A stretch of 38,324 nt of DNA from Verrucomicrobiales bacterium (GTDB lineage: Bacteria > Verrucomicrobiota > Verrucomicrobiia > Limisphaerales > SXTU01). The notes under the pieces were generated by a model. It was not told where the DNA came from, searched no databases, and saw only the letters and a list, made by a program, of their open reading frames with translations. Location of the stretch: positions 1 to 38,324 of the forward strand of contig SXTU01000210.1 in NCBI GenBank assembly GCA_005791875.1, written 5' to 3'. This document shows, piece by piece, positions 1-38,324 of this stretch. Position numbers and translations under genes: made by a program. Position 1 is the stretch's first letter. The number at the start of each line of letters is the position of its first letter.

Positions 1-1
1 C

Positions 2-538
2 CTCGACCTGCCGGAAGTTTCCCTCGTCGCCATCCTCGGCGCCGACACGGAAGGCTTCCTCCGCAGCGAGACCAGCCTCATCCAGACCGCTGGCCGCGCC
101 GCGCGTCACCTCAACGGCGAAGTCATCCTCTACGCCGACGTGAAGACGCAGAGCATCCAGCGCTTCCTCACCGTCTGCGAGTATCGGCGGAAGAAACAAG
201 TCGCCTACAACACCACTCACAGCATCACCCCACGCAGCGTCACGCGCGTGATGGAAGAAAGCCTTTCGTCGCAGAAGGAGTTGCGCGACGTCGCCACCGG
301 CATGCTCCACGAAGCTGCCGGCGACTTCGACGTGACCGAGACCATCCGCGAGTTGGAAGGCCAGATGATTGAAGCCTCGAACAACTTGGAGTTCGAGAAA
401 GCCGCGCTCTACCGCGACCAAATCAACGAGCTGAAGCGCATGGCCGGCGGCGAAGCCCCGACCCGCCAGGTGAGCTACGGCAAGAAACCCGCGAAGTCCC
501 GCAAGACCGGGAAGCCAACGTGGACGCCGCGCATCTGA
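2..538 (+). CDS. uvrB: UvrB, excinuclease ABC subunit B (C-terminal part)
   Basis: This is the C-terminal 178 residues of the DNA-damage-verification helicase of nucleotide excision repair, which works with UvrA and UvrC in the cytoplasm. The frame is open at the window edge, so the N-terminus lies outside. Visible are the family signature DLPEVSLVAILGAD near the start, helicase motif VI as QTAGRAAR, and the stretch after it (SIQRFLTVCEYRR, then NTTHSITP). The end carries a UVR motif (EGQMIEASNNLEFEKAALYRDQI), the coiled-coil hairpin that contacts UvrC. A basic tail closes the protein. The family assignment is secure. The more usual motif VI is QTIGRAAR, so the Ala here is a small deviation. 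Confidence 0.96.
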   Translation, partial: LDLPEVSLVAILGADTEGFLRSETSLIQTAGRAARHLNGEVILYADVKTQSIQRFLTVCEYRRKKQVAYNTTHSITPRSVTRVMEESLSSQKELRDVATGMLHEAAGDFDVTETIRELEGQMIEASNNLEFEKAALYRDQINELKRMAGGEAPTRQVSYGKKPAKSRKTGKPTWTPRI

Positions 539-574
539 GCCGAGACACCCTCAAGAATCACACCCGCCTCTTCC

Positions 575-607
575 CCCTCTCCCTTTCATCGGATGAAGGG
601 GAGAGGG
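575..607. repeat. Palindrome after uvrB, CCCTCTCCC...GGGGAGAGGG family
   Basis: Two 16-nt arms (575-590 and 592-607) pair at 15 of 16 positions and fold into a tight hairpin 37 nt after the uvrB stop. There is no T-run, so it is not a clear intrinsic terminator. A related shorter palindrome follows at 670-700. The whole 539-857 gap (319 nt) holds only these repeats; the small open frames across it look like chance. Similar C/G-rich palindromes recur at 16594-16721 and 29236-29407. Confidence 0.7.
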
Positions 608-857
608 TTGGGGTGAGGGGTTACGTGGTGCGCCGTTGGCAGCCCCACCCCTCATCCGGCCTGCGGCCACCTTCTCCCCTCCTCCGAGGAAGGGAGAAGG
701 CATGCGTCGTGGAATCCGGCTGGCATTCCCCCGATTACCTTCAGACGTTGGTAGAAGATGGCGTTCAGACTTCAGCCAACTTGTCTCCTCTTCGCGTCTT
801 TGCGTCCTTGCGCCTTTGCGTTGAAATCTGCTCCCGGTTCACGGCACGCTCACGGTT

Positions 858-1658
858 GTGACTGCCACTGGCAAACGCGTCCTCCGCTGGCTGGCGGTCC
901 CGTTCCTCCTTCTAACCGCCTGCGCGTGCCTATTCCTTAGCTCCTGCTCCACCGTCGAGCGCACGGTCTCCGCACCGCCGAAGGTCGAGGGCGCGACCTT
1001 CGTCGGCAACGCCGCCTGCGCCGACTGCCACACGAATTACACACGCTCCTTCGCCGCCAGCGCGCACGGGCGCTTCCACTCCGACAGCCCGCGACTCGCG
1101 GGGCAGACCGGCTGTGAGTCCTGTCACGGGCCGGGCAGCAAGCACGTCCAGACCGGCGGGTTGGGGCGCGACAAGTTCATCGTCAACCCGCGCAAGTCGC
1201 CGGAGACGTGCCTCGCCTGCCACGTCCAGACACACGCGGAGTTCCGGCTGCCGCATCATCACCAAGTCCTCGAAGGCAAACTTCACTGCGGCCAGTGCCA
1301 CGACGCCCACGGCTTCGACATCCACAAACCCAAGGGCGGCCTCGCGCTCTCGCGGCTGAACGAGACGTGCGCCAACTGCCATCGTGAGCAGAGCAAGCCG
1401 CATGTCTTCGGCCACGAGGCGTTGCGCGAGGGTTGCGTGGCTTGCCACACGCCGCACGGCTCGTTCACGCAGAAACTTTTGCACCAACGCGACGCAAATC
1501 TCTGCATCAAGTGCCACGCGCAGACGCAGACCACGACCGGCGACATCGTCTTCGGCAACACCTCGCACGGCGCGTTCATCAGCCGCGCGACCTGCTGGGC
1601 CGCCGGCTGCCACACGGCGGTGCATGGCTCGAACATTGACCCGAAGTTGAGATACTAA
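858..1658 (+). CDS. Octaheme c-type cytochrome lipoprotein, MtrA/DmsE-like
   Basis: A 266-residue multiheme cytochrome. The N-terminus is a hydrophobic signal with a lipobox (LSSC, Cys30), so the mature protein is probably lipid-anchored in the periplasm or at the outer membrane. Seven CxxCH haem sites are visible, starting at about residues 54, 86, 118, 144, 171, 193 and 216, plus an eighth site with wider spacing, CWAAGCH at 246-252. Several haems are followed by TPHG/DAHG-type segments, as in the DmsE/MtrA family of periplasmic electron carriers, which usually have ten haems. The start is GTG without an obvious ribosome-binding site. The next gene begins 12 nt after the stop and encodes a barrel-like protein, so the two probably form an electron conduit. 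The cytochrome call is certain; the conduit role is inferred. Confidence 0.88.
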   Translation: MTATGKRVLRWLAVPFLLLTACACLFLSSCSTVERTVSAPPKVEGATFVGNAACADCHTNYTRSFAASAHGRFHSDSPRLAGQTGCESCHGPGSKHVQTGGLGRDKFIVNPRKSPETCLACHVQTHAEFRLPHHHQVLEGKLHCGQCHDAHGFDIHKPKGGLALSRLNETCANCHREQSKPHVFGHEALREGCVACHTPHGSFTQKLLHQRDANLCIKCHAQTQTTTGDIVFGNTSHGAFISRATCWAAGCHTAVHGSNIDPKLRY

Positions 1659-1670
1659 CGGGGCATTCTC

Positions 1671-4085
1671 ATGGCGACAGCCACTTCAACACGCAGCACG
1701 CAACACGGAGCACGAGCGCGCGTGTGGCGTGTTGCGTGTGGCGTGCTCTGCGCAATCGCCGTCTTTGCAAGCGGGGCCGACTTGAGCAAGTTGCCGCCGC
1801 CTTCCCTCACTGCGATTGACTTCGTGAAGGACATCCAACCCATCCTCGAAAGCTCCTGCCTTCGCTGCCATGGCGCGGTGAAACCCAAGGGCGGATTCCG
1901 TCTCGACACGCGTGATGCTGCATTGCGCGGCGGGACGAGCGGGCCGGCCATCCTGCCGGGCCGCAGCGCGGAGAGCCGGTTGATTCACGCCGTCGCGCGG
2001 CTGGACGTGGACACGCAAATGCCGCCAGCGGGCAAGGGCGAGCCGCTCACCGCCGAGCAGGTCGGCAAGCTGCGCGCGTGGATTGACCAAGGCGTGAAGT
2101 GGGACGCGGACGCGTTCAGCCGCCAGCCGAAGATTGAGTTCTCCGTCGCGCCCGCGATTCGCGCGGTCTCGGTGAGCGGCAACGAGGCGAAGTTCCGCGA
2201 GCACACGGGGCTGCGCTCCGGCGTTTCCGGCGGTGCGGCGAGCTTTTCCTTGGAGCAGCAACTCGACTCGGACACGCGGTTCTCGCTGTCGGGGCGGGCG
2301 CTGCCGCACGACGAGGATTACGCGGTGAAGCTCTCGCTGGACCGGCGCGATGTCGGTTTTGTGCACGCGGAGTTCGAGCAATGGCGGCGCTACTACGACG
2401 ACACCGGCGGCAACTACGCACCGTTCGCCACGCCGAGTTTCCGGCTTGGCCGCGAGCTGTTCATGGACGGTGGGCACGCGGCCTTTGATGTGGGACTCAC
2501 CTTGCCCGACTGGCCGCGCGTGACGCTGGGTTACGAGTATCATTTCCGCGACGGCGTGCAGTCCACGTTGCACTGGGGCGACTCCACGCAAGGCGGCGTG
2601 ACAAAGAACATCTACCCGTCGCTGCGCTATGTGGATGAGCACACGCATATCCTCAAGCTCGACCTCGAACACGACTGGCGCGACACGCGCATCGAGAACA
2701 GCCTGCGCGTGGAATTCTACGACCTCAGCACGCGCAAGGAACAGGCATCGCCCGGGAGCGGAACTGCGGGCGCGACGATCACACCCGCATCCCTCGTGTT
2801 GGTGCGCGAGCAGGCCAGCCACTGGCAGGGGCAGAACGCGCTGCGGCTGGAACGCCAGTTGACCGACTGGCTGTTCGGCTCGGCAGGGCATCTTTACTCG
2901 CGGATGGAGGGCGATGCGGGCTTTCAGATGAACACCGTGACGGCGGCGGGCGTGCCGACGAACGGCGAGCAATGGTTCGCCAACCAAATCCTGCTGAAGC
3001 GAGAGTCGCACCTGTTTAGCGCATCGGCGTTGGCGGGTCCGTGGGAGCACCTGACGCTGTCCGGTGCGGTGCAGAGCGAGTGGACGCGGCAGACCGGCCT
3101 CGGCGACGAGAATCTCAGCATCGTTGTCTTCGGCCTTCCGTTTCCGGTGCCCATCGCGGTGAACTCACAGCTCGATGTGCGCTCGACGACAGAGCACTTC
3201 GCGCTGCGCTATGCGGGAGTGCCGCACACGGTGCTCTACGCGGAAGGCCGGTTTCAGCAGGAGACCCGGGGCGTCTTCGAGCAGCAGTCGGGCGGGGCTG
3301 CCTTCCTGCGTCGCACGGATGCGGATGTGAACGCGCGCGACCTGCGCGCGGGCTTTCACACATCGCCGTTATTGGGCATGTCGCTCTCCGGCAGCTATCG
3401 CCGCAACGAGAAACGCACGGACTACGCGAACTTGGAATACGTCCCGCCGGGCGGGCCGTATCCGGGCTTCCTGCGTCAGCGGGCCAGCTACGGCGACGAG
3501 GTGGACGCGCGGCTCTCGTGGCGGGCGGCGGCGTGGTGGAAGATGCAATTCGGCTACCGGATGGCTGCCACGGACTACGTGACGGCGACGGACGCTTTCC
3601 CCGGACTCCCCGCCGCGACTCCGGGCGGCGCGCTCTACTCCGCGAACCACGACGCGCATACCTTCAGCATGGGCCACACGCTCACGCCGTTCCGCCGCTG
3701 GATGCTCAACGCGAGCGCGAGCTACACGGACAGCCGGGCCAGCAGCGCGCAGAATGGTGTGGCCTCAGTCGTGCCGTGGCGGGGAGGCATCGTGAGCGTG
3801 CAGGGCGGTGCGACGTTCGCGTGGACGGCGACGACGGACTTGCGCGTGAGCCACGCGTGGTCGCGTGCGGACTACGCGCAGAACAACTTCGTGGGCGGGC
3901 TGCCGGCAGGATTGGAATACGACCAGCACAGCTTGCTCGCTGGCCTGACCACACGACTGAAGCGCGGGGCGACGGTGAACTTGCAATACGGTTTCAATCG
4001 CTACACGGAGCCGACCGGTGGCAACGGCTACGACTACACGGCGCACAGCATCCTCGGCACGCTGACGCTGAAGTGGCCGGAGTAA
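1671..4085 (+). CDS. Fusion of a PSCyt1 haem domain with an MtrB/PioB-like outer-membrane beta-barrel
   Basis: An 804-residue exported protein. After a signal-like N-terminus, residues about 47-145 form a planctomycete-type cytochrome c domain: CLRCH at 63-67, LDTRDAALRGG, and a distal Met in QMPP near 117. From about residue 150 to the end the sequence alternates polar and aromatic residues in many predicted strands with Gly/Asn/Asp turns (GYEYHFRDG, LNASASYTDS, NLQYGFNRYTEP) and finishes in a short strand-like LTLKWPE. No further CxxCH occurs. This is the pattern of the MtrB/PioB porin family that sheathes MtrA-type cytochromes. The upstream octaheme cytochrome, 12 nt away, supports that reading. 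The barrel assignment rests on composition and context, so another large barrel family remains possible. The fusion of haem domain and barrel is unusual. Confidence 0.75.
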   Translation: MATATSTRSTQHGARARVWRVACGVLCAIAVFASGADLSKLPPPSLTAIDFVKDIQPILESSCLRCHGAVKPKGGFRLDTRDAALRGGTSGPAILPGRSAESRLIHAVARLDVDTQMPPAGKGEPLTAEQVGKLRAWIDQGVKWDADAFSRQPKIEFSVAPAIRAVSVSGNEAKFREHTGLRSGVSGGAASFSLEQQLDSDTRFSLSGRALPHDEDYAVKLSLDRRDVGFVHAEFEQWRRYYDDTGGNYAPFATPSFRLGRELFMDGGHAAFDVGLTLPDWPRVTLGYEYHFRDGVQSTLHWGDSTQGGVTKNIYPSLRYVDEHTHILKLDLEHDWRDTRIENSLRVEFYDLSTRKEQASPGSGTAGATITPASLVLVREQASHWQGQNALRLERQLTDWLFGSAGHLYSRMEGDAGFQMNTVTAAGVPTNGEQWFANQILLKRESHLFSASALAGPWEHLTLSGAVQSEWTRQTGLGDENLSIVVFGLPFPVPIAVNSQLDVRSTTEHFALRYAGVPHTVLYAEGRFQQETRGVFEQQSGGAAFLRRTDADVNARDLRAGFHTSPLLGMSLSGSYRRNEKRTDYANLEYVPPGGPYPGFLRQRASYGDEVDARLSWRAAAWWKMQFGYRMAATDYVTATDAFPGLPAATPGGALYSANHDAHTFSMGHTLTPFRRWMLNASASYTDSRASSAQNGVASVVPWRGGIVSVQGGATFAWTATTDLRVSHAWSRADYAQNNFVGGLPAGLEYDQHSLLAGLTTRLKRGATVNLQYGFNRYTEPTGGNGYDYTAHSILGTLTLKWPE

Positions 4086-4097
4086 GATTCGGGCGGC

Positions 4098-4159
4098 AGC
4101 AGCCGACGTGAGGAGGCTCCATCCGACGAAACAGTTGGAGCCTCCTCACGTCGGCTGCT
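4098..4159. repeat. Perfect 23-bp inverted repeat, core CCTCACGTCGGCTGCT
   Basis: Arms 4098-4120 and 4137-4159 are exact reverse complements separated by 16 nt. The right arm contains two of the three bases of the stop codon of the minus-strand glycosyltransferase. The repeat sits between two convergent genes and may end transcription in both directions, although it lacks a T-run. A diverged copy with the same TCCTCACGTCG core is at 36401-36491. Confidence 0.8.
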
Positions 4160-5075
4160 ACCGAGGGAGGAGCAAATTCCTCAACACCGTGAACGTCGTC
4201 TCCGGCGAGAGGTGCCCGAGGCCATCGGAGTTGCGCAACACGCGGAAGGCAGGGCTGCGCGGGTGCCAGATGGCTTCGTTGGACTCGGCCCAGAGCGCAA
4301 GGCCCGGGAGGCCGACGGCGGCGGCGAGGTGCGTGATGCCGGAGTCGTGGCCGATGAAACCTAGGCAGGAACGGAGAGCGTTCGCCAGTTCTGGGAGCGG
4401 TTGACCTTGTGCGATACGGACGCGGGAGGAGGGCAGGGGAGCCGCGAGTTCGGCGAGGCGATTGCCTTCCGCCTCGCCGCCGACGAGCAGAACGTTCCAT
4501 TCCGTGCCGGACATCACGTGCGCCAGGAACTTGGCCCAGTGCGGCTGCGGCCAGTTCTTCTTCTCGCTGCCGCTGCCGGGGTGGACGGCGAGCACGGACG
4601 CCATGAGCGGGGCCGTCTTGAGGCTCAGGCGCGGCACGGGGTCGGCATCGAAGATCGCCAGGCGCTCGAGGGGCTTCAGCAGAACTGAGGTGGCGTGGAC
4701 GGGCTTGGTCTCGTCCGGGCGGTGCGGGCCTTGGATGAACTGCGCCTTGCTGCAAGCCTTCACGTTCTCCGCGAAGAAGCCGTCGGGATCATAGAGGTAG
4801 GAAACGATGATGTGGAACCCGGCGAAGTAGTGGCCCGTCGCGTCATCGAGGTCGCCCATGTCGGTGAAAAAACTGGCGAGCGCGCGAGCTTCGACGGGGC
4901 GCACCGCGTCCGCGAGGCCGCCGTGCAACGCGATCGAGGCGATGTGCGGGTAGCCGAGGACTTCGAGATGCGAGTCAGGAAACTGCCGCCGCAACGCCGC
5001 GAGCACCGGGAGAGTCAGGACGAAGTCCCCGATGGCTCCCCCACGGATGACGAGGATTTTGCCTTTGGAGCGCAC
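4158..5075 (-). CDS. Glycosyltransferase family 9 protein (heptosyltransferase-like)
   Basis: A 305-residue cytoplasmic enzyme of the ADP-heptose:LPS heptosyltransferase type, which adds sugars to lipopolysaccharide core or related glycans. The N-terminal Rossmann domain begins ILVIRGGAIGDFVLTLPVL, the usual GT9 opening with the acceptor-side GD motif. The C-terminal donor domain has HPGSGSEKKNWP (about residue 195) and GHDSGITHLAAAVGLP (about residue 252), both hallmarks of the family. The start is GTG. The gene stands alone on the minus strand, convergent with the barrel gene, and its stop lies in a long palindrome. The sugar donor cannot be told from the sequence. Confidence 0.88.
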   Translation of the reverse strand: MRSKGKILVIRGGAIGDFVLTLPVLAALRRQFPDSHLEVLGYPHIASIALHGGLADAVRPVEARALASFFTDMGDLDDATGHYFAGFHIIVSYLYDPDGFFAENVKACSKAQFIQGPHRPDETKPVHATSVLLKPLERLAIFDADPVPRLSLKTAPLMASVLAVHPGSGSEKKNWPQPHWAKFLAHVMSGTEWNVLLVGGEAEGNRLAELAAPLPSSRVRIAQGQPLPELANALRSCLGFIGHDSGITHLAAAVGLPGLALWAESNEAIWHPRSPAFRVLRNSDGLGHLSPETTFTVLRNLLLPR

Positions 5076-5135
5076 GCGAAAGACTTACCCAAGCGCGCGA
5101 ACGAAGTCGAATCCGCACTCTGGTAAACTACCAAC

Positions 5136-5219
5136 CTGTAGCGGCGGTCTGTGACCGCCGAGTGGTGTATCCTTGCCGATGGGTTGCCGCAGCTCGGCGC
5201 TCACAGAGCGCCGCTACAG
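5136..5219. repeat. 25-bp inverted repeat, core CTGTAGCGGCG
   Basis: Arms 5136-5160 and 5195-5219 match at 23 of 25 positions as reverse complements. The two mismatched columns compensate within each arm, so each arm also forms its own small GCGG hairpin. It lies between the divergent side of the GT9 gene and the 3' end of the WD40 gene. The rest of 5076-5342 shows no gene. Confidence 0.75.
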
Positions 5220-5342
5220 CCGCGCTGCGGGTGGACTGCTCGGAGCCTTCTCGAACTGCTGCTACCCACGGACGGCGATTGCAAACCGCCGACACGGTGT
5301 ATCGCCGGTAGCCGCGCGCAGCGACGGCCCCACCTTGCGCTT

Positions 5343-8300
5343 TTACTTCGCCACCGCTGCCGTTTTTTGCGGTTCAGGCGTAGGAGCCTTGGGTGGCTCG
5401 AAGGTGGCGATGCTGGTGCCGGTTGCCCCGTTCCAGACGCGGAGGACGCCGTCCTGGCCACCAGCGATGACTACCTTGCCATCAGGCGTGGCGGCTGCGG
5501 AATACATGAAGTCGGTCGCACCTGCGAAGGTGCGGGCGTCGCCGCCGCCTTCGTTGATGAGGCGGACCTTGCCATCGCCGCCAGTGGCGATGAACTGGTC
5601 GCCCACGCCGACGTGGTTGATGGAGGTGGCTTCCTTCGCGAAGCCCTGGATGGTCCGCACGACCTCGCCGGTGACGAGGCTCCAGATTTTCACCGCGTTG
5701 TCCGCGCCCGCGCTGGCGATGATGCGGCCGTCGCGCTTGAGCGTGACGCCAAGCACCTGGTGCGTGTGGCCCTCGAAAGACTTAACGAGTTTTGTGTCCG
5801 CCACGGTCCATGCCTTCACAAAGCGGTCTGCCGCGCCGCTGACGAGCAGCTTGCCGTCGCCGGAGAAGTCCACGCTCGACACGGTGTCGCTGTGCGCGCC
5901 CTTGAACTCCTTCACCAGCGCGCCGGTCACCGCGTCCCAAAGCTTCAGTTCGCCGCTGCGGGAGGGTTCGCCGCTGCCGGTGGCGAGAGTCTTGCCGTCG
6001 GGGCTGAAGGCCAGCGTGTTCACGCGGCCTGTGATTGGTGAGGCGGTGGTGGCCGAGCCGATGGTGCGGACGAGCTTCCACTCGCTCTGCGCGTCCCAGA
6101 CGATGGTCTTGCTGTCACTGCCGGCGGAAGTCACCGCGCCGCCGGCGAACGCCACGGCCTTCACCGCGCCGGTGTGGCCCTTGTAATTCTCCACGCCGCT
6201 GCCGTCCGCCGCGCTCCAAGTGCGAACGACGCCGTCCTCGCCAGCCGTGATCACGAGCTTGCCGTCTGCGGAGAAGGCCAGGGCACGAATCATCTTCTCG
6301 TCCGCAACTTGTGTCTTCTTCACGTCAGCAGTGGTGGTCTCGACTTTCTTCTGTGAGGTCTCAGCATCGGCGAGGGCGGTCTTGGTCTTGGCCACGTCTT
6401 CGACGGCGCGCTTCGCATCGGTGACGGCGCGCTTGGCGGCGTCCTCTGCGTCGGTGTATTTGCGGACCTCGGTCGTCGCGTCGGTGAACTTCTTGTTCTC
6501 GGCGGTGAACTTGTCGGTGGCTTCCTTGAGCTTCGCATTCAGCTCGGTGAGCGTCTTGTCGGCGGCGGCCTTCGCCTCGGCGGTCGCCTTGGCTTTCGCA
6601 GCGGCTTCGGTGGAAGTCTTCTCGGCTGCGGGCTTGCCGGCGGCGTCTGCTTTGGCAAGCGCCTCGGCGGCGGTCTTGGCAGCGGCGTCTGCGTCGGTGG
6701 CGGCTTTGTCGGCGGTTTCCTTGGCGTCCATGGCCTTCTTCTGCGGGGCCTCGGCTTCCATCTTGGCCTTCTCGGCAGCGGTCTTGGCGGTGGTGGCCTC
6801 GGCGAGCTTTTTCACATTCTCGACGTGCGGCTTCTCCAGCTTCACGCGCTCTTCCTCGGCCTTCTTGGAGGCGTCGTCAGCCTTCTTCTGATCGTCTTCG
6901 GCCTTCTTCTGCGCGGCTTTTTGGTAAGTCACTTCGTTGTTCGCGAAGGTCAGGTCGCGGCCTACGGCGGCGACACGGTCGGAGACGTAGCGGTCGCCGC
7001 GAATTTCGCCGAGCGCCTTGCCATCGGCAGCGTTCCAAAGTTTCGCGGCGATGTTCGTGAGGCCGAGGCTGGCGAAGGTCTTGCCATCCGGGCTGACGGC
7101 GAGTGCGGCGGTGGGGGCGCTGCCAGCAACAGTGCGAACGGCGCTGCCATTCTCAGCGTTCAACACGCGCACGATTCCGTCGGGGCCGCTGGCGAGGAGC
7201 TGCGTGGGAGGCAGCGTGGCGAGGATGGAAACTGCGGCGGCACTGGCGATGACCGCGCCCGACTCGACTTTGCCGCCGGCGGCTTCGGGGAGTTTCCAAG
7301 TCAGGATGTTCTTGTCGCCATGCGCGGTGGCGATGCGTTTGCCATCAGGTAGAATGGCGGCGGAGACAACGTCATTCGTCGCGGTGACTTCCGCGAACAG
7401 CGAACCGTCAGCCACGGTCCAGACGCGCGCCGACTTGTCTCCGCCGGACACTAGGCGTTCGGAGTTGGTGGAGAAGCTCAGGGACTTCACCGCGCTGGTG
7501 TGGCCGGAGAGCGTCTTGCCGGGCGCGAAGTTCGGAAGGCTCCAGAGCTTGATGTCGTTGCCTGCGACGGACGCGAGCCACTTGCCGTCGGGGCTGGTGG
7601 CGAGCAGTTCCGCCGCGCCGGGGAGCGTCTGCTTTTGCGCAGCAGCAGGGCGTTGCCAGAGCTTCACCTCGCGGTAGCTGCCGGACGCGAGCGTGTTCCC
7701 GTCCGGGCTGAACGCGAGCGCGTAGGTCATGTCGCGATGCGCGACGCCGGGGCGCGCGTAGGTCTTGTCCGCGAGCAGCGCGGGGTCCGTGAGGCGGCCG
7801 ATGGCCGTGGCCGTGGGGACGTGGAAGAGATGAATCTGGTTCGCGCGACCAGCGGCGGCGAACTGGCCGTCCTCGGTGAGCGCTACGGCGTAGACGGGAT
7901 TCAAGCCCGGCGGCAGCGGTTGCCAGACGATGGGCCCCGCGCCCTTCACCTCGCCTGTCGCGCCCTGGTCAATCCACAGCTTGAGCAGCGCGAGTTCGTC
8001 AGGGTTGAGATTCTTCGCGCCGGACTTGTTGCCAGCGGGCGGCATCGCCGGCTTGCCCATGTGGGCTGCCAGGCGGAAGAGGGAACTGCTCTCGGCCTTT
8101 TTGGGCTGGACGATTTTGCCGGTGTCGCCGCCCTTGGCGATGGTCTGCGGACTCTCGAGGTTCACCCCGTCCTCGCCCTTCTGCGAGTTGTGGCAGGAGA
8201 GGCAATTGCGCCGCAGGATCGGGAGAATTTCCTTCTCGAAATCCACCTTGGAGGAGCGCTTGGACTTGGCGACAGGGAGCGGCCCCTTCTTGGAATCCTC

Positions 8301-8393
8301 CTTGGGTGCCTCGGCAGCGGGGGCGAGAAAAGGAGCGGCGAAAAGGCCGGCGGTCAGGAGCGAGAGAGCGCGGTGCGAGTGGAAATGTTGCAT
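5343..8393 (-). CDS. Secreted PSCyt1 haem / WD40 propeller protein with internal coiled coil
   Basis: A 1016-residue exported protein. A signal peptide (about residues 1-27) precedes a planctomycete-type cytochrome c domain with CLSCH at 64-68 and a distal Met in AMPPAG. Two blocks of WD40 repeats follow, about residues 155-480 and 700-1000, seen as recurring SPDGKTLASG, VKLWD-like and SGAADRFVKAW motifs. Between them, about residues 490-697, lies a 200-residue Ala/Lys/Glu/Asp-rich stretch with heptad character, almost certainly a long coiled coil. Such haem-WD40 proteins are common in Planctomycetes and Verrucomicrobia, often near DUF1501/DUF1549 genes, but none are adjacent here. Its substrate or partner is unknown. 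A role as a periplasmic redox scaffold is inferred. Confidence 0.9.
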   Translation of the reverse strand: MQHFHSHRALSLLTAGLFAAPFLAPAAEAPKEDSKKGPLPVAKSKRSSKVDFEKEILPILRRNCLSCHNSQKGEDGVNLESPQTIAKGGDTGKIVQPKKAESSSLFRLAAHMGKPAMPPAGNKSGAKNLNPDELALLKLWIDQGATGEVKGAGPIVWQPLPPGLNPVYAVALTEDGQFAAAGRANQIHLFHVPTATAIGRLTDPALLADKTYARPGVAHRDMTYALAFSPDGNTLASGSYREVKLWQRPAAAQKQTLPGAAELLATSPDGKWLASVAGNDIKLWSLPNFAPGKTLSGHTSAVKSLSFSTNSERLVSGGDKSARVWTVADGSLFAEVTATNDVVSAAILPDGKRIATAHGDKNILTWKLPEAAGGKVESGAVIASAAAVSILATLPPTQLLASGPDGIVRVLNAENGSAVRTVAGSAPTAALAVSPDGKTFASLGLTNIAAKLWNAADGKALGEIRGDRYVSDRVAAVGRDLTFANNEVTYQKAAQKKAEDDQKKADDASKKAEEERVKLEKPHVENVKKLAEATTAKTAAEKAKMEAEAPQKKAMDAKETADKAATDADAAAKTAAEALAKADAAGKPAAEKTSTEAAAKAKATAEAKAAADKTLTELNAKLKEATDKFTAENKKFTDATTEVRKYTDAEDAAKRAVTDAKRAVEDVAKTKTALADAETSQKKVETTTADVKKTQVADEKMIRALAFSADGKLVITAGEDGVVRTWSAADGSGVENYKGHTGAVKAVAFAGGAVTSAGSDSKTIVWDAQSEWKLVRTIGSATTASPITGRVNTLAFSPDGKTLATGSGEPSRSGELKLWDAVTGALVKEFKGAHSDTVSSVDFSGDGKLLVSGAADRFVKAWTVADTKLVKSFEGHTHQVLGVTLKRDGRIIASAGADNAVKIWSLVTGEVVRTIQGFAKEATSINHVGVGDQFIATGGDGKVRLINEGGGDARTFAGATDFMYSAAATPDGKVVIAGGQDGVLRVWNGATGTSIATFEPPKAPTPEPQKTAAVAK

Positions 8394-8531
8394 ATAAATC
8401 TGGTTGCAGAGGGCAGACGCGACGTGCGCGGGGAGTGTTCAGGAAGATTCGGTTCTCACTGCGGTGTGCGCGCGCCCGTTGGCATTTCGCACGGAACCGG
8501 TCGCCGCAGAACCACTCAGCGAAGGCGCGGT

Positions 8532-9404
8532 TCACCCGCCGTTCAGCCCGCGCAGGTAGGCAAGGACGAGTTCCGGGAGGTCGTTGCTGTAGCCGCCTTC
8601 GAGCACGCTGACCACGGGCACGCCGAGTCCTTGTAAGGACTTCCCGAGCCACTGAAAGTCCTCGGCCTCCAGCGTCTCCTGCGCCAGCGGGTCGCGCGCG
8701 TAGGCGTCGAAACCGGCGCTGACGACGACCACGTCGGGCTTCTGCGCCTTGAGCGCGTCGAGGGCGCGGGTGAGGACTTTGCGGTAGTCCTCACGCGGCG
8801 TGCGCGGGGCGACGGGGTAGTTGAAGCAGTTGTCGCCGACGTTCTGTGTGCCGGTGCCGGGATAGCACGGGTGCTGGTGGATGGAGTGGAAGAACGCGCC
8901 AGCCTTGCCGAGCAGGATTGCCTCGGTGCCGTTGCCGTGGTGGACATCGAAGTCATAGACGGCCACGCGCTTCGCGCCGGTGGCGAGGGCTTCGAAGACG
9001 GTGACGGCGACTTGGTTCAGGTAGCAGAAGCCCATCGCGCGGGCACCCATCGCGTGGTGGCCGGGCGGGCGCAGGAGGCTGAAGGGCATTCCTCCCTTGC
9101 GCGCTAGCGCGAGCGCGCGCAGTCCTCCGCCGATGGAACGCAGCGCGTGATCGTGGATGCCGGGGTGCGCGGGAGTGTCGCCGTCGAAGGCATCGGCAGC
9201 GGCTTTGAGTCGGGCGAGATGTTCCTTCTTGTGCGCGCGGAGGATGGTTTCCTCCGGCACGTCGGCGGGCTTGTCCCATTCAAGTTTTAGTTCCTGCTGG
9301 CTGCGGAGTTTCTCCAAGGTGCGCGTGATGCGCTGGGGTCGTTCAGGATGGCCGGGAGAGTGGTAGTTGACGCATCGTTCGTCAGTGATGAGGTGCAGCG
9401 GCAT
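8532..9404 (-). CDS. Histone deacetylase family hydrolase
   Basis: A cytoplasmic zinc hydrolase of the arginase/deacetylase fold, which in bacteria removes acetyl groups from polyamines, other small amines or proteins. Visible family elements are HPERPQR near the N-terminus, the RPPGHHA catalytic His pair, DFDVHHGNGT carrying the Asp/His zinc ligands, GFDAYARDPLA carrying the second ligand Asp, and EGGY near the C-terminus. The start MPLHLITDERC is chosen at 9404 because homologous proteins begin close to this strand; an upstream in-frame ATG at 9440 would add 12 basic residues. It is divergent from aspS with about 200 nt between. The substrate cannot be inferred from sequence. Confidence 0.92.
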   Translation of the reverse strand: MPLHLITDERCVNYHSPGHPERPQRITRTLEKLRSQQELKLEWDKPADVPEETILRAHKKEHLARLKAAADAFDGDTPAHPGIHDHALRSIGGGLRALALARKGGMPFSLLRPPGHHAMGARAMGFCYLNQVAVTVFEALATGAKRVAVYDFDVHHGNGTEAILLGKAGAFFHSIHQHPCYPGTGTQNVGDNCFNYPVAPRTPREDYRKVLTRALDALKAQKPDVVVVSAGFDAYARDPLAQETLEAEDFQWLGKSLQGLGVPVVSVLEGGYSNDLPELVLAYLRGLNGG

Positions 9405-9554
9405 GGGCAAGGGGATACGGCAGGCGCGTCGCGTTTGCAACGGCGGCTGCGCTCGGTCGCGCCTGACCGACGGAGTCTCCCGAATGCTCTTCGCGCGCTG
9501 TTCGCCGGGATTTTTCCTTTGAATCCCGCGTGCTTCCCGCCAAAGTCCGCGTCC

Positions 9555-9598
9555 TTTCAGCGGCCCGCTGACCGCTGAAAGCTGACCGCTGACCGCTG
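9555..9598. repeat. Hairpin and GCTGACC short tandem repeats upstream of aspS
   Basis: TTTCAGCGG at 9555-9563 pairs with CCGCTGAAA at 9572-9580. It is followed by repeated GCTGACC units up to 9598, ending 9 nt before the aspS ATG. A similar GCTGA-rich string appears at about 30518-30540. It may form part of the aspS leader or be a simple mobile repeat. Confidence 0.55.
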
Positions 9599-9607
9599 CC
9601 CACTACC

Positions 9608-11437
9608 ATGAAACGCACGCACCACTGCAACGAACTTCGCCCGGAACACGCCGGTCTGACCGTCACTTTGACCGGCTGGGTCCATTCCCGCCGCGACCTC
9701 GGCGGCGTCCTCTTCATTGACCTCCGCGACCGCGAGGGCCGCACCCAGACCGTCTTCGACCCGCAGGATTTACCCAAGGAGGTCTTCGAGGTCGCCACCC
9801 ACCTGCACGCCGAGTCCGTTATCGAAATCATCGGCAAGGTCCGCGTCCGCCCCGCCGGCACCAACAACGACAAAATCAAGACCGGCCAAATCGAAGTGCT
9901 CGTGAAGGAAATGGTCGTGCTGAACCACGCGGAAGTTCTTCCGTTCCCCGTGGACGACCCCGAGGTCGCCAGCAAGGTCAATGAGGAGCTGCGCCTCCAA
10001 TACCGTTACCTCGACCTCCGCCGCCCCGAGATGGCGCGCAACCTCCGTGTCCGCTCGAAGGTCGCCACCGCCACGCGCGTGTTCATGGACGAGCAGGGTT
10101 TCCTCGAAGTCGAGACGCCCACGCTCTTCAAGTCCACCCCCGAAGGCGCGCGCGAATTCCTCGTCCCGAACCGCCGCGAGCCGGGCACGTTCTACGCCCT
10201 CCCGCAGTCGCCGCAGCAGTTCAAACAAATCCTCATGTGCGGCGGCATCGAGCGCTACTTCCAGCTCGCCCGCTGCTATCGTGACGAAGACCTGCGCGCC
10301 GCCCGCCAGCCCGAGTTCACGCAGGTGGACATCGAGATGAGCTTCATCGAACGCGAGGACATCTACGCGCTCATCGAAGGCCTCCTCAAGCGCGTCTGGA
10401 AGACCGCGCTGAACCTCGACATCCCCACGCCCTTTAAGCGCATCAGCTTCGAGGAAGCCCTCAACCGCTACGGCATCGACAAGCCGGACACGCGCTTCGG
10501 CATGGAACTCGTGGATTTCACCGAGGAATTCAAAGCCTCGACCTTTAAAGTCTTCTCCGGTGCCATCGCCAACGGCGGCGTGGTCAAGGCCATGAACGCC
10601 AAGGGCATGGCCGGCGCGACGCAGGGCCAAATCGAGACCATGACCGAATACGCCAAAAGCTTCGGCGCGAAGGGCCTCGCCTACATCAAGGTCGAGAACG
10701 GGGACTGGAAATCCCCCATCGTAAAATTCTTCTCCGAGGCGGAGAAGACCGCCTTGAAGCAGAAACTCGCCATCGAGGAAGGCGACCTCATCCTCTTCGC
10801 CGCTGACCAGTGGCTCAACGCCTGCGAAATCCTCGGCAAGATTCGCCTCTACTGCGCCGACGTGCTCAAGACGCAGGGCAAGCTCGTCATCCCCGCCGAC
10901 CAGTTCAATTTCCTCTGGGTCATCGAGTTCCCGCTGCTCGGCTTCGACCGCGAGATGAACCGCTGGTATTCCAGCCACCACCCCTTCACCGCACCCGTCA
11001 CCGAAGACATCCCCCTCCTCAAGACCGACCCGAAGAAAGTCCGTGGCCAGCACTACGACATCGTCGTCAATGGCGTTGAACTAGGCGGCGGCAGCATCCG
11101 CATCCACCAGCCCGACGTGCAAAAGACCATCTTCGAGGAACTCCTTGCCATTCCGCCCGACGAAACGCAACTCCGCTTCGGCTACATGCTGGAAGCCTTC
11201 AAGTATGGCGCGCCCCCGCACGGCGGCATTGCGCTGGGCTTCGACCGCCTCATCGCCATCCTCTGCGGCACCCCGAGCATCCGCGACGTCATCGCCGTCC
11301 CGAAGACCGCGAAGGGCGTCTGCCTGATGACCGCCTCGCCCAGCGGCGTCTCCGCGCGACAGTTGAAGGACTTGCACCTCGAGGTGAAGGCGGCGGTGAA
11401 GAAGGAAGTTCCTGCTGCTACCGCACCGAGCACTTGA
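9608..11437 (+). CDS. aspS: Aspartate--tRNA ligase
   Basis: A 609-residue class II aminoacyl-tRNA synthetase that charges tRNA-Asp in the cytoplasm. The N-terminal OB-fold anticodon-binding domain contains GWVHSRRDLGGVLFIDLRDREG. Motif 2 is visible as YRDEDLRAARQPEFTQVD and motif 3 as GIALGFDRLIAIL. The inserted GAD domain of bacterial AspRS lies in the middle (about residues 305-415). Length is normal for the bacterial type (E. coli about 590). Leu31 in RRDLGG is the residue usually seen in discriminating enzymes; non-discriminating ones tend to have His there. This suggests it charges only tRNA-Asp. The start ATG follows a repeat-rich leader without a clear ribosome-binding site. Confidence 0.98.
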   Translation: MKRTHHCNELRPEHAGLTVTLTGWVHSRRDLGGVLFIDLRDREGRTQTVFDPQDLPKEVFEVATHLHAESVIEIIGKVRVRPAGTNNDKIKTGQIEVLVKEMVVLNHAEVLPFPVDDPEVASKVNEELRLQYRYLDLRRPEMARNLRVRSKVATATRVFMDEQGFLEVETPTLFKSTPEGAREFLVPNRREPGTFYALPQSPQQFKQILMCGGIERYFQLARCYRDEDLRAARQPEFTQVDIEMSFIEREDIYALIEGLLKRVWKTALNLDIPTPFKRISFEEALNRYGIDKPDTRFGMELVDFTEEFKASTFKVFSGAIANGGVVKAMNAKGMAGATQGQIETMTEYAKSFGAKGLAYIKVENGDWKSPIVKFFSEAEKTALKQKLAIEEGDLILFAADQWLNACEILGKIRLYCADVLKTQGKLVIPADQFNFLWVIEFPLLGFDREMNRWYSSHHPFTAPVTEDIPLLKTDPKKVRGQHYDIVVNGVELGGGSIRIHQPDVQKTIFEELLAIPPDETQLRFGYMLEAFKYGAPPHGGIALGFDRLIAILCGTPSIRDVIAVPKTAKGVCLMTASPSGVSARQLKDLHLEVKAAVKKEVPAATAPST

Positions 11438-11647
11438 AAGAACGGCAGTGAACGAGTGACTGCCGAATCGGATTTCAACGGCTGGGCCAAACCCGGCCCG
11501 GTGCCGCCGGGCTTGAGCGTCGGTCTGACCGTCGGCCGCCGGACGAGAAGATGGACGCCATCAGCGGGCAGCCCGTCGCATTTCCCGCCCGGCACCCGCG
11601 TGGAGAGCGAGCATCCGTAGAAGCGAAGCGAGTGAATGGCCTGCGGA

Positions 11648-11680
11648 AAGCTGGATGGGGGAAAACCGCCCGTCCGGTTT
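11648..11680 (+). mobile_element. Probable decayed group II intron domain V
   Basis: A 33-nt segment resembles the conserved domain V hairpin of bacterial group II introns: an AGC triad near the 5' end, GGATG, an AAAA-containing loop and TCCGGTTT closing the stem. The lower stem pairs along its whole length, with the terminal pair changed from G-C to A-U on both sides. The upper stem has two mismatches (11656/11670 and 11658/11668), which suggests an inactive copy. No reverse transcriptase is present. The surrounding 11438-11794 gap has no convincing gene; this hairpin is the only structure recognised in it. Identification is by eye against the general domain V pattern. Confidence 0.45.
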
Positions 11681-11794
11681 GATGAGGGACAGGTGTGCGG
11701 AGCCATCCGATGACAACTCCGGTCCTCAGCCCGACCTCCCGCTCCTGATCACTCAGCTACGCGTTTCGTTGGCAAACGCGCCGGGCCGCCACGC

Positions 11795-14128
11795 TCACGC
11801 GCGCGGCCAGAGCAGGAGCCGCAGGCTGTTCAGCACCACGATGACGGTGCTGCCTTCGTGACCGAGGACGCCTAGCGTGAGGGGGACTTTTCCGAACAGC
11901 GCGAAGCCAACGAGCACGACGACGGTGCCGAGGGAGATGAACACGTTCTGCCCGATGACGGCGCGGGCGCGCTGGCTGAGGCGATAGGCGGCGAGGAAGT
12001 TTTCCAGCCGGTCGTGCATGAGGACGACCTGCGCCTGCTCCAGCGCGGCGTCCGAACCACGCGCGCCCATGGCGACGCCGACGTGCGCGGCGGCGAGGCT
12101 GGGCGCGTCGTTCACGCCATCGCCGACCATCGCGACGCGCTGACCGGCCTCGGTGAAGGCGCGGATGGCCGCAACCTTTTGCTCGGGCTTGAGGCCGGCG
12201 CGGAGTTCGTCGAAGTGCAGCTCGCGCTTGAGCAACTCGGCAGCTTCGGGGCGGTCGCCGGTGAGCACCACGGTCTGGAGGCCGGCGCGGCGGAGTTCGG
12301 TGAGCACCCCCGCAGCCTGTGGGCGGATGTCATCGCGCAGGAGGATGCGACCGAGAAGTGCCCCGTCGCTGACCCACACCTCCGAAATGCCGTTGGCGCT
12401 CGGCGGGGCCTCGGGATGTAAACCGCGCGGCAGCTTGCTCAAGACGAGTTCGCGCCGGCCGAGCAGGCAAATCTTCTCGCCGAGATGCGCGCGGAGGCCC
12501 AGGCCGGTGATGGACTCGAAGTGGTCCAGCACGAGCGGCTTCACTGCGAGTTGCTTGCCGTAGCGCGTGATGGCGCGGGCCAGTGGGTGGGTGGAAAGCC
12601 GTTCCATCGCGCAGGCCAGCGTGGCGATTTCCTGCTCGCGGCCCGGCGGGAAGCTCTCGACGCGTTCCACCTGCAACTCACCCGTGGTCAGCGTGCCGGT
12701 CTTGTCGAGCGCGACGATGTTCACGACGGCGAGTTGCTCGATGGCCGCGCCGCCGCGAAAGAGGATGCCGCGTCGCGCGCCCCACGCGATGGCCGCGAGC
12801 ACGGCGGACGGAATCGAGAGCACCAGCGCGCACGGCGACGCGACGACGAGCAGCGCCATCGTGCGATAAAACGCGCTCTGCGCCTCGCCTGTGCTGGTGA
12901 AAGCTGGAAGCCCGAAGCCGAGCCACCACACGAAGAACATCACCAGCGCCAGCCCGGTGATGGCGTAGGTGTAGCCGCTGCCGAACTTGTCCGTGAAGCG
13001 CTGCGATGGGGCCTTGAGCCGCTGCGCCTCGCGGATGAGCCGGATGATGCGTTGGAGTGCGCTCTGGCCGGCGGCGCGGAGCACGAGCACTTCCACCGCG
13101 CCCCAGAGGTTCAGCGTGCCGGCGAGCACGGAGTCGCCGACGTTCTTCTCCACCGGCGCGGCCTCGCCGGTGAGCGTGGACTCGTCGGCGGCGGTTTTGC
13201 CCTTCACGACCTCGGCATCGAGCGGGAACTGCGCGCCGGGCTTGATGAGCAGGCGTGCGCCGGGTTGCAGAGCGACGACGGGAACTTCGTGCTCGTGGCC
13301 GGCGTCGTCGAGCTGGGTGGCGGTTTTGGGCGCGGCCTTGAAGAGCGCGCCAATCTCGCGCTGCGTGCGGCCCATCGCGTAGTGCTCCAGCGCGCCGGAG
13401 ATGCTGAAGAGGAACAGCAGCATCGCGCCCTCATCCCAGTGGCCGATGAGCGCGCTGCCGAGCGCGACGGCGAGCATGAGGAAATGCACGTCCAGCACAC
13501 GGTGCTGAAGGCGCTCCCAAACTTCGTGCGCGGCGAACCAGCCGCCAGCGAGGTAGGCGGCGAGATGCAGGGTGAGTTGCGCCGCCGAACCTTCTGGCAG
13601 GAACGCCGCTGCCAGTGTGAACGCACCGCACAGCCCGGCGGCGACCATCTGCGGCTTCCATTCGTCGAGGTCGGCTTCGGCCTCGGGAATCTCGACCTCG
13701 CGCGGAACAATTTTCGGCATCGGCAGGTTGCGCCAACGCCAGAAGCGCGGCGCGGTGGGGCAGGTGAGGCGGGCGATGACGGAGCGGTCGCCCTCGCGCT
13801 GGATGGTGACGGTCTGATGCTCGGCGGCGGAAAGCGGGATGCCGCACTCGGCGCAGTTGCCAATGGGCTGGAGCAGTTGGCAGCGATGCCGCTCACTGGT
13901 CTGGCGCCCCGCAGCCACGGCGGCGGTCACGCGGTCGGCGAGGCCCTCGACCTCGCGGTTGCCGAGGGTCGCGACGGCGATGGCCGGTTCGGTGCGGTGG
14001 ATGGTGACCCCTTCGAGCGCCGGCTCGCGCGCCAGCATCGCAGCGACAGAACGCGCGAGGCAGGGCGGGCCGCCGGAGGTGCTGCCTGCGACCGCGAGAT
14101 TCGCAGTGGGATGTGGCACACCGCTCAT
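11795..14128 (-). CDS. Heavy-metal P-type ATPase, P1B-4-like
   Basis: A 777-residue inner-membrane pump driven by ATP. The actuator TGE is at about 320-322, the transmembrane metal motif is SPC at 431-433, the phosphorylated Asp is D475 in DKTGT, and GDGVNDAPSL marks the hinge. A HEGST motif lies in the last membrane helix (about residue 757). SPC together with HEGS/T is the signature of the P1B-4 group (CoaT/CtpD/HMA1-like), linked to Co, Zn or Fe export, unlike the CPC of copper or zinc pumps. The first 160 residues are less usual: a degenerate HMA-like fold without CxxC, then CAECG, a possible half zinc ribbon. It is a single-gene unit. Metal specificity is inferred only from motifs. Confidence 0.9.
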   Translation of the reverse strand: MSGVPHPTANLAVAGSTSGGPPCLARSVAAMLAREPALEGVTIHRTEPAIAVATLGNREVEGLADRVTAAVAAGRQTSERHRCQLLQPIGNCAECGIPLSAAEHQTVTIQREGDRSVIARLTCPTAPRFWRWRNLPMPKIVPREVEIPEAEADLDEWKPQMVAAGLCGAFTLAAAFLPEGSAAQLTLHLAAYLAGGWFAAHEVWERLQHRVLDVHFLMLAVALGSALIGHWDEGAMLLFLFSISGALEHYAMGRTQREIGALFKAAPKTATQLDDAGHEHEVPVVALQPGARLLIKPGAQFPLDAEVVKGKTAADESTLTGEAAPVEKNVGDSVLAGTLNLWGAVEVLVLRAAGQSALQRIIRLIREAQRLKAPSQRFTDKFGSGYTYAITGLALVMFFVWWLGFGLPAFTSTGEAQSAFYRTMALLVVASPCALVLSIPSAVLAAIAWGARRGILFRGGAAIEQLAVVNIVALDKTGTLTTGELQVERVESFPPGREQEIATLACAMERLSTHPLARAITRYGKQLAVKPLVLDHFESITGLGLRAHLGEKICLLGRRELVLSKLPRGLHPEAPPSANGISEVWVSDGALLGRILLRDDIRPQAAGVLTELRRAGLQTVVLTGDRPEAAELLKRELHFDELRAGLKPEQKVAAIRAFTEAGQRVAMVGDGVNDAPSLAAAHVGVAMGARGSDAALEQAQVVLMHDRLENFLAAYRLSQRARAVIGQNVFISLGTVVVLVGFALFGKVPLTLGVLGHEGSTVIVVLNSLRLLLWPRA

Positions 14129-14231
14129 TGGCGCAAGCTGAACACAGCCCCCGTGAAAGACAAGTCACCGGCTGCAAAAGAATTGCCAGTGGTTGTGAAT
14201 CCGCTGAAGAATGCCCTTGTTTTCGCCTGTT

Positions 14232-16511
14232 ATGAAATATATCGCCATCGCTGCCGCCTCCCTTGCCCTCTCGTCATCCTTGTCCGCCGCTCCGGCGGGC
14301 AACTCGGCGGACGGCATCCTGCGCGGGCCGTTCTTCTCCGGCACCATCATGTCCAGTGACGGCAAGTCGCTCGCCGCCGGCAAGGGCATCGTCGTGACGG
14401 TCGGGCCCAACAAGGACCACTACCTCTGCTACGACACCGACACGCTCCGGTGCGCGCTCGGTTGGTCGGGCAACTTCCTGGAGTTCGGCAAGACACAGGA
14501 GCGCATCGAGTGGCCGCCGCCGCCGAAGATTAAGGGCAAGCTGCTCTTCGAGACCAAGGTCGGGCCGGGCTGGGCGAAGCCGGGTGCCAAGTCGGATGAG
14601 TTCACGGACCCGCGTCCGAACCAGATGGGGCCGTTGCCGAAGGACTGGGCGAAGTATCGCGGGCTCTACGTGAACGGCGACCAAGTGGTGCTGTCCTACA
14701 GCGTCGGTAGTGTCGCCGTGCTGGAATTGCCCGGGTTTGAAGCAGTCGAAGGTGGCTTCGGCGTGCTCACGCGCACGATTCAGTTCGCCAAGTTTGAGCA
14801 AGCGCAGCTTCTCGCGGCGAACTTTGGTGTGGGCAAGCCAGTTCACCACGCGCTGACTTTCGGCGTCGAGGGCACCAACGGCATCGTGTCAGTGGTTTCA
14901 CTCCTCGAAGGGACCGGCAAATTGGAGATGACCCCAGACAACGGCGGTCTGCGCTTCTCCCCCAAGCAACCCTTGGTGGCCGCCAAGCTGGCCTATTGGA
15001 CCGGCCCGGCAGCCGACTTCAAACGCTACGCCGAGGCTGCGGAAAAGCATCGAGTGAAAGCCGCCATCGGGAAGCGCGTTGACCTCGCCGCCCTCACCAA
15101 AGGCTCTCCCGCCCAGTGGCCCGCCATCGTGACCAAAGGCGTGCCCGGCACCAACGCCGGCCCCTACGTCGTGGACCACATCACCGAGCCGGCGACGAAC
15201 GCGTGGAACGCCAAGACCTATTTCGGCGGGCACGACTTCTTCCCTGACGGCCGCGCGGCGGTCTGCACCTTCCACGGCGACGTGTGGGTCGTCAGCGGCC
15301 TCGACGAGAAGCTGGAGAAGATTACTTGGAAGCGCTTCGCCTCCGGGTTGTTTCAGCCGCTCGGCACGAAGGTCGTGGACGGGAAGGTTTACATCACGGG
15401 CCGCGACCAGATTACCCGCCTGCACGATTTGAACGGCGATGGGGAGGCGGACTTTTACGAGAACTTCAACAACGACACCTTCGTCACGGCGAACTACCAC
15501 GAGTTCTGCCTCGGTCTCGACACCGACAAGGCGGGCAACTTCTATTACGCCAAGGGCGCGCCGTGGCCGCCCACCGTGCAGTCCGCGCATCAAGGCACGA
15601 TGCTCAAGGTCGCCAAAGACGGCTCGAAGCTCGAAGTCATCGCCACTGGTTTGCGCGCGCCCAACGGCATGGGCATCGGCCCGAACGGGTGGATTACCGT
15701 GAGCGACAATCAGGGTCACTACATGCCGTCGAGCAAGCTGAACCTCATCCGCGACGGTGGCTTCTACGGCATGCGCCAGGCCGCGCATGGCAAGGCTCCG
15801 CCGGACGACAACATCCACGCCTACGACCAGCCGATGTGCTGGCTCCCGATGGGCGCGGACAACTCCAGCGGCGGCCAAGTCTGGGTGGAGAGCACGAAGT
15901 GGGGCCCGCTCAACGGCCAGCTTCTCTTCATGAGCTACGGCAAGGGCACGCTCTTCTCCGTCATGCCGCAGGAAGTGGACGGGGTGGTGCAAGCGGGCAT
16001 GGTGCAGTTCCCGTTGAAGTTTCCGAGCGGCACGATGCGCGGCCGCTTCAGCCCCAAGGACGGCCAGCTCTACACCACCGGCCTGCGCGGCTGGCAGACG
16101 GCGGGCGTGCGCGACGGCGGGTTCAGCCGCGTGCGTTACACCGGCGCGCCGGTGCGGATGCCGCAGGCGTTGCACGTGTCGAAAGACGGCGTGCGCATCA
16201 CCTTCACCACGGCGCTCGACGAGGCCAGCGCGAAGGACGTGGGCAACTGGAACGTGGAGATGTGGAACTACATCTACTCCAGCGGCTACGGCTCACCGCA
16301 CGTCTCGACCAAAGACCCGAAGGTGAAGCAGCACGACAAGCCCGAGGTCACCGCCGTCGTTCTCAGCGCGGACAAAAAGACCGTGACGCTGAAGCTCTCC
16401 GAGCTGACCCCGGCGATGCAGATGAAGGTGAAGTTCAACCTCAGGGCCGCCGACGGTTCGCCGGTGGCCAGCGAGATTCTCAACACTATCCACAAGGTCG
16501 CGGCGAAGTAG
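14232..16511 (+). CDS. Secreted propeller-type protein, DUF6797-like, paralogue A
   Basis: About 759 residues with a signal peptide ending near SLSAAPAG. The start at 14232 is preferred over an in-frame ATG at 14211 because it gives a compact signal sequence. The N-terminal half (to about residue 300) resembles the DUF6797 region of verrucomicrobial proteins. The C-terminal half looks like a six-bladed NHL/sorbosone-dehydrogenase-type propeller: FFPDGRAAVCTFHGDVWVVSG, ATGLRAPNGMGIGPNG, SDNQGHYMPSS. An EF-hand-like loop DLNGDGEAD may bind calcium. Unlike many PVC propeller dehydrogenases it has no CxxCH. A close paralogue follows. It may be a periplasmic sugar oxidoreductase acting with the DUF1080 proteins downstream, but catalysis is not proven. 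Confidence 0.78.
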   Translation: MKYIAIAAASLALSSSLSAAPAGNSADGILRGPFFSGTIMSSDGKSLAAGKGIVVTVGPNKDHYLCYDTDTLRCALGWSGNFLEFGKTQERIEWPPPPKIKGKLLFETKVGPGWAKPGAKSDEFTDPRPNQMGPLPKDWAKYRGLYVNGDQVVLSYSVGSVAVLELPGFEAVEGGFGVLTRTIQFAKFEQAQLLAANFGVGKPVHHALTFGVEGTNGIVSVVSLLEGTGKLEMTPDNGGLRFSPKQPLVAAKLAYWTGPAADFKRYAEAAEKHRVKAAIGKRVDLAALTKGSPAQWPAIVTKGVPGTNAGPYVVDHITEPATNAWNAKTYFGGHDFFPDGRAAVCTFHGDVWVVSGLDEKLEKITWKRFASGLFQPLGTKVVDGKVYITGRDQITRLHDLNGDGEADFYENFNNDTFVTANYHEFCLGLDTDKAGNFYYAKGAPWPPTVQSAHQGTMLKVAKDGSKLEVIATGLRAPNGMGIGPNGWITVSDNQGHYMPSSKLNLIRDGGFYGMRQAAHGKAPPDDNIHAYDQPMCWLPMGADNSSGGQVWVESTKWGPLNGQLLFMSYGKGTLFSVMPQEVDGVVQAGMVQFPLKFPSGTMRGRFSPKDGQLYTTGLRGWQTAGVRDGGFSRVRYTGAPVRMPQALHVSKDGVRITFTTALDEASAKDVGNWNVEMWNYIYSSGYGSPHVSTKDPKVKQHDKPEVTAVVLSADKKTVTLKLSELTPAMQMKVKFNLRAADGSPVASEILNTIHKVAAK

Positions 16512-16593
16512 CCGTCGCCCCGGAGGCGCTGGCGATTCGTCCGAGGCAAGTCTGGCTTACGAGCACGGGGTTGAAGTGCGGGCTGCCGTTCTG

Positions 16594-16721
16594 CCTCACC
16601 CCGGCCCTCGCCCGCTGGGAGAGGGAGAAAGTCAGCCAGTGCTCGAAGTGCGGTGGCGTTCCTGTCGGCCGAACGCGGAATGCGTTCCTCCCTCACCTCG
16701 GGGGAGAGGGCCGGGGTGAGG
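16594..16721. repeat. Inverted pair of CCTCACCCCGGCCCTC elements
   Basis: A 16-nt element at 16594-16609 and its exact reverse complement at 16706-16721 bracket about 96 nt in the 347-nt gap between the two propeller genes. Each element is also flanked by GGGAGAGGG-type sequence. They belong to the same C/G-rich repeat class as 575-607 and 29236-29407. No gene is seen in 16512-16858. Confidence 0.7.
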
Positions 16722-16858
16722 GGGATGGCTCGGCCAGCCACCCAACGTGGTCGATTTCTTTGTTGAGCCTGCAAAAAACTGAGATGCGTCCAACGCCTCC
16801 CGCTCCTCTGACTTCAGACTTCCCCTCCGTCGCGAAGCCAGTCCATTCTCCTTTCCAC

Positions 16859-19129
16859 ATGATGAAACCGTTCGCACTCGCCACTGCCGTCGCCTCTCTC
16901 GCCTTCGCACTTTCGTTGTCCGCCGCCCCGCCGGGCAACACGCTCGATGGCATTGAGCGCGGGCCTTACTTCACCGGGACCATCAAGAGCAGTTTCCCCG
17001 TCGCCAACAACCTCGCCATGAAGGGCGTGGTCGTGTCGGTCGGCGCGGACCGCGACGTGCATGTGTGCTACGACACCGACTTGATGCGCGTCTCGGTGGC
17101 GTGGGCGGGCGACTACCTCAAGTTCGGCAAGAGCCAGGTGGAGATCGTCCACCCGCAGCCGCCGGAGGTTTTGGGCAAGCCGCTCTTCGGCACCGCCACC
17201 GGCCCCGGCTGGGCGAAGGACGGCAAGTTCGAGGACCCGCGCGAGAACAAGCAGGGTCGCCTCCCGACCGAGTGGGCCAAGTATCGCGGTCTTTATCTCA
17301 ACGGCTGGAACGTGGTGCTCAAATACACCGTCGGCGGCGCGGATGTGCTGGAGATGCCGGGCGTGGAAACCGCCGGCGACGCGAAGATGGTCACGCGCAC
17401 CATCGAGCTGGACAGCAAGACGCCGCAGACGTTGCTCGTGTGCGACGGTGTGACGGCGGACGGAGCGGCGGGTGCCAAACTCACGTTTGATTTGCCAGTC
17501 GCTGGGAACGAACCCGCACAGTCCCTAGCCATCGCGGTGCAGGGCGGCAAAGGCGTCATGCTGGAGAGCGCGAACGGCCGCGTCATTGCGAAGATTCCTG
17601 CGGGCAAGCAATCCTTCCGCATCGCCATTTGGAAGGGCGCGAAGGCTGATTTCGACGCCGTGTCCACTGCGATGAAGAGCGAAGCCAAACTGCCCAGCCT
17701 CGCCGCCTTGACCAAGGGCGCGACCGGCCGCTGGACCGCTCCCGTCGTGACGCAGGCCGTCCCCGGCACCAACGCCGGCCCTTACGTGGTGGACGACCTC
17801 ACGCCGCCCGTGCCGAACCCGTGGAACGCGAAAACCTTCTTCGGCGGCTTCGACTTCCTGCCCGATGGCCGCGCGGCGGTCGCGTGCTTCCACGGCGACG
17901 TGTGGCTGGTCAGCGGCCTCGACGACAAGGCGGGCAAGTTGTCTTGGAAGCGCTTCGCCACCGGGATGTTTCAGCCGCTCGGGCTGAAGGTTGTGGATGG
18001 CCAGATTTTCGTCACCTGCCGCGACCAGCTCACGCGCTTACACGACTTCAACGGCGACGGCGAGGCGGACTTCTACGAGTGTTTCAACAACGACACCGTC
18101 GTGACGCCAAACTACCACGAGTTCTGCCTCGACCTGCACACGGACAAGGCGGGCAATTTCTTTTACGCGAAGGGCGCGCCGTGGCCGCCCACCGTTCAGT
18201 CGCCGCATCAAGGCACGATGCTCAAAATCTCGAAGGACGGCTCGAAGCTCGAAGTCTTCGCCACCGGCTTGCGCGCGCCGAACGGCAGCGGCCTCGGCCC
18301 GAACGGCTGGCTCACCGTCAGCGATAACCAAGGCCACTACATGCCCGCCAGCAAGCTGAACCTCATCCGCGAAGGCGGCTTCTACGGCATGCGCCAAGCC
18401 GCGCACGGCAAGGCCCCGCCCGACGACAACATCCACGCCTACGACCAGCCGATTTGCTGGCTGCCGATGACCGTGGACAACTCCAGCGGCGGCCAGGGCT
18501 GGGTGGAGAGCACGAAGTGGGGCCCGTTCAACGGTCAGATGCTTTTCATGAGCTACGGCAAGGGCACGCTCTTCTCCGTGATGACGCAGGAAGTGGACGG
18601 CGCGGTGCAGGCCGGTATGACGCAGTTCCCGCTGAAATTTCCGAGCGGCACGATGCGTGCACGCTTCAGCGCGAAGGACGGCCAGCTCTACACCACCGGC
18701 CTGCGCGGCTGGCAGACGGCGGGTTTGCGCGACGGTGGGTTCAGCCGCGTGCGCTACACCGGCGCGCCCGTGCAGATGCCGCAGGTGTTGCACATCTCGA
18801 AGGACGGCGTCCGCATCACCTTCACCACCGCGCTCGACGAGGCCAGCGCGAAGGACGTGGGCAACTGGAACGTGGAGATGTGGAACTACATCTACTCTGG
18901 CGGCTACGGTTCGCCGCACGTCTCGACCAAAGATCCGAAGGTGAAGCAGCACGACAAGCTCGAAGTCACCGCCGTCGCCCTCAGCGCCGACAAGAAGACC
19001 GTGACCCTGAAACTCTCCGAGTTGACCCCGGCCATGCAGATGAAAATCAAGTTCAACCTCAAAGCCGCCGACGGCTCGCCGGTGGTTAGCGAGATTTACA
19101 ACACCATCCACAAGGTGGCGGGGAAGTAA
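16859..19129 (+). CDS. Secreted propeller-type protein, DUF6797-like, paralogue B
   Basis: A 756-residue exported protein starting MMKPFALATAV, with a signal sequence ending near LSLSAAPPG. The reading frame stays open far upstream inside paralogue A, but only this ATG gives a signal peptide matching that of paralogue A. The domain plan is the same: DUF6797-like N-terminal part, propeller with FLPDGRAAVACFHGDVWLVSG and ATGLRAPNGSGLGPNG, EF-hand-like DFNGDGEAD, and no haem motif. The N-terminal half has diverged from A, while the last 400 residues are nearly the same. This suggests duplication with later conversion or strong constraint on the propeller. Probably secreted to the periplasm; the reaction is unknown. 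Confidence 0.78.
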   Translation: MMKPFALATAVASLAFALSLSAAPPGNTLDGIERGPYFTGTIKSSFPVANNLAMKGVVVSVGADRDVHVCYDTDLMRVSVAWAGDYLKFGKSQVEIVHPQPPEVLGKPLFGTATGPGWAKDGKFEDPRENKQGRLPTEWAKYRGLYLNGWNVVLKYTVGGADVLEMPGVETAGDAKMVTRTIELDSKTPQTLLVCDGVTADGAAGAKLTFDLPVAGNEPAQSLAIAVQGGKGVMLESANGRVIAKIPAGKQSFRIAIWKGAKADFDAVSTAMKSEAKLPSLAALTKGATGRWTAPVVTQAVPGTNAGPYVVDDLTPPVPNPWNAKTFFGGFDFLPDGRAAVACFHGDVWLVSGLDDKAGKLSWKRFATGMFQPLGLKVVDGQIFVTCRDQLTRLHDFNGDGEADFYECFNNDTVVTPNYHEFCLDLHTDKAGNFFYAKGAPWPPTVQSPHQGTMLKISKDGSKLEVFATGLRAPNGSGLGPNGWLTVSDNQGHYMPASKLNLIREGGFYGMRQAAHGKAPPDDNIHAYDQPICWLPMTVDNSSGGQGWVESTKWGPFNGQMLFMSYGKGTLFSVMTQEVDGAVQAGMTQFPLKFPSGTMRARFSAKDGQLYTTGLRGWQTAGLRDGGFSRVRYTGAPVQMPQVLHISKDGVRITFTTALDEASAKDVGNWNVEMWNYIYSGGYGSPHVSTKDPKVKQHDKLEVTAVALSADKKTVTLKLSELTPAMQMKIKFNLKAADGSPVVSEIYNTIHKVAGK

Positions 19130-19195
19130 CCCGTAGTCGCAGGCTTCAGCTTGCGCGCTCCTCTGCAACCTGAAGTTTGAGTCAACTGAACCAAC

Positions 19196-20167
19196 ATGAA
19201 AACCAGCCTACTCCTCCCGCTCCTGCTCGCGGTGTCCCTCAACGCCGCTGACGCCCCCAAACCCAAACCCGCCGCTTACCTTACCGAGGCCGAGGCGCGC
19301 GCCGCCGGTCCCGACTACGACTTGCAGGGCGAATACGCCGATGCCGGCTTGGGCGCGCAGGTCATTGCGCTCGGCGACAGCAAATTCCGCCTCGTGCTGC
19401 ACACGGGCGGTTTGCCCGGCGCGGGCTGGGACAAGTCCGCGAAGGCTGAAGTCGAGGGCGCGCTCGACGGCGCGAAGGCCGTCTTCAAGGGCGGCGAGGG
19501 CAAGCCTTCCGGCGAGGTCGCGGGCGGATTGCTCTCCGGCAAGGACGCAGCGGGCAAAGCCTTCAAGCTCATCAAAGTTTTCCGCCAAAGCCCCACGCTC
19601 CTCGCCAAGCCGCCCGCCGGTGCGAAAGTCCTCTTCGACGGCTCAAGCGCCGACGCGTGGCAGAACGGCAAGCTCGACGACCGCAAGCTGCTCCGCTGCG
19701 GCACGAAGTCAAAGGACACGATTGAGAGCGGCACCTTGCACATCGAGTTCTTCCTCCCCTTCAAGCCCCTCGGGCGCGGGCAGGACCGCGGCAACTCCGG
19801 CGTTTACCTCCAGGACCGTTACGAGGTGCAGGTGCTCGACAGCTTCGGCCTCAAGGGCGAGAACAACGAATGCGGCGGCATCTACTCCAAACACCGCCCC
19901 GCTGTGAACATGTGCCTGCCGGCGTTGACGTGGCAGACCTACGATATCGAGCTTGTCTCCGCGCAGTTCGATGCCGCCGGGATGAAGACCAAGGATGCGA
20001 CCCTCACGGTGAAGCACAATGGCGTGCTCATCCACGACAAGGCCCCCGTCAACAGTTCGACCACCGCCGCCGGCCTGAAGGAAGGTCCCACGCCCGGCCC
20101 CATCCAACTCCAGGACCACGGCAACCCGATCTTCTACCGGAACATCTGGTGGTTGCCGGCGAAGTGA
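19196..20167 (+). CDS. Secreted DUF1080 (3-keto-disaccharide hydrolase) protein, copy 1
   Basis: A 323-residue exported protein with a short signal peptide (to about residue 18). The C-terminal DUF1080 domain, a concanavalin-like sandwich, spans about residues 140-320: VLFDGSSADAW, FKPLGRGQDRGNSGVYLQDRYEVQVLDSFG split over two strands, NECGGIYS, and the closing IQLQDHGNPIFYRNIWW. Members of this family cleave 3-keto-glycosides made by C3 oxidation of sugars. The N-terminal 130 residues (YLTEAEARAAGPDYDLQGEY) form a separate small domain shared with the second copy. It lies 66 nt after the propeller pair on the same strand, consistent with a joint role in periplasmic sugar breakdown. The stop codon is the first base-pair of a long palindrome. 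Confidence 0.88.
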   Translation: MKTSLLLPLLLAVSLNAADAPKPKPAAYLTEAEARAAGPDYDLQGEYADAGLGAQVIALGDSKFRLVLHTGGLPGAGWDKSAKAEVEGALDGAKAVFKGGEGKPSGEVAGGLLSGKDAAGKAFKLIKVFRQSPTLLAKPPAGAKVLFDGSSADAWQNGKLDDRKLLRCGTKSKDTIESGTLHIEFFLPFKPLGRGQDRGNSGVYLQDRYEVQVLDSFGLKGENNECGGIYSKHRPAVNMCLPALTWQTYDIELVSAQFDAAGMKTKDATLTVKHNGVLIHDKAPVNSSTTAAGLKEGPTPGPIQLQDHGNPIFYRNIWWLPAK

Positions 20168-20248
20168 GCCACGTAGCCGCCGAGGTTAGGAGGCGGATTT
20201 TTCTGAGCGCAACCAAGTCCGCCTCCTTACCTCGGCGGCTACGTGGCT
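20167..20248. repeat. 31-bp inverted repeat after the first DUF1080 gene
   Basis: Arms 20167-20197 and 20218-20248 pair at 30 of 31 positions, with a 20-nt loop. The left arm begins at the last base of the DUF1080 stop codon. With arms this long it would form a very stable transcript hairpin. No T-run follows the right arm, so its role as a terminator or as an mRNA-protecting end is open. Confidence 0.8.
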
Positions 20249-20352
20249 CTGATCTTCCTGCCTCCTGTGCTATTTTTGTGGCCAATCATCCGGCTGAATC
20301 CTTCTACCCGGCCCCTCGTCGGTAGCTCGTTCGGTCAACCAACACATTCGCA

Positions 20353-20886
20353 ATGAAACTCACTGCCCTACTTGCCACGCTCATGCTCACCACCTCCGCG
20401 CTCACCGCTGGCTCCGTCCTCGATGTCCCGATCAAGGACATCAAGGGCAAGGACACCTCGCTCAAGGCCCACGCCGGTAAAGTAATCCTCGTCGTTAACG
20501 TCGCCTCTAAGTGCGGCCTTACCGGCCAATACAAGGCCCTCGAAGCCACCTACGGAAAATACAAGGACAAGGGCCTCGTCGTCGCCGGCTTCCCTTGCAA
20601 CCAGTTCGGCAAGCAGGAGCCGGGCACCAACGAGGAAATCCTCTCCTTCTGCTCGACCAAATACAGCGTGACCTTCCCGATGTTCGACAAGCTCGAGGTC
20701 AACGGCGCGAACCGCCACCCGCTTTACAAAGAACTCATCGGCGCGGGCGGTAAGGACATCGGCTGGAACTTCGGCAAGTTCCTCGTGGGCCGCGACGGCA
20801 AAGTCATTGCGCGCTTCGAGCCGCGCACCGCGCCCGACGCGCCCGAAATTGTGAAGGCCATCGAAGCCGCGCTCGCCGCGAAGTAA
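20353..20886 (+). CDS. Secreted glutathione peroxidase family protein
   Basis: A 177-residue thiol peroxidase that reduces peroxides, probably with a thioredoxin-like donor rather than glutathione. A signal peptide (to about residue 19) places it in the periplasm, which is less usual than the cytoplasmic form. The catalytic tetrad is visible: Cys54 in NVASKCGLT, Gln88 in FGKQEPG, and Trp138-Asn139 in GWNFGKFLV. FPCNQFG supplies a second Cys at about residue 82, and a third lies in SFCSTKY. It sits between two DUF1080 paralogues and is followed by an intrinsic-terminator-like hairpin. It may protect periplasmic oxidoreductases from peroxide, which is inference from position. Confidence 0.94.
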   Translation: MKLTALLATLMLTTSALTAGSVLDVPIKDIKGKDTSLKAHAGKVILVVNVASKCGLTGQYKALEATYGKYKDKGLVVAGFPCNQFGKQEPGTNEEILSFCSTKYSVTFPMFDKLEVNGANRHPLYKELIGAGGKDIGWNFGKFLVGRDGKVIARFEPRTAPDAPEIVKAIEAALAAK

Positions 20887-20904
20887 TTACCAATCCCAAC
20901 CCGT

Positions 20905-20936
20905 AGCGCGGGCAGCAATGCCCGCGCTCTTTTGTT
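20905..20936 (+). terminator. Intrinsic terminator-like hairpin after the peroxidase gene
   Basis: AGCGCGGGCA pairs perfectly with TGCCCGCGCT around a GCAA tetraloop (20905-20928) and is followed by CTTTTGTTT. It starts 18 nt after the peroxidase stop. The same GTAGCGCGGGC string also looks like a repeat-family member, so it may be a repeat that serves as a terminator. Confidence 0.65.
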
Positions 20937-20951
20937 TACCCACTCAGCACC

Positions 20952-21920
20952 ATGAAACTCCCGCTCCTCCTCACCGCCCTCCTCGCCTCCGCCACGCTCT
21001 GCCTCGCCGCCGATGCTAAGCCCAAGCCCGGCACCTACCTCACCGAGGCTGAGGCTCGTGCCGCCGGACCGGACTTCGACCTCCAAGGCGAGTTCGCCGG
21101 CGATAAGCTCGGCGCGCAGGTCATCGCGCTGGGCAACGACACCTTCCGCGTGATCTTCCACAACGGCGGCCTGCCCGGCGCGGGCTGGGACAAGTCGCCG
21201 AAGCTGGAGATTGAGGCGAAGCGCGACGGGGATAAGGTCGCGTTCGAGAAGGAAGCGTGGAAGGCGTCGCTCACGAAGGACGCTCTCACCGGCGAAGGCG
21301 GGCGCGGGAAGTTCAGCCTGAAGAAAGTGCAGCGCGCTAGTCCAACGCTCGGCGCGAAGGCCCCGGCCGGCGCGGTGGTGCTCTTCGACGGCTCGAACTG
21401 CGATGCGTTCGCGGGCGGACATTTCGATGAACTGGGCCGCAAGCTCCTTGCCTCCGGCAGCAAGACGAAGCAAAACGACTTCCAGAACTACACGCTGCAC
21501 GTCGAGTTCATCCTGCCCTTCAAGCCGCTCGGTCGCGGCCAGGACCGTGCGAACAGCGGCGTTTACATGCAGGACCGCTACGAAGTGCAGGTGCTCGACA
21601 GCTTCGGCCTCGCGGGCAAGAACAACGAGTGCGGCGGCATCTACTCGAAGACCGAGCCGAGCGTGAACATGTGCTTCCCGCCGCTCGTGTGGCAGACATA
21701 CGACATTGATTTCACCGCTGCGAAATTCGACGCCGAAGGCAAGAAGACCAAGAACGCCGTCATCACGGTGAAGCACAACAACGTGCTCATCCACGACAAC
21801 GTGGAAATCACCGGCCCCACCGGCGGCGGCAAGAAGGAAGACCCGACCGGCGGTGCCATCCAGCTCCAAGGCCACGGCAATCCGGTGTATTACCGGAATG
21901 TGTGGCTGGTGAAGAAGTGA
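20952..21920 (+). CDS. Secreted DUF1080 (3-keto-disaccharide hydrolase) protein, copy 2
   Basis: A 322-residue exported paralogue of the gene at 19196. A signal peptide (to about residue 20) is followed by the shared N-terminal segment (YLTEAEARAAGPDFDLQGEF) and the DUF1080 domain: VLFDGSNCDAF, FKPLGRGQDRANSGVY, NECGGIYS, IQLQGHGNPVYYRNVW. Residues near the likely sugar site (NSGVY, RYEVQVLDSFG) are conserved in both copies, so both are probably active. The middle part (about 75-140) differs most. Its start lies 15 nt after the hairpin terminator of the peroxidase, so it is likely a separate transcript. Expected location is the periplasm. Confidence 0.88.
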   Translation: MKLPLLLTALLASATLCLAADAKPKPGTYLTEAEARAAGPDFDLQGEFAGDKLGAQVIALGNDTFRVIFHNGGLPGAGWDKSPKLEIEAKRDGDKVAFEKEAWKASLTKDALTGEGGRGKFSLKKVQRASPTLGAKAPAGAVVLFDGSNCDAFAGGHFDELGRKLLASGSKTKQNDFQNYTLHVEFILPFKPLGRGQDRANSGVYMQDRYEVQVLDSFGLAGKNNECGGIYSKTEPSVNMCFPPLVWQTYDIDFTAAKFDAEGKKTKNAVITVKHNNVLIHDNVEITGPTGGGKKEDPTGGAIQLQGHGNPVYYRNVWLVKK

Positions 21921-21998
21921 GGTTGGTCAGAGGCTCCATTCCTTCGTCGGCCGCGAAAGGGCGTGACCCCGTGCACCGCGTTGCCTAGCTTCGCGCCG

Positions 21999-23867
21999 AT
22001 GTGGCGGGAGCGAGCAGATGTCTTTTGCGAACGGGGGATTCATGTCCTCATGGTCGTGCTGCTCGGCTTCGGTCCGCTGGCGCTGGGTGGCACGCACGCG
22101 GAGTTTTTCGCGGTGATGGCCGGGCTGGGGGTGCCGGCGCTACTGCTATGGCTCGTGAGGCTGTGGGTTGGGCGTGAGCCAGCGTTGCTCTGGCCGCCGA
22201 TGGCGTGGGCGGTTGCGGCGTTTCTCCTCTACGCGGTGCTGCGATATCACACCGCCACCGTGGAATACACGGCGCGCGGCGAGCTGCTGCGCGTGGCGCT
22301 TTACGCGGTGGTGTTCTTCGTGGTGCTGAACAACCTGAACCGTCATGCCTCGGCGAACTGGGTCGTGGGCACGATGCTCGCGGTGGCGGCGTTCACGGCG
22401 ATGTATGGGGTTTACCAGGTGCTCACCAAGTCGTCGCTGGTCTGGAACTACGTGCGTTGGGAGGGCTACGCCGGGCGCGGTTCGGCCACCTACATCTGCC
22501 CCAATCATCTTGCCGGCTGGCTCGAACTCGCGTTGCCGCTGGGGCTGGCGTATCTGCTGGCGGGCCGGTTGGGCCACTTGGCGCGCATCCTCGTCGGCTA
22601 CGCGGTGCTGGTCATCGTGGCAGGGCTCGCGGCCACCGAGTCGCGCGGGGCATGGGCGGCGACGTCGTTTGCGCTTCTGGGATTTTTTGCAGTGTTGTTG
22701 CGCCAACGGGGGCAGCGCATCCCGGCGCTGCTGTTGATGCTGCTGCTGGCGGGATCTGCGGTGTGGTTCGTCGTGCAGGCGAGGGATTCTTCCGACCGCG
22801 TGCAAAAGCTGGTGGACATGGACAACGCGGCGGACGCACGCGTGCACATCTGGCCGGCGGCGGTCAAAATATGGCAGGCGAATTTCTGGTGGGGCGCGGG
22901 GCCTGCGCACTTCGATCATCTCTTCCGCATTCATCGCGGCCCGCAACTGCAGGCTCGTCCAGAGCGCGCGCACAACGACTATCTAAACACGCTGGCCGAC
23001 TGGGGCGTGGTGGGAGCGGCGCTGGTGGCGATCGCGCTGGTGCTGCTGTTCTGGGGCGTGTGCCGCGTCTGGCGACATGTGCAGCGCGAAGGCGACGACC
23101 TGCGTTCGCGCCAAAGCAACCGCATGGCCTTCGTGCTGGGCGCGACGACGGGTCTGGTCGCGCTGCTGCTGCACGGCCTGACCGACTTCAACTTCCACAT
23201 CCCCGCCAACGCGCTCGCGGCGGTCGCGCTCATGTCGTTGCTCACCGCGCACTGGCGGTTTGCGACGGCGGACCATCGCGTGCCGCTCGGCTTCGCGGGG
23301 TGCGGCGCGGTCACGGTGCTGGCACTGGTCGCAGCGGTCTGGCTCGGCCAGCAGGCGACGTTGCGCGGCATCGAGCGCGACCTGCTCATGCAATCGGATG
23401 ACGTGCGCGGGACCCGCGCATCACAGCTCGCGCTGCTGCGGCAGGCGCACGCGCTGGAGCCGATGAATCCTCAGACGTGTTTCTCCTTGGGCGAGGTGCT
23501 GCGCACGGAGGCATGGGAGCGGCAGCCGGGCTTTCAGGAGACTGCGGAGGAGGCGATGGCGTGGTTCGAGCGCGCGTGGCAGTTGAATCCCTACGATGGC
23601 TACGCGCGGCTGCGCTACGGAATGTGTCTGGACTTGCTGGGCGAGCGGCGGCTGGCGACGCGCTACTTTCTCCGCGCACTCGAGTTGGACCCGAACGGAG
23701 CCTTCACGCTCACGCATGTCGGCTGGCATTACTGCCAGTTGGAGGATTGGGAAACTGCACGCGGCTATTTGCAGCGGTCTGCTGTGATGGGCGGCGTGGA
23801 CCACACCATGACCTCGATCTTCCTGCAACTGGCGATGGACCGCATCGCCGAGAAGCAGCAGCGGTGA
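21999..23867 (+). CDS. O-antigen ligase family membrane protein with C-terminal TPR
   Basis: About 622 residues. Roughly ten hydrophobic segments fill the first 440 residues; a large periplasmic loop carries the Wzy_C/O-antigen-ligase pattern: ESRGAWAA, then RVHIWPAAVKIWQANFWWGAG and RAHNDYLNTLADWG. The last 150 residues form TPR-like helices (PMNPQTCFSLGEVL, LNPYDGYARLRYG, LDPNGAFTLTHVG). Proteins of this type join or polymerise surface glycans, and O-antigen-ligase/TPR fusions are common in Verrucomicrobia. ATG at 21999 is preferred; a GTG at 21963 would add 12 residues. It opens a polysaccharide gene region and is followed by a long inverted repeat. Confidence 0.88.
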   Translation: MWRERADVFCERGIHVLMVVLLGFGPLALGGTHAEFFAVMAGLGVPALLLWLVRLWVGREPALLWPPMAWAVAAFLLYAVLRYHTATVEYTARGELLRVALYAVVFFVVLNNLNRHASANWVVGTMLAVAAFTAMYGVYQVLTKSSLVWNYVRWEGYAGRGSATYICPNHLAGWLELALPLGLAYLLAGRLGHLARILVGYAVLVIVAGLAATESRGAWAATSFALLGFFAVLLRQRGQRIPALLLMLLLAGSAVWFVVQARDSSDRVQKLVDMDNAADARVHIWPAAVKIWQANFWWGAGPAHFDHLFRIHRGPQLQARPERAHNDYLNTLADWGVVGAALVAIALVLLFWGVCRVWRHVQREGDDLRSRQSNRMAFVLGATTGLVALLLHGLTDFNFHIPANALAAVALMSLLTAHWRFATADHRVPLGFAGCGAVTVLALVAAVWLGQQATLRGIERDLLMQSDDVRGTRASQLALLRQAHALEPMNPQTCFSLGEVLRTEAWERQPGFQETAEEAMAWFERAWQLNPYDGYARLRYGMCLDLLGERRLATRYFLRALELDPNGAFTLTHVGWHYCQLEDWETARGYLQRSAVMGGVDHTMTSIFLQLAMDRIAEKQQR

Positions 23868-23900
23868 ATCGAAACACTGAAGTTGCCCGGCAGGCCTTGG

Positions 23901-24042
23901 ACGGTAGCGCAGGCTTGCAGCCTGCTGTTTCGCGGGTTTTCAACCCGCAGACGCAACGAATTCTTTTGAACCGCTCCGATTGCTGGACGGGGTGCCGGCT
24001 GCAAGCCGGCGGAAACAGCAGACTGCAAGTCTGCGCTACCGT
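23901..24042. repeat. Composite palindrome with 31-bp outer arms, overlapping the DAHP synthase stop
   Basis: Outer arms 23901-23931 and 24012-24042 match at 29 of 31 positions. Smaller hairpins lie inside, such as GCGGG/CCCGC at 23932-23948. The right arm contains the TAG stop of the minus-strand DAHP synthase. It sits between two convergent genes, as do the repeats at 4098 and 29236. Confidence 0.78.
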
Positions 24043-25088
24043 CCGTCCGCCAGCAGCGCGTGCCCCTTGCGCAGCAACGCCTCCGTGTCCTTCCACCCGA
24101 GGCACGCGTCCGTGATGGAGACGCCGTAGCGCAACGCCTTCAAGTCCGTGCCGAGGGGCTGGCTGCCTTCTTCCAAGTTGCTCTCCAGCATCACGCCGAT
24201 CACCGCCTTGCTTCCGGCGACCCGTTGCTCGATGAGATGCTGCCACACCGTCTGCTGGCGCGTGTGCTTCTTGCCCGAGTTCGCGTGGCTGCAATCCACG
24301 ATAAGTTCGCCGGGCATGCCGGCCTCATGGAGCTGCTTCACCGCGTCGGCGATGCTGCGCTCGTCGTAGTTCGTCGCGTGCTTGCCGCCGCGCAGGACGA
24401 TGTGCCCGCCTTTGTTGCCCGTGGTCTGGACGATGCACGTGCGCCCGTCGGGATCAATGCCCAGAAAACTGTGCTCGTGCCGCGCGGCCTTCATGGCGTT
24501 GACGGCGGTTTCGAGAGTGCCGTCCGTGCCGTTCTTGAAACCGACGGGCATGGACAACCCGCTCGCCATCTCGCGATGCGTCTGCGACTCCGTCGTGCGC
24601 GCGCCCACCGCCGCCCAGCTCACGAGGTCGGCCAAGTATTGCGGGACGACCGGATCAAGGAACTCCGTCCCCGACGGCATCCCGAGGCCGACGATGTCCA
24701 GCAGCAGCTTGCGCCCGATCTTCAAGCCCGTCTCGATGTCGCACGAGCCGTCGAGCTGCGGATCGTTGATCAAGCCCTTCCAGCCAAGGATCGTGCGGGG
24801 CTTCTCGAAATAAACCCGCATGACGATCTCCATCCGGTCGGCGAACTCCTGCCGCAACGGCAGCAGATGCCGCGCGTAATCCACCGCCGCCACCGGATCG
24901 TGGATCGAGCAAGGCCCGACGACGACCAGCAGGCGATGATCCTTCCGGTCGAGGATGTTTTGCACCGCGCGCCGTCCGGCGATGACCGTCGCGGCGACCT
25001 CCGGTGTGAGCGGAAGCGAGTCGGCCAGTTGGCGCGGCGTGATGATCGGCCGGGTGGCTTGGATGTGCCAGTTGTGCGTGCTCTGCAT
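24036..25088 (-). CDS. aroG: 3-deoxy-7-phosphoheptulonate synthase (DAHP synthase, class I)
   Basis: A 350-residue cytoplasmic enzyme joining phosphoenolpyruvate and erythrose 4-phosphate, the first step of aromatic amino-acid synthesis. Family motifs seen are GPCSIHDP (about residue 60), RVYFEKPRTILGWKGLINDP, VGARTTESQTHR, FKNGTDG, and DCSHANSGKKH near the C-terminus. The length equals that of E. coli AroG, so it is the AroFGH type with feedback control by an aromatic amino acid likely; the specific effector cannot be read. The start MQSTHNWHIQ at 25088 is chosen because upstream codons are basic and unlike the family. It is divergent from the DUF2723 gene (121 nt) and interrupts the polysaccharide region. 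Confidence 0.96.
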   Translation of the reverse strand: MQSTHNWHIQATRPIITPRQLADSLPLTPEVAATVIAGRRAVQNILDRKDHRLLVVVGPCSIHDPVAAVDYARHLLPLRQEFADRMEIVMRVYFEKPRTILGWKGLINDPQLDGSCDIETGLKIGRKLLLDIVGLGMPSGTEFLDPVVPQYLADLVSWAAVGARTTESQTHREMASGLSMPVGFKNGTDGTLETAVNAMKAARHEHSFLGIDPDGRTCIVQTTGNKGGHIVLRGGKHATNYDERSIADAVKQLHEAGMPGELIVDCSHANSGKKHTRQQTVWQHLIEQRVAGSKAVIGVMLESNLEEGSQPLGTDLKALRYGVSITDACLGWKDTEALLRKGHALLADGR

Positions 25089-25209
25089 GAAAACTCTGCC
25101 CCGCAACGTGCGGCGACAGGGATGCGGACTGTGCCGGAACCGCGTGCCGCCCCGCAAGTTTCTTGTCGCTCGCCTGCGTCCTCCGTATCCTCTGCGGCAG
25201 TTCAGCACT

Positions 25210-28020
25210 ATGGAAAACCCGTCTTCCGCACCGCGCAACTTCACCCGGTCCGTCCTCCCGTGGATCGTGGCGGCGGGCGCGCTCGTGCTCTACCTCGCCA
25301 CGCTCGCATCGTGGGTCACGCTCCCGGCGCTCGGCCTGACCGCGCAAGTCGTCGGCTGGGACTGGTGGAATCCTAAGATCGGCCGTCCGCTCTACCACTT
25401 GCTCACGCTGCCGGTGAAGGCGCTGCCCGCCGGCACGCAGCTCTTCGCACTCAACGCCTTCGCCGCCCTCTGCTCCGCGCTCACGCTCGCGCTCCTCGCC
25501 CGCAGCGTCGCGCTCCTTCCGCAGGACCGCACCCGTGACCAGCGCGCGCGCCAGCGTGACGAAACCGGCCTGCTCAATATCTTCGCGAGCTGGCTGCCGC
25601 CGCTCCTCGCCGTGCTCGCTGGCGGCCTGCAACTCAGCTTCTGGGAGCACGCCACCGCCGCGACCGGCGAGGCGCTCGACCTCCTGCTCTTCGCTGTCGC
25701 GATTTGGTGCCTGTTGGAGTTCCGCCTCGCGCAGGATGACAAGTGGCTCGCCCGCTTCGCCTTCGCGTGCGCCCTCGGCTTCGCGAACAACTGGGCGATG
25801 GTCGGCTTCGCGCCATTCCTGCTCGGCGCACTCGTGTGGGTGAAGGGCCGCGAGTTCTTCAACCTCCGCTTCCTCGGACGCCTCGCCGCGTGGGGCGGCG
25901 CGGGCCTGCTGCTGTTTCTCTACAATCCGCTCACCGCCTCGCCGGAACTGGGCTTCGGTTTCGGCGACTGGCTCAACGCCGAGCTGGGCGCGCAGAAGAA
26001 CAACCTGCTGTTCAACCCCAAGGGCCGAGTGCTCCTGCTCTCCTTCGCCACGTTGCTGCCGCTCGCGCTCATCGGCATCCGGTGGTCCTCCGGCTTCGGC
26101 GACGTGAGCGCCGCCGGCAGCTTCCTGTCGAACCTCCTCTTCCGCCTCATTCACGCGCTCTTCCTGGCCGGGTGCGTGTTCATGACACTCGACCAGGCGT
26201 TCAGCCCGCGCGCGCTCGGCGAAGGTCGGGCGATGCTGCTGTTCTACTACCTCGGCGCTCTGGTCATCGGCTACTGCGCGGGCTACTTCCTGCTCCTCTG
26301 CGGCACGCAGGAGGAGAAGGAGTGGCAAAAGCCCGGCCCGCTGGGCAAGACGCTCAACTTCGCGTGCGTCGGCATCCTCTGGCTCGGCGTCATCGCGCTG
26401 CCCGGTTGGCTGGTGATGAAGAATCTCCCTTCGATGCGCGCGCAGAATGGTTCCGCCGTGCGCGAGTTCGCGGCGCAACTCGCGAAGGGCCTGCCCGGCC
26501 AAGGCGCGCTCGCCCTGAGCGAACAGCCCACGCATCTGCTCCTCGTCGCCGCGCACCTCCACGGCCAGTCCTCACCTCACCTTCTGCTCGACGCGCGGAT
26601 GCTCCAGCTCACCCGCTACCACCGCCAACTCGCCCGCCGTCACGCTGGCCGCTGGCCTGACCCCGGCGCGACGCCCGACACGCAAGTCATCCCGCCCATT
26701 GCCATCGCCAGCTTCCTCGGCACGCAGACGCGCTCGAATCACGTCTTCCTGCTCCACCCGCCCGTCCCGGCGATGTATTTGGAGAATCTCTGGCCGGAGT
26801 CGAGTGGTTGGACCAGCGAACTGCGGCTCTACAACACAAACCAGATTGTTCCACCCCACGCGATGGCCAAACCTGGCTTCAATGCCCTCTTTATCGCCAT
26901 CTGTGACCCAATGCTCTGGCCCAGCACCTTGGCATTCTTGGATTCCGCGCCCGACATTCAGACATTGCGCACGTTGCATTCGGCGACCGTGAACTCGCTT
27001 GGCGCAGGTTTACAACGAGCCGGTTCCATGACCAACGCCAATGCCACTTACTCGCACGCCATCCGCTCAAATCCCTCCAACCTCGTCGCCGTCCTCAACC
27101 GCGACTTCAACGAATCCCTCCGCACCGGCAAGCCCTCCGCCAGCGACCCCGCCAAAATCGCCCAGGAACTTCTCGGCCCCGGCCAGAGCTGGGCCACCGT
27201 GCTCGCCAAGCACGGACCGCCCGATGAGCCGAACTTCTGCTTCGCCCTCGGCCAGCTGTTCCGGCAGTCCGGCTTGCCGCGTCAGGCCATCATCCAGTTC
27301 ACCCGCGTCACCGAACTCGCGCCCACGAATCACATCGCGCACCTCGCGCTGGCCGACACCTTCATCGCCCTCGGCGCTCCCGACCGCGCCAAGGCCGCGC
27401 TCGACGCCGCGCGCGCCAAGCCCGAGTTGCGCGCCGGTCTCGCGACGAGCGAGTCCGCCATCCTCCGCCTCGATGCGCTCTACCTCTCGCAGAAGGGAAG
27501 AACCAACGAAGCCGAGCAGGCATTCGTGGCTGCGCTCAAGAAATTCCCCGCCGACCTTCCGCTGCTTGACTCGCTCACCGAGACTTATCTCCTGTCCGGC
27601 CGCTTCACCAACGCGCTCACCGTGACCGAGTCGCAACTGAAGGTCGCGCCGACCAGCCCGCGCGCGCTCGTGAACCAGGGCGGCATTCTCATCCAGATAA
27701 AACAGTTCGAGGCCGCGCTCGTGCCCCTGAACAAGCTCATCGAGCTTCAGCCCAACCATCCCGGCGCACACCTGAATCGCGCGATGGCTTTGATGAGCCT
27801 GAACCGCTTCGACGACGCGGCGAAGGATTACAAAAAGCTCATCGAGCTCGCTCCTGCCACGCACAACGGCCATTTCGGCCTCGGCGAAATCGCGTGGCAG
27901 CGCAAGCAGACCGGCGATGCCAAGAAGCATTACGAAGCCGGCCTCACGCTCTCCCCCGCCAACGCGCCGGAAACCAAGATCGCCCAGCAGCGGCTGAAGG
28001 AACTCGGCGGCAACAAATGA
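25210..28020 (+). CDS. DUF2723 membrane protein with C-terminal TPR repeats
   Basis: A 936-residue membrane protein. The N-terminal 500 residues have about ten or more hydrophobic segments and the DUF2723 pattern (LASWVTLPALGLT, GWDWWNPKIGRPLYHLL, LSFWEHATAATGEALDL, FANNWAMVGFAPF), which is related to dolichyl-phosphate-mannose protein mannosyltransferases of the GT-C type. The C-terminal 260 residues hold TPR repeats (NHIAHLALADTFIALG, FPADLPLLDSLTETYLLSG, NHPGAHLNRAMALMSLNRF). It probably transfers sugars from a lipid carrier in the periplasm. Its stop overlaps the next glycosyltransferase start by the ATGA pattern, so the two are translated together. The substrate is not known. Confidence 0.88.
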   Translation: MENPSSAPRNFTRSVLPWIVAAGALVLYLATLASWVTLPALGLTAQVVGWDWWNPKIGRPLYHLLTLPVKALPAGTQLFALNAFAALCSALTLALLARSVALLPQDRTRDQRARQRDETGLLNIFASWLPPLLAVLAGGLQLSFWEHATAATGEALDLLLFAVAIWCLLEFRLAQDDKWLARFAFACALGFANNWAMVGFAPFLLGALVWVKGREFFNLRFLGRLAAWGGAGLLLFLYNPLTASPELGFGFGDWLNAELGAQKNNLLFNPKGRVLLLSFATLLPLALIGIRWSSGFGDVSAAGSFLSNLLFRLIHALFLAGCVFMTLDQAFSPRALGEGRAMLLFYYLGALVIGYCAGYFLLLCGTQEEKEWQKPGPLGKTLNFACVGILWLGVIALPGWLVMKNLPSMRAQNGSAVREFAAQLAKGLPGQGALALSEQPTHLLLVAAHLHGQSSPHLLLDARMLQLTRYHRQLARRHAGRWPDPGATPDTQVIPPIAIASFLGTQTRSNHVFLLHPPVPAMYLENLWPESSGWTSELRLYNTNQIVPPHAMAKPGFNALFIAICDPMLWPSTLAFLDSAPDIQTLRTLHSATVNSLGAGLQRAGSMTNANATYSHAIRSNPSNLVAVLNRDFNESLRTGKPSASDPAKIAQELLGPGQSWATVLAKHGPPDEPNFCFALGQLFRQSGLPRQAIIQFTRVTELAPTNHIAHLALADTFIALGAPDRAKAALDAARAKPELRAGLATSESAILRLDALYLSQKGRTNEAEQAFVAALKKFPADLPLLDSLTETYLLSGRFTNALTVTESQLKVAPTSPRALVNQGGILIQIKQFEAALVPLNKLIELQPNHPGAHLNRAMALMSLNRFDDAAKDYKKLIELAPATHNGHFGLGEIAWQRKQTGDAKKHYEAGLTLSPANAPETKIAQQRLKELGGNK

Positions 28021-29204
28021 CGCGGATCATGCGCGTTGCCCACGTCATCACGCGGTTGATTGTCGGCGGGGCGCAGGAGAACACAATCGCCAGCGTGCTC
28101 GGCCTGCGCGAGAAGCCTGGCGTGGAAGTTAGCCTCATCTCCGGCCCGACCACCGGACCGGAGGGCAGTCTCATACCGCGCGTAACGCAAATCCCCGGCC
28201 TGCTCACCATCGTCCCCGAACTCGTCCGCCCCGTCTCCCCGTGGCACGACTGGCTCGCCCTGCGCAAACTCACGCGCCTCTGCCGCGAGCAACGACCCGA
28301 CATCGTCCACACCCACAGCGGCAAGGCGGGCGTGCTCGGCCGTCTCGCTGCGCACGCGGCGGGCGTTCCCATCGTCGTCCACACCATCCACGGCCCGAGC
28401 TTCGGCCCGTTCCAAGGCCCGCTGGCGAACTTCGCCTTCCGCGCTGCTGAGCGCCGCGCCGGGCGCGTGACCACGCACTTTGTCTCCGTCGCTACCGCGA
28501 TGACCGAGCAATACCTCGCCGCCGGAATCGGCCGGCCGGAGCAATACACCCGCATCTTCAGCGGGTTCGACTTGGAGCCGTTCCTGAACACGAAGAATGA
28601 CTTGGCCCTGCGTGCGAAGTTCGGCATCGGCCCGGACGACTTCGTCATCGGGAAGGTGGCGCGGCTGTTTGAGCACAAGGGGCAGGACGACTTGCTCATG
28701 GCCGCGATGAGTCTGGCCGGTCCATTTCCGCAGATGAAGGTCCTACTGGTAGGCGATGGCAGTCTCCGGCCAGCCTTGGAGAAATTTGTTCGCGAAGGTC
28801 AGGTGGCCAAGCATCTGCGGGATCGAGTCATTTTCGCGGGGTTGGTCCGTCCGGACGAAGTAGCCAGCCACATCGGCATCATGGACGCCGTGGCTCACCT
28901 GTCTCGCCGCGAAGGGTTGGCCCGAGTGCTGCCGCAAGCGCTCGCAGCGGGCAAGCCCATCGTCGCCTACGACTGCGACGGCGCGCGGGAAGTGTGTCTG
29001 GACAACGAAACCGGTTTCCTCGTGAAACCGGGGGACCTCGGAACGGTCGCGCAGCAACTGCTCAAACTCATCACCAAACCCGACCTCAGAGAGCGGATGG
29101 GAAACAATGGCCGCGAGTTGGTGAAGGAACGGTTCCCCACCCATCGCATGGTGGATGAACTGCACGCGCTGTATCTGCGGCTGCACGCGGAGGTGAAACG
29201 ATGA
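28017..29204 (+). CDS. Glycosyltransferase family 4 protein
   Basis: A 395-residue GT-B glycosyltransferase. The N-terminal acceptor domain begins RVAHVITRLIVGGAQENT and has IVHTHSGKAGVLGRLAA; the C-terminal donor domain has IGKVARLFEHKGQDDLL, VLLVGDGSLRP and SRREGLARVLPQALAAGKPIV, the EX7E region of GT4 enzymes. The start overlaps the DUF2723 stop by 4 nt (ATGA), showing translational coupling. It most likely adds a sugar to a lipid-linked oligosaccharide on the cytoplasmic face, ahead of polymerisation or transfer by the membrane proteins encoded nearby. Donor and linkage are unknown. Confidence 0.93.
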   Translation: MTRIMRVAHVITRLIVGGAQENTIASVLGLREKPGVEVSLISGPTTGPEGSLIPRVTQIPGLLTIVPELVRPVSPWHDWLALRKLTRLCREQRPDIVHTHSGKAGVLGRLAAHAAGVPIVVHTIHGPSFGPFQGPLANFAFRAAERRAGRVTTHFVSVATAMTEQYLAAGIGRPEQYTRIFSGFDLEPFLNTKNDLALRAKFGIGPDDFVIGKVARLFEHKGQDDLLMAAMSLAGPFPQMKVLLVGDGSLRPALEKFVREGQVAKHLRDRVIFAGLVRPDEVASHIGIMDAVAHLSRREGLARVLPQALAAGKPIVAYDCDGAREVCLDNETGFLVKPGDLGTVAQQLLKLITKPDLRERMGNNGRELVKERFPTHRMVDELHALYLRLHAEVKR

Positions 29205-29235
29205 ACCCGTCGCGTCCCCGCGCCCATTGCCACTT

Positions 29236-29407
29236 CTCCCTCTCCCCCATCGGTGGAGAGGGCTGGGGTGAGGGGGTAAAGCGCAAAGCAGGCCGAAGCG
29301 CGTTTGAACCCAGTCCCAACTGGCCAGACCGCCGTGAATTCGCGCCATCGTCTCCCGCCTCCGCCCGCCCCCTCACCCTAACCCTCTCCCCCATCGGGGG
29401 AGAGGGG
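29236..29407. repeat. Two inverted copies of the CCCTCACCC/GGGGAGAGGG repeat
   Basis: 29255-29275 and 29369-29389 are inverted copies matching at 19 of 21 positions; each is joined to a CCCCATCGG hairpin. The gap of 324 nt between the GT4 and WecA-like genes (29205-29528) holds these and nothing else recognised. The same class is at 575-607 and 16594-16721. Confidence 0.7.
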
Positions 29408-29528
29408 ATTCATCAACGGACTCCGCTTCGCTTTGGTGTTTCCATAGTCGCTCGTGATTTAGGCTTGCTAGGGCGCGTCTGTCCTCAGCGCGCCCTGCCA
29501 CACGTGCCCCCATCCATTCCGCATTCGC

Positions 29529-30521
29529 ATGACTTTCCCCACTAGCGCTTACCTGCTCGCCTTCCTCGGCGGCGCGCTCGCGACGTTCGCGTCGCTGCCG
29601 CTCTGGAGAGCATGGTGCGTGCGCACTGGGTTGGTGGACGATCCCGGCCACCGCAAGATCCACGAGACGCCCATCCCGCTCGCGGGCGGGCTGGCAGTGC
29701 TGACGGGCTTGATCGTGCCCCTGGTAGCCGGGGCAGTGGCGCTGCAACTCGGTCTGCTCCCGGGGGGCGCGGTGGAGAAAATCAGCTATGGCTTCGAGAA
29801 GCGCGCGCTCCAACTCGCCGCCATCCTCGTGGGCGCGCTGGGCATGGTCCTGCTCGGCTGGCTGGATGACAAACACGAGCTGCGAGCCGGACCGAAGTTC
29901 GCCGGGCAACTCGGCATTGCGCTGCTCGTCGCACTGGCAGGCGTGCGCATCAAGTTGTTTCCCGAAAGCCCGCTGTCACCCGTGTTGAGCTGCGGCGTGA
30001 CCGTGCTGTGGATTCTCACCGTCGTCAGCGCGGTCAACATCATGGACAACATGAACGGTCTCTGCGCCGGTCTTGGAGCCATCGGCGCGGCGGCGTTCGG
30101 AACGATGGCGGCGTTGCAGGGGCAATACCTCGTCGCCTCTCTCGCGCTGCTGGCGGCGGGCGCGCTGGCAGGCTTCCTTCCGTTCAACTACCCGAAAGCC
30201 AGCGCGTTCCTCGGTGACTCCGGCAGCCATCTGAGCGGCTTCCTGCTAGCGGTGCTGGCCATCCTTCCGCACTTCTACACGGCGCAAAACCCGCGCTCAC
30301 TCGCGGTGCTCGCACCGCTGCTTGTGCTGGCCGTGCCACTGGGCGACATGGTGTGCGTGATGTGGATCCGCTGGCGCGCGGGGAAGCCAGTGTGGGTGGG
30401 CGACACGAACCATCTCTCGCACCGGTTCGTGCGACAGGGTTTGGGGAAGGCGCAGGCCGTGGCAGTGATTTGGGCGATGCACGCGGCAGCGTGCGCGGCG
30501 GCGGTATGGCTCGGGAGCTGA
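29529..30521 (+). CDS. WecA/MraY-family polyprenyl-phosphate sugar-1-phosphate transferase
   Basis: A 330-residue inner-membrane enzyme with about ten transmembrane helices. It moves a sugar-1-phosphate (GlcNAc-1-P in WecA/TagO) from UDP-sugar to undecaprenyl phosphate, the first step of O-antigen, teichoic-acid-like or similar glycans. Family motifs are GHRKIHETPIPLAGG (40-54), the catalytic DD in GWLDDKHEL (113-114), NIMDNMNGL (170-178), FLGDSGSHLSGF with its catalytic Asp, and a final cytoplasmic His motif as DTNHLSHRF. It fits at the start of the pathway served by the GT4, DUF2723 and O-antigen-ligase genes upstream. MraY is less likely because the PVC MraY has a different context, but it is not excluded. 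Confidence 0.92.
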   Translation: MTFPTSAYLLAFLGGALATFASLPLWRAWCVRTGLVDDPGHRKIHETPIPLAGGLAVLTGLIVPLVAGAVALQLGLLPGGAVEKISYGFEKRALQLAAILVGALGMVLLGWLDDKHELRAGPKFAGQLGIALLVALAGVRIKLFPESPLSPVLSCGVTVLWILTVVSAVNIMDNMNGLCAGLGAIGAAAFGTMAALQGQYLVASLALLAAGALAGFLPFNYPKASAFLGDSGSHLSGFLLAVLAILPHFYTAQNPRSLAVLAPLLVLAVPLGDMVCVMWIRWRAGKPVWVGDTNHLSHRFVRQGLGKAQAVAVIWAMHAAACAAAVWLGS

Positions 30522-30548
30522 CTACTGATTGCTGAAAGCTCCTTCCTC

Positions 30549-31643
30549 TCACTTCACCCAGCCCGCCGTCTGGCACAGCCGCATGAGGAGGTAAGCCACT
30601 CCCGCCGTGGCGGGCAGCGTGAGCACCCAGGCCCAGAGGATGCGTTCGACCACGCTCCACTTGATCGCGTTGAGGCGCTTGGCCGCTCCGACTCCCATGA
30701 TGCTCGTCGTGATGGCGTGGGTGGTGGAGACGGGCATTCCGAGAGTGCCAGCAACAGTGAGCACCGTGGCCGCAGTGGTCTCGGCGGCGAACCCGTGGAT
30801 GGTCTGCAACCTCACCATCTTATGGCCGAGCGTCTTGATGATGCGCCAACCGCCTGCTGCCGTGCCGGCCGCCATCGTCAGCGCGCACGTGACTTTGATC
30901 CACAAGGGGATTTGGTCCTTGTTCGGTCCGAGCGTTTCGATCCTGAGAAACTCCAGCCAAGCCGGTGCCGTCGCCAGATCGCCCGCCTGCGTGGCCGCGA
31001 GCAAGGCCAGCGCGATGATGCCCATGGTCTTTTGCGCGTCGTTCTGACCATGGCTCCAGCCCATGTAGGCTGCGCTGAAAATCTGCACCTTGCCGAAAAG
31101 CCGGTTCACCGTGCGTGGGCGCCAACTGAAGACCACCAAGTAGAGCAGGCTCATCATGAGGAAGCCGACCAGCAGGCCGATGACGGGCGATGTCACCATC
31201 GGCAGGATCACCTTGGGCAGCAATCCGTCCGCGCGCCACGCCGGCATGCCTGCCTTCTCCTTAAACCAGATGATGGCGGTCATGCTGCCGTGCGCCGATG
31301 CAACGGCTGCGCCCACGAGGCCGCCCACCATCGCGTGGGTGGAACTTGAGGGCAGCCCGAACCACCACGTCAGCAGGTTCCAGACGATTCCGCCCAGTAG
31401 AGCGCAGATGATCGTGTGCGTGCTCACCACGTTGGCATCCACCAGTCCGCTCGTGATCGTCTTCGCCACCGCCACGCCCATCATCGCGCCGATGAGGTTC
31501 GTGAATGTCGCCAGCGCGATGGCTTGCCGGGGCGAGAGCACCTTGGTGGACACCACGGTGGCGATGGAGTTGGCCGTGTCGTGAAAGCCGTTGATGTATT
31601 CGAAGATCAACGCCACCAGCACGACGGTCAGGACGAGGGTCAT
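30549..31643 (-). CDS. Inorganic phosphate transporter, Pit family
   Basis: A 364-residue inner-membrane low-affinity phosphate carrier of the PiT/PHO4 family, usually coupled to H+ or Na+ and moving metal phosphate. Two halves carry the inverted signature: GFHDTANSIAT at the N-terminus and WSHGQNDAQKTMG in the middle. GLPSSSTHAMVGGL and GMPVSTTHAITTSIMG form the second pair. About ten hydrophobic helices are present. It begins 9 nt after the DUF47 stop, the common Pit/DUF47 operon arrangement. Length is within the normal range for bacterial Pit. Confidence 0.95.
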   Translation of the reverse strand: MTLVLTVVLVALIFEYINGFHDTANSIATVVSTKVLSPRQAIALATFTNLIGAMMGVAVAKTITSGLVDANVVSTHTIICALLGGIVWNLLTWWFGLPSSSTHAMVGGLVGAAVASAHGSMTAIIWFKEKAGMPAWRADGLLPKVILPMVTSPVIGLLVGFLMMSLLYLVVFSWRPRTVNRLFGKVQIFSAAYMGWSHGQNDAQKTMGIIALALLAATQAGDLATAPAWLEFLRIETLGPNKDQIPLWIKVTCALTMAAGTAAGGWRIIKTLGHKMVRLQTIHGFAAETTAATVLTVAGTLGMPVSTTHAITTSIMGVGAAKRLNAIKWSVVERILWAWVLTLPATAGVAYLLMRLCQTAGWVK

Positions 31644-31652
31644 GCGCGTGCG

Positions 31653-32279
31653 TCAGGAATTTTTGAGGACGATGTGGGTCACGACATTGCCGGCGTCGCG
31701 GCACCGATCAATGACCTTCTCGAGCAGCTCGAACAGGTCCTTGAGCAGAAGCGCGCGCTGTAGCGGATGCTTGCCACAATACACGTCGCGCATCAGTTCG
31801 AGCACGGCCTTGTCGGCATCGCCCTCGAGTTGTTGCAGTCGAGAGTTGAGGGACTTTACCTGCTCCAAGTCCGGCCGCCGCAGCCCGCGCACCATCGTCA
31901 CCAGCGTCTCGACGGCTAACTCGATCAGCGCCGTCTGCCGGGAGAAATCCACGCCCTGCACCTGCTCGGGGGCGATGTTGAGGCGCTCGCCGAACTTCTC
32001 GACCGTCTTGGGAATCTTGTAGAGCGCGTTGGAGAGCGCCTCGATGTCCTCGCGCTCGATCGAGGTGACGAAGGTGGTGGTGAGTGCCTCGCTGATTTCC
32101 TGGGTGATCTTCTTGTCCGCGCGGCGGGATTCCGCGAACTCCTCTAGGCTGCCCGGCTCGCCGGCGGCCTTGCTGAGCTTGACCATCGCTTGGACGCTGT
32201 GCCGCGCCTCCTCGGCGCTGGCTTCGAGCAGGGCGAAAAAACGATCTTCCTTACCAAAGAGTCGAGCGAGAGAGAACAT
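31653..32279 (-). CDS. DUF47 (PhoU-like) protein, Pit partner
   Basis: A 208-residue, largely helical cytoplasmic protein of the DUF47/TIGR00153 family, distantly related to PhoU. MFSLARLFGKEDRFFALLEASAEE at the N-terminus and VTHIVLKNS at the end are typical, with long heptad-like helices between. Such proteins are nearly always encoded beside Pit transporters and are thought to modulate them. Here it is 9 nt upstream of pit in the same operon. Its start lies 80 nt after the prcB stop, so the proteasome genes could read through into it. Confidence 0.92.
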   Translation of the reverse strand: MFSLARLFGKEDRFFALLEASAEEARHSVQAMVKLSKAAGEPGSLEEFAESRRADKKITQEISEALTTTFVTSIEREDIEALSNALYKIPKTVEKFGERLNIAPEQVQGVDFSRQTALIELAVETLVTMVRGLRRPDLEQVKSLNSRLQQLEGDADKAVLELMRDVYCGKHPLQRALLLKDLFELLEKVIDRCRDAGNVVTHIVLKNS

Positions 32280-32359
32280 GCGCGGCAGTTGTCACAAAAC
32301 GGACACAGTTCCGCACGCATTTTTTTCGGAACCAGGGAATGCCGATGAACGATTTGAAG

Positions 32360-33133
32360 CTATCCCTTGAGCCACTCCGCCTGCTGGGAATCGGAGATCG
32401 TCTCGACGCCAGACGTGCGCAACACCTTGAGCGTCGCGAACGCCAGCGTGTCCGGCCGCACGCCACCGGTGGCGGAGTCGAACTCAGACGCCGTCATCAG
32501 CAGGCGCAGCGCGAACTGCACGGCTTGGGGCAAGGTCATCTCCGACGGGCGCGGCCGGCCGTAGCGCTCCTGATAACTCAGCACGCTGCGAATGGTCTGC
32601 GAGCCGGAGCCACTCGTGGCGTAGCCGACTGCTTGGAACTGAGCGCCGAGCGGGTCGTAGAAGTAAATCTGCGGCTTGGGCGGCTGCGTCGCGGTGTCCA
32701 CGCCCGCGAAGAGCGGCACCACCACGCCGACGCCTTGCATGGTCATCGGGAGATTCTCGCGGAGCAGGCGGGCGAGCGCGCGGACCTTCGCCGGAAGGCT
32801 CAACGACTGGAGCTGGCTGCGGCGGTAATACTCGAAGGAAGTTTGCAGCACCCGCGCCATCTCGAATGCCGTTGCCGGAACGCCCGCGATGGCCAGCAGC
32901 GAGTGCGCGTCCAGTTCGATGACCTTGTCCACGCGGTCGGTGACGATGACGTTGCCCGCCGTCGCGCGCCGGTCGCCTGCCATCAGCACGCCGTCCGCGA
33001 AGTGGAAGGCGAAGACGGTGGTGGCTTGTGTCTCGACCGGTGCAGCGTGCGTGGCGTCCACCCGCAACGGCGCAAGGTTGTGCGACGCGAGCAGAGAGAC
33101 AAAGTCGCCGGAGATTTGCGGTGATGAACTCAT
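32360..33133 (-). CDS. prcB: 20S proteasome beta subunit
   Basis: A 257-residue Ntn hydrolase, the proteolytic ring of a bacterial 20S proteasome. A propeptide of about 37 residues precedes the catalytic Thr (Thr38-Thr39 in QATTVFAF). Counting from Thr38 as residue 1, Asp17 is in AGDRR (Asp54) and Lys33 in VDKVIE (Lys70), so the whole catalytic triad is present and the enzyme should be active after self-processing. SGSGSQ and the ASEFDSATGG stretch match the actinobacterial beta subunit. Its ATG overlaps the UBact stop (ATGA), so it is coupled. No alpha-subunit gene follows; the next gene is DUF47. The partner alpha subunit must be elsewhere. Confidence 0.93.
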   Translation of the reverse strand: MSSSPQISGDFVSLLASHNLAPLRVDATHAAPVETQATTVFAFHFADGVLMAGDRRATAGNVIVTDRVDKVIELDAHSLLAIAGVPATAFEMARVLQTSFEYYRRSQLQSLSLPAKVRALARLLRENLPMTMQGVGVVVPLFAGVDTATQPPKPQIYFYDPLGAQFQAVGYATSGSGSQTIRSVLSYQERYGRPRPSEMTLPQAVQFALRLLMTASEFDSATGGVRPDTLAFATLKVLRTSGVETISDSQQAEWLKG

Positions 33134-33303
33134 TGCCCGGTGCGCTGGCGATATCGCTTGGCCTGGTCAGGATCCACCTTCTTCATGCGCTTGAGGAGCT
33201 CCTCGACGTTGGGCTTGTCCACCTTGGGCGCGCTGGGGCCGTCGTCTCCGCCGCCGCTGGGGCTGGGTGTCACCGGGCGGGTTTTCTGAGCTTGGTCGGG
33301 CAT
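33130..33303 (-). CDS. ubact: Ubiquitin-like protein UBact (Pup-like modifier)
   Basis: A 57-residue, disordered, charged modifier related to actinobacterial Pup and to the UBact family of Gram-negative bacteria. It reads PSPSGGGDDGPSAPKVDKPN, a short helix (VEELLKRMKKVDPDQAKRY) and the terminus RQRTGQ. The final Gln must be deamidated to Glu by Dop before it can be joined to target lysines, whereas family members ending in Glu skip this step. The start at 33303 is chosen because it gives a family-size protein 4 nt after the dop stop; the frame stays open further upstream inside dop. Its stop overlaps prcB by ATGA. The call rests on motif, size and neighbours. Confidence 0.9.
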   Translation of the reverse strand: MPDQAQKTRPVTPSPSGGGDDGPSAPKVDKPNVEELLKRMKKVDPDQAKRYRQRTGQ

Positions 33304-33307
33304 AGTG

Positions 33308-34843
33308 TTACCGGCGGACAGTGGCACGAAAGAGCCGCTCGCGCAATTCCGCCGGTGAGCTGGACGCCGCGATGGCTTGAGCGGTGAAAGCGATGCGCTC
33401 CGGCGCGAACATCTCAAGCAGCGACACTTTCAGCTCGCCGTCGTCGCACGCGAGCGTGACGTGGTCCCACTGCGCGGAGAGCACGGCGGCGGAGAACTTC
33501 TGGATGAGCTTGCCACGGATGAGCGCGCGGGTCGTCTCCGGCGGCTCGAACATCGCCTGCTGGACGGCAGGCTCTGGCGGCACGCCACGCATCTCGCCGG
33601 ACTGCTCCAAGCCGAAGTAAAGCCCCGCGTCGAAGTCGAGCCGGTGGTATTCGAGGTCAAGGCTTTGCAGCCAAGGGTCGTCGTCCGCGATGTTCTGCGC
33701 AGCCTGAAACTCGCGGATGAGCGCGAGCTTGGCGACCCAGTCCAGCCGGTCGCGACAGCGCATCGGGTCCGCTTCGAGGTCGTTCAGCACTGTCTCCCAG
33801 TCGGCAACGAGCGCGGCGTGCTCCGGCGTGGGCAAGTCACAGAGTTCCTTCACTGCGGCGAGATAGTCGCGTTGCACGGCGAGCGCGGTGGAAGGCCGGC
33901 GGTTCGCTAGCTTCACCTCCCAGCGATAGCGCGGGTCGCGGGAGATGGCGGGGAGCGCGGCGAGCGGGTCGGCGAGCTGGGGGAAGTTGCGCTTCGGGTC
34001 GCGGAGGATGGCTTCGAGCGCGAGCGCGGTGGTGCCCACCTTGAGCCGCGTGGCGAAGGGCGAGAGGTTCGCGTCGCCGATGATGACGTGGAAGCGCCGC
34101 CACTGGCGCGGGTCGGCGTGCGGCTCGTCGCGGGTGTTGATGAGCGGGCGCTTCTGCATCGTGTCCACGCTCTGCAACTCGCTGAAGAAGTCGCTGCGCT
34201 GGGCGATTTGGAAGTGCGGCGAGACGAACTTGTCCTCCGCCTCGATGGCGAACTTGCCCGCGCCGGCGAAGATCTGCCGCGTGACGAGAAACGCCTGCGC
34301 GCCCGCCGCCAGCCGCTCCCACGGCAGCGCGCGGGGCAGGAGGTAATTCTCGTGGCAGCCGTAGCTGTGGCCGCGGAAGTCGGTGTTGTTCTTGTAGAGC
34401 CGCACCGTCGCGCCGCGCGCCTGAGAGAGCCGCTGGGCGCAGGCCATCACCACGCGCTGGCCCGCGCGGTCGTGGGCGACCAGCTCGGCGAGCGTGGAGC
34501 ACTCGGGCGTGCAGTATTCGGGGTGGGCGTGGTCGTTGTAGAAGCGCGCGCCGTTGCCGAGCGCGAGGTCGCTCTTGATTTCGGCGAAGGTCAGCTCGCG
34601 ATGCGTGTCCTGCTCGAAGTAATCCGCCTCGTCGAAGTCCTGCCGTAGCTCCGGCACGTCCCAGCCACGGTCGTCGTGGTGCGGGTTCTCGGCCTCGTAA
34701 TCCCAGCGCATCCGCACGCCCGGCTCCATCGCACTGCGCACCAGCGCGATGGACTCCGCCACCACGTCCAAGTCCTCCACGCCATCCCGCGCGATGCCGT
34801 ATTCGGTCTCGATGCCGAAGAGGATGGGAGGTGCTTTAGCCAC
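33308..34843 (-). CDS. dop: Dop-type deamidase/depupylase
   Basis: A 511-residue cytoplasmic enzyme of the glutamine-synthetase-like Dop/PafA family. It deamidates the C-terminal Gln of Pup/UBact and removes the modifier from targets. Features seen: FGIETEYGI at the N-terminus, MRWDYEAENP with DRGWDVP (an extended Dop-type region), GARFYNDHAHPEYCTPEC containing the catalytic Asp, LYKNNTDFRGHSYGCHENYL, RPLINTRDEPHADP and FHVIIGDANLSPF. The DHAHPEY form and the extended segment before it favour Dop over PafA. The start is GTG. The gene is first in the dop-UBact-prcB run with 4 nt to UBact. No PafA ligase is seen in the window. Confidence 0.93.
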   Translation of the reverse strand: MAKAPPILFGIETEYGIARDGVEDLDVVAESIALVRSAMEPGVRMRWDYEAENPHHDDRGWDVPELRQDFDEADYFEQDTHRELTFAEIKSDLALGNGARFYNDHAHPEYCTPECSTLAELVAHDRAGQRVVMACAQRLSQARGATVRLYKNNTDFRGHSYGCHENYLLPRALPWERLAAGAQAFLVTRQIFAGAGKFAIEAEDKFVSPHFQIAQRSDFFSELQSVDTMQKRPLINTRDEPHADPRQWRRFHVIIGDANLSPFATRLKVGTTALALEAILRDPKRNFPQLADPLAALPAISRDPRYRWEVKLANRRPSTALAVQRDYLAAVKELCDLPTPEHAALVADWETVLNDLEADPMRCRDRLDWVAKLALIREFQAAQNIADDDPWLQSLDLEYHRLDFDAGLYFGLEQSGEMRGVPPEPAVQQAMFEPPETTRALIRGKLIQKFSAAVLSAQWDHVTLACDDGELKVSLLEMFAPERIAFTAQAIAASSSPAELRERLFRATVRR

Positions 34844-34894
34844 AGATGGAACACGGATGAAACACTACTTTTGCCTAGCTGAGTTGAACGAGAT

Positions 34895-35086
34895 TCATTT
34901 GCCTCGCGCCTTACCAACTTGTTCCTTCGCCCGCCGGAAACACTCCTCGCCGGGAATCCCCTCGCCTCGTTCAAGCTGCTCCATGCCTACGAGCAACTTG
35001 GCTTCCAGTTCCTCCAGCGTCGAAACCTCGAAGTCCGGCTTGCCGAGAACGGCGGATTGGGAGCGCTTAAAGATTCGGTCAGCCAT
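34895..35086 (-). CDS. Small protein after the MazF-like toxin, possible antitoxin
   Basis: A 63-residue protein whose ATG follows the MazF stop with no gap. It is highly charged, with a C-terminal half (STLEELEAKLLVGMEQLERGEGIP) that resembles the tail of ParD/CopG-type antitoxins. No full ribbon-helix-helix is evident. It may be a second antitoxin or a regulator of the MazF pair. Its stop lies 52 nt before the dop start. The function is uncertain. Confidence 0.6.
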   Translation of the reverse strand: MADRIFKRSQSAVLGKPDFEVSTLEELEAKLLVGMEQLERGEGIPGEECFRRAKEQVGKARGK

Positions 35087-35440
35087 CTACTCCTCCTCGC
35101 TCACCGAGATGTCCAGCGTCACCAGCAGCGCCGTTTCGATTTGGCGCAGCGCCCCACGGGACAGCACGCCCATCCGGCGGACCAGCCGGGTGGCGTCAAT
35201 CACCCGCAGTTGATGCGTCAGGACGGCGGATTCATTCGTGAGACCGCCTTCTCCGACGGCCAGCCGGACGCAGTGCGGTAACTCCGCCCAGCGGAGGTTT
35301 GACGTGCAGGGAATCACCAGCGCAGTGCGCAGGAAGGAATTGAGCGAGTCGGCTTGCAGCACGATGACCGGGCGGGTCCCCGCCTGCTCCGAGCCGCGCA
35401 CCGGGTCCAGGCTCGCCATCCAGACCTCGCCGCGCTTCAT
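35087..35440 (-). CDS. MazF/PemK-family toxin
   Basis: A 117-residue type II toxin of the MazF/PemK/CcdB fold, an endoribonuclease that cuts mRNA at short sequence motifs. The family opening is clear: KRGEVWMASLDPVRGSEQAGTRP split over the first strands, then VIVLQADSLN and VIPCTSNLRWAELPHCV. The RGSEQAGTRP loop holds the catalytic Arg region. The ATG overlaps the upstream antitoxin stop (ATGA), the classic coupled order with the antitoxin first. A third small gene follows directly. The RNA target sequence is not predictable here. Confidence 0.93.
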   Translation of the reverse strand: MKRGEVWMASLDPVRGSEQAGTRPVIVLQADSLNSFLRTALVIPCTSNLRWAELPHCVRLAVGEGGLTNESAVLTHQLRVIDATRLVRRMGVLSRGALRQIETALLVTLDISVSEEE

Positions 35441-35694
35441 GGCTGGTCGGCTTGGGCGAGACCGCGCTGGTAATCAGCCATGCCGGACTCCGCGAGCGTG
35501 ACATCCTCCGTGGCGAGGGCCTCGTAAAGTTTCCCCAATCGCTTCTCGGCGAGACTGCGGCGCAATCGCTCGACGTCGAGGTAGCGGCGGAAAAGCCCGG
35601 TGGCGACCTCGCCCTCCCCGTGTCCCTCCGACCGGCAGGCCTGCGCGAACTGGCTGGCCACCGAATCTTCCAACTCCAGTGCGATGGTTTTCAT
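35437..35694 (-). CDS. Ribbon-helix-helix-like antitoxin of the MazF pair
   Basis: An 85-residue protein encoded directly upstream of, and overlapping by 4 nt with, the MazF-like toxin. It begins MKTIALELEDSVASQFAQAC, a strand and helix pattern like CopG/MazE-type antitoxins, followed by a second helix and an acidic, flexible C-terminus that would wrap the toxin. It is expected to repress its own promoter with the toxin. The fold is inferred from the pattern and operon position. Confidence 0.82.
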   Translation of the reverse strand: MKTIALELEDSVASQFAQACRSEGHGEGEVATGLFRRYLDVERLRRSLAEKRLGKLYEALATEDVTLAESGMADYQRGLAQADQP

Positions 35695-35760
35695 GCGGAC
35701 AACCTACCACCCTGCTCAAGCCAACCGCAAGGCCGCAACTGAAGCCGGCAAGGTGAGCGC

Positions 35761-35791
35761 GCGGCGGGGAAGAAAAGCTCCGAGAAGCAGG
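35761..35791 (+). repeat. 31-bp direct repeat, left copy
   Basis: GCGGCGGGGAAGAA followed by GCT and CGAGAAGCAGG matches 36371-36401 at 28 of 31 positions in the same orientation. The two copies bracket the HicB-HicA pair, 610 nt apart. Confidence 0.6.
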
Positions 35792-35910
35792 AGATTTACT
35801 CGTGCCGCCAAAACCTCGTGCAGCCGGTGCCGGACCCGAACTACACCGTCCGCGCCTGGCGCGCGGTGGTGACGTATCTGCTGCGGAGGCAGGAGTTCCT
35901 TTACGAATGA
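35791..35910 (+). pseudogene. Possible C-terminal remnant of an unknown protein
   Basis: A plus-strand frame ending at TGA 35908-35910 reads EIYSCRQNLVQP, then DPNYTVRAWRAVV and LLRRQEFLYE. The end resembles the tail of a real protein, but it has no start and the frame begins in a repeat. It may be a leftover of a gene displaced by the toxin-antitoxin modules. The family is not recognised; chance coding is possible. Confidence 0.25.
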
Positions 35911-35926
35911 GTGAGGCGGCGCTGCG

Positions 35927-36112
35927 TCACGGCGGGGGAATCTCCAACTGGCGGCAGATGCCGCGCACCAAATGGTCTTTGACTTCGCGGTGACGCGGAA
36001 CGGCACTCCAAGTGTCGCGGGCCGGGTTTTCCCAGATGGAATGCCGTCCGCCCTCACGCTTTAACTGGCAGCCATTCCGGCGCAGATGCCGCTCCAAGTC
36101 CGCCAGCTTCAC
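35927..36112 (-). CDS. hicA: HicA-family toxin
   Basis: A 61-residue mRNA interferase with the small dsRBD-like fold. The HicA pattern is clear: KLADLERHLRRNGCQLKREGG, then the catalytic His24 in GGRHSIWENP, and VPRHREVKDHLVRGICRQL at the end. It starts with GTG, whose bases overlap the HicB stop (GTGA). Its length is typical of the family. HicB lies upstream, so the order is antitoxin first, the reverse of the E. coli hicAB operon. Confidence 0.93.
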   Translation of the reverse strand: MKLADLERHLRRNGCQLKREGGRHSIWENPARDTWSAVPRHREVKDHLVRGICRQLEIPPP

Positions 36113-36327
36113 AGCGCAGCCAGTTCAAAGGTTTCGCGGACGCTTTGGGGCGACTCCACCTTGCGCGCCTTCTCGCGGAGGTAATCCAGCGACAACTGGA
36201 AGGCGTCCAGCAAGTTCTCCTTGGCTTCCGCGAGGGTCTCGCCCTGGGTCTGCACGCCGGGCATTTCCTCCAGCCAGGCCACGTAACCGCCCTCGGCTGC
36301 CGGCTCATAAACAGCGGTGAATTTCAT
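36109..36327 (-). CDS. hicB: HicB-family antitoxin
   Basis: A 72-residue antitoxin with a partial RNase H-like fold. The family line FTAVYEPAAEGGYVAWLEEMPG followed by QTQGETLAEAKENLLDAF is evident. The short C-terminus (REKARKVESPQSV) lacks an added DNA-binding domain, as in the small HicB class. It neutralises HicA encoded next to it with a 4-nt overlap. The pair lies between two imperfect direct repeats. Confidence 0.93.
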   Translation of the reverse strand: MKFTAVYEPAAEGGYVAWLEEMPGVQTQGETLAEAKENLLDAFQLSLDYLREKARKVESPQSVRETFELAAL

Positions 36328-36370
36328 GGTGCGAAACTAGCGGCCTCACAGGGCTTAAGCAAGCAGCGAC

Positions 36371-36401
36371 GCGGCGGGGAAGAAGGGCTTCGAGAAGCAG
36401 G
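36371..36401 (+). repeat. 31-bp direct repeat, right copy
   Basis: Same element as 35761-35791 (28 of 31 identical), directly before a palindrome. The 36328-36522 region holds only this repeat and the palindrome. Confidence 0.6.
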
Positions 36402-36491
36402 TAGGTGACGAGGTGACGAGTCTCCAATCAACGCGGTGCGCGAAACCCGGAACGCGGAAACAAGTCAGAGACTCCTCACGTCGTCACCTAC
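36401..36491. repeat. 24-bp inverted repeat sharing the TCCTCACGTCG core with 4098-4159
   Basis: Arms 36401-36424 and 36468-36491 match at 22 of 24 positions, around a 43-nt spacer. Shared outer GAG...TAC ends and the TCCTCACGTCG core link it to the palindrome at 4098-4159. An 8-bp hairpin (GGCCGCGC/GCGCGGCC) follows at 36502-36521. Confidence 0.7.
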
Positions 36492-36522
36492 GGGGTGGTA
36501 GGGCCGCGCTGCTGCGCGGCCT

Positions 36523-36612
36523 TCAACGCTCAATCACCCGGTAGAACCGCTGTGGCAGGCTGACGCTCTGCCCGTCCTCGAACACAAGTTGCACGTTCGT
36601 CACAGCCAAGAG
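36523..36612 (-). pseudogene. C-terminal remnant of a surface-type protein
   Basis: A minus-strand frame ending at 36523 reads VTNVQLVFEDGQSVSLPQ and RFYRVIER. The last residues mirror the C-terminus (RRFYRVLTR) of the Ig-like protein at 37158. Such RFYRV endings are common on large secreted verrucomicrobial proteins. No start or body is present, so it is likely the tail of a deleted relative. Confidence 0.45.
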
Positions 36613-36625
36613 CCGACTGCAGTGC

Positions 36626-37126
36626 CTAACTGTCAAGGTTGTGAGCGACCACGAACTCTCTCCCCGCTTCCGACAGGTCATATTCAACTGCACCGTTCGT
36701 CCACCGCTGGACGTCGAGATAACCTGCTCTGAGTAGCGTGTCCGCGTAATGGCGCGCCCGCACTTCGGCTATCGACAGAGCCTTCGCAAGCTCATGGGGG
36801 GCTTGTGACCGTTTGCGGCCTTGGGAGAGTAGCTTGAGGATGCGGACTGCCAACTCGTCCATTTTCAGTGCGACCTTCGGTTCAGCCGCTGGCTCCGAGC
36901 CAGCAGCAGCTTCAAGGGCCGCGAGCCGCTGCTTCAATTCTCCCACTTCACGTTCCTTGCTCTGAAGCTGTTGCTGTAATTCCCACTGGTCCTGCTGAAC
37001 CTCGACAACCAGACTGAGAATCTCTTTCGCGCTGGAGACGTCGCTCCGTTCTTTCATGGAGTCAACAAGCTTGGAGAACAAATCAAGGACCGTTTTGATT
37101 TTCGAGATCGTGATGGGGTCAGTCAT
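36626..37126 (-). CDS. Coiled-coil protein with winged-helix-like C-terminus
   Basis: A 166-residue protein from ATG 37126 (an upstream TTG at 37147 would add 7 residues). The middle (about residues 40-80) is a heptad coiled coil rich in Gln, Glu and Leu. The C-terminal 70 residues fit a winged helix: LAVRILKLLSQGRKRS, then SIAEVRARHYADTLLRAGYLDV and a wing ending YDLSEAGREFV. This resembles DNA-binding domains of MarR or ArsR type. The family is not recognised. It is unlinked in strand or function to clear neighbours. A transcriptional or phage-defence regulator role is possible but unsupported. Confidence 0.7.
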   Translation of the reverse strand: MTDPITISKIKTVLDLFSKLVDSMKERSDVSSAKEILSLVVEVQQDQWELQQQLQSKEREVGELKQRLAALEAAAGSEPAAEPKVALKMDELAVRILKLLSQGRKRSQAPHELAKALSIAEVRARHYADTLLRAGYLDVQRWTNGAVEYDLSEAGREFVVAHNLDS

Positions 37127-37157
37127 GTGGGTGCGCGGAGTGGTCAAACTTTCTGAT

Positions 37158-38324
37158 TTACCTCGTCAGCACGCGATAGAACCGGCGCAGCAGGCCGGGA
37201 CTGTCGGCGTCGTCCACTTGCACCTGTCCGTTCTGGACGGTGATGCCGTTGGTGAGGCGCACCCAGGCGTTCGTGTCCGCGAGATTCGTGCTGCCATACA
37301 CTTCGAGGCTGGCAAGGTCGTTGGTGAGGAGGAAGCCGCCATCATGGGCACCGAAGAGCAGGCGGAACGTGCCATCGCCAAGGCGTTGCGGCGGTTGCAC
37401 GAACCGCTGCGGCACGAGCACGCGCAGCACGGCGGGGCTGCTGGTCACGCTGCCACCCGCGTTGGTCACGACGACGAAGTAGTTGCCCGACGCGAGCGCA
37501 CCCAAGCTCGACAAGCTCAGGTTCGTGGCCGTCTGGCCGGTCAGGAGTTGCGTCGTTCCCGCCACAGGCGGGTCAATCAGGATGACTGCGTTGCTCGGGT
37601 AGCCGGAGCCGGGCGAGCCGATGTTCACCGCCGTCACCACGCCGTTGTTGACGGTGGCCGTCGCGGTCGCACCGCTGCCGCTTCCGGCGAGGATTTGCAC
37701 CGCAGGGACGGACGAATAGAACCCGCCACTATACAGGACGGCGGCTCCGACCACGAAGCCGTTGCGCACGTCGGGCACGGCGAGGGCCGTGCGGAAAATG
37801 CCCGGCTGCCAATACCACTGGTAACTCAGCGGCACGGTGCCGCTGGCGCTCACCGAGAACGTGGCGTTGCTGCCAAGCGCCGTGACGACGCTCTGCGGTT
37901 GCTGGGTGAGCGTGACGGGCACGTTGACGGTCAACGTCGCCGCGCTGCTGGTGACGCTGCCGTAGAGGTTCGTGATGACGACGAAGTAGGTGCCCGCGTC
38001 GTTCGTGCTCACACTATTGAGGGTGAGGACAGAATTCGTCTGGCCGGCGAGGAAGCCATTCGGCGGGTCAATCTGGAGGCTGGGCGGACTGCTGTAACCG
38101 GAGCCGGGATTTACGACCGTGATGGCGACGACGGCTCCGTTGTTCACCGTGGCGCTCGCAGTCGCGCCGCTGCCGCCTCCGCCGACGAAGCGCACGGCGG
38201 GAGCTTGGACATAACCAGAGCCGCCGCTGACGACCTGCGCATCGAACACGAAGCCGCCCGCAACCAATGCCGTGCTGGTGGCACCGGAGAGCAGCGGTGT
38301 CAGGCCGAACCATTGATAGCTCAA
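37158..38324 (-). CDS. Large immunoglobulin-like surface protein with GSGY inserts (partial)
   Basis: The C-terminal 389 codons of a large secreted protein, open at the window edge (the first codon seen is TTG for Leu within PLSYQWF, not a start). At least two Ig-like units appear, each with a YQWF/YQWYW strand, an NDAGTYFVVITN-type strand with the core Tyr, and SAATLTV ends. Between the strands each unit carries a 60-70 residue insert of the form SGGSGY, APAVRFVGGGGSGATA, VNNG, NPGSGY and IDPP. The protein finishes with RFYRVLTR, typical of verrucomicrobial secreted proteins, preceded by a TNLADTNAWVRLT segment. It is probably an adhesin or outer-surface structure. The full length is not visible. 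Confidence 0.85.
   Translation of the reverse strand: MSYQWFGLTPLLSGATSTALVAGGFVFDAQVVSGGSGYVQAPAVRFVGGGGSGATASATVNNGAVVAITVVNPGSGYSSPPSLQIDPPNGFLAGQTNSVLTLNSVSTNDAGTYFVVITNLYGSVTSSAATLTVNVPVTLTQQPQSVVTALGSNATFSVSASGTVPLSYQWYWQPGIFRTALAVPDVRNGFVVGAAVLYSGGFYSSVPAVQILAGSGSGATATATVNNGVVTAVNIGSPGSGYPSNAVILIDPPVAGTTQLLTGQTATNLSLSSLGALASGNYFVVVTNAGGSVTSSPAVLRVLVPQRFVQPPQRLGDGTFRLLFGAHDGGFLLTNDLASLEVYGSTNLADTNAWVRLTNGITVQNGQVQVDDADSPGLLRRFYRVLTR

Follow-up and report, generated by a model that had tools for sequence, protein, structure and literature searches.

A dop-UBact-prcB unit in a Limisphaerales bacterium, very probably the core of a complete UBact-proteasome system with a broken-up operon

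Introduction

How does a bacterium run a proteasome when the genes for the beta subunit, the tag and the deamidase stand together without those for the alpha subunit, the ATPase and the ligase? The question is raised by a three-gene unit, dop-UBact-prcB, whose tag is UBact, a modifier whose founding paper is Lehmann et al. 2017. A preliminary description of the contig proposed that the system was either split across the genome or worked in a reduced form. Its premise, that known loci usually keep these genes together, is right: gene order is "rigidly conserved" in pupylation-competent organisms (PMC3511204), and many other families of the order examined here also keep the genes together. The tag-proteasome genes are described as one locus (PMC6466877), and Dop and PafA are only sporadic in Verrucomicrobia (PMC7947786).

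Results

The dop-UBact-prcB unit

The stretch of DNA analysed (the window, 38,324 nucleotides) is the entire contig C164 of genome G000 (Verrucomicrobiales bacterium, GCA_005791875.1). The G000 assembly comprises 4.7 Mb in 314 contigs and is 90.7% complete and 3.2% contaminated; its contigs are unordered with unmeasured spacing, and the join between C164 and contig C91 described below is one that we infer. For the component survey we searched 58 related genomes; "the order" means Limisphaerales throughout, a name taken from the record titles, and the labels G001 to G010 include same-genus relatives. The window also encodes, at 5343-8393 on the minus strand, a long WD40-repeat (beta-propeller) protein of 1016 aa. 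The unit itself consists of three genes:

33308-34843, minus strand: dop, UBact deamidase/deconjugase, 511 aa, GTG start
33130-33303, minus strand: UBact, 57-aa ubiquitin-like modifier, MPDQ...RTGQ
32360-33133, minus strand: prcB, 20S proteasome beta subunit, propeptide then Thr1

The compact layout noted in the preliminary description was borne out in full: 4 nt separate dop from UBact, the stop codon of UBact overlaps the ATG of prcB in the sequence ATGA, the beta-subunit triad is present, and UBact ends in Gln. Judged by the family models, the identity of dop, UBact and prcB is without doubt. The Dop protein matches Pfam Pup_ligase at 6.5e-145 and the solved Dop 5lrt at 8.9e-102. It is assigned to Dop and not to PafA because it scores 431 bits on the NCBIfam Dop model against 324 on the PafA model, because the Dop-loop "RWDYEAENPHHDDRG" is present in the alignment to solved Dop (5lrt/4b0r), and because the catalytic Asp, residue 104 in "FYNDHAHPEYCTPE", aligns with Asp94 of the 5lrt chain. 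UBact matches PF20513 (7.3e-23) and NF033388 (1.7e-23), and an RTGQ or RTGE end was read in 23 of 24 UBact members of the order. PrcB matches PF00227 (4e-27) and TIGR03690 (4.9e-44); its mature Thr1 is residue 38, which in alignment falls on residue 1 of mature beta chains of known structure, and Asp17 and Lys33 are in place by direct count.

Partner genes elsewhere in the genome

The window contains no prcA, pafA or mpa, so the earlier remark that the partners are not adjacent stands for the window. For the ATPase, its wording "on either side" went too far, because the right end of the window is the contig end and absence beyond it cannot be judged from the window; the adjoining contig is most likely C91, which would place mpa some 7.0 kb from dop. 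Searching the whole genome located each partner once, on three other contigs, in agreement with the proposal of a system split across the genome:

C52, 11477-12892, plus strand: pafA, own-genome search 8.6e-105, mid-contig
C305, 7082-7819, minus strand: prcA, TIGR03691 1.2e-12, mid-contig
C91, 3649-5346, minus strand: mpa, own-genome search 9.0e-123, full-length proteasomal ATPase

Thus prcA and pafA are at separate, unrelated loci. The genome has one match each for proteasome-beta (PF00227), proteasome-alpha, UBact and full-length pup_AAA, together with one Dop and one PafA. With every gene present in one copy, the set is complete, and the second full operon that the preliminary description named as its refutation was not found in the assembly.

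PafA matches PF03136 at 9.8e-105 and TIGR03686 over its whole length. Because its scores on TIGR03686 and TIGR03688 are nearly equal (252 and 250 bits), the PafA label also rests on the missing Dop-loop, the alignment to Dop resuming at residue 49 with the loop region absent, and on the place of the gene after prcA in intact clusters. Mpa has the domains PF17758, PF16450 and PF00004, an AAA ATPase with OB domains, and matches TIGR03689 at 9.3e-123. In actinobacterial Mpa a penultimate Tyr docks the ATPase on the alpha ring (PMC6466877). None of the 24 Mpa C-termini read in the order, C91:3649-5346 included, has this Tyr; they have hydrophobic ends (GVV, GIV, STI and similar), so these ATPases may dock on the alpha ring in another way than those of Actinobacteria.

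PrcA reaches 49 bits on TIGR03691, far under the curated cut-off of 139 bits, and has no match to PF00227 in Pfam, which indicates a divergent alpha ring. The PDB sequence nearest to PrcA belongs to the alpha subunit of an actinobacterial proteasome (1.9e-6 with PrcA by itself, 3.4e-13 with a profile), and PrcA orthologues directly follow prcB in intact clusters of other families. The AlphaFold model of PrcA is of moderate confidence (pLDDT 72, pTM 0.74), and its matches throughout the PDB are proteasome subunits; it starts with an N-terminal helix, itself of low model confidence. The final residues vary within the genus. By sequence, synteny and predicted fold together, we consider it settled that PrcA is a real alpha subunit.

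The partner proteins are 84-96% identical to their same-genus orthologues, the same range as for Dop and PrcB, and 49-81% identical to orthologues in other families. This identity and the flanking synteny shared within the genus suggest that the partners were vertically inherited and are not contamination.

The interval between mpa and dop

The window ends in a 141-bp segment that matches the first 141 bp of C91 exactly and is found nowhere else in the bin. A 574-codon reading frame stays open across the joint. In the joined sequence the two genes share a strand, and 6,985 bp separate dop from mpa on its upstream side; from the overlap and the open frame, a distance of about 7 kb is the probable one. 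The features between dop and the joint are:

34895-35086, minus strand: ParD/RelB-like antitoxin ORF remnant, of which 101 bp are 86% identical in DNA to an ORF of the G001 mpa-dop spacer
35087-35440, minus strand: PemK/MazF-like toxin, PF02452 1.7e-24, between mpa and dop
35927-36112, minus strand: HicA-like toxin, PF07927 1.5e-12, mpa-dop interval
36109-36327, minus strand: HicB-like antitoxin, weak match (PF15919 3.8e-4, under the curated cut-off)
37158-38324, minus strand: RCC1-repeat/Ig-like protein, C-terminal part, running in frame onto C91
38184-38324: 141-bp overlap with C91

The 101 bp of likeness, which lie just upstream of dop and correspond to part of the 1.3-kb mpa-dop spacer of G001, support the join of C164 and C91. 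The ORF at 34895-35086 marks the former mpa-dop spacer; its translation was compared directly with that of the G001 ORF, it has no Pfam match, and its antitoxin label is putative.

Several repeats were seen in this region. A 113-bp direct repeat of the mpa 3' end lies on C91 (L037, 3022-3134 and 3647-3759, 91% identical), with a ParE-like toxin gene between mpa and this second copy, and in G007, too, dop is closely preceded by an mpa 3' end (L074:1-111). A 36-bp stretch of the window (34830-34865, "...CACAGATGGAACACGGATG...") overlaps the dop start and resembles a dispersed repeat; it recurs inverted at C91:2995-3030, beside the copied mpa 3' end.

Gene arrangement across the order

Dop/PafA homologues occur in 29 of the 58 related genomes, and each component of the system in 26 to 29 of them, the components largely co-occurring. 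Among the genomes outside the genus that were read in detail, all six genes stand on one contig in the order mpa-dop-UBact-prcB-prcA-pafA in G023, G024, G029, G038, G048, G049, G050 and G054; G047 is probably also contiguous, and G027 is broken by a contig end only. The partings in the rest of these genomes affect mpa and dop (G032, G046), prcA and pafA (G013, G039), and dop and UBact (G015, G026, G031, G042); the search of G026 gave no UBact.

We counted dop-pafA distances in genomes of the order at least 90% complete, excluding those with only non-canonical or fragmentary homologues. Outside the genus, dop and pafA lie within 5 kb of each other on one contig in 31 genomes and on different contigs in 8, one of these by a contig end. 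Within the genus, none of 7 has them within 5 kb on one contig. All of these are raw counts that ignore kinship and contig breaks.

Some members of the order carry a separate cassette, seen at L291 (G081:C4, 5747-15668) and also at L290, L292 and L289; none was seen in the window's genome. It encodes a ThiF/E1-like protein, a JAB protein, an Mpa-like AAA ATPase, two Pup-ligase-family proteins and a Pup-like ORF of 66-90 aa ending in GGE. One of the two ligase-family proteins has about 770 aa, and in L291 its C-terminal part matches TPR.

Gene arrangement within the genus

In none of the nine system-bearing genomes of the window's genus were prcB and prcA found together. In addition, mpa and dop are parted in G003 and G006, dop and UBact in G001, and prcA and pafA in G000, G005 and G010; further cases (G002, G004) are ambiguous owing to short contigs. 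UBact and prcB are adjacent wherever they were found in the genus, with inserts of up to 285 bp. The displaced genes have recurrent neighbours: six genomes of the genus have murJ and/or nadK next to prcA, and three have a block of deacylase, histidine kinase and gcvH next to pafA. In G000, prcA retains murJ-nadK and pafA retains the deacylase side, but pnp-rpsO now abuts pafA.

The spacer between pafA and prcA is 1.65 kb in G007 and 2.3 kb in G003, and this closeness shows that the two genes were ancestrally linked. In G010 (C1, L084), the first 44 codons of pafA remain at 11119-11247, 61% identical and 650 bp downstream of prcA; the 642-bp spacer after prcA is 91% identical to part of the G007 spacer, and at a distance of 44.5 kb the genome has an intact pafA, oppositely oriented. 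Several prcA-pafA spacers have in common a 52-bp segment just before the start codon of the spacer gene, which fits a promoter and a recombination repeat equally well.

Selection and decay

When G000 was compared with up to five congeners, prcA had dN/dS values of 0.20-0.28 and the other five genes (dop, UBact, prcB, pafA and mpa) had values of 0-0.17. By these values all six genes are under purifying selection, which suggests that their function has been kept in G000.

Two congeners differ in the tag. UBact of G005 (L072, G005:C74, WRPG01000019.1, minus strand, near 8924-9134) lacks its final 12 residues (DQAKRYRQRTGQ), the conjugating Gln among them, and has a short unrelated end, ...AAARIT, in their place. 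The adjoining dop, prcB and mpa are intact. The altered end lies beside one half of a palindromic repeat pair, and G007 and G010 carry the pair between UBact and prcB. It is possible that the change is a natural loss of tagging, or else an error in the one assembly. The search of G006 (3.5 Mb, 95% complete) detected no UBact and no prcB, both of which may sit in an assembly gap; dop (L073:8946-10457), mpa, pafA and prcA were found, pafA and prcA being cut by contig ends. None of the six genes was found in G008 (71% complete) or G009 (80% complete), which could reflect an error or a gap.

By exact pattern, the palindrome GCGGACGYNNRCGTCCGC has 14 copies in G000, 52 in G005, 101 in G007 and 110 in G010. 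Among the junctions read, it lies at the UBact-prcB junction of G005, G007 and G010, with a variant just downstream of prcB in G007. Dispersed palindromes as a general cause of the splits are unsupported for G000, where none of the 14 copies is at a junction of the system.

Discussion

We conclude that the window very probably holds the core of a complete, conventional UBact-proteasome system with a broken-up operon, from which nothing is missing. By analogy with known pathways, Dop from the window would deamidate the C-terminal Gln of UBact, PafA from C52 would ligate the resulting UBact-Glu to lysines of target proteins, and Dop could take UBact off again. Mpa from C91 would recognise UBact, unfold the target and feed it to a 20S core of PrcB, from the window, and PrcA, from C305. 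Conjugation, assembly and proteolysis are predicted activities. Dispersal within the lineage probably involved both rearrangements and the insertion of small cargo genes, and would have cost G000 no function; the junctions hit would be prcB-prcA, prcA-pafA and mpa-dop, with dop-UBact in congeners.

In the reduced form put forward in the preliminary description, PrcB would make a beta-only ring and Dop would deamidate UBact on its own, with alpha subunit, ligase and ATPase all lacking. The partner genes are indeed non-adjacent in the window, and some actinobacteria have lost proteasome subunits yet kept pupylation (PMC6466877). At the genome level the proposal is refuted, since prcA, pafA and mpa were all found, encoded intact and under constraint, and the components mostly occur together in the genomes surveyed; we regard it as extremely improbable. 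The same search bears on the suggestion that the unit is a duplicate or partial second copy of a complete operon elsewhere. Some actinobacteria do have the locus partially duplicated (PMC3511204), but every component has a single match in this genome, of which about 9% is unassembled, and the single copies rule out a duplicate operon, leaving this suggestion hardly credible. Contamination would explain the partners differently, as genes binned by mistake with a host that truly lacks them, and the contamination estimate and the placing of the genes on separate contigs would fit. Against this stand the identity of the partners to same-genus orthologues, the flanking synteny common to the genus, the overlap of one partner contig, C91, with the window itself, and the recurrent parting of these genes in the eight further genomes of the genus that have the system. 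Identity and synteny rule contamination out, and we judge it very unlikely.

A dispersed but complete system could also have been favoured by selection, if uncoupling prcA and pafA from dop-UBact-prcB allowed core assembly and tagging to be regulated separately. Purifying selection on all genes persists after dispersal, and the UBact-prcB pair has stayed adjacent wherever it was found in the genus, in line with this reading. However, the breakpoints differ between species and hold toxin-antitoxin genes, repeats and unrelated cargo, as neutral decay predicts, and the congener without the UBact tail and that without detectable UBact and prcB are what a relaxed need would predict; we therefore hold adaptive dispersal to be decidedly unlikely. 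The genus might instead be dismantling the pathway stepwise, with dispersal preceding tag loss and with G005 and G006 keeping proteasome or enzymes without tagging. We consider this unlikely; if true, it would offer a natural series from an intact operon to uncoupled parts.

With the broken-up but complete operon as the preferred reading, four of the five junctions have been broken within a single genus while the genes stayed under constraint, which suggests that the parts need no co-transcription. The genus is a natural series for asking when and how such a pathway decays, and the case is a warning that a reduced proteasome should not be inferred from one contig.

Among known systems, the locus is closest to the UBact-proteasome loci of gram-negative bacteria (PF20513, NF033388), with which it shares an RTGQ UBact, Dop, PafA, Mpa, PrcB and PrcA. 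The order dop-UBact-prcB is retained in the window; unlike those loci, this genome has prcA and pafA at separate loci and mpa about 7 kb off behind inserted genes. The Pup-proteasome system (PPS) locus of Actinobacteria and Leptospirillum has homologous enzymes and a Gln-ended tag that needs Dop, and intact relatives of the window share its order mpa-dop-tag-prcB-prcA-pafA. Here, in contrast, the tag is UBact and not Pup, the order is broken, and the Mpa C-terminus is hydrophobic and lacks the penultimate Tyr. Some actinobacteria that pupylate without proteasome subunits (PMC6466877) resemble the window in that part of the locus seems to be missing, whereas in G000 the proteasome core genes are present and have only moved. 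The arrangement is unusual, and the biochemistry would be expected to be that of the known Pup/UBact-proteasome pathway.
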